This document shows positions 1 through 54,382 of a stretch of DNA of 54,382 nucleotides, one piece after another. The notes under the pieces are model-generated. The model searched no databases, was not told the origin of the DNA, and saw nothing but the letters and a program-made list of their open reading frames with translations. A program made the translations under genes and the position numbers. Within the stretch, counting starts at the first letter, position 1. Each line of letters starts with the position of its first letter. The DNA comes from Clostridia bacterium (lineage in GTDB: Bacteria > Bacillota > Clostridia > Christensenellales > Aristaeellaceae), in the NCBI GenBank assembly GCA_017448975.1, contig JAFSKN010000009.1, forward strand, positions 1-54,382, in the 5' to 3' direction.

Positions 1-47
1 CTGCATGATTGTCAATGTTTTTTGTAATGGTATAGAACAGGAGGAAG

Positions 48-1841
48 ATGGTATTGAAGAAGTTTGTTTTGGGATTATTGTTTGTGCTGTTGTTTTCCTT
101 AACGGCTCATGCTGACGCAGCCAGCCATCCGGACAAAGCCGAAGAAACGCCGGGGACAGATCATTCCAGCATGGAAACGGCTGATACGCAAGGTACGAAA
201 AGGGAATTCAAGGATCTGGTTATTTATGAGCCTTATGAGTACCTGAACAGCGAAATCACAGGAGACTACAACGAGGCCCATGCCGTGAAATGTGTGAACG
301 GCACCTTCGTCGGAACTGAGGAGAACGGGGTTGCGTCGTGGCTGGGCATCCCCTACGCGAAGCCGCCAGTGGGAGAGCGCCGCTTCAAGGCACCGGAGTA
401 CGTGGACGCGAGCGACCGGGTCTTTGAGGCAAAATACTACGGAAAGAGCGCTTACACCACAGCAAGCTATTCTGATGTCATACAGAAGCTGGCCTCCGAG
501 GACTGCCTCTACCTCAACATCTGGGCCAACGCCGACGACAAGACCGAGAAGAAGCCAGTGATGGTCTGGATTCACGGCGGAGCCTATTCCGTCGGTTCGG
601 GTTCGCAGTTTTCCTACAACGGAGCCAACCTTGTCCAGGCACAGAGCGACATCATCCTGGTGAACATCAACTACCGCCTGAACATGTACGGCTTCATGGA
701 CTTTACGTCGGTACCCGGCGGCGAAGCCTTTGAGTCAGCGTCCTGCAACGGCCTGCTCGACCAGGCGATGGCGCTCAGATGGGTGCACGAGAACATTGCC
801 GCCTTTGGCGGCGACCCTGACAACGTGACCGTTTTCGGGCAAAGCGCCGGCGGCGGATCGGTTTCCATTCTGTCGGTCATGAAGGAGGCAAACCAGTATT
901 TCCAGAAGATCATCGCCCAGAGCGGCTCGACCTGCCTGTCCATGCCGGTCGGCTGCGAAACTGCGCAGAGCAGGACGAATGCATTGCTTGAGTACACCGG
1001 CTGCAAGACCATGGACGACATCATGGCTCTGAGCGAAGAGGAACTCCATGAGGCGTATGTCAATGCGGTCAGCAAGTTTACAACCTGCCCCTATTACGGA
1101 AATGAGGTACTCCCCGAGGCACCCATCGAGCTGTACAAGAAAGGCTACGCAAAGGACATATCCATCATGGCAGGCAGCACGGCCGATGAGGCCAGGCTGT
1201 TCATGGGCGAGGGTCCGGAACTGAGCCTGGAAGAGCAGAAGTTATTCGCCCAGCGCAGGGTGGGTGAAGCACTCCCCTGCCTGAAGGAAGAGGATAAGAA
1301 GTATTATGAGGAATTCCAGAAGGTCTGCAGGTTCCAGGAGCCGGGACTGATCGAGACGGAGTTCATAAGTGAGATCATGTTCAGGGTTCCCATGCTCCAG
1401 CAGCTCGATGCGCAGAGTACATTCAACAAAACGTTCTCCTACTACTGGGCGTACCCGGGCAGCAATGCGGATATTGGAGCAGCACATTCCGTAGAGCTTA
1501 TGTTCGTATTCAACCTTCGTGGCCTCGGGACATCCGCGGTCTTCAACGGCACGAACATCTCCGATGAGATTTTCACGGCCGTTCAGCAGATGTGGACCAA
1601 TTTTGCGCGCTGCGGGGATCCGTCGACAGACCAGATCGAATGGAAGGCGTACTCGGCCGACGACCCGAACGTTCTGGTCATCGCAGGGCCTGGAGACATT
1701 CATATCGAACAGGGCATTCTGGCTGACCAGTACAAGGCCGTGGCTCCCCTGGTCGACTACTACCAGTTTATGGACAAGTACTTTACCCCCGATATTTCAG
1801 ATATCGCAGATATAATGGCCGCACGCGAGCAGAAATTCTGA
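48..1841 (+). CDS. Secreted type-B carboxylesterase (para-nitrobenzyl esterase-like), copy 1
   Basis: A 597-residue alpha/beta-hydrolase of the carboxylesterase type-B/cholinesterase family, which hydrolyses carboxylic esters. Residues 1-24 form a signal peptide (KK, a hydrophobic Leu/Phe/Val run, then AHADA), so export is expected; the next ~25 residues are an acidic, Thr-rich linker. Family motifs in order: EDCLYLNIW near 151-159, oxyanion-hole HGG at 176-178, nucleophile elbow GQSAGG with Ser266, the acid Glu381 in the GSTADE stretch, and His480 in GAAHS. The triad is therefore complete and the length is normal. AGGAGGA lies just upstream of the ATG. It is nearly identical to the gene at 4318. 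In an anaerobic gut bacterium a plausible substrate is a feruloyl or acetyl ester of plant polysaccharide, but the sequence does not fix this. Confidence 0.93.
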   Translation: MVLKKFVLGLLFVLLFSLTAHADAASHPDKAEETPGTDHSSMETADTQGTKREFKDLVIYEPYEYLNSEITGDYNEAHAVKCVNGTFVGTEENGVASWLGIPYAKPPVGERRFKAPEYVDASDRVFEAKYYGKSAYTTASYSDVIQKLASEDCLYLNIWANADDKTEKKPVMVWIHGGAYSVGSGSQFSYNGANLVQAQSDIILVNINYRLNMYGFMDFTSVPGGEAFESASCNGLLDQAMALRWVHENIAAFGGDPDNVTVFGQSAGGGSVSILSVMKEANQYFQKIIAQSGSTCLSMPVGCETAQSRTNALLEYTGCKTMDDIMALSEEELHEAYVNAVSKFTTCPYYGNEVLPEAPIELYKKGYAKDISIMAGSTADEARLFMGEGPELSLEEQKLFAQRRVGEALPCLKEEDKKYYEEFQKVCRFQEPGLIETEFISEIMFRVPMLQQLDAQSTFNKTFSYYWAYPGSNADIGAAHSVELMFVFNLRGLGTSAVFNGTNISDEIFTAVQQMWTNFARCGDPSTDQIEWKAYSADDPNVLVIAGPGDIHIEQGILADQYKAVAPLVDYYQFMDKYFTPDISDIADIMAAREQKF

Positions 1842-1955
1842 TACAGGCAGGCTTCTTCCAGTCCTCCGGAAGGAAGGGAAGCGCATGGGTTTTCGCCCAA
1901 TGATGAGAAGGAGCCGTCTCATCTGAACATATCATATTGAGAACCTTATAAGAAA

Positions 1956-1991
1956 AAGAGTTGGTTTCTACATGGCCGGCTATTTCTTTTT
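1956..1991 (+). terminator. Probable Rho-independent terminator after esterase copy 1
   Basis: Arms 1956-1964 and 1976-1984 pair with one mismatch and two G-U pairs and are followed by a T-rich run at 1985-1991. It is homologous to the cleaner hairpin at 6170-6206 after the duplicate gene, so this copy appears to have drifted while keeping its fold. Confidence 0.6.
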
Positions 1992-2002
1992 CAGGATTAT
2001 CC

Positions 2003-2236
2003 AAAAACTGCCACCTGTACAGTTGGATCGCTTTTAGCGATCCAACTTCACCCCCTTCATTCGCAAAACCCGAGCTGCGCCCTAAAGGACTAGCTTCGCG
2101 TCGCGCTCCTGCGTCTGCTTACGCATCCGCGTTTTGCTCATCAGGGGGTGAGTTGCTCATGTCAGACAGTGATTCTATTGCGATGAATCGCATAGAATCA
2201 CTGTCTGACATGGCAACCATACAGGTGGAAAAACTG
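2003..2236. mobile_element. 218-bp MITE-like folded element with 8-bp flanking duplication
   Basis: Element 2011-2228 has perfect 9-bp terminal inverted repeats, CCACCTGTA (2011-2019) and TACAGGTGG (2220-2228). It is flanked by the direct repeat AAAAACTG at 2003-2010 and 2229-2236, as expected for a target-site duplication. Inside are a perfect 12-bp-arm hairpin (2021-2032/2036-2047), an imperfect long stem (TCACCCCC at 2048-2055 pairing with 2144-2151, GCAAAAC at 2063-2069 pairing with 2131-2137), and a 20-bp-arm hairpin (2158-2177/2193-2212). The stems nearly abut, giving a cloverleaf-like fold. No coding capacity or transposase is visible, so it would be non-autonomous. The family is unknown; an 8-bp duplication fits several IS groups. 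Confidence 0.7.
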
Positions 2237-2324
2237 CCGTTTATAGAGAATCCGGACGGTGCAGACTATTCGGATGTACCATGCAAAAAACAAATCGCAG
2301 AAAAAAGAAGGAGGTATGACTACA

Positions 2325-4151
2325 ATGTCTATGAAAAAGTCTATGAAAAAAATACTTTGTCTGGTACTTGTCTGCATCCTTTGCGGGTCATTCATTATGG
2401 CGGCATATGCTGACGAAAACAAAGAAAAATCTGCTGAAGCAAAAGAAGCTGCAATGGCCGGAAGTGAGGAGAATCATGCAGAAAAGACAGATGCTCCAAA
2501 TGGTACGGCGTCTGGTGAGTCGGAGGTTGCCGATGCCGGGATTTTTAATTATAGTGGTTTTGGTGATGAAAAAGCATTGGAGGCAACGAAGAAGAAATTA
2601 AGAGCTAAATACGGCGAGAACAGGCAGATTACAGATGACAATTACGACAAATCTCTGGCGGTTAAGTGCATCAACGGTACATTTGTTGGCAGAAAGACGG
2701 ATGGCGTCATCGCCTACAAGGGAATTCCCTTTGTGGGGGCGCAGCCTGTCGGTGAACTGCGCTGGAAGGCACCGGTTGACTATACCGCTGATGATGGGGT
2801 ATATGAGGCGTATTATATCGCGAAAAGCCCCCGCCAGCATGAGACTTTAGACGAAGAAGCCAGTCTTTATGTTCAAGGTGAAGACTGTCTGTACCTGAAC
2901 ATATGGAAGGCGGAGGATACTGGCGAGGAGAAAAAGCCTGTCATGGTATGGATTCATGGCGGTGCATTTGAACTGGGCGGAACTATTGACCCGCTGTATG
3001 ACGCCCACAATTTTGTAGAAGAGAACCCGGATGTCATTGTCGCCTCCATTGAGTACAGGGTTGGGGTTTTCGGATTCTTCCATCTGTCCCACCTGCCGGA
3101 TGGTCAGGATTACCCGGATGCGCAGAATCTGGGCCTCCTGGATCAGATGATGGCATTGAAATGGATTCATGAGAATATCGAAGCCTTCGGCGGCGATCCC
3201 GGCAATGTGACGATCTGGGGTGAATCCGCCGGCGCCGGAAGTGTGACGCTACTGCCGCTGATCGAAGGGTCTCATGAGTATTTTCAGCGTGTTATCGCCC
3301 AGAGCGGTGCCCCTGTGTTCACACGGTCCACAGAAGAGGCCATAGACTGCACCAATGAAGTGATGGATATCCTCGGGTGCAAAACTGTTGCCGAACTGCA
3401 GGAGGCGGATGTCGAGAAGGTCTTAAAGGTATGTGCCGCGAAGCTTGGACTGCGCGTATTCCCGGAGCGGGACGGCAATTTACTGCCTTCCGACCCTTAT
3501 GAGGCCTACATAAACGGAGCTGCGAAGGATCTGGAGATCCTCCAGGGATGCAATAAGGATGAAATGGGTTATTTCATATGCGGCTTTGGCCTTAAACCGT
3601 ACACTGCCTGGGCTGCCGATCGTAAGGCGAAAAAGCTGAGTCAGTTGACAGAGGAAGAGAAGGCACTGGTGGAGAGTTACTGCAAAGAGGCAAGGGATGT
3701 GACCGAAGAATACTCCAGCACCAGCCGCCTGCTTGATCAGATCGGATTCAATGCACCGCTGTTCAGGCTGTCGGAGAACCAGACTATGGCCGGCGGCAAG
3801 TCCTACGCCTATTTCTTTACACCGGAATCGGATGCCCCGCTAATGAGGTGCGGGCATGCGGAAGAGCTTCCAGTGATATTTAAAACTCCTCAAGAAAATG
3901 GGCGGAAACATGATGAAACCTTCTCAAAGACCATGCGCAAGATGTGGGTTCAGTTCGCCAAGACGGGCAATCCGTCTCTTGGCGCAGACATCTCACCTGA
4001 CGGCAAGGAAAAGATATGGCCGCTGTACGACCTGAAGGACAAGAAGGTGATGATCTTTGACGAATTCAACATCCATCCGGAGAAAGAATCCGAAAGAGGA
4101 ATCGTTGACTGGGACAGAACCTATTTCCTGACAAAATACTATTGCTTCTAA
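2325..4151 (+). CDS. Secreted type-B carboxylesterase, divergent paralogue
   Basis: A 608-residue type-B carboxylesterase lying between the two near-identical copies but clearly divergent from them. The start was set at ATG 2325 because AGAAGGAGG ends at 2314, ten bases upstream; the ATG at 2316 is too close and further-upstream starts lack a ribosome site. A Lys-rich N terminus and a hydrophobic run ending near AAYA form a signal peptide, followed by an acidic, Lys/Glu-rich linker. Motifs: EDCLYLNIW, HGG at about 211-213, GESAGA with Ser301, acid Glu413 in NKDE, and His511 in CGHAEE. The triad is complete. The MITE-like element ends about 95 bases upstream and may have replaced or displaced its promoter. 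It probably acts on a different ester from its neighbours. Confidence 0.92.
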   Translation: MSMKKSMKKILCLVLVCILCGSFIMAAYADENKEKSAEAKEAAMAGSEENHAEKTDAPNGTASGESEVADAGIFNYSGFGDEKALEATKKKLRAKYGENRQITDDNYDKSLAVKCINGTFVGRKTDGVIAYKGIPFVGAQPVGELRWKAPVDYTADDGVYEAYYIAKSPRQHETLDEEASLYVQGEDCLYLNIWKAEDTGEEKKPVMVWIHGGAFELGGTIDPLYDAHNFVEENPDVIVASIEYRVGVFGFFHLSHLPDGQDYPDAQNLGLLDQMMALKWIHENIEAFGGDPGNVTIWGESAGAGSVTLLPLIEGSHEYFQRVIAQSGAPVFTRSTEEAIDCTNEVMDILGCKTVAELQEADVEKVLKVCAAKLGLRVFPERDGNLLPSDPYEAYINGAAKDLEILQGCNKDEMGYFICGFGLKPYTAWAADRKAKKLSQLTEEEKALVESYCKEARDVTEEYSSTSRLLDQIGFNAPLFRLSENQTMAGGKSYAYFFTPESDAPLMRCGHAEELPVIFKTPQENGRKHDETFSKTMRKMWVQFAKTGNPSLGADISPDGKEKIWPLYDLKDKKVMIFDEFNIHPEKESERGIVDWDRTYFLTKYYCF

Positions 4152-4211
4152 AGCAAACCATTCCATCTGTAACAGGGTCTTCGATTCCGCCCTATACATC
4201 ATTATTCGTTC

Positions 4212-4240
4212 TTTACTCAAATTTGTTTATGTGCTACAAT
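4212..4240 (+). promoter_or_regulatory. Sigma-A-type promoter for esterase copy 2
   Basis: TTTACT (4212-4217) and TACAAT (4235-4240) are separated by 17 bases, and TGC immediately before the -10 makes it an extended -10 site. It lies about 78 bases upstream of the ATG at 4318. The corresponding site for copy 1 would lie before the window. Confidence 0.6.
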
Positions 4241-4317
4241 GGTTGAGAACGTGTTGGAACAAGCTTTTGGCTGCATGATTGTCAATGTTTTTTGTAATGG
4301 TATAGAACAGGAGGAAG

Positions 4318-6105
4318 ATGGTATTGAAGAAGTTTGTTTTGGGATTATTGTTTGTGCTGTTGTTTTCCTTAACGGCTCATGCTGACGCAGCCAGCCAGCA
4401 GGACAAAGCCGAAGAAACGCCGGGGACAGATCATTCCAGCATGGAAACGGCTGATACGCAAGGTACGAAAAGGGAATTCAAGGATCTGGTTATTTATGAG
4501 CCTTATGAGTACCTGAACAGCGAAATCACAGGAGACTACGACGAGGTCCATGCCGTGAAATGTGTGAACGGCACCTTCGTCGGGACCGAGGAGCACGGGG
4601 TTGCGTCGTGGCTGGGCATCCCCTACGCGAAGCCGCCAGTGGGAGAGCGCCGCTTCAAGGCACCGGAGTACGTGGACGCGAGCGACCGGGTCTTTGAGGC
4701 AAAATACTACGGAAAGAGTGCTTTCGGCGCAGAAGGCTATTCTGATACCATACAGAAGCAGACCTCCGAGGACTGCCTCTACCTGAACATCTGGCTTAAC
4801 GCCGACGACAAGACCGAGAAGAAGCCGGTGATGGTCTGGATTCACGGCGGAGCTTATGCCGTCGGTTCGGGTTCGGAGTTTTGCTACAACGGAGCCAACC
4901 TCGTTCAGGCGCAGAGCGACATCATCCTGGTGAACATCAACTACCGCCTGAACATGTACGGCTTCATGGACTTTACGTCGGTACCCGGCGGCGAAGACTT
5001 CGAGACGGCATCCTGCAACGGCCTGCTCGACCAGGCGACGGCGCTCAGATGGGTGCACGAGAACATTGCCGCCTTTGGCGGCGACCCTGACAACGTGACC
5101 GTTTTCGGGCAAAGCGCCGGCGGCGGTTCGGTCTCCATTCTGTCGGTCATGAAGGAGGCAAACCAGTATTTCCAGAAGATCATCGCCCAGAGCGGCTCGG
5201 TCTACGCGGCCATGCCGGTCGGCTGTGAAACTGCGCAGAGCAGGACGAAGGCACTGCTCGAGTACACCGGCTGCAAGACCATGGACGACATCATGGCTCT
5301 GACCGAAGAGGAACTCCATGAGGCGTATGTCAATGCGGTCAACAAGTTCATGAGCAGCCCCTACTACGGAAATGAGGTTCTCCCCGAGGCGCCCATCGAG
5401 CTGTACAAGAAAGGCTACGCAAAGCACATATCCATCATGGCAGGCAGCACGGCCGATGAGTCCAGACTGTTCATGGGCGAGGGCGTGAATCTGAGTCTGG
5501 AAGAGCAGAAGATACACGCCCAGCACAGCGTGGGTGAGGCACTCCGCTACCTGAAGGAAGAAGATAAGAAATCTTATGAGGAATTCCAGAGGGTCTGCAG
5601 GCTTCAGGAGCCAGGACTGATCGAGACGGAGTTCTTAAGTGAGGTCATATTCAGGGTTGCCCTGCTTCAGCAGCTCGACGTGCAGAGCGCGTTCAACAAA
5701 ACGTTCTTCTACTACTGGTCGTACCCGGGCAGCAATCCGGATATTGGGGCAGCACATTCCGTAGAGCTCATCTTTTTGTTCAACCTTCGCGGCATCGGGA
5801 CAAACGCCCCCTTCAACGGCACGAACATCCCCGATGAGATTTTCACGTCCGTTCAGCAGATGTGGACCAATTTCGCGCGCTGCGGCGACCCATCGACAGA
5901 CCAGATCGAATGGAAGGCGTACTCGGCTGGCGACCAGAACGTTCTGGTCATCGCCGGGCCTGGAGACATTCATATCGAACAGGACCTTCTGATCGACCAG
6001 TACAAGGCCGTGCTCCCCTTGGTTGGCTACTACCAGTTCATGGACAAGTTCTTTACCCCGCAATACCTTATGGATATCGTTGCCGCGCGCGAGCAGAAAT
6101 CCTGA
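4318..6105 (+). CDS. Secreted type-B carboxylesterase, copy 2
   Basis: A 595-residue near-duplicate of the esterase at 48-1841, with the same signal peptide, the same ribosome site and the same triad (Ser266 in GQSAGG, Glu381, His480). Differences are not spread evenly. They cluster around residues 135-150 (FGAEG here, YTTAS in copy 1), around 295-299 just after the nucleophile elbow (VYAA versus TCLS), around 344-348 (FMSSP versus FTTCP), in the 380-430 segment and at the C terminus, where this copy is two residues shorter. In this family such surface loops line the gorge entrance, so the duplicates may differ in substrate choice; that is inference. It is probably transcribed as a single gene between the promoter at 4212 and the terminator at 6170. 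Confidence 0.93.
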   Translation: MVLKKFVLGLLFVLLFSLTAHADAASQQDKAEETPGTDHSSMETADTQGTKREFKDLVIYEPYEYLNSEITGDYDEVHAVKCVNGTFVGTEEHGVASWLGIPYAKPPVGERRFKAPEYVDASDRVFEAKYYGKSAFGAEGYSDTIQKQTSEDCLYLNIWLNADDKTEKKPVMVWIHGGAYAVGSGSEFCYNGANLVQAQSDIILVNINYRLNMYGFMDFTSVPGGEDFETASCNGLLDQATALRWVHENIAAFGGDPDNVTVFGQSAGGGSVSILSVMKEANQYFQKIIAQSGSVYAAMPVGCETAQSRTKALLEYTGCKTMDDIMALTEEELHEAYVNAVNKFMSSPYYGNEVLPEAPIELYKKGYAKHISIMAGSTADESRLFMGEGVNLSLEEQKIHAQHSVGEALRYLKEEDKKSYEEFQRVCRLQEPGLIETEFLSEVIFRVALLQQLDVQSAFNKTFFYYWSYPGSNPDIGAAHSVELIFLFNLRGIGTNAPFNGTNIPDEIFTSVQQMWTNFARCGDPSTDQIEWKAYSAGDQNVLVIAGPGDIHIEQDLLIDQYKAVLPLVGYYQFMDKFFTPQYLMDIVAAREQKS

Positions 6106-6169
6106 TACAGGCAGGCTTTGGTAAGGCACTGTCTCATCTGAACATATCATATTGAGAACTGAATAAGAA

Positions 6170-6206
6170 AAAGAGCTGGCTTCTACACGGCCAGCTCTTT
6201 TTCTTT
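6170..6206 (+). terminator. Rho-independent terminator after esterase copy 2
   Basis: A perfect 11-bp stem (AAAGAGCTGGC at 6170-6180 with its complement at 6190-6200), a 9-base loop and a T-rich tail. It is the intact homologue of the hairpin at 1956-1991. Confidence 0.88.
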
Positions 6207-6380
6207 ACGTGCAGGCACGACGCGTCATCAAGCATATCCGGTTTGACCGTGAATAAGAGGAACCCAGTAGAGAAGGATCAGTGTTACCCTTGTCAAGATT
6301 TGCTCTGCTCTGAATTGCTCAATCGAGGATATAATGGAAGTAATACCGGGTACGGAGGATAGGTAAGATACTTAAAGAGA

Positions 6381-6422
6381 GAAGTCCAACAGCATAAAAC
6401 AAGGCTGCTGGACTTCTTTTTT
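6381..6422 (+). terminator. Rho-independent terminator-like hairpin
   Basis: GAAGTCCAACAGC (6381-6393) pairs with 6404-6416 with a single mismatch and is followed by a run of T. No intact gene lies just upstream, so it probably terminated a gene lost when this region decayed. Confidence 0.65.
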
Positions 6423-6615
6423 CTCGACCATCACCCAGCGCGGCATCCGGCGGCGTGAGTTCGGGCGGTTCATCCGCTCGGTCGAGGAATTGGGCGAAAA
6501 GCCCATCAGGAGCTTTGACGAAGCCCTCTGGGGCAGCCTTGCCGACCATGTGACGGTCAACGCCAAAGACGACATCGTCTTCACCATGAACAGCGGAATC
6601 GAGATCAAAGCATAA
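6421..6615 (+). pseudogene. C-terminal remnant of a large serine recombinase
   Basis: An open frame of about 64 codons without a credible start ends at TAA 6613-6615. Its translation includes ITQRGIRRREFGRFIRSVEE and then SFDEALWGSLADHVTVNAKD, ending MNSGIEIKA. The pattern of an acidic helix, 'F-D-E-x-L-W-x-S-L-x-D-x-V-T-V', a charged turn and a short beta strand before the stop is what I know from the extreme C terminus of clostridial large serine recombinases that move Tn4451/phage-like elements. The catalytic N-terminal and zinc-ribbon parts are absent, and a terminator hairpin directly abuts its 5' end. It marks a former integrated element. Confidence 0.6.
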
Positions 6616-6629
6616 GGAAACACACCATC

Positions 6630-6662
6630 GGCCCTGTCGGATTGTCCCGGTAGGGCCTTTTT
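6630..6662 (+). terminator. Terminator hairpin after the recombinase remnant
   Basis: GGCCCTGTCGG (6630-6640) pairs with 6647-6657 with one G-T type mismatch and is followed by five T. It would have terminated the recombinase transcript and now separates it from the XRE gene. Confidence 0.75.
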
Positions 6663-6702
6663 CTGTCCCATTTTTAGGGTAGAAATTTTCACGGTTTTAT
6701 GC

Positions 6703-6708
6703 TATAAT
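6703..6708 (+). promoter_or_regulatory. Probable -10 element for the XRE gene
   Basis: TATAAT at 6703-6708, about 40 bases upstream of the ATG at 6750 and directly downstream of a terminator. No good -35 hexamer is seen at 16-18 bases, so activity may be weak or regulated. Confidence 0.4.
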
Positions 6709-6749
6709 TAGTTAAGCCATATGTTAAAGGTTTAAGCGGAGGTGACGCA

Positions 6750-6962
6750 ATGCTTGTAAATAACATAGAACTCGACGTCAAAACAAAGTGCATAGAAGAA
6801 AACAAGACACAGAACCAGATTGCAGAGGAGGTTGGTACTTCCGCTGCTTATGTCAGCAGAATCGTAAACAGCAAGGAGAATATTGTCAACAAGACTTTCA
6901 TTGCCATGATGGAGAGCCTGGGCTATGACGTTAGGCTGGTGTATGAAAAGCGGGAGGCCTGA
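6750..6962 (+). CDS. Small XRE-family (Cro/CI-type) helix-turn-helix protein
   Basis: A 70-residue protein made almost entirely of a lambda-repressor-like helix-turn-helix. The core reads NQIAEEVGTSAAYVSRIVNS (about residues 22-41), the classic turn and recognition-helix pattern, followed by a helix and a short basic C-terminal tail. GCGGAGGTGA sits 6-12 bases before the ATG. The next gene's natural start (6969) is only 6 bases beyond the stop, so the two form a unit. Small XRE proteins next to an unknown gene often act as autorepressors or antitoxins; whether that holds here is inference. The base composition is more AT-rich than the core genes to the right. Confidence 0.8.
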   Translation: MLVNNIELDVKTKCIEENKTQNQIAEEVGTSAAYVSRIVNSKENIVNKTFIAMMESLGYDVRLVYEKREA

Positions 6963-6968
6963 GACGTT

Positions 6969-7937
6969 ATGGATGTGAATGCTTTGAAGCAAATGAGCTA
7001 GGAGGAAGTACGCGGTCTTTATATGCCTTTCCTGCAAAGCCAGGGTGTCGGCTCCAATACGATAAAGACTGCTTATGTGGATTCCTTCTATCTTTGGAGA
7101 AAGGGCGACCATGATCTTTTCTGGGAAGCAGTAGAAGGTTCTGATGCGGATGCGAAAGCTATGCTCCTTGACGTTCTGCGGAAGAATACCACTGGCGATC
7201 CGGAGAAGCTGGTAAACGGATATCTTTCTCACATCCGTCGCTTCCGCCTGTTTCTCGCATCGGAGGGAACCGCCGAGGTTAAATCGGAACGGTCTGCTGT
7301 TTCTGAACAGCCTATAGCTCCAGTACACCACCGCAGAAAATCAGACGTCGATGTCCCTTTGCCGTCGAAAGAGCAAATGGAGTACTATCTTGCCAAATGG
7401 GATGAATTGGAGAATTATCATCTCCAGGAAGATGCTCTGGACAAGCTGTTCCTTAAGCTCTGCCCGAAGAACACGGACATTACCGACATTCTGCTGAAGG
7501 TTTCCACGCTGAATGACTTCTACAGCACGAACATCTTTTCCGTTTACCCAGTGGCAAAACACATCCTGTCGTTGGGCATTGACGCCAGACTGAAAGCCGG
7601 GGATGTTACGCTGGTCAACGACATTAAGCAGATCAGTATCAACGGTACGGAGCGAAACTTCTATTCCTTTGCGTCGAAGTATTGCAGCCACCACAATCCG
7701 CTCGACTATCCGATTTATGACAGTTATGTGGATGCCGTTCTGCGGTACTTCAGAAACCGGGATGGTTTCGCATCCTTTGCAGATTCCGCCTTGAAGGACT
7801 ACGTTCATTTCAAAGGTGCGCTGATTGATTTTCGGCTGTTCTATGGCTTGGAGGCATACAACCTAAAGCAGCTGGACAAGTATCTCTGGCTTCTTGGGAA
7901 GGATTACTTTCCGAAGAATTATGGAAAGAAGGGCTGA
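6969..7937 (+). CDS. Unknown 304-322-residue protein, frame interrupted by an amber codon near its start
   Basis: I do not recognise this family with confidence. The frame opens at ATG 6969 (six bases after the XRE stop), reads MDVNALKQMS, meets TAG at 6999-7001, then continues EEVRGLYMPF and on for 304 residues from ATG 7023 to TGA 7935-7937. The codons before the TAG look like genuine coding sequence, so either the gene was truncated by one substitution, or translation starts at 7023 (GGAGG at 7001-7005 is 17 bases away, a poor distance), or the amber is read through. The body has an N-terminal helical part with FYLWRKG, a charged linker near residue 100, and a C-terminal part with SFASKYCSHHNPLDYPIYDS that looks like a compact conserved core. 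No signal peptide or membrane segment. It lies in a decayed mobile region between recombinase and HsdS scraps, so a defence or mobile-element role is possible but unproven. Confidence 0.6.
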
Positions 7938-7941
7938 GAAT

Positions 7942-8064
7942 ATGTGTGGTCCGCTTATAGACTGGAACGGGAACGGTCAGATTGACCCATCGGACATTGC
8001 TATCTCGCTCGCCATAACCGAGGAAGAAGAGACAGATAATGAGGACGATGAAGAGCAGGATTAA
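7942..8064 (+). CDS. EF-hand/dockerin-like calcium-loop microprotein, 40 residues
   Basis: ATG 7942 lies four bases after the preceding stop, with GAAAGAAGGG upstream; the frame ends at TAA 8062-8064. The product contains DWNGNGQIDPSD (residues 7-18), which has oxygen ligands at positions 1, 3, 5, 9 and 12 of a canonical 12-residue EF-hand or dockerin calcium loop, with Gly at 6 and Ile at 8. A hydrophobic helix (IAISLAI) follows, then a highly acidic tail of Glu and Asp. There is no signal peptide, so it should be cytoplasmic. A lone single-loop protein of this size is unusual. The tight spacing suggests co-translation with the upstream unknown protein. Confidence 0.6.
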   Translation: MCGPLIDWNGNGQIDPSDIAISLAITEEEETDNEDDEEQD

Positions 8065-8100
8065 ATTCCGCGATAAATACTACAGTATCCGAGGTGATGA

Positions 8101-8187
8101 GCTAATGCTATTATTCCCCTCCATCCCCCTGCCGAACAAAAGCGCATCGTCGCCAAGTTGGAAGAACTCCTGCCCCTGTGCGAATGA
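8101..8187 (+). pseudogene. C-terminal scrap of a type I restriction specificity subunit (HsdS)
   Basis: A short open frame ending at TGA 8185-8187 translates to NAIIPLHPPAEQKRIVAKLE followed by ELLPLCE. The 'IPLPPLxEQKRIVxKLExLL' segment is the well-known start of the conserved coiled-coil helix after the second target-recognition domain of HsdS. Nothing else of the gene remains; an in-frame stop lies immediately upstream. It shows that a type I restriction-modification locus once occupied or recombined at this site. Confidence 0.7.
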
Positions 8188-8310
8188 TTGAAATGAGGTT
8201 TTGTAATATCCAAGGGGATTAAAGAACGGCGGGCCTGAAGAAGCTTCCCGCGGCGGGTGGTAAGCCGTATAAAGAAACAAGAAATTTTTTCAAACGCGGA
8301 GGAATGAATC

Positions 8311-10548
8311 ATGAGTGGCAAGCGGATGGTGAACGTGGCCAGTATTTGGATCATTGTGATTTTCACCGTCATCGCCGTGACGCTGGTGGCGATTTTTGTG
8401 CTGGTTTATTCATCCATTCTGAATCGGGAAATGTACAGCACCCTGCGCGAGGAAGCCACGGTGCTTTCGGATAACGCCGATTACCAGATCATGGAAGCCA
8501 TCCGGAACGAGCCCGCCCGCCGTCTGGCCATGAAAAACGGGCTGACCGATACGGTGCAGGCCGTAAGCCGGAAGGGCGAAGCGAGCAGCCTGGAGATCCG
8601 GGCGATGTCCGATTGGTGCGCCGCGGTGTGCGCCGCCATCCCCTCCTGCGACCGGCTGGGGCTGTATTTCCCCGAGATGCAGATGGTGGTGGCTTCCGAC
8701 GGCGTGCACTTTCTGGACGATAAAAAATACACCGTGCGGGAAAGCCGGTATTACTTCCTGACCGACGTGCAGGAGGACAGCCCCGCCTGGCTGCGGAAAG
8801 ACTTTTCGGAAAGCGGGGGAGACGTGCCCTACATCGTGTATGTGCGCACCATGCCCGGCATTTTCCCGGAGAGCAAAGCGCCCATGATCGTTTCGGCGGT
8901 GAAGGAAGAAAGCCTGCACGCCCTGCTGCGCAATTCCCTGCGCACGTTGGGCGAGGGGGATATGATTTTCCTCTCCGATATTCAGGGCGTGATCTGGAGC
9001 GCGGCGGACGTATCGCTGGTGGGCACCGGCCTGCCCATCGCGGTGCCGAATAATCAATCCTGCCGTTTGCAGGACGGGCAGGAAGTGATGCTGGCCGAAA
9101 GCGCCAGCGCTTCCAGCGGCTTCATTTACGTGCTGGCCCGGCCCAATACCGGGCATATGAACAATTACAGCAGCATGTTTTCCATGTGGCTGGTACTTTG
9201 CATGGTGCTTCTGGGGGCGGGGATGATCGCCGTGCTGTGGGTGCTGATGACCCACTATTCGCGGCCTATGCGCAGGCTGATGCACCACTTCGCCATCCCC
9301 GAAAGCTCCGGCAGGGTTGGCAGCCTGGTATCCTCGCCCAGCGAGCATTTTTCCCGCATCGAAACGGCCTTGCAGGATATGAGCAAGATCAAGGTGCAGC
9401 AGACCCAGTTTTTGCAGCAGAGCCGTCCGGTGCTGCGTTCCGCCTGGTTCAACTGCCTGGTGAACGGCGAAGCGCGTTACACCGGCCCCATGCCGCAGCT
9501 GGGCATCGATTTTCCCTGGCCCCATTTCCAGGCGGTGATGCTGTCCGGGATGCCAAACCAGGAAACCGAAAACGCCATCCTTGCCTGCTTCCCGGAAGGC
9601 TTTGAAATCGCCGCTTTCACCAGCCGGGAAAAGGAACGGGTGTTTTTGATCAACCACGGAAAGGATCAGGACGCCGTGCCCCAAATTTTACATCAGGCCG
9701 GGAAAATGCTGGAGGAAAAGCATATCCCGCTGGTGTTCGGCGTGGGCACCTTTGAGGACGCGGAAAGCCGCATCCCGGTCAGCTTCCGCTGCGCCCGCCG
9801 CGCCCTGTCCGGCCGGTATTTCGGCGACAGCAGCCGGGTATGCGTGTTTGAACCCATGGACACCCCCAAGGGCGAGGAGGAAATGGCCCCGCTGATTTCT
9901 CGGCTCTTTGCCCTCACCGCCCATATCCAGCGTCAGGCGGCGGACGAAGCCAATGAAGAAATCGACGGGATCGTAACTCAGCTCAAGGAGCATCCGCCGT
10001 ATTTGAACATGATGCGCGGCATCATGCTCACCGCCGCCATGTTCCTTTGCAAGATCGTGTACGATATGAAAAGCAGGCCGGAGGACGTGTTCGGCGACGA
10101 CCTGATGAACAGGTATTACCATATCGAAGAAATCAACCAGTTTTCCACCCGCCTGAAAGAGGACAGCATGACGCTGATCGCCTATCTGTCCCGGGAAAGC
10201 AGCGAAAGCAACCGCAGCGTGGTGCAGTACGCCATCCTGCATATCCGCAACGCCGCGCCCGCCGAGCTGTCCATTCAGTCCATCGCCGACGCCCTGAGCA
10301 TCAGCACCGGGCATTTGAGCCGGGTGTTCCACCAGGAAACGGGCAAAAAGCTGGTGGATTATTTGCAGGAGGTGCGCATGGAGCACGCCGCCCGGCTGAT
10401 CCGGGAAAACGATAAGACCAACGAGCAGATCTGCGAAGCCATCGGGTACAGCCGCTTGCAGTATTTTTCCGCCAAGTTCAAGGAATATTACGGCGTTTCC
10501 CTGAACGAATACCGCCGCCGGTGCCAATCGGAACAAGAAGCGAAATAA
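8311..10548 (+). CDS. Membrane-anchored AraC-family sensor/regulator
   Basis: A 745-residue one-component transcription factor. A first membrane helix (about residues 11-33) and a second (about 290-313) bracket a ~255-residue extracytoplasmic sensor region of the cache-like type found in YesN/AraC-like clostridial regulators. A cytoplasmic linker follows, and the C-terminal ~95 residues (about 643-738) carry the two helix-turn-helices of AraC/XylS: LSIQSIADALSISTGHLSRV, then NEQICEAIGYSRLQYFSAKF. GCGGAGG sits 8-14 bases before the ATG. The GH127-like gene starts 15 bases downstream, so the regulator probably senses a sugar outside the cell and activates the adjacent glycosidases. The ligand cannot be read from sequence. 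Confidence 0.9.
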   Translation: MSGKRMVNVASIWIIVIFTVIAVTLVAIFVLVYSSILNREMYSTLREEATVLSDNADYQIMEAIRNEPARRLAMKNGLTDTVQAVSRKGEASSLEIRAMSDWCAAVCAAIPSCDRLGLYFPEMQMVVASDGVHFLDDKKYTVRESRYYFLTDVQEDSPAWLRKDFSESGGDVPYIVYVRTMPGIFPESKAPMIVSAVKEESLHALLRNSLRTLGEGDMIFLSDIQGVIWSAADVSLVGTGLPIAVPNNQSCRLQDGQEVMLAESASASSGFIYVLARPNTGHMNNYSSMFSMWLVLCMVLLGAGMIAVLWVLMTHYSRPMRRLMHHFAIPESSGRVGSLVSSPSEHFSRIETALQDMSKIKVQQTQFLQQSRPVLRSAWFNCLVNGEARYTGPMPQLGIDFPWPHFQAVMLSGMPNQETENAILACFPEGFEIAAFTSREKERVFLINHGKDQDAVPQILHQAGKMLEEKHIPLVFGVGTFEDAESRIPVSFRCARRALSGRYFGDSSRVCVFEPMDTPKGEEEMAPLISRLFALTAHIQRQAADEANEEIDGIVTQLKEHPPYLNMMRGIMLTAAMFLCKIVYDMKSRPEDVFGDDLMNRYYHIEEINQFSTRLKEDSMTLIAYLSRESSESNRSVVQYAILHIRNAAPAELSIQSIADALSISTGHLSRVFHQETGKKLVDYLQEVRMEHAARLIRENDKTNEQICEAIGYSRLQYFSAKFKEYYGVSLNEYRRRCQSEQEAK

Positions 10549-10563
10549 GAGGGGGAAAGCAGC

Positions 10564-12366
10564 GTGGAAAACCGTCTTTCATTCCTGGAGCCGGGCGAAG
10601 CTTCGTTTTCCGGGGTTTATGGCAAGTATCTGGCTTTTGCCCTGAACCGTCAATTGCTGTCGCCGGAAACGTGGGCGGATTTCGTGCGGGTGTTTACCGC
10701 CGATTCGGACGATCAGGACAAGGGCTGGCGCTGCGAGTACTGGGGCAAAATGATGCGGGGCGCGTGCCTGTGCTATCGCGCTACGGGCAATGAAGCGCTG
10801 TATACGCTTTTGCGGGACGCGGTGCGGGATCTTTTGCAGACCCAGCGGGCCGACGGGCGCATTTCCACCTATTCCGGCCAATGCCAGCTTTCGGGCTGGG
10901 ATCTGTGGGGCCGGAAATATGTGATGACGGGTCTGATGCATTTCCTGGAAATCTGCCGGGAAAGGGCGTTCGGGGAGGAAATCACCGCCGCGCTCATTCG
11001 CCACGCCGACGCGATCCTGGATGCCGTGGGGCCGGGGAAGGTACCGATCACGGAAACCTCCAGCTGGTGGGGCGGCGTCAATTCCTGCTCCATCCTGGAG
11101 CCCTTCGTGGCGCTGTACGAGCTGACGAAGAAAGAACGGTATCTGCGCTTTGCCGAATATATCCTGTCCACCGGCGGCTGCCGGGACGGCAATTTGATCG
11201 AAATCGCCCTGGAAAACAAAATTCCGCCCTATGAATACCCGGAAGTAAAGGCGTACGAAACCATGTCCTTCTTTGAAGGGGTGCTGGCCTATTACCAGGC
11301 CACGGGGGAGGAAAAATACCTGCGGGCCGTGCGGCGCTTTTTTGACGCGGTGGCGGAAACGGATTTGACCGTTATCGGCTGCTGCGGCTGCACCCACGAG
11401 CTGTTCGACCATTCTTCTGTCCGCCAGACGGAGCCCAACCAGAACATCATGCAGGAAACCTGCGTGTCCGTCACCTGGATGCGCCTGTGCTTAAAGCTGC
11501 TTTTGCTGACCGGGGACAGGCGGTACTATGGGTTCATCGAACGCACGGGCTACAACGCGCTCTACGGCGCGGTGAACGTGCATGGCCTGCCCCAATATGA
11601 CCGGCAAAGCAAGGAATATTTGCCCGGCCTGCCCTTTGACAGCTACAGCCCCCTGACAGACAGCCGCAGGGGCGTGGGCATCGGCGGGCTCAAACGCTTT
11701 TCCTTCGGCGGGTTTTACGGCTGCTGCGCCTGCATCGCCTCGGCGGGCATCGCCCTGCTGCCGCTGACCGCCGTGATGAAATACCGGGACGGCTTGCTGA
11801 TCAACGGCCTGTTTTCCGGCAGCGTCATGTTCAGGACGCCGGAAGGGAAACGGCTTCACATTTCCGCTGAATCCGCTTACCCCCGGGAAGGAAAAATGGT
11901 GCTTTCTTTCGATACGCAGGACGGCACCGGGTCATGCGCCCTGTATCTTCGCATCCCGGACGACCTGCGGGACGCGGAAATCACGGTGAACGGCCAGGAG
12001 ATTCAAGCGGCGGCGGAACAGGGATACATTTGCCTGCGCCGGGCCTTTGCCGCCGGGGATACGCTGGAGGTTCGCGGCGTTCTTCCCCTGATCGCGGAAA
12101 AAATTGGGGACAGCATGGCGTTCCGCTACGGGCCCATCGTGCTGGCCCGGGACGAACAAAAGGAGCCTGACTTTTGCTGTCAGGCCCCCGAAACGGACGA
12201 TACGCTTTCTTATTCCATGCTGCCGCCGGAAGGGGATGAAATGATCCGCCTCCAAGCGGAACAGAAGCCCGGCCTGCCGCCCCTGCTGCTGACGGATTAC
12301 GCCTCCTGCGGCAGGCGCTGGAACGGGCCGAAAAACCGGATCACGGTGTGGATGAAGAAGGAATGA
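10564..12366 (+). CDS. GH127-like (DUF1680) glycoside hydrolase, possible beta-L-arabinofuranosidase
   Basis: A 600-residue (alpha/alpha)6-barrel protein of the DUF1680/GH127 type, starting at GTG with AGAGGGGGAA upstream and no in-frame ATG near it. The family's characterised members remove beta-linked L-arabinofuranose using a zinc-bound cysteine nucleophile. The matching residues can be seen here: Glu298 and Cys300 in QETC and the pair Cys387-Cys388 in FYGCCAC, the equivalents of the Glu-x-Cys and Cys-Cys zinc/nucleophile set. No signal peptide is present, so it acts on imported oligosaccharides. It follows the AraC regulator by 15 bases and overlaps the convergent alpha-galactosidase by 26 bases. 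Substrate assignment within the GH127/GH146-like group is uncertain. Confidence 0.85.
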   Translation: MENRLSFLEPGEASFSGVYGKYLAFALNRQLLSPETWADFVRVFTADSDDQDKGWRCEYWGKMMRGACLCYRATGNEALYTLLRDAVRDLLQTQRADGRISTYSGQCQLSGWDLWGRKYVMTGLMHFLEICRERAFGEEITAALIRHADAILDAVGPGKVPITETSSWWGGVNSCSILEPFVALYELTKKERYLRFAEYILSTGGCRDGNLIEIALENKIPPYEYPEVKAYETMSFFEGVLAYYQATGEEKYLRAVRRFFDAVAETDLTVIGCCGCTHELFDHSSVRQTEPNQNIMQETCVSVTWMRLCLKLLLLTGDRRYYGFIERTGYNALYGAVNVHGLPQYDRQSKEYLPGLPFDSYSPLTDSRRGVGIGGLKRFSFGGFYGCCACIASAGIALLPLTAVMKYRDGLLINGLFSGSVMFRTPEGKRLHISAESAYPREGKMVLSFDTQDGTGSCALYLRIPDDLRDAEITVNGQEIQAAAEQGYICLRRAFAAGDTLEVRGVLPLIAEKIGDSMAFRYGPIVLARDEQKEPDFCCQAPETDDTLSYSMLPPEGDEMIRLQAEQKPGLPPLLLTDYASCGRRWNGPKNRITVWMKKE

Positions 12367-14338
12367 TCCATAAGAGCTTCGCCTGCCGCCGCTTTTCAAA
12401 CCGAAGGGTGATTCCCTGCCGGCCCGCGCGCAGAGTTTCGCCGGTGTCCTCGTCCTTTAAGTCAAATATTTCGCCTTCCTCCGCGAAAGGCAGGGGGAGG
12501 GTGACGGTTTCTTCCCGGCATTTTTCCTGCCGGAAGGCCAGCAGCACGCCGGAGGAAGCCTCCGGGTCGAAAAAAGCATAAGCCGTAAAGCCGGTGGTTT
12601 CTGTTTCCGGGTGCCAGGGCGTGAGCACATAAAAGTCTTTGAGCAAATAGGGGCTGACCCGTTTCCATTCCCGCAATCCCCAGCGGAGCAAATCAAAATC
12701 CTGGCCCGGGTCCTGCACAAATTGGGAATCCACGTTCAGGATGGGAAGGTAGGAGGCCCGCCACACATATTCGTCCAAAACGCCGGTGGGGGAAAGCTGA
12801 TCCGGTTTTTCCTTGTTGTTGGCCCCGCACATGGGCACCCAGCGGTTGAAGGCGGTGGTCATGGACAGGCGCAGGGCGGCGTTGGTGCGGTCGGCGTCGC
12901 TGCGCAGCAGGGGCACGCCCCGGCGCAGGGATTCCAAATCATTCCTGCCGCCGCCGCTGGCGCAGGAATCCACAAAGGAGCATCCGCCGTAAGACTTGGT
13001 GCATTCGATGATTTCATCCCACATGCGGTAGTGGGCGTCGATGAACTTACATTCAGTGATGCCGCCGCGGTTTTCGCCCTCTATTTCGTCCAAATACCGC
13101 CAAAGGACGGCGGGATCGCTGTTGTTGTCCTCCCGGTACATTTCCACCCTGTTTTCGCGCAGGGTCCTTTTGATGCGGTCCACCGTCCAGCGGAAGCAGG
13201 CGGGGTCCCCGATGTTATTGGAAATGGGCTTGACGCCGGGCATGCGGATGGCCCATTTCGCGTCGTACCCCCAGTTTTTTGCCAGGGATTCCGGATCGGT
13301 CACCCGTTCCGGTTCGAACCACATGAGGGTTTTCATGCCGTGAGTCCTGGCAAAATCCGTGGATTCTAAGAAGGTTTTTCCCGGCCATTTGACGGGGTCC
13401 AGGGCCCAGGCGCCCACCGTGCCCCACCAGTCTTTCTGGGGACTGGAGCCGTCCGGCGCGGCGTACCAGCCCGCGTCGAACCACCGGAAATCCACCTTCG
13501 CGTCCTCTGCCAGCATTTTTTCCAGGGAGGGCCGCCAGGTGTCCCAGCTTTCCGAAATGCTGCCGTCGGAATTGGGGCGGCCCGTATCGCTGGCAAGGCA
13601 GCAGGTGGAAAAGGGCTCCATGGGCGGCAGATTGCGGGCGATGAACCAGCGCCGCCAGAAATTGGCGGCGTAATCCTCATTCCGCACCCCGTAAGGCGCG
13701 CAGACGAACAGCGCCGTGCGGATCTTTTCGCCGGGTTTCAGCTTTGTGTGCAAATTGTTCACCGACCGGGCACGGTATTCCGTTTCGTTCCGGGCCGCGT
13801 CATAGGAAAAATCCGCCCGCCAGGTGCCCGCCCAGCCGATGGCCAGCAGCGCGCCGCCATCGCCGTACTCCAGATTGAAATAGGGGAAATACACATGGGT
13901 GGCCCGGCCGCTGTTGGATTCAAAATACCGGGGCTGCGCGCCTATATCCAGGGCGTAAGGCCGGTAGGCGTTCACATGGTCGCCTAAAATGCCCTTGAGG
14001 GTGGGATACCGGCCGGGAAAGGTGAGCACGGTTTCAGCGTCGGATAATACGCCCGTCTCCGTTTGGCCCCGGTTTTCAAACCACACCGTCCATTCCGAAA
14101 CGCCGAAATCATAATCGTGAGCACAGGTAAGCGTGATATACAGGTTTTCGTCCTTCTGAAAGCAGATTTCGGCGCTTTCCCTGTCTCCGTTCCGTTCTTT
14201 GCTCTGACTGACGACAGCGGACGGAAAGCCCTGGATGCTTTCCCCGTCATAGGAAAAGCGAAAGGGAAAAGCGGCGGGATTTCGCAGAACGCTCTCAAAC
14301 CAGGCGTCCGCCCGGGGATTTCGATAGGAAACGCGCAT
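12341..14338 (-). CDS. GH36-type alpha-galactosidase
   Basis: A 665-residue clan-D glycosidase that releases terminal alpha-galactose from oligosaccharides. The start at 14338 is chosen because AAAGGAG lies 11 bases upstream; a longer frame to 14398 has no ribosome site. An N-terminal beta-sandwich region (about 1-240) precedes the barrel, where WFDAGWY (about 266), TLMWFEPERV (about 317) and YREDNNSDP (nucleophile Asp about 384) appear, followed by the acid/base region SCASGGGRND (Asp about 447). These are the expected GH36 landmarks, although the nucleophile strand is RED rather than the common KWD. No signal peptide. It ends convergently with the GH127-like gene and probably shares its inducer. 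Confidence 0.88.
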   Translation of the reverse strand: MRVSYRNPRADAWFESVLRNPAAFPFRFSYDGESIQGFPSAVVSQSKERNGDRESAEICFQKDENLYITLTCAHDYDFGVSEWTVWFENRGQTETGVLSDAETVLTFPGRYPTLKGILGDHVNAYRPYALDIGAQPRYFESNSGRATHVYFPYFNLEYGDGGALLAIGWAGTWRADFSYDAARNETEYRARSVNNLHTKLKPGEKIRTALFVCAPYGVRNEDYAANFWRRWFIARNLPPMEPFSTCCLASDTGRPNSDGSISESWDTWRPSLEKMLAEDAKVDFRWFDAGWYAAPDGSSPQKDWWGTVGAWALDPVKWPGKTFLESTDFARTHGMKTLMWFEPERVTDPESLAKNWGYDAKWAIRMPGVKPISNNIGDPACFRWTVDRIKRTLRENRVEMYREDNNSDPAVLWRYLDEIEGENRGGITECKFIDAHYRMWDEIIECTKSYGGCSFVDSCASGGGRNDLESLRRGVPLLRSDADRTNAALRLSMTTAFNRWVPMCGANNKEKPDQLSPTGVLDEYVWRASYLPILNVDSQFVQDPGQDFDLLRWGLREWKRVSPYLLKDFYVLTPWHPETETTGFTAYAFFDPEASSGVLLAFRQEKCREETVTLPLPFAEEGEIFDLKDEDTGETLRAGRQGITLRFEKRRQAKLLWIIPSSSTP

Positions 14339-14479
14339 GAAAATATCAACTCCTTTGTTTTGCGCCGCCATTGTACCGCATTTCGGAGGGCGGGTCAACG
14401 TGGAAAAAGCCTTTCTTTACGTACAATTTTGTGATATGATAAAAACGTACCGATGATTGGTGCAAAGGAGCTGACCGCT

Positions 14480-14641
14480 ATGGAGAAATTCATTCCCAAG
14501 GAAAAGCTGGGCAAGAAAGCCCGCAAAGCGCTGGAAGCAAAAAAGCGTGCCACCTGGGGCATTTCCCCGGTGACAAAGCGCGTGGAAAGCAAAAAAGTGT
14601 ACAGCCGCAAGAAAAACTCCCGCGTCCGGGATGAGGACTGA
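14480..14641 (+). CDS. Small basic conserved protein, 53 residues
   Basis: Starts at ATG 14480 with AAAGGAG nine bases upstream; the in-frame ATG at 14453 has no ribosome site. The product is about 40% Lys/Arg, beginning MEKFIPKEKLGKKARKALEA and containing SPVTKRVESKKVYSRKK. I recall small proteins of this pattern in many Clostridia but no known function. The charge suggests RNA, ribosome or DNA binding, which is inference. A TATGAT -10-like element (14435-14440) lies about 40 bases upstream. The 5' arm of the terminator hairpin lies inside the last codons. Confidence 0.75.
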   Translation: MEKFIPKEKLGKKARKALEAKKRATWGISPVTKRVESKKVYSRKKNSRVRDED

Positions 14642-14652
14642 CGGGAGTTTTT
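14612..14652. terminator. Bidirectional terminator between the basic protein and the hydrogenase-like operon
   Basis: AAAAACTCCCG (14612-14622) and its perfect complement (14642-14652) form an 11-bp stem with A-run and T-run ends, able to end transcription from both sides. The left arm overlaps the coding end of the small basic protein. Confidence 0.8.
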
Positions 14653-14663
14653 GATACGCTTTT

Positions 14664-15968
14664 TTATTCTCTCTTTGTCTGCGCCAGTTCCACCATCTGC
14701 TGGGCCATGACCTTGAGCTGATCCTTCAATTTGTGGATGCAGTCCATTTCGCCGCAGAATCCGCCCACGATGTCCTCCGCGAAGGTGCGGCAGGTAGGAG
14801 AGCCGCAGGAGCCGCAGTCGTAGCCGGGCAGGTCCTCCACCAATTGATTGATGCGCTCCATCTTCTGCATAGCTACGATCAGGTTATCGTCTAATTTCAT
14901 GGCGGGGTTGGGTTCGATGGGATGATCGAAATACAGGGGGTATTTGGTCATCATGGAAACGGGCACGTTTTCCACGGGATGCTGGGGCGAACATTCCTGG
15001 GCCAGCTTGCGCACGGCGTTTTTCGCCACGTAGTTGTTTTCAAAATTCAGGGGGCCGCCCACGCAGCCGCCCATACAGGCGTTGCCCTCGAAAAACACCA
15101 GGTCGTTCAGCTTATTGTTTTCGATTTCCTCCAGCACGCGGATCACGTTATGGATGCCGTCCACCGACAGGGAATTATCCGGGCACACGGCGCTGGCCTC
15201 GCCGCTGCTCACGGCCCAGCGCACGCCGTAATAGGTGGCGGTGGGCTTGGTGGGGTTGGCAAGGATGCGGTTGATGTGGGGCAGCAGCTGGCCGTAAATT
15301 TCCATCATAGAAATGGCCCCGTCGCAGGCGGATTTTTCCTGGCCCAGGGGAGAGCGGATGGCGGTCATTTTGGCGGGGCAGGGGGTAATGAAGAACACGC
15401 CCACGTCCTCCGGCGCGCAGCCGTGCTTGCGGCAGAATTCCTGCCGGGCGATCATGGCCGCCACCTCCATGGGCTGGCGGATGTCCACCACGTTGGGAAT
15501 CAGGTCGGGGAAGCGTACCTGAATTAAACGCACCACGGCGGGGCAGGCGGAGGAAATGAGGGGCTTGGGCAGGCCCGGCTCCCGCAGTTTTTCGTGGATG
15601 GCGCGGCTGACGATGTCCGCGCCCCTTGCCACCTCGAACACTTCTTCAAACCCGATGGCTTTTAAGGCGTCCAGTACGGGGGAGATGCTTTTCAGCCCTT
15701 TGAACTGGCCGTACAGGGAGGGGGCGGGGATGGCGACCGCGTGGGGGAAGCCGTGGATGGCGCTCAAATCGTCTGTGATGGCGATCTTGGCGTGGTATTC
15801 GCAGATGCGGATGCACTCGCCGCAGTCGATGCACCTTTCGTCAATGATGTGCGCCCGGCCGCCGCGCACGCGGATGGCTTCGGTGGGGCAGTGCTTCAGG
15901 CAGTTGGTGCAGCCCTTGCAGCGGGTTTTATCCAATCGAACGGAATGATACCGATTGTGCTGTTCCAT
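14664..15968 (-). CDS. [FeFe]-hydrogenase-like protein with N- and C-terminal iron-sulfur modules
   Basis: A 434-residue protein. Residues 1-60 hold two [4Fe-4S] ferredoxin motifs (CKGCTNCLKHCP and CIDCGECIRICE). The centre is a hydrogenase H-cluster domain with all four cluster cysteines: Cys142 in SSACP, Cys197 in TPCPAK, and Cys298 and Cys302 in NACMGGCVGG. The Cys142-Cys197 interval of 55 matches the CpI hydrogenase. Residue 141 is Ala where catalytic enzymes have the proton-relay Cys, and the Glu after TPCxAK is not conserved. A C-terminal CGSCGSPTC motif with downstream cysteines (about 376-406) adds another cluster. This build, together with HATPase and DRTGG neighbours, points to a sensory or accessory hydrogenase rather than a bulk H2-evolving enzyme. 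It is the last gene of a minus-strand operon. Confidence 0.85.
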   Translation of the reverse strand: MEQHNRYHSVRLDKTRCKGCTNCLKHCPTEAIRVRGGRAHIIDERCIDCGECIRICEYHAKIAITDDLSAIHGFPHAVAIPAPSLYGQFKGLKSISPVLDALKAIGFEEVFEVARGADIVSRAIHEKLREPGLPKPLISSACPAVVRLIQVRFPDLIPNVVDIRQPMEVAAMIARQEFCRKHGCAPEDVGVFFITPCPAKMTAIRSPLGQEKSACDGAISMMEIYGQLLPHINRILANPTKPTATYYGVRWAVSSGEASAVCPDNSLSVDGIHNVIRVLEEIENNKLNDLVFFEGNACMGGCVGGPLNFENNYVAKNAVRKLAQECSPQHPVENVPVSMMTKYPLYFDHPIEPNPAMKLDDNLIVAMQKMERINQLVEDLPGYDCGSCGSPTCRTFAEDIVGGFCGEMDCIHKLKDQLKVMAQQMVELAQTKRE

Positions 15969-15982
15969 ATCAAAAGCCTTTC

Positions 15983-16408
15983 TCAGGCCAGGTTAAAGCG
16001 CATGCTGATACGCGTACCCTTGCCCACTTCGCTTTGAATATCAAAATCGTCGGCGTTGCGCTTCATGTTGGGCAGGCCCATGCCCGCGCCGAAGCCCAAG
16101 GAGCGGGCCTCCTCGCTGGCGGTGGAATAACCCTCCCGCATGGCCATGGCGATGTCCGGGATGCCGGGGCCCACGTCCTCGGATACCAGCAGCACCCCGT
16201 CGGTGCCCACATCCAGCATGAGCTTGCCGCCTAAGGAATGGATGACCAAATTCAATTCCACCTCGTAGCTGGCTACGGCCACCTTGCGCATCACGTTGCT
16301 GCTGACGCCCAGCTGCTTCAGCCTGCGCTTGATATCGGCGGACGCTTCCCCGGCCCGGGTGTAATCGCCCCGCTCCACGGGGTATTCCTCGTGAATGAAG
16401 CTGCTCAT
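15983..16408 (-). CDS. Anti-sigma/HATPase-type ATP-binding protein
   Basis: A 141-residue GHKL ATPase domain of the RsbW/SpoIIAB kind. The N box is VASYEVELNLVIHS, the G1 box is VSEDVGPGIPD and the G2 box is LGFGAGMGLPNMK, with a final beta strand after GKGTRISMRF. The start at 16408 overlaps the upstream DRTGG stop in an ATGA junction and has GGAGAGG nearby, so the two are translationally coupled. The 14-base gap to the hydrogenase-like gene keeps all three in one operon. It has no membrane or sensor domain. In related clusters such proteins accompany hydrogenase and NADH-dehydrogenase-like genes; the phosphorylation target is unknown. Confidence 0.85.
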   Translation of the reverse strand: MSSFIHEEYPVERGDYTRAGEASADIKRRLKQLGVSSNVMRKVAVASYEVELNLVIHSLGGKLMLDVGTDGVLLVSEDVGPGIPDIAMAMREGYSTASEEARSLGFGAGMGLPNMKRNADDFDIQSEVGKGTRISMRFNLA

Positions 16409-16776
16409 GCGTCCTCTCCTTCCGGCCATTCGATGGGAACGCCGCGCAGCCCCGCTTCGTACAGCAGGCCGCAGGTGGTAAAGGCCGTTTCCTTGGTGGT
16501 CATGACGATCAGGCCCTGTTCGTCCGCCGTTTCCAGAATATCGTCCGTGGGGATCTTGCCCCGGGCGAATACCAAGCATTTTAAATCCAGCATATCCGCC
16601 GTGCGCATGACGTGGGGGTTGGTCAGGCCCGTGATCAGCACTGTTTTTTCGTTTACAAAAGCCAGCACGTCGCTCATCAGATCGGAGCAGCAGGCTGTGC
16701 GGGCGGGATTATCCAGCTTTTCTTCGTGGCAAAGCACCTTGGCGTGCAGTACCTTTACCATATCCCGAAATGTCAT
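16405..16776 (-). CDS. DRTGG-domain protein
   Basis: A small protein (123 residues from 16776; a start two codons upstream at 16782 is possible but sits only one base from GGGGG). It matches the DRTGG domain, with the central ADMLDLKCLVFARGKIPTDD preceded by VLITGLTNPHVMRTA. This Rossmann-like domain is known as a ligand-binding add-on to CBS-domain, phosphotransacetylase and HPr-kinase relatives. Alone and beside a HATPase and a hydrogenase-like protein, it most likely acts as a nucleotide- or metabolite-responsive partner. It is the first gene of the minus-strand operon. Confidence 0.8.
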   Translation of the reverse strand: MTFRDMVKVLHAKVLCHEEKLDNPARTACCSDLMSDVLAFVNEKTVLITGLTNPHVMRTADMLDLKCLVFARGKIPTDDILETADEQGLIVMTTKETAFTTCGLLYEAGLRGVPIEWPEGEDA

Positions 16777-16894
16777 ATTCATTCCCCCGTATCAAAAAAA
16801 GATCATAAAATACTATACCTTGTTTCCTTATATATGTCAACCATTTGGGCAAATTTTCGTCAAAAGACACATTTTTCAGCGCTTCATTCATGTC

Positions 16895-16923
16895 TTGCAA
16901 TCGCTGTCCTGTCGTGATATAAT
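16895..16923 (+). promoter_or_regulatory. Sigma-A promoter of the DtxR-type regulator
   Basis: TTGCAA (16895-16900), 17 bases, then TATAAT (16918-16923), with TG two bases before the -10 (TGATATAAT). It lies about 60 bases upstream of the ATG. The same GTGATATAAT word recurs at the DUF1836 gene. Confidence 0.8.
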
Positions 16924-16985
16924 AAAAATGGAAAAAACGGGAAATATGAATGAGCCCGCAAGGACGGGCCGAAAGGAAGAACACC

Positions 16986-17366
16986 ATGAACATTCATAAA
17001 TCAGCCGAAGATTACCTGGAAATGATTTTGATGCTGCGGGAGCAGAAAGGCTATGCCCGTTCTATCGACATTGCCGCCGGTTTGGGGGTGACCAAGCCTT
17101 CCGTCAGCTTCGCCATGAAAAAACTGCGGGAAAACGGCTATATCCTCATGGACGAGGGCAACTATATCACCCTGACGGAAGCGGGCATGAAAATCGCCCA
17201 GCGCATCTATGAGCGGCATAAGGCCCTGACCGCAGTTTTGCAGCAAATCGGCGTGGACGAAAAGACCGCCCGGGAGGACGCCTGCAAAATCGAGCACGAT
17301 ATTTCCGACGAGACCTTCAACGCCGTCCTCCGGCATATCGAACAAAAATCAAAGAGTGAAAAGTGA
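16986..17366 (+). CDS. DtxR/MntR-family metal-dependent transcriptional regulator
   Basis: A 126-residue iron/manganese-type repressor. The winged helix-turn-helix (about residues 5-62) contains SAEDYLEMILMLREQKGYAR, then SIDIAAGLGVTKPSVSFAMK and the wing ENGYILMDEGNYITLTEAG. A dimerisation/metal region with ERHKALTAVL and ACKIEHDIS follows, where Glu, His and Cys-type ligands are expected. No SH3-like third domain is present, as in MntR. Start at ATG 16986 with GAAAGGAAGA upstream. The final residues (KSKSEK) and stop are encoded by the left arm of a dispersed inverted-repeat element (17355-17436), so the native C terminus has been overwritten. The target genes are not evident in this window. 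Confidence 0.88.
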   Translation: MNIHKSAEDYLEMILMLREQKGYARSIDIAAGLGVTKPSVSFAMKKLRENGYILMDEGNYITLTEAGMKIAQRIYERHKALTAVLQQIGVDEKTAREDACKIEHDISDETFNAVLRHIEQKSKSEK

Positions 17367-17436
17367 AGATTTGAATCGGCCGCGCTTTGTCCGGTAAAAG
17401 CCATTGCCGGCCATATCAAATTCCACTTTCCACTTT
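17355..17436. repeat. REP-like palindromic element, copy A
   Basis: The left arm AGTGAAAAGTGAAGATTTGA (17355-17374) and a right arm ending in TTCCACTTTCCACTTTT (about 17420-17436) are imperfect inverted repeats, enclosing a GC-rich hairpin (CGGCCG with GCCGGCC). The left 21 bases recur exactly, inverted, at 22508-22528. A small dispersed element is the simplest reading. Confidence 0.6.
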
Positions 17437-17439
17437 TGT

Positions 17440-17480
17440 AAAAAACCCGCCTTTCCTCCGTGGGAAAAGCGGGCTTTTTA
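17440..17480. terminator. Bidirectional terminator between the regulator and glycosyltransferase genes
   Basis: AAAACCCGC with CTTTCC on the left pairs with GGGAAA and GCGGGCTTTTT on the right. A-run and T-run at the two ends let it serve both convergent genes. Confidence 0.8.
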
Positions 17481-18536
17481 TCAGCCGAATTTCATGATCT
17501 TATGGCCTATATGGTACATGTTTGTTTGCAGCCGCTGAACCAGCCTGCTTTTGGCATTGGACATGGCGCCAAAAGGATTGCGGATCAGCGCCTGATACAG
17601 CGCCGGGTCAAAATCCCGGATATTCTGCCACATATTTTCATGCAGCTTCCGGCTTTCTTCATTGTCCGCAATAAAATGCAGGGCGGAGAGGGACCAAATC
17701 TGTGCCGCTGCATTATTGATCATGTAGGTTTTCAGCGGTTTGGGCAGGGCGTCCAAATCAGCCTTCCGCCAGGAAGTGGTCATCTGCGTGACCATATTGG
17801 TGAGCTGAACCAGCCGTTTCAGCAGGTTTTCTTCGTTGACGGACTGCCCTTCCCGCCCCACGTTATAGCCGTATACCTTTTGATGCAGGTACAGCAGGTT
17901 TTTCGTCCAGGGAAGGGGTTTATAGACGTAGACGTTATCCTCGTAAAACGTATGCTCCGGCAGGCGGAACTGATGCTCCCGCAGAAGGGCGGTACGGTAC
18001 ACCAAAGCGTGAATGAGGAACTGCTTGGAAACGCCGAAGCGCCTGCATTCCGACCACTGGAACAGCCTGCCCTGGGGCATGACGCTTTCGTAGGTCATGC
18101 TGAACACGTTATGCGTTTCCTCCCGGTCATAGGCGTAATCGTGCACCACAAGGTCAGCCTGACGGTCAGGGGAAGCGTGGCTCCTGAGCAGGGATAAGAG
18201 CGCTTGAAGCGCCTCCGGGTCGATGCGGTCATCCGAGTCTACCACCTTGAAATAGAGGCCCTGGGCCGTTTCGATGCCCCGGTTCAGGCCGGAGCCATGG
18301 CCGCCGTTGGGCTGATGGATCACCCGGACGATACCGGGATATTCAGCCGCCAGCCGGTCGCCAATCTTTCCGGTATCATCCTTTGAACCGTCGTTTACCA
18401 GCAGAATATCCATTTCCCTGCCGCCTGCCAGCAGCCCTTTGACGGCGCGTTCCATATAAGCGGCGGAATTATAGCACGGCACCACCGCCGTGAGCAATTT
18501 GGTATTGGAAGAATTGGTACTGCGATCCAGAGCCAT
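17481..18536 (-). CDS. Family 2 glycosyltransferase
   Basis: A 351-residue GT-A-fold enzyme that moves a sugar from a nucleotide-sugar donor to a cell-surface glycan or lipid. N-terminal motifs are TAVVPCYNSAAYMERAVKGL (about 16-35), the nucleotide-binding DILLVNDGSKDDTG (about 43-56) and the DxD-type metal site VVDSDDRID (about 98-106), followed by a basic/aromatic acceptor region. No membrane segments, so it is a soluble or peripheral cytoplasmic enzyme. It stands alone with no other surface-polysaccharide genes beside it. The specific sugar is not predictable. It is followed upstream on the same strand by the degV gene. Confidence 0.88.
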   Translation of the reverse strand: MALDRSTNSSNTKLLTAVVPCYNSAAYMERAVKGLLAGGREMDILLVNDGSKDDTGKIGDRLAAEYPGIVRVIHQPNGGHGSGLNRGIETAQGLYFKVVDSDDRIDPEALQALLSLLRSHASPDRQADLVVHDYAYDREETHNVFSMTYESVMPQGRLFQWSECRRFGVSKQFLIHALVYRTALLREHQFRLPEHTFYEDNVYVYKPLPWTKNLLYLHQKVYGYNVGREGQSVNEENLLKRLVQLTNMVTQMTTSWRKADLDALPKPLKTYMINNAAAQIWSLSALHFIADNEESRKLHENMWQNIRDFDPALYQALIRNPFGAMSNAKSRLVQRLQTNMYHIGHKIMKFG

Positions 18537-18557
18537 GTGCGTAATCCCTTCTTTTCT

Positions 18558-19436
18558 TCATTTCACTGCCACGGGGGAGAAGAAGAACAGCGCCATGGCC
18601 CCGGGACCCACATGAGAGCCTGTACCCGGCTCGTAGCAGCGGATCAGCACGTCCTTTACGCTGCGCTTCTTTTTCAGCAGCCCGGCTAAATAATTGGCGT
18701 CCGCTTCGCAGTCGCCGTGGGCGATGGCGACGATTTCCCCTTCTTCCGCATTGGCATGCTGATCGAACAGGTCAGCCAGGGCCTGGAGGGATTTTTTCCG
18801 CCCGATCACCCTGCCGCAGCTGACGATTTTGCCCTCGGAATCGCCTGTAAGCAAAGGCTTGATATTGGCAAGGGAACCGATGCGCGCGGTCAGGCTGGAA
18901 ACGCGTCCGCCCTTGTGCAGAAACATCAGATCGTCCACCGTGAAATACTGGCACATGCGGCGCTTGTTTTCCTCCGCCCATTGAACCACGGCGTCCATTC
19001 TGGCCTTGGCTTTGCGCATTACGGCGGCTTTCAGGGCAAAGATGCCCTCGCCGAAGGAAGCGGCCAGGGTGTCCACCACGCGGATAACGCGGCCGGGATA
19101 CTCCTTCATCAGTTCAGCGGCGGCTTCCCTGGCGGCGGCGCAGGTGCCACTGATGCCGCTGGACATGGCGAAAAACAGAATGTCCTGCCCTGTTTTTACG
19201 ATGGGCTCAAAGGCCTGGCGGAATTGGCTGATATTGACCATGGAGGTTTTCACGGGCCCGGTTTCCCGCAGCGCTTCATAAAAGGAATGGCCGTTAAAAA
19301 CCTTGGCGTCGTCATAACAGGGCATTTCCCCCTCCTTGGTCATGCACGTGAGGGGAATCACTTCGATGCCCGCGTCGTGGGCCAGATCGGGGGTGATATT
19401 GGAGGAAGAATCGGTGAAAATCGCGAAATCATCCAT
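18558..19436 (-). CDS. DegV-family fatty-acid-binding protein
   Basis: A 292-residue DegV protein. These bind a fatty acid and, as FakB, present it to the kinase FakA for membrane-lipid synthesis. Landmarks: FTDSSSNITPDLAHDAGIEV at the N terminus, the SSGISGT loop (about 109-115), a VVDT strand, FTVDDLMFLHKGGRVSSLTA, and the C-terminal YEPGTGSHVGPGAMALFF, where Thr/Ser contact the carboxylate. The start at 19436 has AAAGGA 12 bases upstream; longer frames are not supported by a ribosome site. No FakA homologue is present nearby. Confidence 0.88.
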   Translation of the reverse strand: MDDFAIFTDSSSNITPDLAHDAGIEVIPLTCMTKEGEMPCYDDAKVFNGHSFYEALRETGPVKTSMVNISQFRQAFEPIVKTGQDILFFAMSSGISGTCAAAREAAAELMKEYPGRVIRVVDTLAASFGEGIFALKAAVMRKAKARMDAVVQWAEENKRRMCQYFTVDDLMFLHKGGRVSSLTARIGSLANIKPLLTGDSEGKIVSCGRVIGRKKSLQALADLFDQHANAEEGEIVAIAHGDCEADANYLAGLLKKKRSVKDVLIRCYEPGTGSHVGPGAMALFFFSPVAVK

Positions 19437-19486
19437 TTGGGAGTTTGTCCTTTCTAAGAGAGGTGGCGCGGCGGCGCGCCTTGTGA

Positions 19487-19492
19487 TATAAT
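19487..19492 (+). promoter_or_regulatory. Extended -10 element for the DUF1836 gene
   Basis: TGATATAAT ending at 19492, preceded by TTGTGA. No clear -35 hexamer at 17 bases, which fits an extended -10 promoter. Transcription would begin near 19499, arguing for the GTG start at 19531 over the ATG at 19507. Confidence 0.5.
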
Positions 19493-19530
19493 GAAAAAAG
19501 ATCGAAATGCGAACGAGGGAGGAAACGCCG

Positions 19531-20097
19531 GTGGAAGCACAAAAGAGCCACATCCGGGAAAAGCTAAAAGAATGGGACCGCCTGCTGGAGGAATACCGCC
19601 TGCCGGGATGGAATGATTTTCCCGAGCTGCCGCTGTACATGGATCAGGTGATTTACCTGATGGATCAGTACCTGTCTCCGCTGCCCAGGGAGGCGGAGCA
19701 GAAGGCGGTGACGCCGGCCATGATCAACAATTACGTGAAGCTGGGCATGATGCCGCGCCCCGTAAAAAAACGCTATACCCGGGCGCATTTGGCCTGTTTG
19801 GTCATGGTGTGCGTGCTCAAGCAAACCGTCAGCGCCGCCGAAATCAAAAAATTAGTGCCCGCGGAGTTGGGCGAGGAGGACATCCGGGCGCTGTACGAAA
19901 CCTTTTCCGCCGTTTTCCAGGGCGGCAAGCAGGCTTTCCGGGAAAACGCGGAAAGGGACGCGGCCCAGGTATTCGGGGCGGAGGATACTTCCGTCAGCGA
20001 TCTTGTTTTCCGGGCGTCGTTCCTGTCCGCCCTGTGGCAGAATTTGGCGAAGCTGGCGCTGGCCCTTTACCCGGAAGGGGACGGGGAAAAACGATGA
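19531..20097 (+). CDS. DUF1836 domain protein
   Basis: A 188-residue protein (from the GTG at 19531, with GAGGGAGG 8 bases upstream) carrying the DUF1836 pattern: LPLYMDQVIYLMDQYL, then TPAMINNYVKLGMMPRPVKK and HLACLVMVCVLKQTVSAAEI. This resembles a MerR-like winged-helix fold, in which 'MINNYVKxGxxPxPxKKRY' is the DNA-contact segment, so a regulatory role is likely though unproven for the family. The second half is helical with no known motif. It is transcribed away from degV and ends at a hairpin. Confidence 0.8.
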   Translation: MEAQKSHIREKLKEWDRLLEEYRLPGWNDFPELPLYMDQVIYLMDQYLSPLPREAEQKAVTPAMINNYVKLGMMPRPVKKRYTRAHLACLVMVCVLKQTVSAAEIKKLVPAELGEEDIRALYETFSAVFQGGKQAFRENAERDAAQVFGAEDTSVSDLVFRASFLSALWQNLAKLALALYPEGDGEKR

Positions 20098-20122
20098 CCG
20101 TCCGGTGAAATAGACGTGCAGA

Positions 20123-20150
20123 TGGGGCTGCCTGATTTCAGGCAGCCCCA
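20123..20150. terminator. Strong hairpin between convergent genes
   Basis: TGGGGCTGCCT (20123-20133) with its perfect complement (20140-20150) and a 6-base loop. The T-run is weak on both sides, so it is called a terminator mainly from its position between two convergent stops. Confidence 0.6.
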
Positions 20151-20159
20151 TATTTGCGG

Positions 20160-21578
20160 TCAGGAGCCGAAGGGGTAAGCGCCCTCCAGCAGCGTTCTCA
20201 GGGTGGCGGGCCCCGCCACACCGTCAATGGTCAGGCCGTTGTAGCGCTGGAATGTTTTTACCGCGTTTTCCGTGTCTTCGCCGAAGTAGCCATCGGCTTT
20301 CCCGGTGAAGTAGCCTTGATTCCTGAGGGCCTTCTGCAGATCCTCCACGGGCGTGCCGTACATGCCGCGCCGCAGGGTGGCGTACAGGTTGCCCGGAGCG
20401 GGCGTGACCTTCACATAGATATTATCGGGAATGGGCGTGGGGCTGGGCCGGAGCGTGGGCTTGGCCGTGGGCCTGGGCGTAGCGGTTGCCGTTGCGGACT
20501 TGGCGGAGGAGGAGAACAGCCTGTTCAGGGTGCCGCCGCCGGCGACGCCGTCCGCCGTGAGGCCGTGTTTCTGCTGGAAAGCCTTCACAGCGTCCGAGGT
20601 GCCGGAGCCGAAGGAGCCGTCCACACTGCCCTTGTAATAGCCCAGAGATTTCAGCTTTTGCTGCAAAAGCCGCACGGCGGCCTTCTCCGAGCTGCCTTCC
20701 TTCAGGGAAATGCCGATGATACCGGCGGCGGAGGAAGCCTTTTTCGCGGAGGAGGAATACAGGGCTTTCAGGGTTTCGGGGCCTGCCACGCCGTCCGCGT
20801 AGCTGGTGTTGCGCCGCTGGAAAGCAATCACGCCCGCTTCGGTGGCATTATCGAAATTGGAGGTGGCCTTGCCAAGCAGATAACCCAGAGAAATCAGCCG
20901 CTCCTGCATCTGCTTTACCTGCTTGCCGCTGTTGCCGTTGCGCAGGTAAGTGTTGGTGGAATAGGAGGGCGTGGCGGTGGCCTTGGGGGTGGGGGAAGCG
21001 GTGGGCTTCACCGTGGCTCTGGCGGTTTGAAGCTTCGCCATGGTGGCGCTGCCCACCTTGCCGTCCACGGTCAGGCCGTACTGCTTCTGGAAAGCTTTTA
21101 CCGCTTTTTCGGTGGCCTCGCCGAAATCGCCGTCCACAGTGCCTTTATAGAAGCCCAAGGCCTTGAGCTTTGATTGCAGGTTGCGCACATCCTGCCCCTG
21201 GGAACCAAGCTTCAGCGATCCGGTGGGGGTGGCGGTGGGCTTTGGGGTGGGCCCGGGGGTCACCAGGGTATTGGGTGAAGGAACGGCTGTTATAATGGGC
21301 CCCACCGTCATCCAATTGCTGACGGACCCCGTGGGCAGGCCAATGATCGTGCCCTGGCTATTGCCGGTATTGTTTTGATCCGGCGTATCGGTGGGCAAAT
21401 CGGTGGGCTTGCTGGGCGCAGCTGTGGGCTGCGGCGTGTCCGGCTGATACACGGGGAAACTCAGCGAATCGCCGCTTTGATTCCCGGTGGCAATATTATT
21501 GGGCTCCACATAGCAGCCGCCCAGCAGCAGCGACAGTACGATCAGCAGAGCGACGAACGCGGCCTTTGCAGACTTCAT
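20160..21578 (-). CDS. Lipoprotein with four peptidoglycan-binding domains
   Basis: A 472-residue surface lipoprotein. A signal peptide with lipobox LLGGC (Cys22) is followed by a Pro/Thr/Asn-rich linker and four PG_binding_1 modules at about residues 121-185, 210-272, 293-355 and 402-466. Each has the signature VRNLQSKLKALGFYKGTVDG, 'FG..T..AV..FQ...GLT.DG.AG..T...L'. The modules are separated by low-complexity Pro/Thr/Ala linkers such as KPTASPTPKATATPS. There is no catalytic domain, so it probably anchors or scaffolds at the cell wall or spore cortex rather than cutting it. It is monocistronic. Confidence 0.88.
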   Translation of the reverse strand: MKSAKAAFVALLIVLSLLLGGCYVEPNNIATGNQSGDSLSFPVYQPDTPQPTAAPSKPTDLPTDTPDQNNTGNSQGTIIGLPTGSVSNWMTVGPIITAVPSPNTLVTPGPTPKPTATPTGSLKLGSQGQDVRNLQSKLKALGFYKGTVDGDFGEATEKAVKAFQKQYGLTVDGKVGSATMAKLQTARATVKPTASPTPKATATPSYSTNTYLRNGNSGKQVKQMQERLISLGYLLGKATSNFDNATEAGVIAFQRRNTSYADGVAGPETLKALYSSSAKKASSAAGIIGISLKEGSSEKAAVRLLQQKLKSLGYYKGSVDGSFGSGTSDAVKAFQQKHGLTADGVAGGGTLNRLFSSSAKSATATATPRPTAKPTLRPSPTPIPDNIYVKVTPAPGNLYATLRRGMYGTPVEDLQKALRNQGYFTGKADGYFGEDTENAVKTFQRYNGLTIDGVAGPATLRTLLEGAYPFGS

Positions 21579-21689
21579 GGTATATCCTTCCTTCCAAAGA
21601 TTGATGCTGAGTCAAAAGTCTTTTCATGATGATAGACGAAAAAGCGGGCGAATTTGTTCCTTCTTTTTGGAAAAATGTGCCGGAAAATT

Positions 21690-22292
21690 TTATTCGGAGG
21701 CTGGCAGCACATCTTCACCGGCGTAATGCCACGTTTTAAAACCGATGGCCGCGGCGCTTTGCGTATTGGCCAAGGAATCGTCGATGAACAGCGCGTCCCC
21801 GGGGCTGATCCCGTACCGCTCCGTCAGCAGGGCGAAAATGGCCGGATCGGGCTTGCACACTTTTTCACGGGAGGAAACCACCATGCCGTCCAGCAGCCCC
21901 AAATGGGGGAAAGCGGCGCAGGTGGAAGAAAAAGCGGGCTCCCCGTAGTTGGTCAGGGCGTACAGCCGCTTGCCCATGCTTTTCAGGGCGGGGATCAGGC
22001 GATACAGGGGCAGGGGGCGCATGGTTCTAAAGAATTCATAAAATGCGCACAGCACCATGTTCTTTCCATCCGGCACCCCGGCCTTGTCCGCGATGCTTTG
22101 GGCGATTGCTTCGTTGGTTTCCACGCCCAAATCGAACGCGGACCAGCGCAAATCGGGGCCGAAAGTAGCGCGGAAAAGGGCTTCCCGATGCTCCTGAGGC
22201 AAAAGGGAGGCGACCTTTTGCGGTTCAAAGGTGAGCAGCACGTTGCCCACGTCGAACACGATCACGTCCGTTTCCAATAATCTTGCGTCCAT
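21690..22292 (-). CDS. HAD-superfamily phosphatase (subfamily IA, YihX-like)
   Basis: A 200-residue haloacid-dehalogenase-fold hydrolase. Motif I is VIVFDVGNVLLTFEP (about 10-24; the Asp before VGN is the nucleophile), motif II is the TNYGEP strand (about 111-116), motif III is the Lys in REKVCKPDP (about 140-148), and motif IV is FIDDSLANTQSA (about 168-179). The DVGNVL form of motif I and a small helical cap are typical of the YihX/epoxide-hydrolase N-terminal-like group, which dephosphorylates small sugar phosphates. It stands alone and the substrate is unknown. Confidence 0.85.
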   Translation of the reverse strand: MDARLLETDVIVFDVGNVLLTFEPQKVASLLPQEHREALFRATFGPDLRWSAFDLGVETNEAIAQSIADKAGVPDGKNMVLCAFYEFFRTMRPLPLYRLIPALKSMGKRLYALTNYGEPAFSSTCAAFPHLGLLDGMVVSSREKVCKPDPAIFALLTERYGISPGDALFIDDSLANTQSAAAIGFKTWHYAGEDVLPASE

Positions 22293-22440
22293 TCTTCATG
22301 CCTCCACTCGTATAGCATACCATAAAACGCCGCCGAATACAATCACTTTCCTGCCGACACTTTCCGCCAAAACACAAAAAATTTCGTCTGGCGAGGCAAA
22401 AATGCCCGCAGGACGCGCCTGCGGACTTAAACGGGACTGA

Positions 22441-22545
22441 ACCGGAAAGTGAAAAGCGGAAATCTGAAACAGTCCGCGATAACCGCCGCCACTCCAAACG
22501 CGAATTGTTCAAATCTTCACTTTTCACTTTTCAATTTCCACTTTT
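22441..22545. repeat. REP-like palindromic element, copy B
   Basis: The right arm 22508-22528 is an exact inverted copy of 17355-17375. The left arm (GGAAAGTGAAAAGCGGAAAT, about 22442-22461) is an imperfect complement. The interior is GC-rich with CGCG words. The rest of the 284-base gap between the HAD and esterase genes shows no other feature. Confidence 0.55.
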
Positions 22546-22576
22546 TTGTTTGCTGACCACCGCTGAACAATGATCA

Positions 22577-23353
22577 TCAGATGTATTCGCCTTCCGGCTC
22601 GGGCAGGTTCAGGAACTGGATGAATTCTTTGATGTGCGCGTCCCAGAATTCCCAGGAATGGGCGCCGGGGTCTTCGTGATAGGTGTAATCAAAGGGGTTG
22701 CCCGGCAGGGACTGGAAGAAATCCCGCGTCCGGTGGGCGCTGGCCAGCAGGAAATCGGCGTCCCCGCAGGCGTGATAAATGCGGGGGCAGGGCAGCCCCT
22801 TGTCTACGATCTCCCGGGCGCAGCCCAGGGGGTCCTTGTAGGTGCCCTGCGTGGGGCCGTCCCCGAAGGTGAGGGCATAGCGGGGGCCGTTGTGAAAGCT
22901 GCCTTCCTCGTTTACCGCCCCGGCGCTGATGCACCCGATGGCGGAATAACGTCCCGGATTGCTCAGCCCGATCATCATGCTGCCCGCGCCGCCCATGGAT
23001 AATCCGGCGATGAAATTGTCCTCCCGGCGGGTGGACAGGTTCAGCATTTTGGGCAGGGCTTCCGGCAGTTCCTTGCTGATGTAGGTATAGAATTTCTGGC
23101 CGTGGGCCATGTCGGTGTAGCTGGAATTGTGGGCGGAGGGCATGACGATGGCCAGGCCGTAGGGCGCGGCGTAGCGCACCACGGAGGTGAGGCGCAGCCA
23201 GTCCGAATGGCAGCCGTAGGCCCCGTGGAGCAGCCACAGCACCGGCAGCTTACGACCGGGGGCGTGATCCTTGCGCACGGGCAGCACGATGTCCAGGGTG
23301 ACGCACATGCCCAGGGCGGGGGAAAACATACGCATTTTCGTTAAAGCGGACAT
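22577..23353 (-). CDS. EstA/esterase-D-type carboxylesterase, second gene of the pair
   Basis: A 258-residue 'putative esterase' family alpha/beta-hydrolase, related to tributyrin esterase EstA and S-formylglutathione hydrolase. Nucleophile elbow GLSMGG (Ser about 122), acid Asp in HACGDADFL, and His in PGAHSWEFW near the C terminus. PVLWLLHGAYG-type oxyanion sequence is present at about residue 40. The start at 23353 follows AGGAGG; longer starts lack one. No signal peptide, so it is intracellular. It begins one base after the stop of the adjacent paralogue, so the two are co-translated. Short-chain acyl or sugar esters are plausible substrates. Confidence 0.88.
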   Translation of the reverse strand: MSALTKMRMFSPALGMCVTLDIVLPVRKDHAPGRKLPVLWLLHGAYGCHSDWLRLTSVVRYAAPYGLAIVMPSAHNSSYTDMAHGQKFYTYISKELPEALPKMLNLSTRREDNFIAGLSMGGAGSMMIGLSNPGRYSAIGCISAGAVNEEGSFHNGPRYALTFGDGPTQGTYKDPLGCAREIVDKGLPCPRIYHACGDADFLLASAHRTRDFFQSLPGNPFDYTYHEDPGAHSWEFWDAHIKEFIQFLNLPEPEGEYI

Positions 23354-23354
23354 C

Positions 23355-24146
23355 TTATTTTTCCTCCTTTCCCAGGGGCAGCCAGGAAAGCACGGTCTGA
23401 ATCTTTTCGTCCCAGTACTGCCAGGCGTGAGTGCCGGGGGATTCCTCATACGTCAGCGGCAGGCCCAAAGAAAGCATGTGATCCCTGAATTTCACGTTAT
23501 CGGGATAAAGCCCGTCCTCCGTGCCGCACCACAGATAAAAGTGTACCTCCGGCTTGCCCGCCTTGGCCAAATCCTCGGCGGCGGCGAAAAGATCGTCAAA
23601 GGAGCCGGGCAGCTTGCGCAGATCGCCGAAAACATCCCGCCAGAATTCCTTGGCGGCCAGGCTGCCGTTTCGGGCCAGCCTGACGATGTCCGCGCAGGAG
23701 GAAAGCCCCGCCGCGTAAGAAAAAGTGTCCGCCGCCCGCAGGCCGCATTTCAGCGCGCCGTAGCCGCCCATGGAAAGCCCGGCCACGAAGGTGTCCTCCC
23801 GCCGGGGGCTCATTTGGGGGAACAGGGAACGGCACAGGGCGGGCAGCTCGCTGGAGATAAAATCCCAGTACCGCTCGCCATAGGCCATGTTGGTATAAAA
23901 GCTCAAATCGGCGGCGGGCATCACCACCGCAAGGCCCTTGGCGCTGGCGTAGCGCTCGATGCTGGTGCGCCTAAGCCAGATGGTGTGATCATCGCTCATG
24001 CCGTGGAGCAGGTATAAGGTGGGGCAGCAGGCGCTTTCCTTGCTTTCCATACCGATCAGGCCGCTGGTGTTTTCTGGCAGGATCACCAGGAAATCCACTT
24101 CCCTTTCCAGCGTTTGGGAATGGGCCGTCAGCTCCAATAACGCCAT
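23355..24146 (-). CDS. EstA/esterase-D-type carboxylesterase, first gene of the pair
   Basis: A 263-residue paralogue of the gene downstream. LYLLHGMSDDHTIWLRRTSI forms the oxyanion/cap entry, FVAGLSMGGYGALKCGLRAA the nucleophile elbow (Ser about 129), WCGTEDGLYPDN supplies the acid, and SPGTHAWQYWDE the His. It starts with MALLELTAHSQTLEREVDFL, matching EstA-like tributyrin esterases. Cytoplasmic. It is transcribed from a TTGCGG-17-TATAAT promoter (24209-24181), divergent from the sugar isomerase-like gene. Together with the three secreted esterases it gives this window five ester hydrolases, plus a sixth hydrolase at 44750. Confidence 0.9.
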   Translation of the reverse strand: MALLELTAHSQTLEREVDFLVILPENTSGLIGMESKESACCPTLYLLHGMSDDHTIWLRRTSIERYASAKGLAVVMPAADLSFYTNMAYGERYWDFISSELPALCRSLFPQMSPRREDTFVAGLSMGGYGALKCGLRAADTFSYAAGLSSCADIVRLARNGSLAAKEFWRDVFGDLRKLPGSFDDLFAAAEDLAKAGKPEVHFYLWCGTEDGLYPDNVKFRDHMLSLGLPLTYEESPGTHAWQYWDEKIQTVLSWLPLGKEEK

Positions 24147-24180
24147 AACACATCGCTTCCTTTTCTTTCGTTGTTATTTT

Positions 24181-24209
24181 ATTATAACACCGCGTTTTCC
24201 CTGCCGCAA
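24181..24209 (-). promoter_or_regulatory. Promoter of the esterase pair
   Basis: On the minus strand TTGCGG (24209-24204), a 17-base spacer, then TATAAT (24186-24181), about 35 bases upstream of the esterase ATG. Confidence 0.65.
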
Positions 24210-24224
24210 CAAGGAAATTTGCAC

Positions 24225-24253
24225 ATGACAAAACGGCGCGGAAGGTGTATAAT
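24225..24253 (+). promoter_or_regulatory. Promoter of the sugar isomerase-like gene
   Basis: ATGACA (24225-24230), a 17-base spacer, then TATAAT (24248-24253). It diverges from the esterase promoter with about 16 bases between the two -35 elements, allowing shared regulation. Confidence 0.65.
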
Positions 24254-24302
24254 TCCGGTAAAGAGAAAGCGGCCAAGGCCGCAAAGAACGGAGGACGGCG
24301 AT

Positions 24303-25127
24303 ATGAAGCAGCTGCCGGTGGGGTATCAAATGTATTCGGCCCGGGAAGAAGCCCAAAAGGATCTGAAAGGTGTTTGCCGGGCGCTGAAAGCCATGGGTTA
24401 TGACGGCGTGGAGTTCGCGGGCTTTTACGGCCACAGCGCGGAGGAAATCAAGGCCATTTTGGCTGAAACGGGTTTGCAGGCCGTGTCCAACCACGTGCCC
24501 GCCAGTGCGTTTGAGCAGGATGTGTTCGGCCTGCTGGCCTTCCATCAGGCCATCGGGTGCAAATACATCGCCATTCCCTCCCTGGATCGGGAGCAGCGCC
24601 CCGGCGGGCCGCGCTTCGCCGAAACCCTGCGGAAAATGAACCGCTGGGGCCGCCTGTGCAAAGAAGCGGGCATTCAATTGCTGTACCACAACCACGATTT
24701 CGAGTTCGTTCCCGTGTCCGGCATGTACGGGCTGGATTTCCTGTTTGACGCGGTGGAACCGGACCTGGTGCAAACGGAAATCGACGTGTGCTGGGTGAAA
24801 TACGCGGGGGTCGATCCGGCGGAATACCTGCGCAAGTACGCGGGCCGGGCCCCCCTGGTGCATATGAAGGACTTTGTGGGCAAAAAGGGCGGCGGCACCC
24901 CCTACGCCCTCATCGGCCAGACCGAAACGGCGGACCAGGGCGTGGCCTTTGAATACCGCCCCCTGGGCCACGGCTGCCAGGACGTAAAGGCCGTGACGGA
25001 AGCTGCCATTGACGCCGGGGCGGAATGGCTGATCGTGGAGCAGGACGATTGGTACAATCGTTCGCCCATGGAGCAGGCCAAAGAAAGCATCGATACGCTG
25101 TATGCTGTAGGCGTAAAAACGCGCTGA
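24303..25127 (+). CDS. Sugar phosphate isomerase/epimerase (AP endonuclease 2-like TIM barrel)
   Basis: A 274-residue TIM-barrel protein of the xylose-isomerase-like superfamily. The start at ATG 24303 follows ACGGAGG; an upstream in-frame ATG runs through the promoter and is rejected. Landmarks include GYDGVEFAGFYGHSAEEIKA near the N terminus, LLYHNHDFEF (His/Asp metal site), QTEIDVCWV (Glu and Asp), VHMKDF (His) and FEYRPLGHG (Glu). These make the usual divalent-metal set for epimerising or isomerising keto-sugars or inositol derivatives. The substrate is unknown. It is transcribed alone and ends at a hairpin. Confidence 0.87.
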   Translation: MKQLPVGYQMYSAREEAQKDLKGVCRALKAMGYDGVEFAGFYGHSAEEIKAILAETGLQAVSNHVPASAFEQDVFGLLAFHQAIGCKYIAIPSLDREQRPGGPRFAETLRKMNRWGRLCKEAGIQLLYHNHDFEFVPVSGMYGLDFLFDAVEPDLVQTEIDVCWVKYAGVDPAEYLRKYAGRAPLVHMKDFVGKKGGGTPYALIGQTETADQGVAFEYRPLGHGCQDVKAVTEAAIDAGAEWLIVEQDDWYNRSPMEQAKESIDTLYAVGVKTR

Positions 25128-25146
25128 CAAATCGCTGGCAACTCAA

Positions 25147-25173
25147 AAGGGGCTGCTTCTGCAACAGCCCCTT
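25147..25173. terminator. Terminator-like hairpin between convergent genes
   Basis: AAGGGGCTG (25147-25155) and CAGCCCCTT (25165-25173) form a perfect 9-bp stem. It lies just after the sugar isomerase gene and just past the end of the small peptide frame on the other strand. Confidence 0.6.
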
Positions 25174-25194
25174 GATTGAATTTGGGTTGATGTT

Positions 25195-25431
25195 TTATGG
25201 ACGGAGGGGATTGGGGCGTCCGGAGGCTTCGGGGGGTTCGGTGATTTCGGTGGGCTCGGGTCTATTCAGCGGATTGGCCTGGCAATTAGCCAAGTGTATT
25301 CTGTACTGAACAGGTGAGTGAAATTCTGTTTTGCATCAAGGACAGAAATTGATTTCGTTCCCAGTTCCGCCGGTAACCTCTTCCAACTGATCGAGGTCCA
25401 GTTCCTTCTCCGTTTCCCGCTTGTCTTCCAT
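25195..25431 (-). CDS. GG-leader small peptide, UGA-interrupted, frame continuing into a zinc-finger pattern
   Basis: On the minus strand AAAAGGAGGA sits 7 bases before ATG 25431. The first 31 codons encode a charged leader ending LDLDQLEEVTGG, the double-glycine signal of class II bacteriocins and many RiPP precursors, then TGNEINFCP and a TGA at 25338-25336. The same frame continues open for 46 codons to TAA 25197-25195, reading CKTEFHSPVQYRIHLANC and then a Pro/Glu-rich tail. Read through, NFCP-x-CKTEF...H-LAN-C has exactly the spacing of a classical zinc finger: C-x2-C-x3-F-x5-Y-x2-H-x3-C. The stop occupies one of the two residues between the first cysteines. Either TGA replaces a Trp codon (TGG) in a decayed gene, or it is recoded, or only the 31-residue product is made. 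It lies 84 bases downstream of argH on the same strand. No transporter or maturation enzyme is adjacent. Confidence 0.55.
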
Positions 25432-25514
25432 GATCGATTCCTCCTTTTCTTATTTCATTTGTGTATACGCAACGGATCAGCCCGCTGGCAGTACTTTTTT
25501 GCGTACCGGTTGAG

Positions 25515-26900
25515 TTATTTGATTTTTTGCGCTTTCAGCCATTCCCGGCCCGCCTGTACGGCGGCAAGCACCCGTTCCGGGGCGGGGCCGCCGGTGAGGC
25601 TCCGGGCGGCGACGCAGGATTTTAAGGAAATGGCCTCATACACGTCCTGGTCAAAGGCGGGGGAGAAGGCGCGCAGTTCGTCCAAAGACAGGTCGTCCAG
25701 GGCGCAGCCCTTGTCCAGGCAGTGGGCCACCAGCCGCCCGGCCACGGCGTGGGCGTCCCGGAAGGGCACGCCGCGCTTCACCAGGTAATCGGCGCAGTCC
25801 GTGGCGTTGGCAAAGCCCGCGCTGGCGCTGTCGTGCATGTTCTTTAAGCGGAAAGTAGCGGTGCGCAGCATTTCGGTGAACACGTGCAGGCACTTGAGCC
25901 ACGTATCCCGGGCGTCGAAGTAGTTTTCCTTGTCCTCCTGCATGTCCTTGTTATAGGCCAGGGGCAGGCCCTTCATGACCGTGAGCAGGGCGGTCAGATC
26001 GCCGTAGACCCGGCCCGTTTTGCCCCGGATCAGCTCCGCCACGTCGGGGTTCTTTTTTTGCGGCATCATGGAAGATCCGGTGGCGAACCCGTCGTCTAAG
26101 GTCAGGAAGCCGAATTCCAAGCTGCTCCACAGCACCAGTTCCTCGCAGAACCGGGAAAGATGCAGCATGCCCACGGCGGCGGCGGACAGGTAATCCAGCA
26201 GGAAATCCCGGTCGCTCACCCCGTCCAAGCTGTTCTGGTACACACGTTCAAAGCCCAATTCCGAAGCGGTAAATTCCCGGTCCAGGGGATAGGTGGTGCC
26301 CGCCAGCGCGCCGCAGCCCAAGGGGCAGCTGTCGGCGGCTTTCTTGGCGTTCTGTACCCGGATCATATCCCGGCGGAACATTTCAAAATACGCCATCAAA
26401 TGGTGGCCCAGGGTGATGGGCTGGGCCCGCTGCAAATGGGTATAGCCGGGCATCACGTCCCCGGCGTGCTTTTCCGAAAGGTCCAGCAGCACTTCTTCTA
26501 AATCGGCAAGCATGCCCAAGGTATCGTCGCTGGTGTCCTTGGCGTACAGGTGCATGTCGGTGGCCACCTGATCGTTGCGGCTGCGGCCCGTATGCAGGCG
26601 CTTGCCCGCCTCGCCGATGCGTTCCGTTAAAATCTGCTCCACCAGCATGTGGATGTCTTCGCTTTCCGGCGGGAAAGCCACTTTGTCCGCCTGCATGTCC
26701 GCCAAAATGCCTTTCAAGCCCTCCTGAATGGCCGCTTCGTCCGAGCCGCTTATAATGCCCTGGCGGCACAGCATTTTGGCGTGGGCCATGCTGCCCTTGA
26801 TGTCCTGGGCAAAAAGCCGCTTGTCAAAGGAAATGGAGGAATGAAAATCGTCCACCATCTGATTGGTTTCCTTCTGGAACCGTCCGCCCCAAAGCTTCAT
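25515..26900 (-). CDS. argH: Argininosuccinate lyase
   Basis: A 461-residue fumarase/aspartase-superfamily enzyme that splits argininosuccinate into arginine and fumarate, the last step of arginine synthesis. MKLWGGRFQKETNQMVDDFH is the typical N terminus. HTGRSRNDQVATD (about 106-118), MPGYTHLQRAQPITLGHH (about 154-171) and the mobile-loop signature GSSMMPQKKNPD with its catalytic Ser (near residue 280) are all intact. Full length for the family. GAGGTG lies about 9 bases upstream. No argG or other arginine gene is adjacent. The small GG-leader peptide gene follows on the same strand and may be co-transcribed, as no strong terminator separates them. Confidence 0.97.
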   Translation of the reverse strand: MKLWGGRFQKETNQMVDDFHSSISFDKRLFAQDIKGSMAHAKMLCRQGIISGSDEAAIQEGLKGILADMQADKVAFPPESEDIHMLVEQILTERIGEAGKRLHTGRSRNDQVATDMHLYAKDTSDDTLGMLADLEEVLLDLSEKHAGDVMPGYTHLQRAQPITLGHHLMAYFEMFRRDMIRVQNAKKAADSCPLGCGALAGTTYPLDREFTASELGFERVYQNSLDGVSDRDFLLDYLSAAAVGMLHLSRFCEELVLWSSLEFGFLTLDDGFATGSSMMPQKKNPDVAELIRGKTGRVYGDLTALLTVMKGLPLAYNKDMQEDKENYFDARDTWLKCLHVFTEMLRTATFRLKNMHDSASAGFANATDCADYLVKRGVPFRDAHAVAGRLVAHCLDKGCALDDLSLDELRAFSPAFDQDVYEAISLKSCVAARSLTGGPAPERVLAAVQAGREWLKAQKIK

Positions 26901-27046
26901 ACGTCAATTCACCTCGTCAAATCAATACCGGTCACGGAAGCCATTATAACAAAAACCGGCTTGGCGCACAAGCCGGGTACAAAAGGAATGCATTCCTGTT
27001 ACCGCATTATTTTACAATTCTGTGTAGAAAATGTGACGAAAAAAAT

Positions 27047-27075
27047 TTGATAATCCGTGCCGCGTATGCTATAAT
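27047..27075 (+). promoter_or_regulatory. Sigma-A promoter of dnaX
   Basis: TTGATA (27047-27052), 17 bases, TATAAT (27070-27075) with TGC directly before it (extended -10). About 58 bases upstream of the ATG. Confidence 0.8.
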
Positions 27076-27132
27076 ACAATCGCCGCGCCGCGGAAATCAT
27101 TGGCCGCAGACGCGAAACAGAGGAGGATGCGT

Positions 27133-28737
27133 ATGTATCAGGCTTTGTACCGGGTATGGCGGCCCAAAACCTTTTCGGATATGGTGGGCCAGGAAGCCAT
27201 CGTGCGCACCCTGCGCAATCAGGTGATGACGGGACGGGTGGCCCACGCCTACCTGTTCTGCGGCAGCCGGGGCACGGGCAAAACCAGCGCGGCCCGCATA
27301 TTGACCCGGGCCATCAACTGCCTGAATCCCCGGAACGGAGACCCCTGCGGGGAATGCGAAAGCTGCCGCACCATCGAGGCGGACGCCTCCTTCGACGTTT
27401 ACGAAATGGACGCCGCCAGCAACAGCCGGGTGGAGGAAATCCGTGAATTGCTGGAGAAGGTGGATTATCCGCCCCAGTTCGGCAAATACAAGGTGTATAT
27501 CATCGACGAAGTGCACATGCTGAGCAACGCGGCGTTTAACGCGCTGCTGAAAACCCTGGAAGAACCGCCCGAATACATGGTGTTTATCTTAGCGACCACC
27601 GAACCCCAAAAGCTGCCCTCCACCATTCTTTCCCGCTGCCAGCGGTACGATTTTGGCCGCTATTCCGAGGAACAGATCGCCGGGCACCTGCAAAAGGTGG
27701 TGGAGCAAAGCGGCGAAACCGCCGAGCCGGAAGCGCTGGATTTGGTGGCGCGGGCGGCGGAGGGCGGCATGCGCGACGCCCTTTCCATTCTGGATATGTG
27801 CATGGGCTCCGGGGAAAAGATCACGGAGGAACATGTGCGCGCCGCCCTGGGAACGGCGGACCGGGCTTTCCTCTTTTCCTTCGCCGACGCCATCGCCCGC
27901 CGGGACGGCGGCGAAGCCCTGCGGCTCATCGAGGAATTGATGCGAGGGGGCCGGGACGTGCAGGTGTTTTTAAAGGACGTATCGGCCCATTTGCGGCTGC
28001 TCATGGCCGCGCTGCTGTGCGGGCCGGGGGAGGGCATGCCGGGCGTCAGCGGCGAAAACGCCAAGCGGTACGCGCAGCAGGCCAAGCAGTTTTCCCAGCA
28101 GCGCCTGCTTCGGGTGCTGGACGGGTGCATGCGGGCCGAAGCGGACACCCGCTGGGCGGCGTCTGCCCGGTCGGTGCTGGAGGTTTTCGCCCTGAAAGCC
28201 TGCGACCAGCCCGAAGAAAAGGATATGGAAGCGCTGCTGGAGAGGATTGCTGAACTGGAACAGCGTTTGTACGAGCTGGAAAAGAACGGCGTGCGCGTTG
28301 CGCAGGCTGACGCCGCCCCGGCGGAGAAAAAAACGGAACAGCCCGCCGGGCCCGTGCCGCGGCCCGTTGTGGAAACGCCCGTGCCGACGGGCAGCCGCGC
28401 GCCCAAGGATGTGTGGAACGACGCGCTGAAATACTTGAAAAAGGCGGAACCCGCCATTTACGGCCCCCTTTCCAGGGCCAAATACGGCGGGTTTCAGAAC
28501 GGCGTGTTTCGGGCCTTATTCGCTTCCGGCGAGGAAATTTTTATGACCATGCTCACCGCCCCGGAGCGGAAAAGCAAAATTGAAAACGCGCTGAATCAAT
28601 CGGGGGGGCAAAACGCCGTATTTGAGGCGCTGCCCCAGATGATGTCCGCCAGCCCGGAGGCCGGGAATCAGCAGGAAAAAAACCTGAACGAGCTGATTGA
28701 TATGTTCGGCCGGAACAAAGTTCAGATAGACGAGTGA
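27133..28737 (+). CDS. dnaX: DNA polymerase III subunits gamma/tau
   Basis: A 534-residue AAA+ clamp-loader subunit. It starts at ATG 27133 (AGGAGG six bases upstream), reading MYQALYRVWRPKTFSDMVGQ. Walker A is GSRGTGKTS (about 44-52); zinc cysteines lie at about 63, 72, 75 and 78 (CxxC pattern with GECESC); Walker B is IIDEVHML (about 118-125); the sensor region is TLEEPPEYMVFILATTEPQK. Domain III and a tau-type C-terminal part follow, with a coiled-coil/Pro-rich linker near 370-430. Unlike many Bacillota, no ybaB or recR follows; the next gene is an unrelated membrane protein. No slippery A-run for programmed frameshifting was identified with confidence. Confidence 0.95.
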   Translation: MYQALYRVWRPKTFSDMVGQEAIVRTLRNQVMTGRVAHAYLFCGSRGTGKTSAARILTRAINCLNPRNGDPCGECESCRTIEADASFDVYEMDAASNSRVEEIRELLEKVDYPPQFGKYKVYIIDEVHMLSNAAFNALLKTLEEPPEYMVFILATTEPQKLPSTILSRCQRYDFGRYSEEQIAGHLQKVVEQSGETAEPEALDLVARAAEGGMRDALSILDMCMGSGEKITEEHVRAALGTADRAFLFSFADAIARRDGGEALRLIEELMRGGRDVQVFLKDVSAHLRLLMAALLCGPGEGMPGVSGENAKRYAQQAKQFSQQRLLRVLDGCMRAEADTRWAASARSVLEVFALKACDQPEEKDMEALLERIAELEQRLYELEKNGVRVAQADAAPAEKKTEQPAGPVPRPVVETPVPTGSRAPKDVWNDALKYLKKAEPAIYGPLSRAKYGGFQNGVFRALFASGEEIFMTMLTAPERKSKIENALNQSGGQNAVFEALPQMMSASPEAGNQQEKNLNELIDMFGRNKVQIDE

Positions 28738-28751
28738 GAAAGGAACCCTTC

Positions 28752-29858
28752 ATGAATTACAATCGCGGACAGTATAACGAATCGCCCATGTATAATTTAA
28801 AAAACAAACGGGCGGATAAAAAAAAAGACGGGGAATTGGAACTGGAACAGGAAACCGATTCGCTGCAGCAGCGGCATACAGTCCTTTCATTGCTGCTTTC
28901 TATCGTCCTGCCTGTGCTGTTTTTGGTGAGCCTTCTGGTGCGGAATATGCCCCTGCGCATCTCCTTTTTGGGGCTGACGGGGTTATGCCTGCTGTTCATG
29001 TGGCTGAAGCGCGCTTTTGTGCGCAGCGCCCGGAATACCCTCACGGTGATTTATTTGGCGCTGGCGGCAGTGATCGCCTTGGCGATCATCATTAACCAGA
29101 AGCCGGAAAGCCGCCAGGCATCCGCAAGCGTGCAGTCCCAGCCGCCCCTGTATTCCAGCGAGGACGGCGGTGTGAGCGCCTATGTGCCCGAAACGCCCGC
29201 CCCGTCCGCGGAACCGGAGACGGAAGCGGATACAGCCGCCTCCGTTTCGGAAACCGAAGCGCGCCTGGAAGCGTTCTTTGAGGTATGGACCACCAAGAAC
29301 GTTTCGGCCATGAAGGATTTCTGCCTGCCCTCCTGGGTCAGCGAACAGCAGTCCCCCGATACGGTGCTGTTCCAGATGCTGAGCCGAAGCAGGCCCGTGG
29401 GAAAGCCGGAGGTAGAAGATACGTCGGGCGGAGCTGACGGCGCCAATTCCCGCATTCTTACCGTGAAGGTCAGCTTTGACGAGAATGGCGAAATCATCTT
29501 GAAGCGCATGCGGGTGATCCTGCGGAAAATCAACGGCGTGTGGTACATCGACCCCAATTCCCTGGACGGCGTGAAGGTGGACGAGGCCGCCGAGGCTGCC
29601 GCCCTGGCCTCTAACCAGAAGATCGCCAGCACCATCGCCCCCACGGCAGTGCCCAATCCCAACGCTTCCAGCATCACCTTGTATTATAACCTGCACGGCG
29701 GCAAGTATTATCATACAAAGCCCAACTGCGTGGCTGTTGACCCCAGCTATTGGCCGCTGCTGGGCGAATTTCCCTACGAGCTGATCAACAGCAGTGAATA
29801 CAGCAAGCTGCTGCCCTGCAGCAAATGCGGCGCGCCAGCACGGCCGGCAGTATACTAA
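28752..29858 (+). CDS. Membrane protein of unknown function with Cys-containing C terminus
   Basis: A 368-residue protein starting at ATG 28752 (GAAAGGAAC upstream), 14 bases after dnaX. The first ~40 residues are charged and cytoplasmic, and three membrane segments follow (about 44-62, 68-84, 95-113). A Ser/Pro/Glu-rich linker (about 120-180) leads to a soluble region with a nuclear-transport-factor-2-like feel (EAFFEVWTTKNVSAMKDFCL to the NGVWYIDP strand). The last ~60 residues read YYNLHGGKYYHTKPNCVAVD and end with LLPCSKCGAPARP, a possible metal or disulfide site. I do not recognise a named family. It overlaps the convergent SPOR gene by four bases. Confidence 0.8.
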   Translation: MNYNRGQYNESPMYNLKNKRADKKKDGELELEQETDSLQQRHTVLSLLLSIVLPVLFLVSLLVRNMPLRISFLGLTGLCLLFMWLKRAFVRSARNTLTVIYLALAAVIALAIIINQKPESRQASASVQSQPPLYSSEDGGVSAYVPETPAPSAEPETEADTAASVSETEARLEAFFEVWTTKNVSAMKDFCLPSWVSEQQSPDTVLFQMLSRSRPVGKPEVEDTSGGADGANSRILTVKVSFDENGEIILKRMRVILRKINGVWYIDPNSLDGVKVDEAAEAAALASNQKIASTIAPTAVPNPNASSITLYYNLHGGKYYHTKPNCVAVDPSYWPLLGEFPYELINSSEYSKLLPCSKCGAPARPAVY

Positions 29859-30688
29859 TCCGAAAGCCCCGCCGTGTAATCCGCCATGCCGCACAGGCAT
29901 TGGAGCTGGGCGTACTTGAGCTGTGCGCCTAAGGCAGCTGTGCTCTTGGCGGACAGGGCTTCGTTCAAGGAAAGGGACATGGCTTCCAGCATGTCAGCGG
30001 CGTCCAGCACCGCTTTGGGCGCGTTTTTGCCGAACTGGGCCTCGAGCCTGGCTTTCAGGGCAGTCAATGTATCCCCATGGGAGCGGAGAGCGGCAAGAGC
30101 TGTCTGCCGGTCTGTCTTCCCCCGATCCAATTGATCGGACAAGGCCGCCAGCTGTGTGGACAGCTGCTCCAGCGCGTCGTAAGCGTCGCACAGGGCCGTC
30201 AATTGATCCGGCCGGCCGTTCAGGCGCAGCGTCACTTCCGCCTGGGTGATTTCCGTCAGCACGGCATCCACTTGATGCTGGGTGCGAAGCTGGGTCATCA
30301 CAGCCTGGGCGTCTGCCCGGGCGGCGTAAGCGGCGGCCAGCACCCGATACTGGCCCTGACTGCGGATATAACCCGCCGCGCCTCTGCCGCGATAGGCTGC
30401 CGCCAGGCTTTCCGCCGCGTCCGCGCTGTCGAACGCCCCCAATTGCAGCGCGTACCAGGTATGGCCTGGCAGCGTGAGCGTCAATTCTTCACGGGAAGCC
30501 GTTTCAGGCGTGGGCGCGGGGGAAACCTGCAGAACGCCCGGGAGCAGCGGCAAAGCGGCTTCCCACGCCTGCTTTCCGTACAGGACCGCACCGGCGCCCA
30601 ACAGGAGGCCCGCGATCAGCAGCAGCGCCGCCCATCTGCCTCGTTTTTGCACCGGATACCGTTTCATTTTCAGCCTGCCCGCCCGCAT
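29855..30688 (-). CDS. SPOR-domain membrane protein
   Basis: A 277-residue protein starting at 30688, where AAGGAGG is 8 bases upstream. A basic N terminus precedes one membrane segment (about 20-40), then a short linker and a SPOR-like domain (about 70-140: WYALQLGAFDSADAAESLAA, GAAGYIRSQGQYRVLAAAYA). SPOR domains bind denuded peptidoglycan glycans. The C-terminal half is helical and Ala/Leu/Gln-rich. It ends with TAG, the only clear amber terminator noticed among the genes here. Likely a cell-wall or sporulation-associated protein. Confidence 0.8.
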   Translation of the reverse strand: MRAGRLKMKRYPVQKRGRWAALLLIAGLLLGAGAVLYGKQAWEAALPLLPGVLQVSPAPTPETASREELTLTLPGHTWYALQLGAFDSADAAESLAAAYRGRGAAGYIRSQGQYRVLAAAYAARADAQAVMTQLRTQHQVDAVLTEITQAEVTLRLNGRPDQLTALCDAYDALEQLSTQLAALSDQLDRGKTDRQTALAALRSHGDTLTALKARLEAQFGKNAPKAVLDAADMLEAMSLSLNEALSAKSTAALGAQLKYAQLQCLCGMADYTAGLSD

Positions 30689-30763
30689 TTTTGCGCCTCC
30701 TTCCCGTTCCTTGGGATTGTATGCGCGTGACAGGAATTGCATGCCTGTTTAAAAGGAGGAATT

Positions 30764-31537
30764 ATGCGCTACCATATCGATACCATTCCCGTTTGGGACG
30801 CCATGAAGCTGGAGGGCGAATGTCCTTTGTGCGCCCTGCGCCGCCGCAACGAGCTGATCGACGTGGACCGGTTCTTGGGCGCGTCGGTCATGGAGCCGGA
30901 CACCCGCATCCAGGTGAACGCCAAAGGCTTCTGCGCCCATCATCAGGTGCTGCTGTATGCGCAGAAGAACCGCCTGGGCCACGCGCTGATGATGCATACC
31001 CATTTGAAAGAAACCATGGGCAGGCTGCATCCCATTTTGGAAGCGGCCAAGGCAGGCGCGGACAAAAACGCCGCCACGCCCGCCTTCAAGCGCCTGCTGG
31101 GCAAGGGCGAGGGCAAGGACGATCTGGCCGGGGCCGCAAAGAGCATCCGGGAGATGTCCCAAACCTGCATCCTGTGCGATACCATCGAGGAGCATACCCG
31201 CCGGTACGCCTACACCATGCTGCACCTGTACAAAACGGACGATTCCTTCCGCAGGGCCCTGGCTGATTCCAAGGGCGTGTGCCTGCCTGATATGGCCATG
31301 CTGCTGGAAATGGCCCAGGAGGAATTGAGCGGCGAAACGCTGAAAAGCTTTGTCAATGATTTAAGCGCGGCGGTGGAACGCAGCCTGACGAAAATGGAAA
31401 AGGATCTGGAGGGCTTTACCCTGAAATTCGATTACCGCAACGCCGACAAGCCCTGGGGCGACAGCCGGGGTTCCCTGGAACGCACGGTGAACAAGCTGCA
31501 GGGCTGGTGCTTAGGGGAGGAGCCCAATCCCAAATGA
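30764..31537 (+). CDS. DUF6062 family protein
   Basis: A 257-residue cytoplasmic protein, starting at ATG 30764 with AAAAGGAGGA upstream. It has the pattern I associate with DUF6062: MRYHIDTIPVWDAMKLEGEC with CPLC, a conserved GASVMEP segment, GFCAHHQVLLYAQKNRLGHA, a second CxxC (TCILCDTIEEH), then a helical C-terminal half. The paired cysteines and histidines suggest a zinc or iron-sulfur site. Function unknown. It overlaps the next gene in an ATGA junction, linking it to the two GerMN lipoproteins. Confidence 0.75.
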   Translation: MRYHIDTIPVWDAMKLEGECPLCALRRRNELIDVDRFLGASVMEPDTRIQVNAKGFCAHHQVLLYAQKNRLGHALMMHTHLKETMGRLHPILEAAKAGADKNAATPAFKRLLGKGEGKDDLAGAAKSIREMSQTCILCDTIEEHTRRYAYTMLHLYKTDDSFRRALADSKGVCLPDMAMLLEMAQEELSGETLKSFVNDLSAAVERSLTKMEKDLEGFTLKFDYRNADKPWGDSRGSLERTVNKLQGWCLGEEPNPK

Positions 31538-32496
31538 GAAAAAAGACCGCATGGGCCGCGCTGCTCGTTTGCTGCATGCTGACGCTGACCGGCTGCATGA
31601 CTTCCCCGCCGGACGCGCTGCTGCGGGAAGGAACAGAAGGCCAGCGCCTGATCAGCGCCAGCACGGCGGAGCTTTCGCCGGACAGCAGGACGGTCACCCT
31701 GTATTTCCGCTATGAAGATTCCGATTACCTGGCCCCGGAGCAGCGGGAAATCCAGCTGAAGCGCAATGAAAGCCTGGAAAAAGCAGTGGTGGAAGCCCTG
31801 ATTCAGGGACCGGACGCATCCAACCTGGCGCTTTCACCCCTGTTCCCGCCGGGAACGGAGGTGCTGGCCGCCACAGTCCAGGGGGATACCCTGTTTATTA
31901 CTTTCAGCGAAGCCTTTTTGGGCCGCTACGCCGACGAGGCTTCGGACGCCGCTTCCAGCGAATGGACGCTGCGCCGTCAGCTTTGTTTGCAGTCCCTGGC
32001 CGCTTCGCTGACGGAGGAAGGGCTGTGCGCCCAAGTGCAGGTGCTGGTTGATCACAGCACGGCGCAGTCCGCTTCCGTGCGGCTGCAGGCGGGCTTCCTG
32101 AACCGGACGAACGACGACGCCCTGCTGCCGCCCGTGACGCGGGATGAAAGCTGCCTGCTGACGCCCTGCAATACGGCTGCTTTGATTTTGCAGGCATGGA
32201 AGGCCCAGGATTGGCCCTCGCTGTACGATTTGACCGCCAGGGAGGGAGAAACCGCCGAAGCCGCCCGCGCCGGAGAACAGATCGCTTTCGACGCCTTTTC
32301 CGCCGCCCGGATGCTGACGGATTTTTCCCTGTCCCCGGGCACGGTGTCCTTTGACGGACAAAGAGCGGTGCTCACCGTTTCCCTGGAAACGGTGGATCAA
32401 ACCGTGCGGGGCTATCCCCTGATCCTGCTCCGGGAAGAGGGCATCTGGAAAATGGACTACACACGGCTCATAAAAATGATGAACGGAAATGACTGA
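31534..32496 (+). CDS. GerMN-domain lipoprotein A
   Basis: A 320-residue lipoprotein (lipobox LTGC, Cys21). A GerMN-type domain occupies about 45-170: VTLYFRYEDSDYLAPEQREI, then EKAVVEALIQGPD and GDTLFITFSEAFLG, the beta-alpha pattern seen in spore-germination protein GerM. The C-terminal part (about 200-315) looks NTF2-like. The start at 31534 overlaps the DUF6062 stop (ATGA), with GGGAGG upstream. Probably cell-envelope or sporulation related. Confidence 0.8.
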   Translation: MRKKTAWAALLVCCMLTLTGCMTSPPDALLREGTEGQRLISASTAELSPDSRTVTLYFRYEDSDYLAPEQREIQLKRNESLEKAVVEALIQGPDASNLALSPLFPPGTEVLAATVQGDTLFITFSEAFLGRYADEASDAASSEWTLRRQLCLQSLAASLTEEGLCAQVQVLVDHSTAQSASVRLQAGFLNRTNDDALLPPVTRDESCLLTPCNTAALILQAWKAQDWPSLYDLTAREGETAEAARAGEQIAFDAFSAARMLTDFSLSPGTVSFDGQRAVLTVSLETVDQTVRGYPLILLREEGIWKMDYTRLIKMMNGND

Positions 32497-32515
32497 ATGG
32501 AGGCTGCACACAGCC

Positions 32516-34042
32516 ATGAACCACCGTTTGAAACGCTTGGTCTGCCTGCTTGCCGCGTGTCTTTTGCTTGCGGGCTGCGCGGCCCAGGAAAGCGGGACGA
32601 CCAGCGCCCAGCTGACGCTGCCCCCCGCCCAATACCGGCATACAGCGCCGGAAAACGATATGAACCAGGACTACGAACAGACCGTGGCGCTGTATTTGCC
32701 CTCCCTGGACGGCACCAAGCTGCTGGCGGTGTCCCAGACGGCGACTTTTTCCGCCTCCCGCCAGCGTTCCCGCACACTGTGTGAAATGCTGCTGGCCCAT
32801 CCCGGCACGGAAGCCGCCGCGCGGGTGGGCGGCAATGTGACCCTGGCCCTGTCCGATACCGACCCGGTGGAGGTTTCGGGACAGGTGGCCACGGTGAGCT
32901 TGGCGGCATCTGCCCTTCGGCTGAGCCACGAGCAGCTTTTTACCGTTGGTCAGGCCATCGCGAACACACTGGGACAGTTTGGAGACATTCAGTATGTGAA
33001 CGTGCTCATTTCCGGCGCGCAGCCGGGCATGAACATCGCGGCCACGCTGCCCGCGGGCTGCTTCCAGCCCAACAGCCGGGAGGAGCTTTCCGTACTGTGG
33101 GCCCGGGCATCCGCATCCCTGTCCGCCGGACGCCGGTCCTTTGCCGCCGCGCTGTACTACCCGGCCCCCTCCGGCAAGGGCATCTTGTGCGAGGCGCGCA
33201 CCCTTTCTTTCACCGCATCCGATCTTTCCGGCATGGCCATGACCCTGCTGGAAGCCCTGTCCGCAGGGGCGGAAACCTTGCCCGGCGTGCCGCGCTGCCC
33301 CGAGCTTACTTCCTTCCTGCGGGAAGCGCCCACCCAAGGCGAATCGGGCGGCGTCCGGCGCTTGGTACTCCGGTTTTCAGAAGATCTGAACGCCGCACTG
33401 ATCAACGCGGGCATTACCCGGTCCGTCATGATGGCCTCCCTGTGCTGCACGCTGACCACCTTCCTGCCCGGTATCGAAGGCATAGAGATTTGGATCGGCT
33501 CGGAACGCATCAACACCCTGACGCCCTCCGGCACCTATTACGGCGCGGGGGAGAGCATCACCTTTCAGGACAGTCTGATGCGGCGGCGGGATTTTTCCGC
33601 TTTCCTGCTGGAGGAATGTGCCCTGTATTTTGCCAACGGCCAAGGGAAGCTGGAAAAGATTTATCGGCCCATTCCCTATTACGAGGCGGCCAGCGCCCGG
33701 GCGCTGGTGGAGCAGCTGATGCTGGGTCCCCAGCCCTTCGACAGCCGCACGGGCCTTTCCGCCGTGCTGCCAAGCGGCCTGCGGTCCGCCGATCTGCTGG
33801 GCGTTGGCTTTGAGGATCAAACCCTGCTGCTGAACTTTTCCGCCCAATTGGGCGCGCTGGCAAAGGACATGGACGGCGAAGATGAAGCGCTGCTGATTTA
33901 CAGCCTGGTGAACACCGTGTGCCAGCTGCCGGGGGTGAAGCGGGCGGCCCTGTTCGTTCAGGGCAGCCAGCCCGATTCCCTTTCAGGCGCGATTTATCTG
34001 CCCGGCGATTTCCTGCCCAACACGGATATGGTGGCGGAATAA
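32516..34042 (+). CDS. GerMN-domain lipoprotein B (two GerMN repeats)
   Basis: A 508-residue lipoprotein (lipobox LAGC, Cys21) 19 bases after lipoprotein A. It carries a first GerMN-like unit (about 45-165: VALYLPSLDGTKLLAV ... VATVSLAASALRLSHEQLFT), a central region, and a second unit (about 375-495: CALYFANGQGKLEKIYRPIP, LVEQLMLGPQ, QTLLLNFSAQLG). Two GerMN domains occur in GerM of spore formers, so it is the closest match to GerM here. A GGAGG ribosome site lies about 13 bases before the ATG. It ends at a very strong terminator. Confidence 0.8.
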   Translation: MNHRLKRLVCLLAACLLLAGCAAQESGTTSAQLTLPPAQYRHTAPENDMNQDYEQTVALYLPSLDGTKLLAVSQTATFSASRQRSRTLCEMLLAHPGTEAAARVGGNVTLALSDTDPVEVSGQVATVSLAASALRLSHEQLFTVGQAIANTLGQFGDIQYVNVLISGAQPGMNIAATLPAGCFQPNSREELSVLWARASASLSAGRRSFAAALYYPAPSGKGILCEARTLSFTASDLSGMAMTLLEALSAGAETLPGVPRCPELTSFLREAPTQGESGGVRRLVLRFSEDLNAALINAGITRSVMMASLCCTLTTFLPGIEGIEIWIGSERINTLTPSGTYYGAGESITFQDSLMRRRDFSAFLLEECALYFANGQGKLEKIYRPIPYYEAASARALVEQLMLGPQPFDSRTGLSAVLPSGLRSADLLGVGFEDQTLLLNFSAQLGALAKDMDGEDEALLIYSLVNTVCQLPGVKRAALFVQGSQPDSLSGAIYLPGDFLPNTDMVAE

Positions 34043-34044
34043 AA

Positions 34045-34098
34045 CGGCGTACAAAACCGGCGCGGGGGCTTTCGCTTCCGCGCCGGTTTTGTATGCCG
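34045..34098. terminator. Very strong bidirectional terminator
   Basis: A 21-bp stem with one G-T pair: arms 34045-34065 and 34078-34098, core CAAAACCGGCGCGG. A- and T-runs lie within the arms. It separates the GerMN operon from the convergent purine transporter operon. Confidence 0.85.
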
Positions 34099-34105
34099 TG
34101 AAGGA

Positions 34106-35059
34106 TTACCGGTCTTCCCGGAAATAGGACAGGCCCAGAGAGGACGGGGGCTGGTTTTCCCGCTTGTTGCGGATGCTGGAAATGATCAGCACCAGCACGG
34201 TGACCACGTAGGGCAGCATTTTCAGCACCGGCTTCATGGACATGGTGACCACCACGCCGGGAATATTGGTGATGAAGCTGGAGCAGGAGAACAGGAACCC
34301 AAACACGGTGGAGCCGATGATGGTGACCGGAGGCCGCCACAGGGCGAAGATCACCAGGGCGATGCTCAGCCAGCCGAAGGCTTCCAGGCTCAGATACGCT
34401 TCCTGGGACGCCATGTAGTCGATGATGTAGTAGAACCCGCCCAAACCGGCGATACCGCTGCCGATGCAGGTGGCAAGGTATTTATAGCGGTTTACGTTGA
34501 TGCCCACGGCGTCGGCGGTGGCGGGGTTTTCGCCCACGGCCCGCAGGTGCAGCCCCACCTTGGTGCGGAACAGCACCCAGCCCGCCGCGATGGCGATGAT
34601 GATCGCCAGGAAGAACAGCACGCCCAAGCACTGCAGACTGTCCTGCCGCCCGGCGAAGGGCCAGCGGTAATACTGCTTGGGGCCCACCAGATACACGGTG
34701 GCGGTCAGCTTGCTCATGATGACCTTCATCAGGCCCACGCCGAAGGTGGTCAGCGCCAGTCCCGTCACGTTCTGGTTGGCCCGCAGGGTCACGGTCAGGA
34801 AGGAATAGATGAGGCCCATCAGCATGGAAAACACCAGGGCGGACAGGATGCCGAGGATCACGATCAGCACCGGCGGCAGGCCGGATTTGCCGATCAGGTT
34901 CAGCATCAGGCAGCCGCCCGCGCCGCCCATGCACATGATGCCCGGAATGCCAAGGTTCAGATGCCCCGCTTTTTCGGTCAGGATCTCGCCCGTGGAGCCG
35001 TAAATGAAGGTCGCGCCGAAGGCCAGGGAGTCGATGAGAAAATTCAGCCAGGTATTCAT
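34106..35059 (-). CDS. Nucleoside ABC transporter permease (BmpC/NupQ-type)
   Basis: A 317-residue integral-membrane permease of the branched-chain/nucleoside superfamily (BPD_transp_2), with about eight to nine hydrophobic helices. The conserved cytoplasmic loop TKVGLHLRAVGENPATADAV (about 195-214) contacts the ATPase and is typical of NupQ/YufQ-like permeases. It is the last gene of the operon xpt-bmpA-ATPase-permease-permease, one base after the upstream permease stop. With its partner it forms the heterodimeric channel. Confidence 0.92.
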   Translation of the reverse strand: MNTWLNFLIDSLAFGATFIYGSTGEILTEKAGHLNLGIPGIMCMGGAGGCLMLNLIGKSGLPPVLIVILGILSALVFSMLMGLIYSFLTVTLRANQNVTGLALTTFGVGLMKVIMSKLTATVYLVGPKQYYRWPFAGRQDSLQCLGVLFFLAIIIAIAAGWVLFRTKVGLHLRAVGENPATADAVGINVNRYKYLATCIGSGIAGLGGFYYIIDYMASQEAYLSLEAFGWLSIALVIFALWRPPVTIIGSTVFGFLFSCSSFITNIPGVVVTMSMKPVLKMLPYVVTVLVLIISSIRNKRENQPPSSLGLSYFREDR

Positions 35060-35060
35060 T

Positions 35061-36197
35061 TTACTTTACTCCCTCCTTTTCCACCTTGCCGCGGTGCGCG
35101 TGGCCCCGGAAATGCAATTCATAATTGATGAAGAATTCGCAGCCGATGATGAAGAACAGGATGATGCCGGTGATGACGCTGGGCAGCGCGCCGGACACGT
35201 TGAAATCCTGGCTGATTTGGGCCGCACCCTGGGAGAGCAATTGAATCAGTCCGGCGGTCAAAATCATCACCAGGGGGTTGAATTTCGCCAGCCAGGAAAC
35301 CATGATGGCCGTGAAGCCCTGGCCGCCCACGGAATTGGTGGTGATGCTCTGGTCCAGGCCAGCGCCGATCAGGTAGCCCGTCAGGCCGCAGAGCAGGCCG
35401 CTTAAGATCATGGTGCGGATGATGACCTTGCGCACGCTGATGCCCACATAGCGGGCGGTGCGCTCGCTTTCGCCCACCACGCTGATCTCATAGCCGTGCT
35501 TGGTATAGTTCAGGTAAATAAACAGAGCGATGGCCATCCCCAGCACGATCAGGATGATGAGCAGGTAATCGTTTCCGCCCACAGTGGGCAGCTTTCCCGT
35601 TTTCATTTTGGGCAGCGCCCCGGAGCCGTTGGTGACCCATACCTCCAGGAAGAACGCCACCAGGAAGGTGGCGACGTAGTTCATCATCAGGGTGAACAGC
35701 GTTTCGTTGGTGTTCCATTTGGCCTTGAACAGGGCGGGGATCACGGCCCACAGCGCCCCGCAGAAAAGCGCCGCCAGCAGCATCAGGATCAGCAGCAGCC
35801 ATTCCGGGATTTTGCCGCCTAAGTAAAAGTCCACGGCGATGGCGCCCAGCACGCCCAGCAGCGTTTGTCCCTCCGCGCCGATGTTCCAGAAGCGCATGCG
35901 GAAGGCGGGGGTCAGGGCCAGGGCGATTCCCAGCAGGATGGACAGGTTCTTGAGGAATTTCCAGAGCTTGCGCGGGGTGTCAAAGGAACCCTTGATGAAG
36001 GCGTAATAGAAATCCCAGATTTTTTCCGGCTTCGCCTGGAGCTTTTCGATCAGCAGGAAGGCCACCAGGCCGCACACCGTAAGGCCCAAAATCACGGCGA
36101 TCAGCCGGATGGCCCAGGCGTGGAGGGGATGGATGGTGGAACGCTTGCTCAGGTGAACCAGCGGCTCTTTTACCGCCGGGGTATGCTTTGCGGTCAT
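35061..36197 (-). CDS. Nucleoside ABC transporter permease (BmpB/NupP-type)
   Basis: A 378-residue permease, longer than its partner through an N-terminal cytoplasmic segment and an extra first helix (LIAVILGLTVCGLVAFLLIE, about 31-50). It contains the RFWNIGAEGQTLLGVLGA motif (about 107-124) characteristic of NupP/YufP-type subunits and a coupling-loop segment YEISVVGESERTARYVGISV. It follows the ATPase stop directly (no gap), so it is translationally linked. Confidence 0.92.
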   Translation of the reverse strand: MTAKHTPAVKEPLVHLSKRSTIHPLHAWAIRLIAVILGLTVCGLVAFLLIEKLQAKPEKIWDFYYAFIKGSFDTPRKLWKFLKNLSILLGIALALTPAFRMRFWNIGAEGQTLLGVLGAIAVDFYLGGKIPEWLLLILMLLAALFCGALWAVIPALFKAKWNTNETLFTLMMNYVATFLVAFFLEVWVTNGSGALPKMKTGKLPTVGGNDYLLIILIVLGMAIALFIYLNYTKHGYEISVVGESERTARYVGISVRKVIIRTMILSGLLCGLTGYLIGAGLDQSITTNSVGGQGFTAIMVSWLAKFNPLVMILTAGLIQLLSQGAAQISQDFNVSGALPSVITGIILFFIIGCEFFINYELHFRGHAHRGKVEKEGVK

Positions 36198-37901
36198 TTA
36201 AGCGTCCTCCTTCCGAAGCGGCTCTGTTTTGGTCATGAGCAGGCCCAGTTCTTCCTTGGTGGCGGTCCGGGCGTCCACGATGCCGGTGACGGCCCCGGAA
36301 TTGATCACCATGATTCGGTCGCACAGCGCCAGCAGCACATCCAAATCCTCGCCCACGAAAATCACGGCTACGCCCCGTTCCTTCTGGGCGTTGAGCAGGC
36401 TGTAAATGGTGTAGGAAGAATTGATGTCCAGGCCGCGCACGGGATAGGCCGCCATCAGCACCTTGGGCACATAGGCGATTTCCCGGCCCACCAGCACCTT
36501 CTGCACGTTGCCGCCGGACAGACGGCGCACGGGGGTGTTGGTGTTGGGGGCGACAACCTCCAGCGCTCTGATGATCTTTTCCGCCGTTTCCTGAGGCTTT
36601 TTTCGGTCCAGGAAGCCCGCCGGGCCTTTGCGGTAGCTGCGGAGCATCATGTTATCCCGAATGCCCATGCTGCCCACCAGACCCATACCCAGCCGGTCCT
36701 CCGGCACGAAGGACAGGTGGATGCCCAGTGCCCGAATTTGCAGGGGGTTTTTGTCCCGCAGGTTCACGATTTCGTCCTCGTTGAACAGCACGTCCTGGCT
36801 CTGCACCCATTTCCACACAGCCTTGCTGCTCATGCCGTCGAAGGATACGGGCTTTCCCTGCCTGTCGTGGAAGGTGCCTTTGGCCGCCAGATCACGCACC
36901 TGCTTCATGGTCTTATGGTAGAAGGATACGGGCTTATCTTTCTTGGGGTTATGGAAAATGATCTCCCCGCTGCGCACGGGCTGGAGGCCCGAAATGGATT
37001 CCAGCAGTTCTCGCTGCCCGCTGCCCGCGATGCCCGCGATGCCCAAAATTTCCCCGCCGTTGGCGGTAAAGGAAATGTTTTTGAGCACGTGAATCCCTTC
37101 CGGATCGTACAGGTTCAGATCTTTCACGATCAGGCGGGGCACGGTGTTCTCCGGCTCATAGCGGTCGATGTTCAGGCTCACCTTTTTGCCCACCATCATT
37201 TCCGTCAGCTGGGCTTCATTGGTGTCTTTGGTCTCCACGGTGGCGATATGCTCGCCCCGGCGCAGGATCGCCACCCGGTCGCTGACCTCCATCACCTCGT
37301 TGAGCTTGTGGGTGATGATGATGATGGATTTGCCGTCCGCCTTCATGCGGCGCAGCACGTCGAACAGACGCACGATTTCCTGGGGGGTGAGCACGGCGGT
37401 GGGTTCGTCCAAAATCAGGATATCCGCTCCGCGATACAGCACCTTGATGATTTCCACCGTCTGCTTTTCGGAAACGGACATATCGTAGATTTTTTTCTTC
37501 GGGTCAATGTGGAATCCGTATTTTTCCGCGATTTCCGCTACCCGCGCGTTGACGCTTTTCAGGTTGTAGCGGCCTTCTTCCTTCACGCCCAGCACCACGT
37601 TTTCTGCGGCGGTGAACAAATCCACCAATTTAAAATGCTGGTGGATCATGCCGATGCCGTGCTGGAAGGCGTCCTTGGGGGAACGGATCACCACTTCCTG
37701 GCCGTCCACAAAGATTTTTCCCTCGTCCGGGAAGTAGATGCCGGAGATCATGTTCATCAGGGTGGTTTTGCCGCAGCCGTTTTCGCCCAAAATGGCAAGG
37801 ATTTCCCCCCGATACACGTCCAGGTCCACATGATTGTTGGCGACGACGCCGCCGAAGCGCTTGGTGATTCCCTTCATTTGCAGCGCAAGCTGTTTCTCCA
37901 C
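36198..37901 (-). CDS. Nucleoside ABC transporter ATP-binding protein (two ABC domains)
   Basis: A 567-residue tandem ATPase of the NupO/YufO (RbsA-like) kind. The first domain has Walker A GENGCGKTT (about 37-45), the signature region MSVSEKQTVEIIKVL and Walker B LILDEPTAVLT. The second domain begins near 260 with GEILGIAGIAGSGQRELLES, a degenerate Walker A as usual for this type, then LSGGNVQKVLVGREI. An insertion between domains (about 300-355, with DKPVSFYHKTMKQVRDLAAK) is longer than in textbook members. It energises uptake of purine nucleosides or related compounds. Confidence 0.93.
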   Translation of the reverse strand: MEKQLALQMKGITKRFGGVVANNHVDLDVYRGEILAILGENGCGKTTLMNMISGIYFPDEGKIFVDGQEVVIRSPKDAFQHGIGMIHQHFKLVDLFTAAENVVLGVKEEGRYNLKSVNARVAEIAEKYGFHIDPKKKIYDMSVSEKQTVEIIKVLYRGADILILDEPTAVLTPQEIVRLFDVLRRMKADGKSIIIITHKLNEVMEVSDRVAILRRGEHIATVETKDTNEAQLTEMMVGKKVSLNIDRYEPENTVPRLIVKDLNLYDPEGIHVLKNISFTANGGEILGIAGIAGSGQRELLESISGLQPVRSGEIIFHNPKKDKPVSFYHKTMKQVRDLAAKGTFHDRQGKPVSFDGMSSKAVWKWVQSQDVLFNEDEIVNLRDKNPLQIRALGIHLSFVPEDRLGMGLVGSMGIRDNMMLRSYRKGPAGFLDRKKPQETAEKIIRALEVVAPNTNTPVRRLSGGNVQKVLVGREIAYVPKVLMAAYPVRGLDINSSYTIYSLLNAQKERGVAVIFVGEDLDVLLALCDRIMVINSGAVTGIVDARTATKEELGLLMTKTEPLRKEDA

Positions 37902-37944
37902 GTGCGATCCTCCGTCCGGTCACGTTTTGGCTGAATAAATGGAT

Positions 37945-37980
37945 TCGGACTGCCGCCTCACCAATAAGGCGGCAGTCCGA
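37945..37980. promoter_or_regulatory. Intercistronic hairpin between the binding-protein gene and the ATPase gene
   Basis: A perfect 14-bp stem (37945-37958 with 37967-37980) and an 8-base loop, without a T-run on the minus strand. Hairpins in this position commonly protect the 5' part of the message and raise binding-protein levels over the membrane subunits; partial attenuation is the alternative. Confidence 0.65.
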
Positions 37981-38013
37981 TTGATTCACGCGCTTCGCAT
38001 GAAACGCTTTGGA

Positions 38014-39231
38014 TCAGAAACCGTATTTATCGTTCAGCAGCTCAATGCCGTCGATGCGGGCATCGAAATAGGGAGCAGAACGATACATGGATTCATGGAA
38101 GTAACCATCATAAACGATCTTGTTGCTTTCATCGAAAGAACCGTCGGTATACTTGGGATCAGGACGCCAATCGTTGGTCAGGAGCTGACCTTTTACGGTG
38201 ATGAAGCCTTCGGTGTCGGTGTCGAACACATGCAACGTACCGGCTACCATTTCCGCCATGGCGGCATCAATGGCTTCCTGGGTGCCAGGAGCGGCTACAG
38301 CTTCGTTCAGATCGGTCACGATGACGGAGCCACCCGCGATGGTGCCCACCCAGTCGGTTGCGATTTCTTCACCGGCGATGGTCTTTTCGATGATGTATTC
38401 AAAGTAGGGAGCCCAGTTGATGCGGGAGAACACCAGATAGGTGTTGGGGCAGCTTTCCTTGGTGGAGATGTTGTAGCACACGTTGGGGATACCGGCGTTT
38501 TCACAGGCGGTGGGAGCGCCCATGGAGTCGGCGTGCTGGCTAATCAGATCGGCGCCAGCGGCGATGAGCGCCTCGGCGGCAGCCTTTTCTTCCTTTTCAT
38601 CGTACCAGGAGCCGGTGAACTGCACCTTCATCTGCACGTCGGGGCAGACGGACTTAGCGCCCAGGTAGAAGCTGGTGTAGCCGGACACCACTTCGGCGTA
38701 GGTGTAAGCGCCGACATAGCCCATCAGAGGGGTTTCGCCCTTGAGCTGACCGGCGGCCTTGATCTCGTTCAGCTTCATGCCGGCGGCGATGCCCGCCAGG
38801 TAGCGGCCTTCGTAAATATCTGCAAAGGCATTGTAAACGTTCTCGTAGGGCAGGAGGTGCGCCCGGTCGCCAGTGGCGTGGAAGAATTTCACATTGGGAT
38901 AGGCGGCAACGGCGTCGTCGGTGTAGAACTGATGGCCGTAGCTGTCGAAGAAGATCATGTTGCAGCCTTCGTCGATCAGGTCCAGGGCGGTTTCGGCGCA
39001 CTGGTTGGATTCGGGCTGGTTGCGGGCGATGATGAGCTGATCCTCGCTCAGGCCCAGATTGGCGAACGCTTCGGTCACGCCGTTGATGAAGTTCATGTCA
39101 TAGGTGGAATCCTCGTCGTGCAGCAGGATCACGCCCATCTTGATGTCTTCCTTGGCAATGCCTTCCGCCATGGCGGGGATGACGCTGGCGCACAGGATCA
39201 GGGTGAGCAACAGAGCGAGCATTTTCTTCAT
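38014..39231 (-). CDS. BMP-family nucleoside-binding protein
   Basis: A 405-residue extracytoplasmic substrate-binding protein of the basic-membrane-protein (Bmp/PnrA/NupN) family. The start at 39231 follows AGGAGG; MKKMLALLLTLILCASVIPA forms the signal peptide, ending AMA. The Cys in it is preceded by LIL, not a lipobox, so cleavage by signal peptidase I is predicted. Mature motifs include VILLHDEDSTYDMNFINGVT, the ligand-contact strand MIFFDSYGHQF, GIAAGMKLNEI and the ISQHADSMGAP loop. Purine nucleosides or oxidised purines are likely ligands, given the xpt partner 41 bases upstream. Confidence 0.92.
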   Translation of the reverse strand: MKKMLALLLTLILCASVIPAMAEGIAKEDIKMGVILLHDEDSTYDMNFINGVTEAFANLGLSEDQLIIARNQPESNQCAETALDLIDEGCNMIFFDSYGHQFYTDDAVAAYPNVKFFHATGDRAHLLPYENVYNAFADIYEGRYLAGIAAGMKLNEIKAAGQLKGETPLMGYVGAYTYAEVVSGYTSFYLGAKSVCPDVQMKVQFTGSWYDEKEEKAAAEALIAAGADLISQHADSMGAPTACENAGIPNVCYNISTKESCPNTYLVFSRINWAPYFEYIIEKTIAGEEIATDWVGTIAGGSVIVTDLNEAVAAPGTQEAIDAAMAEMVAGTLHVFDTDTEGFITVKGQLLTNDWRPDPKYTDGSFDESNKIVYDGYFHESMYRSAPYFDARIDGIELLNDKYGF

Positions 39232-39272
39232 GGATATTTCCTCCTCCAATTACATTGGATGATATATTTGGA

Positions 39273-39851
39273 TCAGTCGTCGGCCAGCAGGATCTTTCCG
39301 TTCTCGATGCCGGTGACAACTGCCAAAGACGAAAGCCTTATGCCCATGGCGCGCAGGTTCTTTCCGCCCTGCATGAAGCCCTTTTCAATGCCGATGCCGA
39401 TGCCGACGATGGGGCAGGCCGTCTGGGCGCACAGGGCCATCATGCCCTGGCAGGCCTGGCCGTCCGCCAGGAAATCGTCGATGATCAGGACGCGGCTGCC
39501 CTGGGGCAGGAATTTTTTATCCACGCGGATCACGTTTTCCCGCTTATGGGTGAAGGAATACACTTTCGCTTCCGCCACATCGGGGCTCTGCACCACCGTC
39601 GCGCCCTTTTTGGCGAAAACAACGGGCAGATCGTTCATAGCCCGGGCGGTGGCAAGGGCCAGGGCGATGCCGCTGGCTTCCACGGTCAGGATCAGGTCGG
39701 GCTTTAAATCCTGAAAACGGTTGGCTAATTCTTCACCCATGCGGAAAAGCAGGCCGGTTTCAATGCGGTGGTTCAAAAACATATCCACCTTTACGATGTT
39801 CTGGCCGATGCCCTGACCGTACCGGGCGATGGCTTCTCTCAGTTCCTGCAT
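39273..39851 (-). CDS. xpt: Xanthine phosphoribosyltransferase
   Basis: A 192-residue type I phosphoribosyltransferase that makes XMP from xanthine and PRPP (purine salvage). The start at 39851 has GGAGGAGG about 9 bases upstream. NIVKVDMFLNHRIETGLLFR at the N terminus, the TVEASGIALALATARAMNDL segment, and the PRPP loop VLIIDDFLADGQA (about 128-140) match Bacillus Xpt (194 residues). It is the first gene of the transporter operon, coupling uptake to salvage. No guanine-riboswitch consensus was found in its leader. Confidence 0.95.
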   Translation of the reverse strand: MQELREAIARYGQGIGQNIVKVDMFLNHRIETGLLFRMGEELANRFQDLKPDLILTVEASGIALALATARAMNDLPVVFAKKGATVVQSPDVAEAKVYSFTHKRENVIRVDKKFLPQGSRVLIIDDFLADGQACQGMMALCAQTACPIVGIGIGIEKGFMQGGKNLRAMGIRLSSLAVVTGIENGKILLADD

Positions 39852-39913
39852 GGGCCGTGCCTCCTCCGTCAAATTCTGTAAAAAATCCGAACATTTTGAG
39901 GAAATACAGCTCT

Positions 39914-39941
39914 ATTGTACTGGAAAAGTTCAAAAAAGCAA
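39914..39941 (-). promoter_or_regulatory. Possible second, proximal xpt promoter
   Basis: On the minus strand TTGCTT (39941-39936), a 16-base spacer, then TACAAT (39919-39914). It lies about 63 bases before the xpt ATG. Confidence 0.4.
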
Positions 39942-39995
39942 CCCCTTTTTTAAAATATTTTTTGCACCCATACGGATTTCCGCTTATTCGCCCAT

Positions 39996-40024
39996 ATTGT
40001 ACATGGAAAAAGGAAAATCTACAA
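39996..40024 (-). promoter_or_regulatory. Distal promoter of the xpt-transporter operon
   Basis: On the minus strand TTGTAG (40024-40019), a 17-base spacer, then TACAAT (40001-39996). This gives a ~140-base leader rich in A/T runs with one small hairpin (CGGAAATCCG). Confidence 0.6.
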
Positions 40025-40063
40025 GATATAGCCCCAAATAGCCCAAAATCATTCGTTTTACTC

Positions 40064-40092
40064 TTTTCAATTCCGTCAATATGCGCTATAAT
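40064..40092 (+). promoter_or_regulatory. Promoter of the secreted-protein genes
   Basis: TTTTCA (40064-40069), a 17-base spacer, then TATAAT (40087-40092). It diverges from the xpt promoter, with -35 elements about 40 bases apart. Confidence 0.6.
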
Positions 40093-40196
40093 AAGATGAA
40101 AAGCGGGGACGCGCTGGAAAAAATTCCTGTTTCCCTTGCAAGAATATGGTTTCGTTTTTCGTTATGATTCATGAAAGCCGAAAGGATGTGGGCAAC

Positions 40197-41657
40197 ATGC
40201 GGGGACGCATGCGGTTTTTCGCTCTTCTGATGGCGGCGGTGCTGTGGCTTTCCTGCCCGGGCGCACTGGCGGAGTTTTCTCCCCGGTATGAGCGGCTTGC
40301 GGCAGCGGAGACTGTGTCGCTGGAAATATCTGGCTATCTGGACAGTCTGTCCCCCTTGGGCGGCCAGTCCCTGAAAATCGTGAACGGATGGCTGGAGGGG
40401 CTCACCCTTCGGGTATCGGCCGGGAAAAACGGCGGCATGGAGATCACGAAGAACGGGGAAAGCCTGCTTTCCGCTTTCGTGGAACGTCATGATCGGTATA
40501 CGCTTACCGCGTTTCTGCCCTCCGGCAGCGCTTACCTGACGGATCCCGCCGGGCCGGATGCTTTAAAGCTGATCACGGGAGAGGATGTGAGATTGGCTGA
40601 TCCGACCGTGCTGACGGCGCTGTACAGCGGGGCCGCCCCCGGCCTGTACGCTGCCCTGGATCAGTACGCGACGCCCAAAAAGGTGAAGGAAAGCACCTCC
40701 ATCAAAAACGCTTCCGCGGCCCAGTCCTATATGAATTACCAGTTCACGGACGGAAAGCTGAATGAGGCATGGCCGGACATACTGGAAGCAATCCTTCCTT
40801 ACATAAAGGAAGCGCTCAAAGAACAGCCGGGCCGGTACGCCGAGACGGAAAAGCTGCTGAGCAGTCTGACGTTTTCCGGTGAATGCCGCTTCAAGCGCTT
40901 CCTGGATAAGGAAGGGAACGATATGGGGCTTCAGTTCACCGGCAGAGCCGAAAGCGGCGGGGATACCCGAAAAGTGACCCTGTTTGGAGGCTGGACGCCG
41001 GGGAAGGGCGGCTATGTCTCGCTGAACCTGACAGGCATCGGATCGAATAACAGCCTGAAGGCGAGCTTTGGCATGAAACTGCTTACGAAGAAGAACGAGA
41101 CCACCCTCACCGCCGAGGGCAGCCTGAAACGCGTCCTGGACGGAAAAACAACGGCCTATACCCTGGACGTTTCCATGAAAAACGAAGCGGGCGCGGAAAA
41201 TGAACACTGGACGGGCAAAATCAGCTATACGGGCGTAGAGAATAAAATCGTAAACACCTGGACGCTGAAGCCGGACCTGACCTTCGGCGAAAACGGGCTG
41301 GAGGGTGACATCAGCGTGCAGCGAAAAACCGGATCGGACATTACGCTGAAAGCCAAGCTGCATATTCATATGGCTGAAGCCGCGGAGCAAAGCCGTCTTT
41401 CTGCCTTGAGCGCCAAGGATCTGCGGGGAATGACGGAGGAAAACGCCCGCGTGGCCGTGCTTCCGGAACTGGCTCCCCTGACGGGGGCGCTGGCGTCCCT
41501 GACGGCGGACCTGAACGAAAAAGAACGAACGCTGCTTTTACATGAACTGCGGACGGACGAATGGATGAACGGCGCTGCCGTTCCCGTGCCGGATACCGCG
41601 GCCCAGCCGGATGATGCGGACGGCACCTGGGCCGTAGAGGAGGATGAATCAACATGA
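40197..41657 (+). CDS. Secreted protein of unknown function A
   Basis: A 486-residue protein (start at ATG 40197 with GAAAGGA upstream; earlier in-frame ATGs lack a ribosome site). The signal peptide RMRFFALLMAAVLWLSCPGA ends in ALA. The mature part is rich in alternating polar/hydrophobic strands (VSLEISGYLDS, LTLRVSAGKNG, TFGENGLEGDISVQRKTGSD), suggesting a mostly beta, lipoprotein-carrier-like fold; the C-terminal tail is acidic. I do not recognise a family. It overlaps the next gene in an ATGA junction; the two have similar size and texture and may be distant paralogues working together at the envelope. Confidence 0.75.
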   Translation: MRGRMRFFALLMAAVLWLSCPGALAEFSPRYERLAAAETVSLEISGYLDSLSPLGGQSLKIVNGWLEGLTLRVSAGKNGGMEITKNGESLLSAFVERHDRYTLTAFLPSGSAYLTDPAGPDALKLITGEDVRLADPTVLTALYSGAAPGLYAALDQYATPKKVKESTSIKNASAAQSYMNYQFTDGKLNEAWPDILEAILPYIKEALKEQPGRYAETEKLLSSLTFSGECRFKRFLDKEGNDMGLQFTGRAESGGDTRKVTLFGGWTPGKGGYVSLNLTGIGSNNSLKASFGMKLLTKKNETTLTAEGSLKRVLDGKTTAYTLDVSMKNEAGAENEHWTGKISYTGVENKIVNTWTLKPDLTFGENGLEGDISVQRKTGSDITLKAKLHIHMAEAAEQSRLSALSAKDLRGMTEENARVAVLPELAPLTGALASLTADLNEKERTLLLHELRTDEWMNGAAVPVPDTAAQPDDADGTWAVEEDEST

Positions 41658-43174
41658 AACGTGGAATCGCGCTGCTGCTGGCGGCGCTGCTGCTGCTGGC
41701 CGCCGTGCCTGCCCTTGCGGAGGATTATACCCTGGCGGAAAAGCTTTATCAGCAGGCGGTCAAGGAATCGGCGTTCCGGGGAACGCTTACCCTGTCGGTT
41801 TCCGGCACGGGCACCAGGGCAATGGACGGGGTGCTTTGGACGGCGCTCAAAAATCTGGCGCCCCGGCTGAGTTTATCCGCGGAGCACACCACCACGCCTT
41901 ATCGGGATGAAGGGCAGGCCACCCTGACCCTGACCCTGGACGGCAATCCCAACGCGACGCTTACTTATCTTTATGACGAACAGCTGATGGCGGTCAGCGG
42001 CACTTTGCTGGGCGGCGATAACGTCTGCTATTCCGCCGCCCGCGCTTGGGATGTGACCGAACTGCTGGAGGCGCTGCTTTCTGACGGCAGCGTGTGGCCG
42101 CCCGTGTGGCAGATGATCCTTGCGGTGGAAAACGCGCCGGAGGAGTGGAAAACCCGGGCCGAAAGCCGCATCAGCATCTACAAAACCAAGCTGAACCTGT
42201 GGATGAACGGGTACGCCCAATCCTCGGTTGGGCAGGATGGCGCCACCGCGTATTTCCAATTTACATGCGCTATTCCCGCCCAGGCCCTGAAAGCCGAAAT
42301 CAAGCAGCTGATGGTGGATTTTTATAACGATAACGAACTGCTCACGCTGCTCAGAGAAGTGGTTCCCGCGCGGGAAGCGGCCGTTTACCTGCAGCCCTCC
42401 ATGATGACGGACCTGTTCTCCGCCCTGGACAGTCTGCAATTGAACGGCAATTTGGAAATCATACAGCGGTCTGAAATGTCCGGCTCTCCCTTGCTGATCC
42501 AGCTTTCCCTGCCATTTGGGGACGGCGCCCTGCTTTCCCACCTGAAGATTTCCTGCGCTTATGAGGGAGACGGACAAAACTGGCAGTTCGCCGGCAGCCT
42601 GAACAGCGGCGCGGCGTTTGAAATATCCTGCCTGATTACGGACGAGAGCATCTATACCGGCAGCGTGAAGCTGACCGTGCCGGAAAACGAGAACGAAAGC
42701 TTTGTGGTGAGCGATCAGGCGGCGATGAACACAGTGGCTTTTGACTACAACCTGGAATGGGAACCGGGGGAGGATGCCTATACCCTCTCCACCGACCGGT
42801 TTTCCCGGGAAATCAGGGGCAGCCTGCTGATCCGTCCCCTGGCGGGGAATTTGCCCGAGCAAAGCCTGACCCTGGAAATGACCATGTCCTCCGGCAGCTC
42901 CAAACGATCCGCCACCCAGCTGAACGGCAGCCTGACCTGGCGCGATCTGGAAAGCGGCGCGTCCATAAGCGCGATCCTCACCAGCAAAACCGCCGCGCCT
43001 TTTGCTTATACCACGCCGTCTTCCCTGACCGGAGCCATGCGGATCGACCAGCTGAGCGCGGACGCGCTGGCCGCCGTGGTGCAGTCCTGGGCGCAGCGCG
43101 CCCAAAGCTATTTCGCCTCTTTTGCCTTAAGCGGGATGGGGCTGACCATCCCCACGGTCACCGCCCAGCCCTGA
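41654..43174 (+). CDS. Secreted protein of unknown function B
   Basis: A 506-residue protein with signal peptide MKRGIALLLAALLLLAAVPA ending in ALAED. As in its upstream neighbour, the mature part alternates strands (FRGTLTLSVSGTG, ATLTLTLDGNPNATLTYLYD, IQLSLPFGDGALLSHLKISC) with several amphipathic helices. It is translationally coupled to protein A through the ATGA overlap. No catalytic motif or anchor is visible, so it is secreted or loosely wall-associated. Function unknown. Confidence 0.78.
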   Translation: MKRGIALLLAALLLLAAVPALAEDYTLAEKLYQQAVKESAFRGTLTLSVSGTGTRAMDGVLWTALKNLAPRLSLSAEHTTTPYRDEGQATLTLTLDGNPNATLTYLYDEQLMAVSGTLLGGDNVCYSAARAWDVTELLEALLSDGSVWPPVWQMILAVENAPEEWKTRAESRISIYKTKLNLWMNGYAQSSVGQDGATAYFQFTCAIPAQALKAEIKQLMVDFYNDNELLTLLREVVPAREAAVYLQPSMMTDLFSALDSLQLNGNLEIIQRSEMSGSPLLIQLSLPFGDGALLSHLKISCAYEGDGQNWQFAGSLNSGAAFEISCLITDESIYTGSVKLTVPENENESFVVSDQAAMNTVAFDYNLEWEPGEDAYTLSTDRFSREIRGSLLIRPLAGNLPEQSLTLEMTMSSGSSKRSATQLNGSLTWRDLESGASISAILTSKTAAPFAYTTPSSLTGAMRIDQLSADALAAVVQSWAQRAQSYFASFALSGMGLTIPTVTAQP

Positions 43175-43235
43175 CCAGGGCAAGAAATGACACTTTTCCT
43201 GCCTGAAAACAGCAAGATTCATGCCTGAAATGTCA

Positions 43236-43264
43236 TTGCGAAAACGCGCATACGATGGTATAAT
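43236..43264 (+). promoter_or_regulatory. Promoter of secreted protein C
   Basis: TTGCGA (43236-43241), a 17-base spacer, then TATAAT (43259-43264) with TGG before it (extended -10). Upstream, AATGACA and TGTCATT form an inverted pair 40 bases apart that could be an operator. Confidence 0.7.
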
Positions 43265-43365
43265 CATACCGTAAGCACACGATAACATCGTGGGGATGAT
43301 CCGTTTCGGACGAAGCGGATAAAAACCCGGCCAATGCCGGAAATAAAAGAAAGGGGAAACATGAA

Positions 43366-44670
43366 ATGAAAAAGATCCTCGCTCTGCTGCTGGCCCTTGT
43401 GATGGCGCTGGGCTGCGTCGGCGCCTTTGCCGAAAAAACCGACACCGAAAACACCATTGCCAATCCCTCCTTCACCGTGACTTTTGAATCCAAGGCGGAT
43501 GTGGACGCGCTGATCGCCCTGCTGCCCATGTTCGGCGTCAACGAAACCACCGCGGCCCAGATGCAGTCCATCCTGCCCCTGCTGGCCAACACCAACGGGC
43601 AAATCGTTATCGCCGATAACGGCGTGCAGTTTGATCTGGGCCTCAAGGGCCAGACCGTGCTGACCGTGGCCGGCGAACTGACCGAAAGCGGCATCGCCGT
43701 GGCCAGCGATATCCTGCCCAGCTATGTGATCACCATGGCCAAAGAGACCGTCGAACAGATGCTGCAGCAGTTCACCGCTCAGTCTGAAGAAGCCGCCCCC
43801 AATATGGACATGAACGCCGTGGTGGAAAGCCTGACCGGCTACTTCATGCAGTTTGCCTACGTCGTGTCCACCGCTGTGAGCAACGGCGAACCCGAAGTGG
43901 GCGAATTCGTCTTTGAAGATCTGGACCTGACTTTCAACTGCCGCATGCCCATCGAAATCGATATGGAAGCCATCAAGGCCGCTGCCCTGACTTTGGTGGA
44001 TCAGATCAAGAACGATGAAAACTTCGCGTCCCTGGTCAGCGCCCCGGGCACCATGGGCATTCCCGTGGAAATCTCCGAGAATACCGAAGTCGTTACCCCC
44101 GAAGTGACCGTGTACGCTTACGCCAATGTGGATGAAGAAGGCAACAACATCGGCGAAGTGAACATGGTGACCGTGGAAGTCGCCTCCGAAGGTCAGACTG
44201 TGAACGTGACTGTGCTGATGGAAGGCCAGAACGTGATCGTATATGTGGAAATGCCCGAACAGAACATGGGCGGGACCGTGCGCGTTGAACCCAACGACAG
44301 CGGCATTTTCGTTTCCTTCGTTATGAATGCCGCCGGCGTCCAGGCCGCCGAAACGCTGACGGTCACTATGGGCGAAGCGATCCAGCTGTATTCCGAAACC
44401 TATCTGTTCGATATGGAAAACCCCATCGCCACCGATCTGGTCACCCTGGCCACGAGCGGCGAACGCACCTTTGCCGTGCTGGATGAAAACAAGGCCGAAA
44501 TTGCCGTGGAACAGCTGATGGCTGATACCGAAGGCGAAATCGCCGGCGCTCTGCTGGGCGACGTGATGAGCAACGGCCTGGGCGCTCTGCTCGCCAAGGT
44601 GTCCGAAATCATGCCCGAAGAAGTTGGCGCGCTGATGACGCTGCTCTCCGGCGGCCAGGCTGCGGAATAA
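43366..44670 (+). CDS. Secreted acidic protein of unknown function C
   Basis: A 434-residue protein with the signal peptide MKKILALLLALVMALGCVGA, ending in AFAE. An ALGC word in it could be read as a lipobox, so it is either cleaved after AFA or lipidated at Cys17. The mature protein is strongly acidic and Met-rich, with repeated strand pairs (VTVYAYANVDEEGNNIGEVN, VTVEVASEGQTVNVTVLMEG). Codon use is very biased to C/G-ending codons, suggesting high expression. GAAAGGGGAAAC precedes the start. It follows proteins A and B but has its own promoter and ends at a UUCG terminator. Function unknown. Confidence 0.78.
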   Translation: MKKILALLLALVMALGCVGAFAEKTDTENTIANPSFTVTFESKADVDALIALLPMFGVNETTAAQMQSILPLLANTNGQIVIADNGVQFDLGLKGQTVLTVAGELTESGIAVASDILPSYVITMAKETVEQMLQQFTAQSEEAAPNMDMNAVVESLTGYFMQFAYVVSTAVSNGEPEVGEFVFEDLDLTFNCRMPIEIDMEAIKAAALTLVDQIKNDENFASLVSAPGTMGIPVEISENTEVVTPEVTVYAYANVDEEGNNIGEVNMVTVEVASEGQTVNVTVLMEGQNVIVYVEMPEQNMGGTVRVEPNDSGIFVSFVMNAAGVQAAETLTVTMGEAIQLYSETYLFDMENPIATDLVTLATSGERTFAVLDENKAEIAVEQLMADTEGEIAGALLGDVMSNGLGALLAKVSEIMPEEVGALMTLLSGGQAAE

Positions 44671-44691
44671 TCGCTGAATTCAATATCCCAT

Positions 44692-44724
44692 GCCGTCCGG
44701 GTTCGCCCGGACGGCGCTTCTTTT
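44692..44724 (+). terminator. UUCG-tetraloop terminator after secreted protein C
   Basis: GCCGTCCGGG (44692-44701), loop TTCG, and the perfect complement (44706-44715), then CTTCTTTT. The G/C stem with a UUCG loop is unusually stable. It covers the ATG at 44690, which argues against that start for the next gene. Confidence 0.88.
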
Positions 44725-44749
44725 CATCGAAACGGAGGTCGCACACGCT

Positions 44750-45502
44750 ATGCAGGATTTTTCATTGCCCCAGGCCAAGCCCTTTGATTTCCCGGAGGGC
44801 GACCACGGCATTCTTTTGATTCACGGCTTTACCGGTTCGCCCGCCCATATGCGCCTGCTGGGCGAGGGCCTGCATAAAAAAGGCTTCGCTGTTCGGGGTA
44901 TCCTCCTGCCGGGGCATGGGCAGACGCCGCTGGATTTAGGCAAGGTCAAATGGCAGGATTGGCTGCTGGCCTGCCGGGAAACGGCCGTGGAAATGCGGGG
45001 AAAATACCGCCGCTTTACCGTGGCGGGCCTTTCCATGGGCGGGTGCCTTGCTCTCATGCTTGCAGAACAGATGCAGGCCGACGCCTGCGTCACCATCGCC
45101 GCGCCCATGAAGACCGTCAACCGCCTGCGCGTCCTGGCCCCCATGGCGGCCTTTGCCCATCCCATGATCCATAAGCAGGCGGACGGCGCGCGGGCCACCC
45201 TGAACCAGGATTACGATATTGGTTATACCAGCTATCCCACCGCCAGCGTGGGCCAACTGAGCGCCGTCATCCGCCGGGCGAAAAGAGATTTGCATTTGAT
45301 TCATTGCCCCTTGCTCACCGTCCAGTCCCACGGCGATAAAACCGTGACCCAGGACAGCCCGGCCCTGATCGCAAACGGCGTATCCAGCGCGGTCAAAGAA
45401 GCGCTGTGGCTGGACAGCGCCCCTCACGTATGCACCATTTCCCCGGAATACGAAAAAATCGTAAACGGCATGGCGGATTTTCTGAAAAAGTGGGCGGAAT
45501 AA
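44750..45502 (+). CDS. Alpha/beta-hydrolase (Est30-like carboxylesterase or monoacylglycerol lipase)
   Basis: A 250-residue hydrolase, started at ATG 44750 (CGGAGG about 12 bases upstream). Oxyanion site ILLIHGFTGSPAHMRLLGEG, the family-typical LLPGHGQTP, nucleophile elbow VAGLSMGG (Ser about 95), acid in QSHGDKTV, and His in SAPHVCT near the C terminus. These match Geobacillus Est30-type thermostable carboxylesterases. No signal peptide, so cytoplasmic. Likely hydrolyses short acyl esters or monoglycerides. It lies just before the rimP operon but is separated by a hairpin. Confidence 0.9.
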   Translation: MQDFSLPQAKPFDFPEGDHGILLIHGFTGSPAHMRLLGEGLHKKGFAVRGILLPGHGQTPLDLGKVKWQDWLLACRETAVEMRGKYRRFTVAGLSMGGCLALMLAEQMQADACVTIAAPMKTVNRLRVLAPMAAFAHPMIHKQADGARATLNQDYDIGYTSYPTASVGQLSAVIRRAKRDLHLIHCPLLTVQSHGDKTVTQDSPALIANGVSSAVKEALWLDSAPHVCTISPEYEKIVNGMADFLKKWAE

Positions 45503-45514
45503 GAACCGAAGCCC

Positions 45515-45545
45515 AAAACGGTTTGCCCAAAATCGAGGCCGTTTT
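45515..45545 (+). terminator. Weak terminator-like hairpin
   Basis: AAAACGG (45515-45521) and CCGTTTT (45539-45545) with a 17-base loop and trailing T residues, placed after the hydrolase stop. Confidence 0.5.
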
Positions 45546-45589
45546 TCATTTCAAATTGCCGAAACTTCGGATATTTCTTTGGAAAACGC

Positions 45590-45618
45590 TTGTATTTCGG
45601 TACGGCCTATGGTATACT
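45590..45618 (+). promoter_or_regulatory. Promoter of the rimP-nusA-infB operon
   Basis: TTGTAT (45590-45595), a 17-base spacer, then TATACT (45613-45618) with TGG before it. It gives a ~190-base leader before rimP. Confidence 0.75.
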
Positions 45619-45699
45619 AACCGCTGGAATCTGTCAAAAAGATGGCAGAGGCCGGAAACCAAGTTTTACACTGCCTTTTAAAGAAAGAAGGGTTTAACG

Positions 45700-45793
45700 A
45701 AGAGTGGGAGCTGCAAGCAGGAAGACGCGGTGGCGGATGCTTTATTTCGTGCCCCTGTGTTTTTCAAAGCCTGCGGCGTGATCCCACTCTTTT
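45700..45793 (+). promoter_or_regulatory. rimP-nusA leader: long-range hairpin, possible attenuator
   Basis: AAGAGTGGGA (45700-45709) pairs perfectly with TCCCACTCTT (45782-45791) and is followed by T residues. A nested GCAGG/CCTGC pair lies inside. A hairpin of this kind directly before rimP fits the known autoregulation of nusA operons by termination/antitermination; the mechanism here is inferred. Confidence 0.6.
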
Positions 45794-45813
45794 CTGTTTC
45801 AAAGGAGCGGACA

Positions 45814-46302
45814 ATGCCTCAAAAAAACCTGAACATGCAGAAAATCACCGATATCTGCGAAAAAACGGCCCGGAAATTCGATTATGAGCTGTGCGACGCC
45901 GCCATGGAAAAGGAACCCACGGGCCGGTATCTGCGCATCTACATCGATAAAGAGGGCGGCATCACCCTGGACGACTGCGAAAAGTACCATCGGGCGGTGC
46001 AGCCCAGCCTGGAAAGCTTCGATTATGATTTCTTAGAGGTCTGCTCCCCGGGCATCGACCGGCCCCTGAAAACCAAGCGGGATATCGAAAAATCCATGGG
46101 GCTGCTGGTGGAAGCCAGGCTCTATAAGCCCGTTGACGGCAGGAAATCCGTTCAGGGCCTGCTCCGGGAAATGGATGAAGACCACGTGCTGCTGCAAAGC
46201 GGCGAGGAAACCGTCGATCTGCCCCGCAAGGCGGTGGCGCAGGTGCGCCTGGTGCCCGATTTGAGCGCGCTGGACGAAGCGGAGGAAGAAACGTCCCTGT
46301 AA
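45814..46302 (+). CDS. rimP: Ribosome maturation factor RimP
   Basis: A 162-residue protein needed for 30S subunit maturation. It starts at ATG 45814 (CAAAGGAG upstream); upstream in-frame ATGs run through the leader hairpin. The N-terminal domain has RYLRIYIDKEGGITLDDCEK, the family core, then YDFLEVCSPGIDRPLKTKRD, the best-conserved RimP segment, and a C-terminal SH3-like barrel (GLLREMDEDHVLLQSG). First gene of the operon, 38 bases before nusA. Confidence 0.95.
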   Translation: MPQKNLNMQKITDICEKTARKFDYELCDAAMEKEPTGRYLRIYIDKEGGITLDDCEKYHRAVQPSLESFDYDFLEVCSPGIDRPLKTKRDIEKSMGLLVEARLYKPVDGRKSVQGLLREMDEDHVLLQSGEETVDLPRKAVAQVRLVPDLSALDEAEEETSL

Positions 46303-46340
46303 AAACGGGGATGAGTACATAAAGAAAGCAGGAGGATAAA

Positions 46341-47507
46341 ATGGCACGCAAATCTGAAATGATGGAAGCAATCGAAGCCTTGGCAAAGGCCAAGGATATC
46401 AGCGTGGATCAGATCATGGAAGCGGTGGAGGACGGCTTGAAGGCCGCTTACCGCCGGGAAATGAAGCGGGGCACCAACGCGCCCATGAACCTGTCCGTGG
46501 TTTTCTCCCGGGATAAGGACGCGCAGATTTTCGCGCGCAAAGTGGTCACGGAAGAAGTGGAGGACGAAAGCCAGCAGATTTCCCTGGAAGAAGCCCGGGC
46601 GCTGGGCCCCAATTACGAGCTGGGGGACATCGTGGAAATCGACGTGACCCCCGCCGATTTTGGCCGCGTGGCCGCCCAGACCGCCAAGCAGGTGATCCGC
46701 CAGAAGCTGCAGGACGTGGAAAAGGGCAAGATCTACGATGAATACATCGAGAAGGAAAACGAGATCCTCACCGGCATTGTGGAACGGGTGGACGCCAAGG
46801 GCGTACAGGTGGAGCTGGGCCGCACTCAGGGTTTCCTGGACAGCAGCGAATTCATGCCCGGCGAAGAATATCGCCCCGGCGACCATATCAAGGTATACGT
46901 TTTGCAGGTGTACCGCACCAACCGGGACGTGAACCGCACGCCCCAGGTGGCGGTCAGCCGCATCCATCCCGGCCTGGTCAAGCGCCTGTTTGAAATGGAA
47001 GTGCCGGAAATCGCCACCGGCGTGGTGCAGATCAAGTCCATCGCCCGGGAAGCGGGCAGCCGCACCAAGATGGCCGTTGCCTCCATGGACGCCATGATCG
47101 ACCCCGTTGGCGCCTGCGTAGGGCCCCGGGGCGCCCGCGTGGATAAGGTGGTCAGCGAGCTGAAAAACGAAAAGATCGACATCATCAAATGGTCCGCCGA
47201 TCCCGCCGAATTCGTGGCCAACGCCCTGAACCCCGCTTACGTGGAACGGGTGCTGCAAAGCAACGAAGAAAAAATCTGCCGCGTGGTGGTGCCGGACAAT
47301 CAGCTGAGCTTAGCCATCGGCAAGGAAGGGCAGAACGCCCGTCTGGCCGCCAAGCTGACCGGCTGGAAAATCGATATCAAATCCCAGACCCAGTACAACG
47401 AGCTGATGGGCAACGAAGCGCCTGTCCTGCAGGAAGGCAACGGATCGGTGATCGCCGACGCGTTCGAGGATTACGACAGGCAGCCCGTGAATGACGAGAT
47501 CGAATAA
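46341..47507 (+). CDS. nusA: Transcription termination/antitermination factor NusA
   Basis: A 388-residue NusA of the short Gram-positive type. The N-terminal RNA-polymerase-binding domain (1-125) leads to an S1 domain (about 133-200: [20 protein letters not shown]) and KH1/KH2 (about 225-345: [40 protein letters not shown]). It lacks the C-terminal acidic repeats of proteobacterial NusA, as expected. GCAGGAGGAT precedes the ATG. Confidence 0.97.
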
Positions 47508-47522
47508 TCAGAGGACAGTCCC

Positions 47523-47801
47523 ATGAAGGAAAAAAAAGTGCCTATGCGCATGTGCGTGGGCTGCCGGGAAATGAAGCCCAAAAAGGAGCTTCTGCGGGTG
47601 GTGCGCTCTCCGGAAGGCGCGGTATCCATCGACGTGACGGGCCGCAAGCCGGGCCGCGGGGCGTATGTGTGCCACTCGGCGGATTGCCTGAAAAAGGCCA
47701 TCAAGCAGCGGCAGCTGGAGCGGGCATTTGAATGCGCCCTGGGGGAGGAAACGCACGAATCCCTTATGCGCGAGCTGGAAACGCTGGAGGCCAAAGCATG
47801 A
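47523..47801 (+). CDS. ylxR: YlxR family RNA-binding protein (RnpM)
   Basis: A 92-residue DUF448 protein: VPMRMCVGCREMKPKKELLR, then GRKPGRGAYVCHSADCLKKA, the hallmark Cys/Arg-rich pattern. YlxR has been reported to bind RNase P RNA and modulate its activity. It lies 15 bases after nusA and overlaps ylxQ in ATGA. Confidence 0.93.
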   Translation: MKEKKVPMRMCVGCREMKPKKELLRVVRSPEGAVSIDVTGRKPGRGAYVCHSADCLKKAIKQRQLERAFECALGEETHESLMRELETLEAKA

Positions 47802-48139
47802 CGAAGGCGGACGGTCTGCTGGGGTTAGCCAGCCGTGCCGGGCAGATCACCTTAGGCGCCGATTTAGCGCTTCGGGAAATCAAAGGCGGCCGGGCCGGGG
47901 CTGCGCTGGTGGATGAAAGCGCGTCCGACGGCACCAGGAAAAAAATCCTGGACGCCTGCGCCTATCGCGGCGTTCCGGTGTATATACTGCCTGAGGATAC
48001 CCTTTCCCGCGCCTGCGGGAAGGAAAGCCGCATGGCCGCCGCCCTGAAAAGGGGAAAGCTGTGCGACAGGATTATGGAATCGCTTAACGAGGAAACGGAT
48101 AAATTACAAGGCAAATGCGGGGGTGCAAGCATCGAATGA
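47798..48139 (+). CDS. ylxQ: L7Ae-family ribosomal protein-like YlxQ
   Basis: A 113-residue L7Ae/L30e-fold RNA-binding protein: [20 protein letters not shown] (the RAG-type motif), the [20 protein letters not shown] strand-helix, and [18 protein letters not shown]. Starts at ATG 47798, overlapping the ylxR stop, and its own stop overlaps the infB start; both junctions are ATGA. Presumed kink-turn RNA binder; role unknown. Confidence 0.93.
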
Positions 48140-51093
48140 CCAAGGTGAAACTGGCTGAAGCCACAAAGGAAATCAATCAGCAGGCGGGCACAATTCTGGA
48201 AGAAGCCGCGCGCATCCGGAGGAGTCTGGAGGGCGTGCTGGGTATGCTGCGCAAGCAGGAAGCCAAATTCCAGCGGGAAGAGGAAGAAGAAAAGGCCCGT
48301 AAGCGCCAGGAGGAACAGGCGGAGCTTGCGAAACAGCACACCAAAGCCTGGACGATGCCCGATGAGGATGAACCGGCAGCCCCTGCCGCCATCGAATCGG
48401 ATCGGAGCGAAGAAAAGGCGGCTGCTGAACCAGCGCCTGTAAAGACGCCCGAACCGGTGAAAGAGAAGAAGGAAGAAAAACAGGAGCCTGCGCCCGAGCC
48501 CGCGCCCAAGCCGCAGCCCGAGGCGGAGAAGCCTGAGGAGAAGCCCGCTCCTGCCGCTCCCGCCGCGAAAGCGGAAGCGCCCAAGCAGGAAAAGCCCGCC
48601 GAAGCGAAGCCCGCTCCGGCGAAGCCTGCGGAAGCCAAACCAGCCCCCGCGCCCGCAGCCCGGCCCGTGCCCGCGCAGCCCCAGCGGCCTGCCGGTCAGG
48701 GCGGCGCGGCCCGTCCCGCTGGCGCACAGGGCCAGCCCAGACCCCAGGGACAGTATGGCCGTCCCGTTGGCGGGCAGGGCCAGCCCTTTAACCGTCCCGC
48801 CGGCGGCGCACAGGGTCAGCCTTTCAGCCGTCCTGTGAATGCCCAGCAGGGCCAGGGCGGCGCGCGTCCCGCCGGCGCTCCCTATGCCCGTCCGGCTGGC
48901 GGCGCGCCTTACGGCCGTCCCGCCGGCGGCGCACAGGGCCAGCCCTTTAACCGTCCCGCCGGCGGCGCTCAGGGTCAGCCTTTTAACCGCCCTGCCGGCG
49001 GCCAGGGCCAGCAACCCTTTAACCGTTCCGGCGTCTCCGGCGGTGGGCCGCGTCCCGCTGGCGGCGCCCGGCCCCAGGGCGGCGGCTCCCGTCCCGCTGG
49101 CGGCGGCCGCAGCCGCGGCCCGGAACTGCCCCCTGTGGTGGAAAAGGAACGGGTCAGCAACTACGATCCCAACAAGAAGCAATATATCCGGCAGCATGAC
49201 CCGGAGCATGTGGCGAAGAACCGCAAGCAATTGCAGAAGGAAGCTTTCCCCGGCTACGACGACGAAACCGTGCGCGGCGGCAAGAAGGCCCGCAGCAATA
49301 AGAAGCAGCTTTCCGCCCAGCGGATGATGGCCCCCATCAAGATCGAAAAGGCCTTCATGACGGCGGAAACCATCACGGTCAAGGACCTGACCGAGCGCAT
49401 CGGCAAGCCCGCCGGCGAAATCTTAAAGAAGCTCCTGATGCTGGGCATCATGAGCAACATCAACTCCGAGCTGGATTACGATACCGCTTCCCTGGTCTGC
49501 TCCGAATTCGGGGTGGAGCTGGAAAAGAAGCTGGATAAAACGGCGGAGGACGCCCTTTCCGAAATCGACGTGGAGGATTCCGAAGAAGATCTCCAGCCCC
49601 GTCCTCCCGTCATCACCATCATGGGCCACGTGGACCACGGCAAAACGTCCCTGCTGGACTACATCCGCAAGGCCCACGTCACCGCCACCGAGGCGGGCGG
49701 CATCACCCAGCATATCGGCGCTTACACCGTCAAGCTCAACGGACGCCAGATCACTTTCCTGGATACCCCCGGCCACGAAGCCTTCACCGCCATGCGTATG
49801 CGCGGCGCCCAGGCTACGGACATCGCCGTGCTGGTGGTGGCGGCGGACGACGGCGTCATGCCCCAGACCATCGAAGCCATCAACCACGCCAAGGCCGCCA
49901 ATGTGCCCATTGTGGTCGCCATCAACAAGATGGATAAGCCCGGCGCCAACGCTGACCGCATCATGCAGGACCTGACCAAGTACGAACTGGTGCCCGAAGA
50001 CTGGGGCGGCGATACCATCATGGTGCCCGTCAGCGCCATCACCGGCGACGGCGTGGACGACCTGCTGGAAATGATCCTGCTGCAGGCCGATACCATGGAG
50101 CTTCGCGCCAACCCCGACCGCATGGCCAAGGGCGTCATCATCGAAGCCAAGCTGGATAAGTCCCGGGGCCCCCTGGCCACCGTGCTGCTCCAGAACGGCA
50201 CCCTGAAAATTGGCGACAACATCGTGGCAGGCATGGCCTCCGGCCGCGTCCGCGCCATGGTGAACGACCGGGGCGAGCGCGTGCAGAGCGCAGGCCCCTC
50301 CACCCCCGTGGAAATCTCCGGCTTTAATGAAGTGCCCCTGGCGGGCGATGAAATGTTCGCCGTGGCGGACGACCACCTGAGCCGTCAGGTGGCCCAGGAA
50401 CGCCGCGACAAGGTGAAGGCCGCCCGGGTCAACACCACCAAGGTGAGCCTGGACAATCTGTTCGCGGGCATCGCCGAGGGCAAGGTGCAGAACCTGAACA
50501 TCATCATCAAGGCCGACGTGCAGGGCAGCGTGGAAGCCGTGAAGCAGGCGTTGGAAAAGCTGTCCAACGACGAAGTGAAGGTGCGCGTGCTGCATAGCGC
50601 CGTGGGCGCCGTCACCCAGGACGACGTGAACCTGGCCTCCGCTTTCAACGCCATCATCATCGGCTTCAATATCCGCCCCGATGCCACCGCCCGGGACGCC
50701 GCCGAGCGCGAGGGCGTGGACATCCGCCTGTACCGCATCATCTATCAGGCCATCGAGGACGTGGAAAAGGCCATGAAGGGCCTGCTGGCGCCCGAATTCA
50801 AGGAAAACCTGCTGGGCCACGCCCAGGTGCGCAGTACCTTCAAGATCACCGGCGCGGGCACCATCGCGGGCTGCTACGTCACCGACGGCAAGGTGCAGCG
50901 CAACGCCTCCGTGCGCCTGCTGCGCGACAACGTGGTGGTGTTCGAGGGCAAGCTTTCCTCCCTCCGCCGCTTCAAGGACGACGTGAAGGAAGTGGCCTCC
51001 GGCTACGAGTGCGGCGTGGGCCTGGAAAACTACAACGACGTCAAGGAAGGCGACGTTGTGGAATGCTTCGTGATGGAAGAAATTGAGAGATAA
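48136..51093 (+). CDS. infB: Translation initiation factor IF-2
   Basis: A 985-residue GTPase that places initiator tRNA on the 30S subunit. The start at 48136 overlaps ylxQ. The first ~350 residues are intrinsically disordered: Lys/Glu/Ala/Pro-rich to about 180, then Gly/Arg/Pro/Gln-rich repeats (about 185-330) built from units like [13 protein letters not shown] short IF2N domain (about 405-455) follows. The G domain has GHVDHGKT (about 496), DTPGHE and NKMDKP, followed by domains II, III and IV with the tRNA-binding C terminus. Length is large for Bacillota because of the repeat region. A 145-base gap with hairpins separates it from rbfA. Confidence 0.97.
48690..49125 (+). repeat. Imperfect tandem repeats within infB
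   Basis: Degenerate ~36-base units coding [21 protein letters not shown] and similar. The clearest consecutive copies lie at about 48920-49025. They are coding repeats of the IF-2 disordered linker, prone to expansion or contraction. Confidence 0.8.
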
Positions 51094-51102
51094 TGGGAAA
51101 TG

Positions 51103-51178
51103 GCGGGAAACCTTTCGTTCCGGAGAAAGAAAGGTTTCCCGCACCCTTCCAAAGAAAGCCTTCCTCGGGATGGAAGGG
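51103..51178 (+). promoter_or_regulatory. Two hairpins between infB and rbfA
   Basis: GCGGGAAACCTTTC (51103-51116) pairs perfectly with 51129-51142 (14 bp), and CCCTTCCA (51144-51151) pairs with TGGAAGGG (51171-51178). There is no T-run, so they look like processing or partial-attenuation sites rather than a full terminator. Confidence 0.55.
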
Positions 51179-51238
51179 GAAAGCTATTTTGTTTCTTGCT
51201 TCCCCGTGGAAGGCTTGAACATTTGAAAGGAAAAAACA

Positions 51239-51616
51239 TTGAGCAGTTTTCGCATTGACCGCATTTCAGAAGAATGCCGCCACGCCATCGACGCCATCAT
51301 CCGGGAGATGAACGACCCCCGCATCACCGGCACCTATGCCGTCACCCGGGCGGATGTGACCCGCGATTTGCGCTGGGCCAAGGTGTACGTCAGCGTCCTG
51401 GAGAACGATAAGGCGGACGACATGATCAAGGCGCTGAAAAAGGCCGCCGGGTTCATCCGCCACGAATTGGGGGCGCGGGTAGACCTGCGCTACACCCCGG
51501 AGCTTTTATTTGAACGGGACCGCAACATCGCCTATGGCGCGCATATCGCCCAGGTGCTGAAAGAAGTGGCCCCTGCCAGAGAGGAAGAAGAAAATGACGA
51601 TGGCGCAGAAGCATGA
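51239..51616 (+). CDS. rbfA: Ribosome-binding factor A (TTG start)
   Basis: A 125-residue RbfA for 16S rRNA 5'-end maturation and cold adaptation: FRIDRISEECRHAIDAIIRE, then DPRITGTYAVTRADVTRDLR, KVYVSVLE and LRYTPELLFERDRNI, the KH-type fold. The apparent start is TTG at 51239 after GAAAGGAAAA; no in-frame ATG gives the full N terminus. An acidic C-terminal tail overlaps the start of the DHH gene by 23 bases. Confidence 0.93.
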   Translation: MSSFRIDRISEECRHAIDAIIREMNDPRITGTYAVTRADVTRDLRWAKVYVSVLENDKADDMIKALKKAAGFIRHELGARVDLRYTPELLFERDRNIAYGAHIAQVLKEVAPAREEEENDDGAEA

Positions 51617-52586
51617 TTTCTGCCCTGAAATGCTGTCCGCGCTGCTGAATGCGAACAGCATTTTGTTATGTACCCATGCGCAGCCGGACGGGGACGCCAT
51701 CGGCTCCACCCTGGCCATGGGCTTGGGGCTGCGTTTCCTGGGAAAAGAAGTGACCCTGCTGGACGCCGACCCGGTCCCGGCGCAGATGCGCTTCCTGCCC
51801 GGCGCGGATGATTTCGTCCAGCCGGACGCCATACAGGGCAAAGCCTTTGACGCGTCTTTAGCCATTGACACCGCCACCGTGGAGCTTTTAGGCAGCAGCA
51901 AGGACGCATTTTTTGCCGCGCCTGTCACGCTGGTGATGGATCACCACCCGGACAATCCCCGCTATGCCATGCATAATGTGGTGGACGGCAAGGCTTCGGC
52001 GGCGGGCTGTTTGGTTTACAGATGTTTAAAGGCGTTGGGTGTTTCCCTGAACCCGAACATCGCCGCCTGTCTGTACTGTGCCCTCAGTACGGACACGGGC
52101 AATTTCCGCTTTCAGAATACCAACGCCGAAACCTTTTCCATCATGGCAGAATTGATGGAAGCGGGGCTTGATTTGCCCACTGCCGCCCGTCCCCTGCATC
52201 AGCTTCGGGAGGAACCTCAAGCGCGGCTGCTGGGCCGGGCACTGGCTTCCCTGAAGCTTTTTGCGGGGGGAAAATGCGCCTGCATGCGGCTGACCCAAGC
52301 GGATTATCGGGCCGCTCACGCCCTGCCGGAGCACAATACAAACATCGTGAATTACGCCCTGGATATCCCCGGCGTGGAAATGGCCTTTTTAGCCGAAGAA
52401 CGGGAAAACGGGCAGGTGAAAGCCAGCCTGCGGGCGCTGCCGCCCTGGAACGTGGCGGAAATCGCTAAAGCCTTCGGGGGCGGGGGTCACAAGCTGGCCG
52501 CCGGGCTGCGGCTTCCCGGCACGCTGGACGGGCTGTGCGGTGCGCTGGAAGAAAAAATGCTGCTTTTGGTTGAGGGTCAGCCATGA
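51594..52586 (+). CDS. nrnA: DHH-family phosphoesterase (NrnA-like nanoRNase/pAp phosphatase)
   Basis: A 330-residue DHH/DHHA1 enzyme that degrades oligoribonucleotides and dephosphorylates pAp. Motifs: CTHAQPDGDAIGSTLAMGLG (motif I), LAIDTAT (II), VMDHHPDNPRY (the DHH triad), LYCALSTDTGNFRFQNTNAE, and the C-terminal FGGGGHKLAAGLRLPG of DHHA1. All metal ligands are present. It overlaps rbfA at its start and truB at its end (ATGA). Confidence 0.93.
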   Translation: MTMAQKHDFCPEMLSALLNANSILLCTHAQPDGDAIGSTLAMGLGLRFLGKEVTLLDADPVPAQMRFLPGADDFVQPDAIQGKAFDASLAIDTATVELLGSSKDAFFAAPVTLVMDHHPDNPRYAMHNVVDGKASAAGCLVYRCLKALGVSLNPNIAACLYCALSTDTGNFRFQNTNAETFSIMAELMEAGLDLPTAARPLHQLREEPQARLLGRALASLKLFAGGKCACMRLTQADYRAAHALPEHNTNIVNYALDIPGVEMAFLAEERENGQVKASLRALPPWNVAEIAKAFGGGGHKLAAGLRLPGTLDGLCGALEEKMLLLVEGQP

Positions 52587-53455
52587 ACGGATTCATCAAT
52601 CTTTTGAAACCCCCCGGCATGTCCTCCGGCGCGGCTGTTGCTATCGTGAAACGCCTGTCCAAGGAACGGGTGGGCCACGCGGGCACCTTAGACCCCGAAG
52701 CAGCCGGTGTGCTGCCCATCATGGTGGGCAGGGCAACGCGGCTTTTGGACTGCTTTCCCGATCACAGCAAAAGCTACGTAGCCGAAATCGCTTTCGCCGG
52801 GGCCACGGACACCCAGGACGCCCAGGGGACGGTCATCGATCCGAAGCAAAGGGTGCCGGAACGGGAAGAAATCTTAGCTGTTCTGGAACAGTTTCGGGGA
52901 ACCATCATGCAGCGCCCCCCGGCCTATTCCGCCCTGAAAAAGGATGGCGTGCCCTTGTACGCCCTGGCCCGGCAGGGAAAAGCGGTGGAAACCCAGGCTC
53001 GGGAAACCATCATCAACCGTTTGGAATTGGGGGAAAGAACGGGAGAGGACGGTTATATGCTGTCCATTGACTGCGGCAGCGGCACCTATATCCGCACCCT
53101 GTGCCATGATATCGGTCAAGCGCTCAACGCCCCAGCCCATATGCGCTTTCTGCTGCGCACCCGCCACGGGGCTTTCTCTATCGAAAATGCCGTGACCGTG
53201 GAGGAAATCATGGAAGCGGACAGCCTGGAAAAGTATCTTTTGCCCTTGGATTTTCCCTTGGGCGCGCTGCCCGCGCTGCAATTGCCGGAAAGCTATTGGA
53301 AGATAGGGCGGAACGGGGGAAAGCTGCCCGCCGCTTTGCTGCCGCAGCTGGACGAAAAGGAACGCTGCCGCATTTACGCAAATGAAGAACTATTGGGCGT
53401 CGCCCACCGGGACGGGGACATCCTGCGCTTCGACGTAGGCTTGACGGGAGGATAA
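52583..53455 (+). CDS. truB: tRNA pseudouridine55 synthase TruB
   Basis: A 290-residue synthase that makes the T-loop pseudouridine. MNGFINLLKPPGMSSGAAVA, then VGHAGTLDPEAAGVLPIMVG with the catalytic Asp37, the GTIMQRPPAYSALKKDGVPL thumb region and CGSGTYIRTLCHDIGQ. Full length, with a C-terminal extension resembling a reduced PUA region. Starts within the nrnA stop (ATGA). Confidence 0.95.
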   Translation: MNGFINLLKPPGMSSGAAVAIVKRLSKERVGHAGTLDPEAAGVLPIMVGRATRLLDCFPDHSKSYVAEIAFAGATDTQDAQGTVIDPKQRVPEREEILAVLEQFRGTIMQRPPAYSALKKDGVPLYALARQGKAVETQARETIINRLELGERTGEDGYMLSIDCGSGTYIRTLCHDIGQALNAPAHMRFLLRTRHGAFSIENAVTVEEIMEADSLEKYLLPLDFPLGALPALQLPESYWKIGRNGGKLPAALLPQLDEKERCRIYANEELLGVAHRDGDILRFDVGLTGG

Positions 53456-53458
53456 AAA

Positions 53459-54250
53459 ATGGAGACACGGGAACAATTATCCAAAATCCGCTGCTTTCTG
53501 CTGGATATGGACGGCACCTTCTACTTGGGAAATCAATTGATCGACGGTTCCCTGGATTTTCTGGACGCGCTGAAACGCACAGGACGGCAATGCCTGTTCC
53601 TCACCAACAATTCTTCCAAATCGGCGTCCTTTTACAAGGAAAAGCTGAAAAAGATGGGCGTTCCCGAGGAATTCCGCAACGTGCTCACCAGCGGTCAGGC
53701 CACGGCCCGGTACGTGACCGCCCGTTTTCCCGGGAAAAAGGCATTCCTGCTGGCAAACGCCATCGAAACAGAGGAAATGAAAGCCCTTGGCGTGGAAATC
53801 GATCAGGAGAACCCGGATTACGTGCTCATCGCCTTTGATACCGAGCTGGACTACAAAAAAATGACCATGCTCTGCGATCACGTACGGGCGGGCCTGCCCT
53901 ACATCGCCACCCACCCGGATTTCAACTGCCCTACGGAAACGGGCTTCATTCCCGACATCGGGGCCACCATCGCCTATGTGAAGGCCAGCACGGGCAGGGA
54001 ACCGGACGTGATCATCGGCAAGCCAAACAGCGGCATTGTGGAAGAAACCCTGCGGGTGACGGGCCTGCAAAAGGAAGAAATGGCCATGGTGGGGGACAGG
54101 CTGTATACCGACATTGCCACCGGCGTGAATTTCGGCATGCTGTCCATCCTGGTCATGAGCGGGGAAACCACCGCCCAAATGGCTGCGGAATCGCCCATTA
54201 AACCGGGGCTGACCTTCGGGCGGCTTGCGGATATGATTGAATATTTGTGA
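53459..54250 (+). CDS. HAD-IIA phosphatase (NagD-like)
   Basis: A 263-residue subfamily-IIA HAD hydrolase: FLLDMDGTFYLGNQLIDGSL (nucleophile Asp16, acid Asp18), LFLTNNSSKSASFYKEKLKK (motif II), IIGKPNSGIVEETL (Lys of motif III) and AMVGDRLYTDIATG (motif IV). It resembles NagD/phosphoglycolate-phosphatase-type enzymes acting on small phosphates. It sits three bases after truB, where ribF is commonly found in Bacillota. Substrate unknown. Confidence 0.9.
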   Translation: METREQLSKIRCFLLDMDGTFYLGNQLIDGSLDFLDALKRTGRQCLFLTNNSSKSASFYKEKLKKMGVPEEFRNVLTSGQATARYVTARFPGKKAFLLANAIETEEMKALGVEIDQENPDYVLIAFDTELDYKKMTMLCDHVRAGLPYIATHPDFNCPTETGFIPDIGATIAYVKASTGREPDVIIGKPNSGIVEETLRVTGLQKEEMAMVGDRLYTDIATGVNFGMLSILVMSGETTAQMAAESPIKPGLTFGRLADMIEYL

Positions 54251-54267
54251 AGCTGTGAAAGAACGCT

Positions 54268-54381
54268 TTAAGTCAGCAATGAAACGAGGCAGGGGGCTTC
54301 TTCCATCCGCAGCCTCAATCTGCGCAACTCCTTCGGAGATTGCTTGTTTCGGCTGATCTCACCGCCGATGAAATTCCCGCC
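54268..54381 (-). CDS. Partial gene at the right edge, unknown
   Basis: On the minus strand an open frame enters from beyond the window and ends at TAA 54270-54268. The visible 37 residues read GGNFIGGEISRNKQSPKELR and then RLRLRMEEAPCLVSLLT, a basic helix-like segment. I do not recognise it, and so short a stretch could be a chance frame; the position convergent to the HAD gene is reasonable for a real gene end. Confidence 0.35.
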   Translation of the reverse strand, partial: GGNFIGGEISRNKQSPKELRRLRLRMEEAPCLVSLLT

Positions 54382-54382
54382 A

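Follow-up and report, generated by a model that had tools for sequence, protein, structure and literature searches.

Export behind a double-glycine (GG) leader is usually tied to bacteriocins and pheromones, and known peptide pheromones are built in this way, the leader being followed by a short core. The consensus of leaders cleaved by C39 peptidases is L(-12)xxxE(-8)L(-7)xxxxG(-2)G(-1), as given in an excerpt of PMC6959990. We recognized no description of GG-leader zinc-finger peptides in the open-access PMC literature; in the main text of PMC13289728 the strings "zinc" and "Christensenell" are absent, and PMC9200625 is the one paper in these searches that contains both "double-glycine leader" and "zinc ribbon." What we consider new in the locus described below is the build, i.e., a GG leader placed on zinc-finger or ribbon mini-domains.

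The window (the whole stretch of DNA analyzed, 54,382 nt) is contig 16 in its entirety; the assembly (MAG) comprises 80 contigs and is 85% complete. The peptide gene lies on the minus strand, and the peptide is absent from the plus-strand translation of 25195-25431. Table 1 lists the features, and on that strand we recovered everything that the first-pass annotation, which named no strand, had described: a ribosome site, an ATG, a GG leader, a UGA within CP-x-C, 46 further open codons and the finger spacing. With the UGA counted as a residue, the read-through frame has 78 codons and a spacing of C-x2-C-x3-F-x8-H-x3-C. Set against the excerpted consensus (PMC6959990), the window leader fits at L(-12), L(-7), V(-4) and G(-2)G(-1), with Q replacing E at -8; the fit is imperfect in relatives too (for example Q(-12) and M(-7) in the homologue from genome G005, and S or A at -7 in a pair of ribbon peptides). 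The hairpin downstream is strong (-26.6 kcal/mol, z -3.86, equaled by 0 of 200 shuffles). It lies past the second stop and not the first, as one would expect if the transcription unit served the whole 78-codon frame. A consensus scanner found neither promoter nor terminator, including none at the hairpin.

Table 1. Features of the peptide gene and its surroundings in the window
Feature	Position	Strand	Remark
Shine-Dalgarno AAGGAGG	25440..25446	-	spacing to ATG 8 bases
Start codon ATG	25431-25429	-	
31 sense codons before the UGA, MEDKRETEKELDLDQLEEVTGGTGNEINFCP	25431 to 25339	-	minus-strand translation
22-residue GG leader, MEDKRETEKELDLDQLEEVTGG	25366..25431	-	
Nine sense codons past GG, TGNEINFCP	25339..25365	-	sole residues beyond the expected cleavage site if the UGA terminates
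In-frame UGA (TGA) within C-P-x-C	25336..25338	-	the intact G005 homologue has a sense codon here
46 open codons past the UGA, CKTEFHSPVQYRIHLANCQANPLNRPEPTEITEPPEASGRPNPLRP	25198..25335	-	remaining finger, spaced C, F, H, C, then a proline-rich tail
Second stop TAA	25195..25197	-	
Argininosuccinate lyase gene (argH), flanking	25515..26900	-	same strand as peptide gene
Xylose-isomerase-like TIM-barrel protein gene, flanking	24171..25127	+	convergent
Intergenic stretch containing the peptide gene	25128..25514	.	387 bases
Strong hairpin, 12 bases past the second stop	25140..25182	-	terminator-like, but its U run is just four long and inside the stem

We read this locus as an accessory orphan gene for a GG-leader peptide with a single C2HC finger, disrupted by a nonsense codon, whose product probably used to leave the cell through a C39 transporter encoded at another locus, and we put the probability of this reading at about 0.70. 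In the copy carried by the MAG, the UGA should truncate the C2HC finger peptide to 31 residues, without the finger. An intact homologue was found in one of the 28 other genus genomes (G005); it has a GTG start, a GG leader, CPWCKQFFPVANGTFHKHLLNC and a short proline-bearing tail, and the gene upstream of it is one that we take to be nrdR-like. The first-pass annotation had named Trp among the residues that might occupy the UGA codon in relatives, and Trp (CPWC) is what the homologue carries. The window peptide matches it at E 2e-9 in a single comparison. No further homologue emerged from two genome-contig scans (118 and 84 matched stretches), the G005 gene being the only confirmed locus in the 84-stretch scan, and a tblastn search of phages returned no relatives, nor did viral contigs, PDB sequences or PADLOC. 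Since the frame and finger spacing after the UGA are otherwise undamaged, the breakage appears, as far as sequence can tell, to be fresh. The first-pass proposal that the gene is a recently broken representative of a peptide family not yet described is supported in part, by an intact homologue from the same genus with Trp at the critical codon and by further unbroken GG-leader peptides, with a C2H2 finger or zinc ribbons, in the bacterial family (see below); these resemble the window peptide in build, homology of their cargoes to its finger not being shown.

The stretch after the stop scored against the same stretch of the G005 homologue as well as observed in 187 of 20000 shuffles, in 510 of 20000 when Cys and His were kept in place, and the 22-residue finger part in 39 of 20000; all three figures are generous because the pair itself came from a read-through search. 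The finger pattern C-x(2,4)-C-x3-hydrophobic-x8-H-x(3,5)-[HC] was also scanned through the window in all six frames, stops being read through; its single occurrence is behind the GG leader. Forty Markov-1 simulated windows contained a mean of 0.75 such spacings each, behind a GG leader in 0 of 40.

The gene might be intact in the organism, with the UGA stemming from faulty sequencing, binning or assembly, or from an allele carried by a minority of the population. The fragmented and incomplete state of the assembly (80 contigs, 85% complete) and the otherwise undamaged frame and finger spacing past the stop would suit such an origin; the sequence bears no mark of error, and we consider this explanation unlikely.

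The first-pass annotation had offered recoding as the other option, in which the UGA is read through as selenocysteine, as tryptophan or by leakage and some full-length peptide is made. The intact frame past the UGA with its zinc ligands in place, and the hairpin following the second stop instead of the first, speak for readthrough, and several other observations speak against it. A search for selA gave no match in any of the 29 genus genomes (the control matched 4 of 14 named genomes, 1 above cut-off). Matches to the tRNA-Sec model RF01852 occur in all 29 genomes, 10 of them over the gathering score, and six lie in the MAG itself, the best of which (46.3 bits, cut-off 47; G000:C60:59945-60031) is a tRNA-Ser(tga); the tRNA-Ser identity covers this best match and four loci of relatives, the other five matches in the MAG lying outside it. 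UGA is used as an ordinary terminator: among 36 long frames picked mechanically from the window, some few perhaps from the wrong strand, 18 end in it. So do 9 of the 12 GG peptides that we tabulated (8 of 11 when identical ones are counted once), one of which (L136) is without a verified start. The G005 homologue, with its Trp codon, is among those that terminate in UGA, and the searches yielded no homologue with UGA at the codon in question. The RNA past the UGA, where a SECIS hairpin would lie, has a weak fold (z -1.98, with 7 of 200 shuffles as good). Selenocysteine or a changed code is therefore unsupported, and we regard readthrough of any kind as very improbable. As a separate caution, the Rfam tRNA-Sec model scores tRNA-Ser near or over its gathering score, which makes it a trap for selenocysteine claims.

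The 31-codon frame could also be a functional gene in its own right, with cleavage after GG freeing the nine-residue TGNEINFCP as a small pheromone. Its leader and ribosome site are intact and its build of GG leader plus short core is that of known pheromones, and yet the finger lying downstream and the longer intact homologue make such a short core unlikely, and the hairpin comes only after the second stop; we attach very little weight to it. That 46 codons stay open is unremarkable (4804 of 20000 base shuffles were also open) and the GC content by codon position past the stop (0.59, 0.52, 0.54) has no coding signature, as expected if the open frame were due to chance and the leader and finger had never belonged to a gene, but the ribosome site, C39-type leader, finger spacing and homologue taken together make this hardly credible.

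Returning to a disrupted accessory gene, we compared 29 argH loci by blastn. The isomerase gene is kept in the fetched flank in two of them, G025 and G010, in which the flanks are 84-94% identical to the window, about 60 bases separate the two genes (387 in the window) and the peptide is absent. We read the peptide gene as accessory, as two sister species carry the flanking genes without it, through either a gain in the window species or a loss in the sisters. Elsewhere in the window, two adjoining putative esterase genes (PF00756) lie at 22577-24146 on the minus strand and overlap as listed frames.

If the peptide was exported, its transporter would be encoded elsewhere. C39 domains were found in 17 of the 29 genus genomes, scoring above 100 bits in 16 and only 25.6 in the remaining one (G006). 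In G005, G025 and G010 the C39 gene is adjoined by an HlyD-like gene, next to which stands, in G005 and G010, a gene that is presumably guaB-like. The exporter fragment of G025 is closest to the NHLP exporter TIGR03796 (748.6 bits, cut-off 853.3), and its HlyD-like partner, also a fragment, scores 33.2 bits with TIGR03794 (cut-off 156.2). The C39 part of the G025 exporter had no match in the 13 distinct peptide flanks fetched or in the window. The C39 domain gave no match in the 85%-complete MAG, and the DNA of the G005 exporter locus, guaB-like part included, gave only short matches there, in the ATPase part. The region is thus probably missing from the MAG, and since the neighboring stretch is missing as well, the absence of the exporter cannot be read either way; the idea of exporter loss in this genome was dropped for the same reason. 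We infer that the intact peptide would be made with its leader and clipped after GG by such a C39-peptidase ABC exporter, which in the close relatives would be NHLP-like with an HlyD-like partner. The peptide would leave the cell unfolded and, once outside, bind zinc and adopt a compact beta-beta-alpha fold, in which form it may act as a secreted bacteriocin-like or signaling peptide. The activity of the product, like the inactivation by the stop in the living cell, is put forward with the same reserve.

Other GG-leader peptides with zinc-type cargo were found in the family. A profile search of 308 genomes gave matches at E <= 0.1 in 29 of them. G431 and G437 (identical loci, counted once) encode a GG leader followed by a C2H2 finger, CPIC-x12-H-x4-H, which scores above the zf-met cut-off; the profile matches to them are weak (E 0.055 and 0.089). 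In G285, G564 and G627 the same search gave GG-leader ribbons, each having a couple of CxxC-type pairs. Through the leader pattern described below we also came upon an orthologous GG-leader ribbon pair in G025 and G005 that is 71% identical with a dN/dS of 0.33 over 66 codons, and a zinc-ribbon profile search added one more ribbon (G451). The middle residue of C-P-x-C in these zinc-cargo peptides is Ile, His, Arg, Tyr or Asn, with Trp in the G005 homologue, although the position of the pair compared differs among some of them. The likeness of cargo to the G431 finger is not significant (reached in 7037 of 20000 shuffles for the window and 7463 of 20000 for G005); the sequences therefore show a common build and stop short of common descent or cargo homology.

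Several limits apply to these searches. The zinc-ribbon profile matched 200 of 308 genomes at E <= 0.01, which is not a tally of GG peptides: among the 28 loci read (L136-L163) a GG leader was present only in L136 and L140, and most of them are presumably rubrerythrin-type proteins. The leader pattern E-x-V-T-G-G had 19 matches in the 29 genomes and 19 with the reversed control, i.e., no enrichment, and 7 of the 19 read as GG peptides, the window's own included; the pattern was written after the leaders of the window, G005 and G020 had been viewed and gives no independent evidence for the G005 homologue. An order-wide profile search of 396 genomes found two weak matches beyond the MAG, one a GG-leader peptide of different build (G116) and the other (G339) noise when read. 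Most low-scoring genus and family profile matches were likewise noise when read in frame, and no GG leader was seen in those family-profile rows with internal stops that were read.

GG leaders on other cargoes were encountered along the way. In G020 (L018:1474-1752, G020:C164) the leader precedes an IF-1 domain (PF01176, 47.9 bits, cut-off 30.2), an unexpected export candidate; some 14 kb along that contig lies a gene with a C39 domain. Peptides of about 97-102 residues with SH3-like-looking cargo occur at L107, L109 and L115 (G444, G616 and G437); L115, the only one of the three scanned, reaches 14.2 bits with SH3_3, below the cut-off of 27. By eye, G465 and G460 carry glycine-rich bacteriocin-like cargo, and L105:1468-1776 (G585:C52) encodes a cysteine-rich GG-leader peptide of 102 residues. 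An orphan GG-leader peptide at L068 and L071 (G005:C7 and G025:C121), whose cargo starts CGEYKDDKEARKRG, differs at 1 of 83 residues between the two species.

The occurrence of the same leader type on fingers, ribbons and an IF-1 domain in one family suggests that small folded domains in general can be marked for export in this way. A wider and tentative reading, which we think possible and hold with less than even confidence, is that anaerobic gut Christensenellales secrete varied zinc-stabilized mini-domains (C2H2/C2HC fingers and zinc ribbons) behind a common GG leader. Each would come from a lone gene cassette, dispersed in the genome and relying on a C39 exporter encoded elsewhere, with zinc replacing disulfides in an oxygen-free habitat; the window would then hold a recently broken cassette. 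The broken copy also illustrates turnover of accessory genes of this sort. Our confidence in both this reading and the narrower one is reduced by the dependence of the leader pattern on leaders already viewed and by cargo homology not being shown. Such peptides, which current bacteriocin models score below cut-off, make up a class of candidates for secreted zinc-binding products.

Compared with known systems, the locus resembles selenoprotein genes in having an in-frame UGA beside a Cys and differs from them in that selA was not found in the genus, no tRNA-Sec was identified and the homologue has Trp. It resembles the NHLP-family export system (TIGR03796, TIGR03794) through the G025 exporter fragment, which is closest to that type, whereas the window leader is short and the exporter unlinked. 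NHLP leaders include a Nif11 or nitrile-hydratase-like part, which the window leader does not have. With class II bacteriocins (PF10439 Bacteriocin_IIc, TIGR03949, PCAT export) it shares L(-12), L(-7), a hydrophobic residue at -4, GG, a small cargo and a strong ribosome site; PF10439 gave no match to the window peptide at E <= 10 and TIGR03949 scored 13.4 bits (cut-off 21.5). Unlike them, the cargo is a predicted zinc finger and not a GxxxG helix, the exporter is not adjacent, and the gene carries a nonsense codon. The closest likeness of the cargo is to C2H2/C2HC fingers (PF00096, PF13894; UBZ-like C2HC), in spacing and in the beta-beta-alpha fold that AlphaFold2 predicts with the UGA read as Trp. 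The Pfam scores are below cut-off (PF13894 14.1 bits, cut-off 27; PF00096 12.7, cut-off 25.2), and at E <= 1 zf-C2H2 does not match the G005 homologue. In contrast to such fingers, the one specified here would stand alone, would be preceded by an export leader and would be bacterial, and both the spacing and the modeled fold appear only when the UGA is read as a residue.
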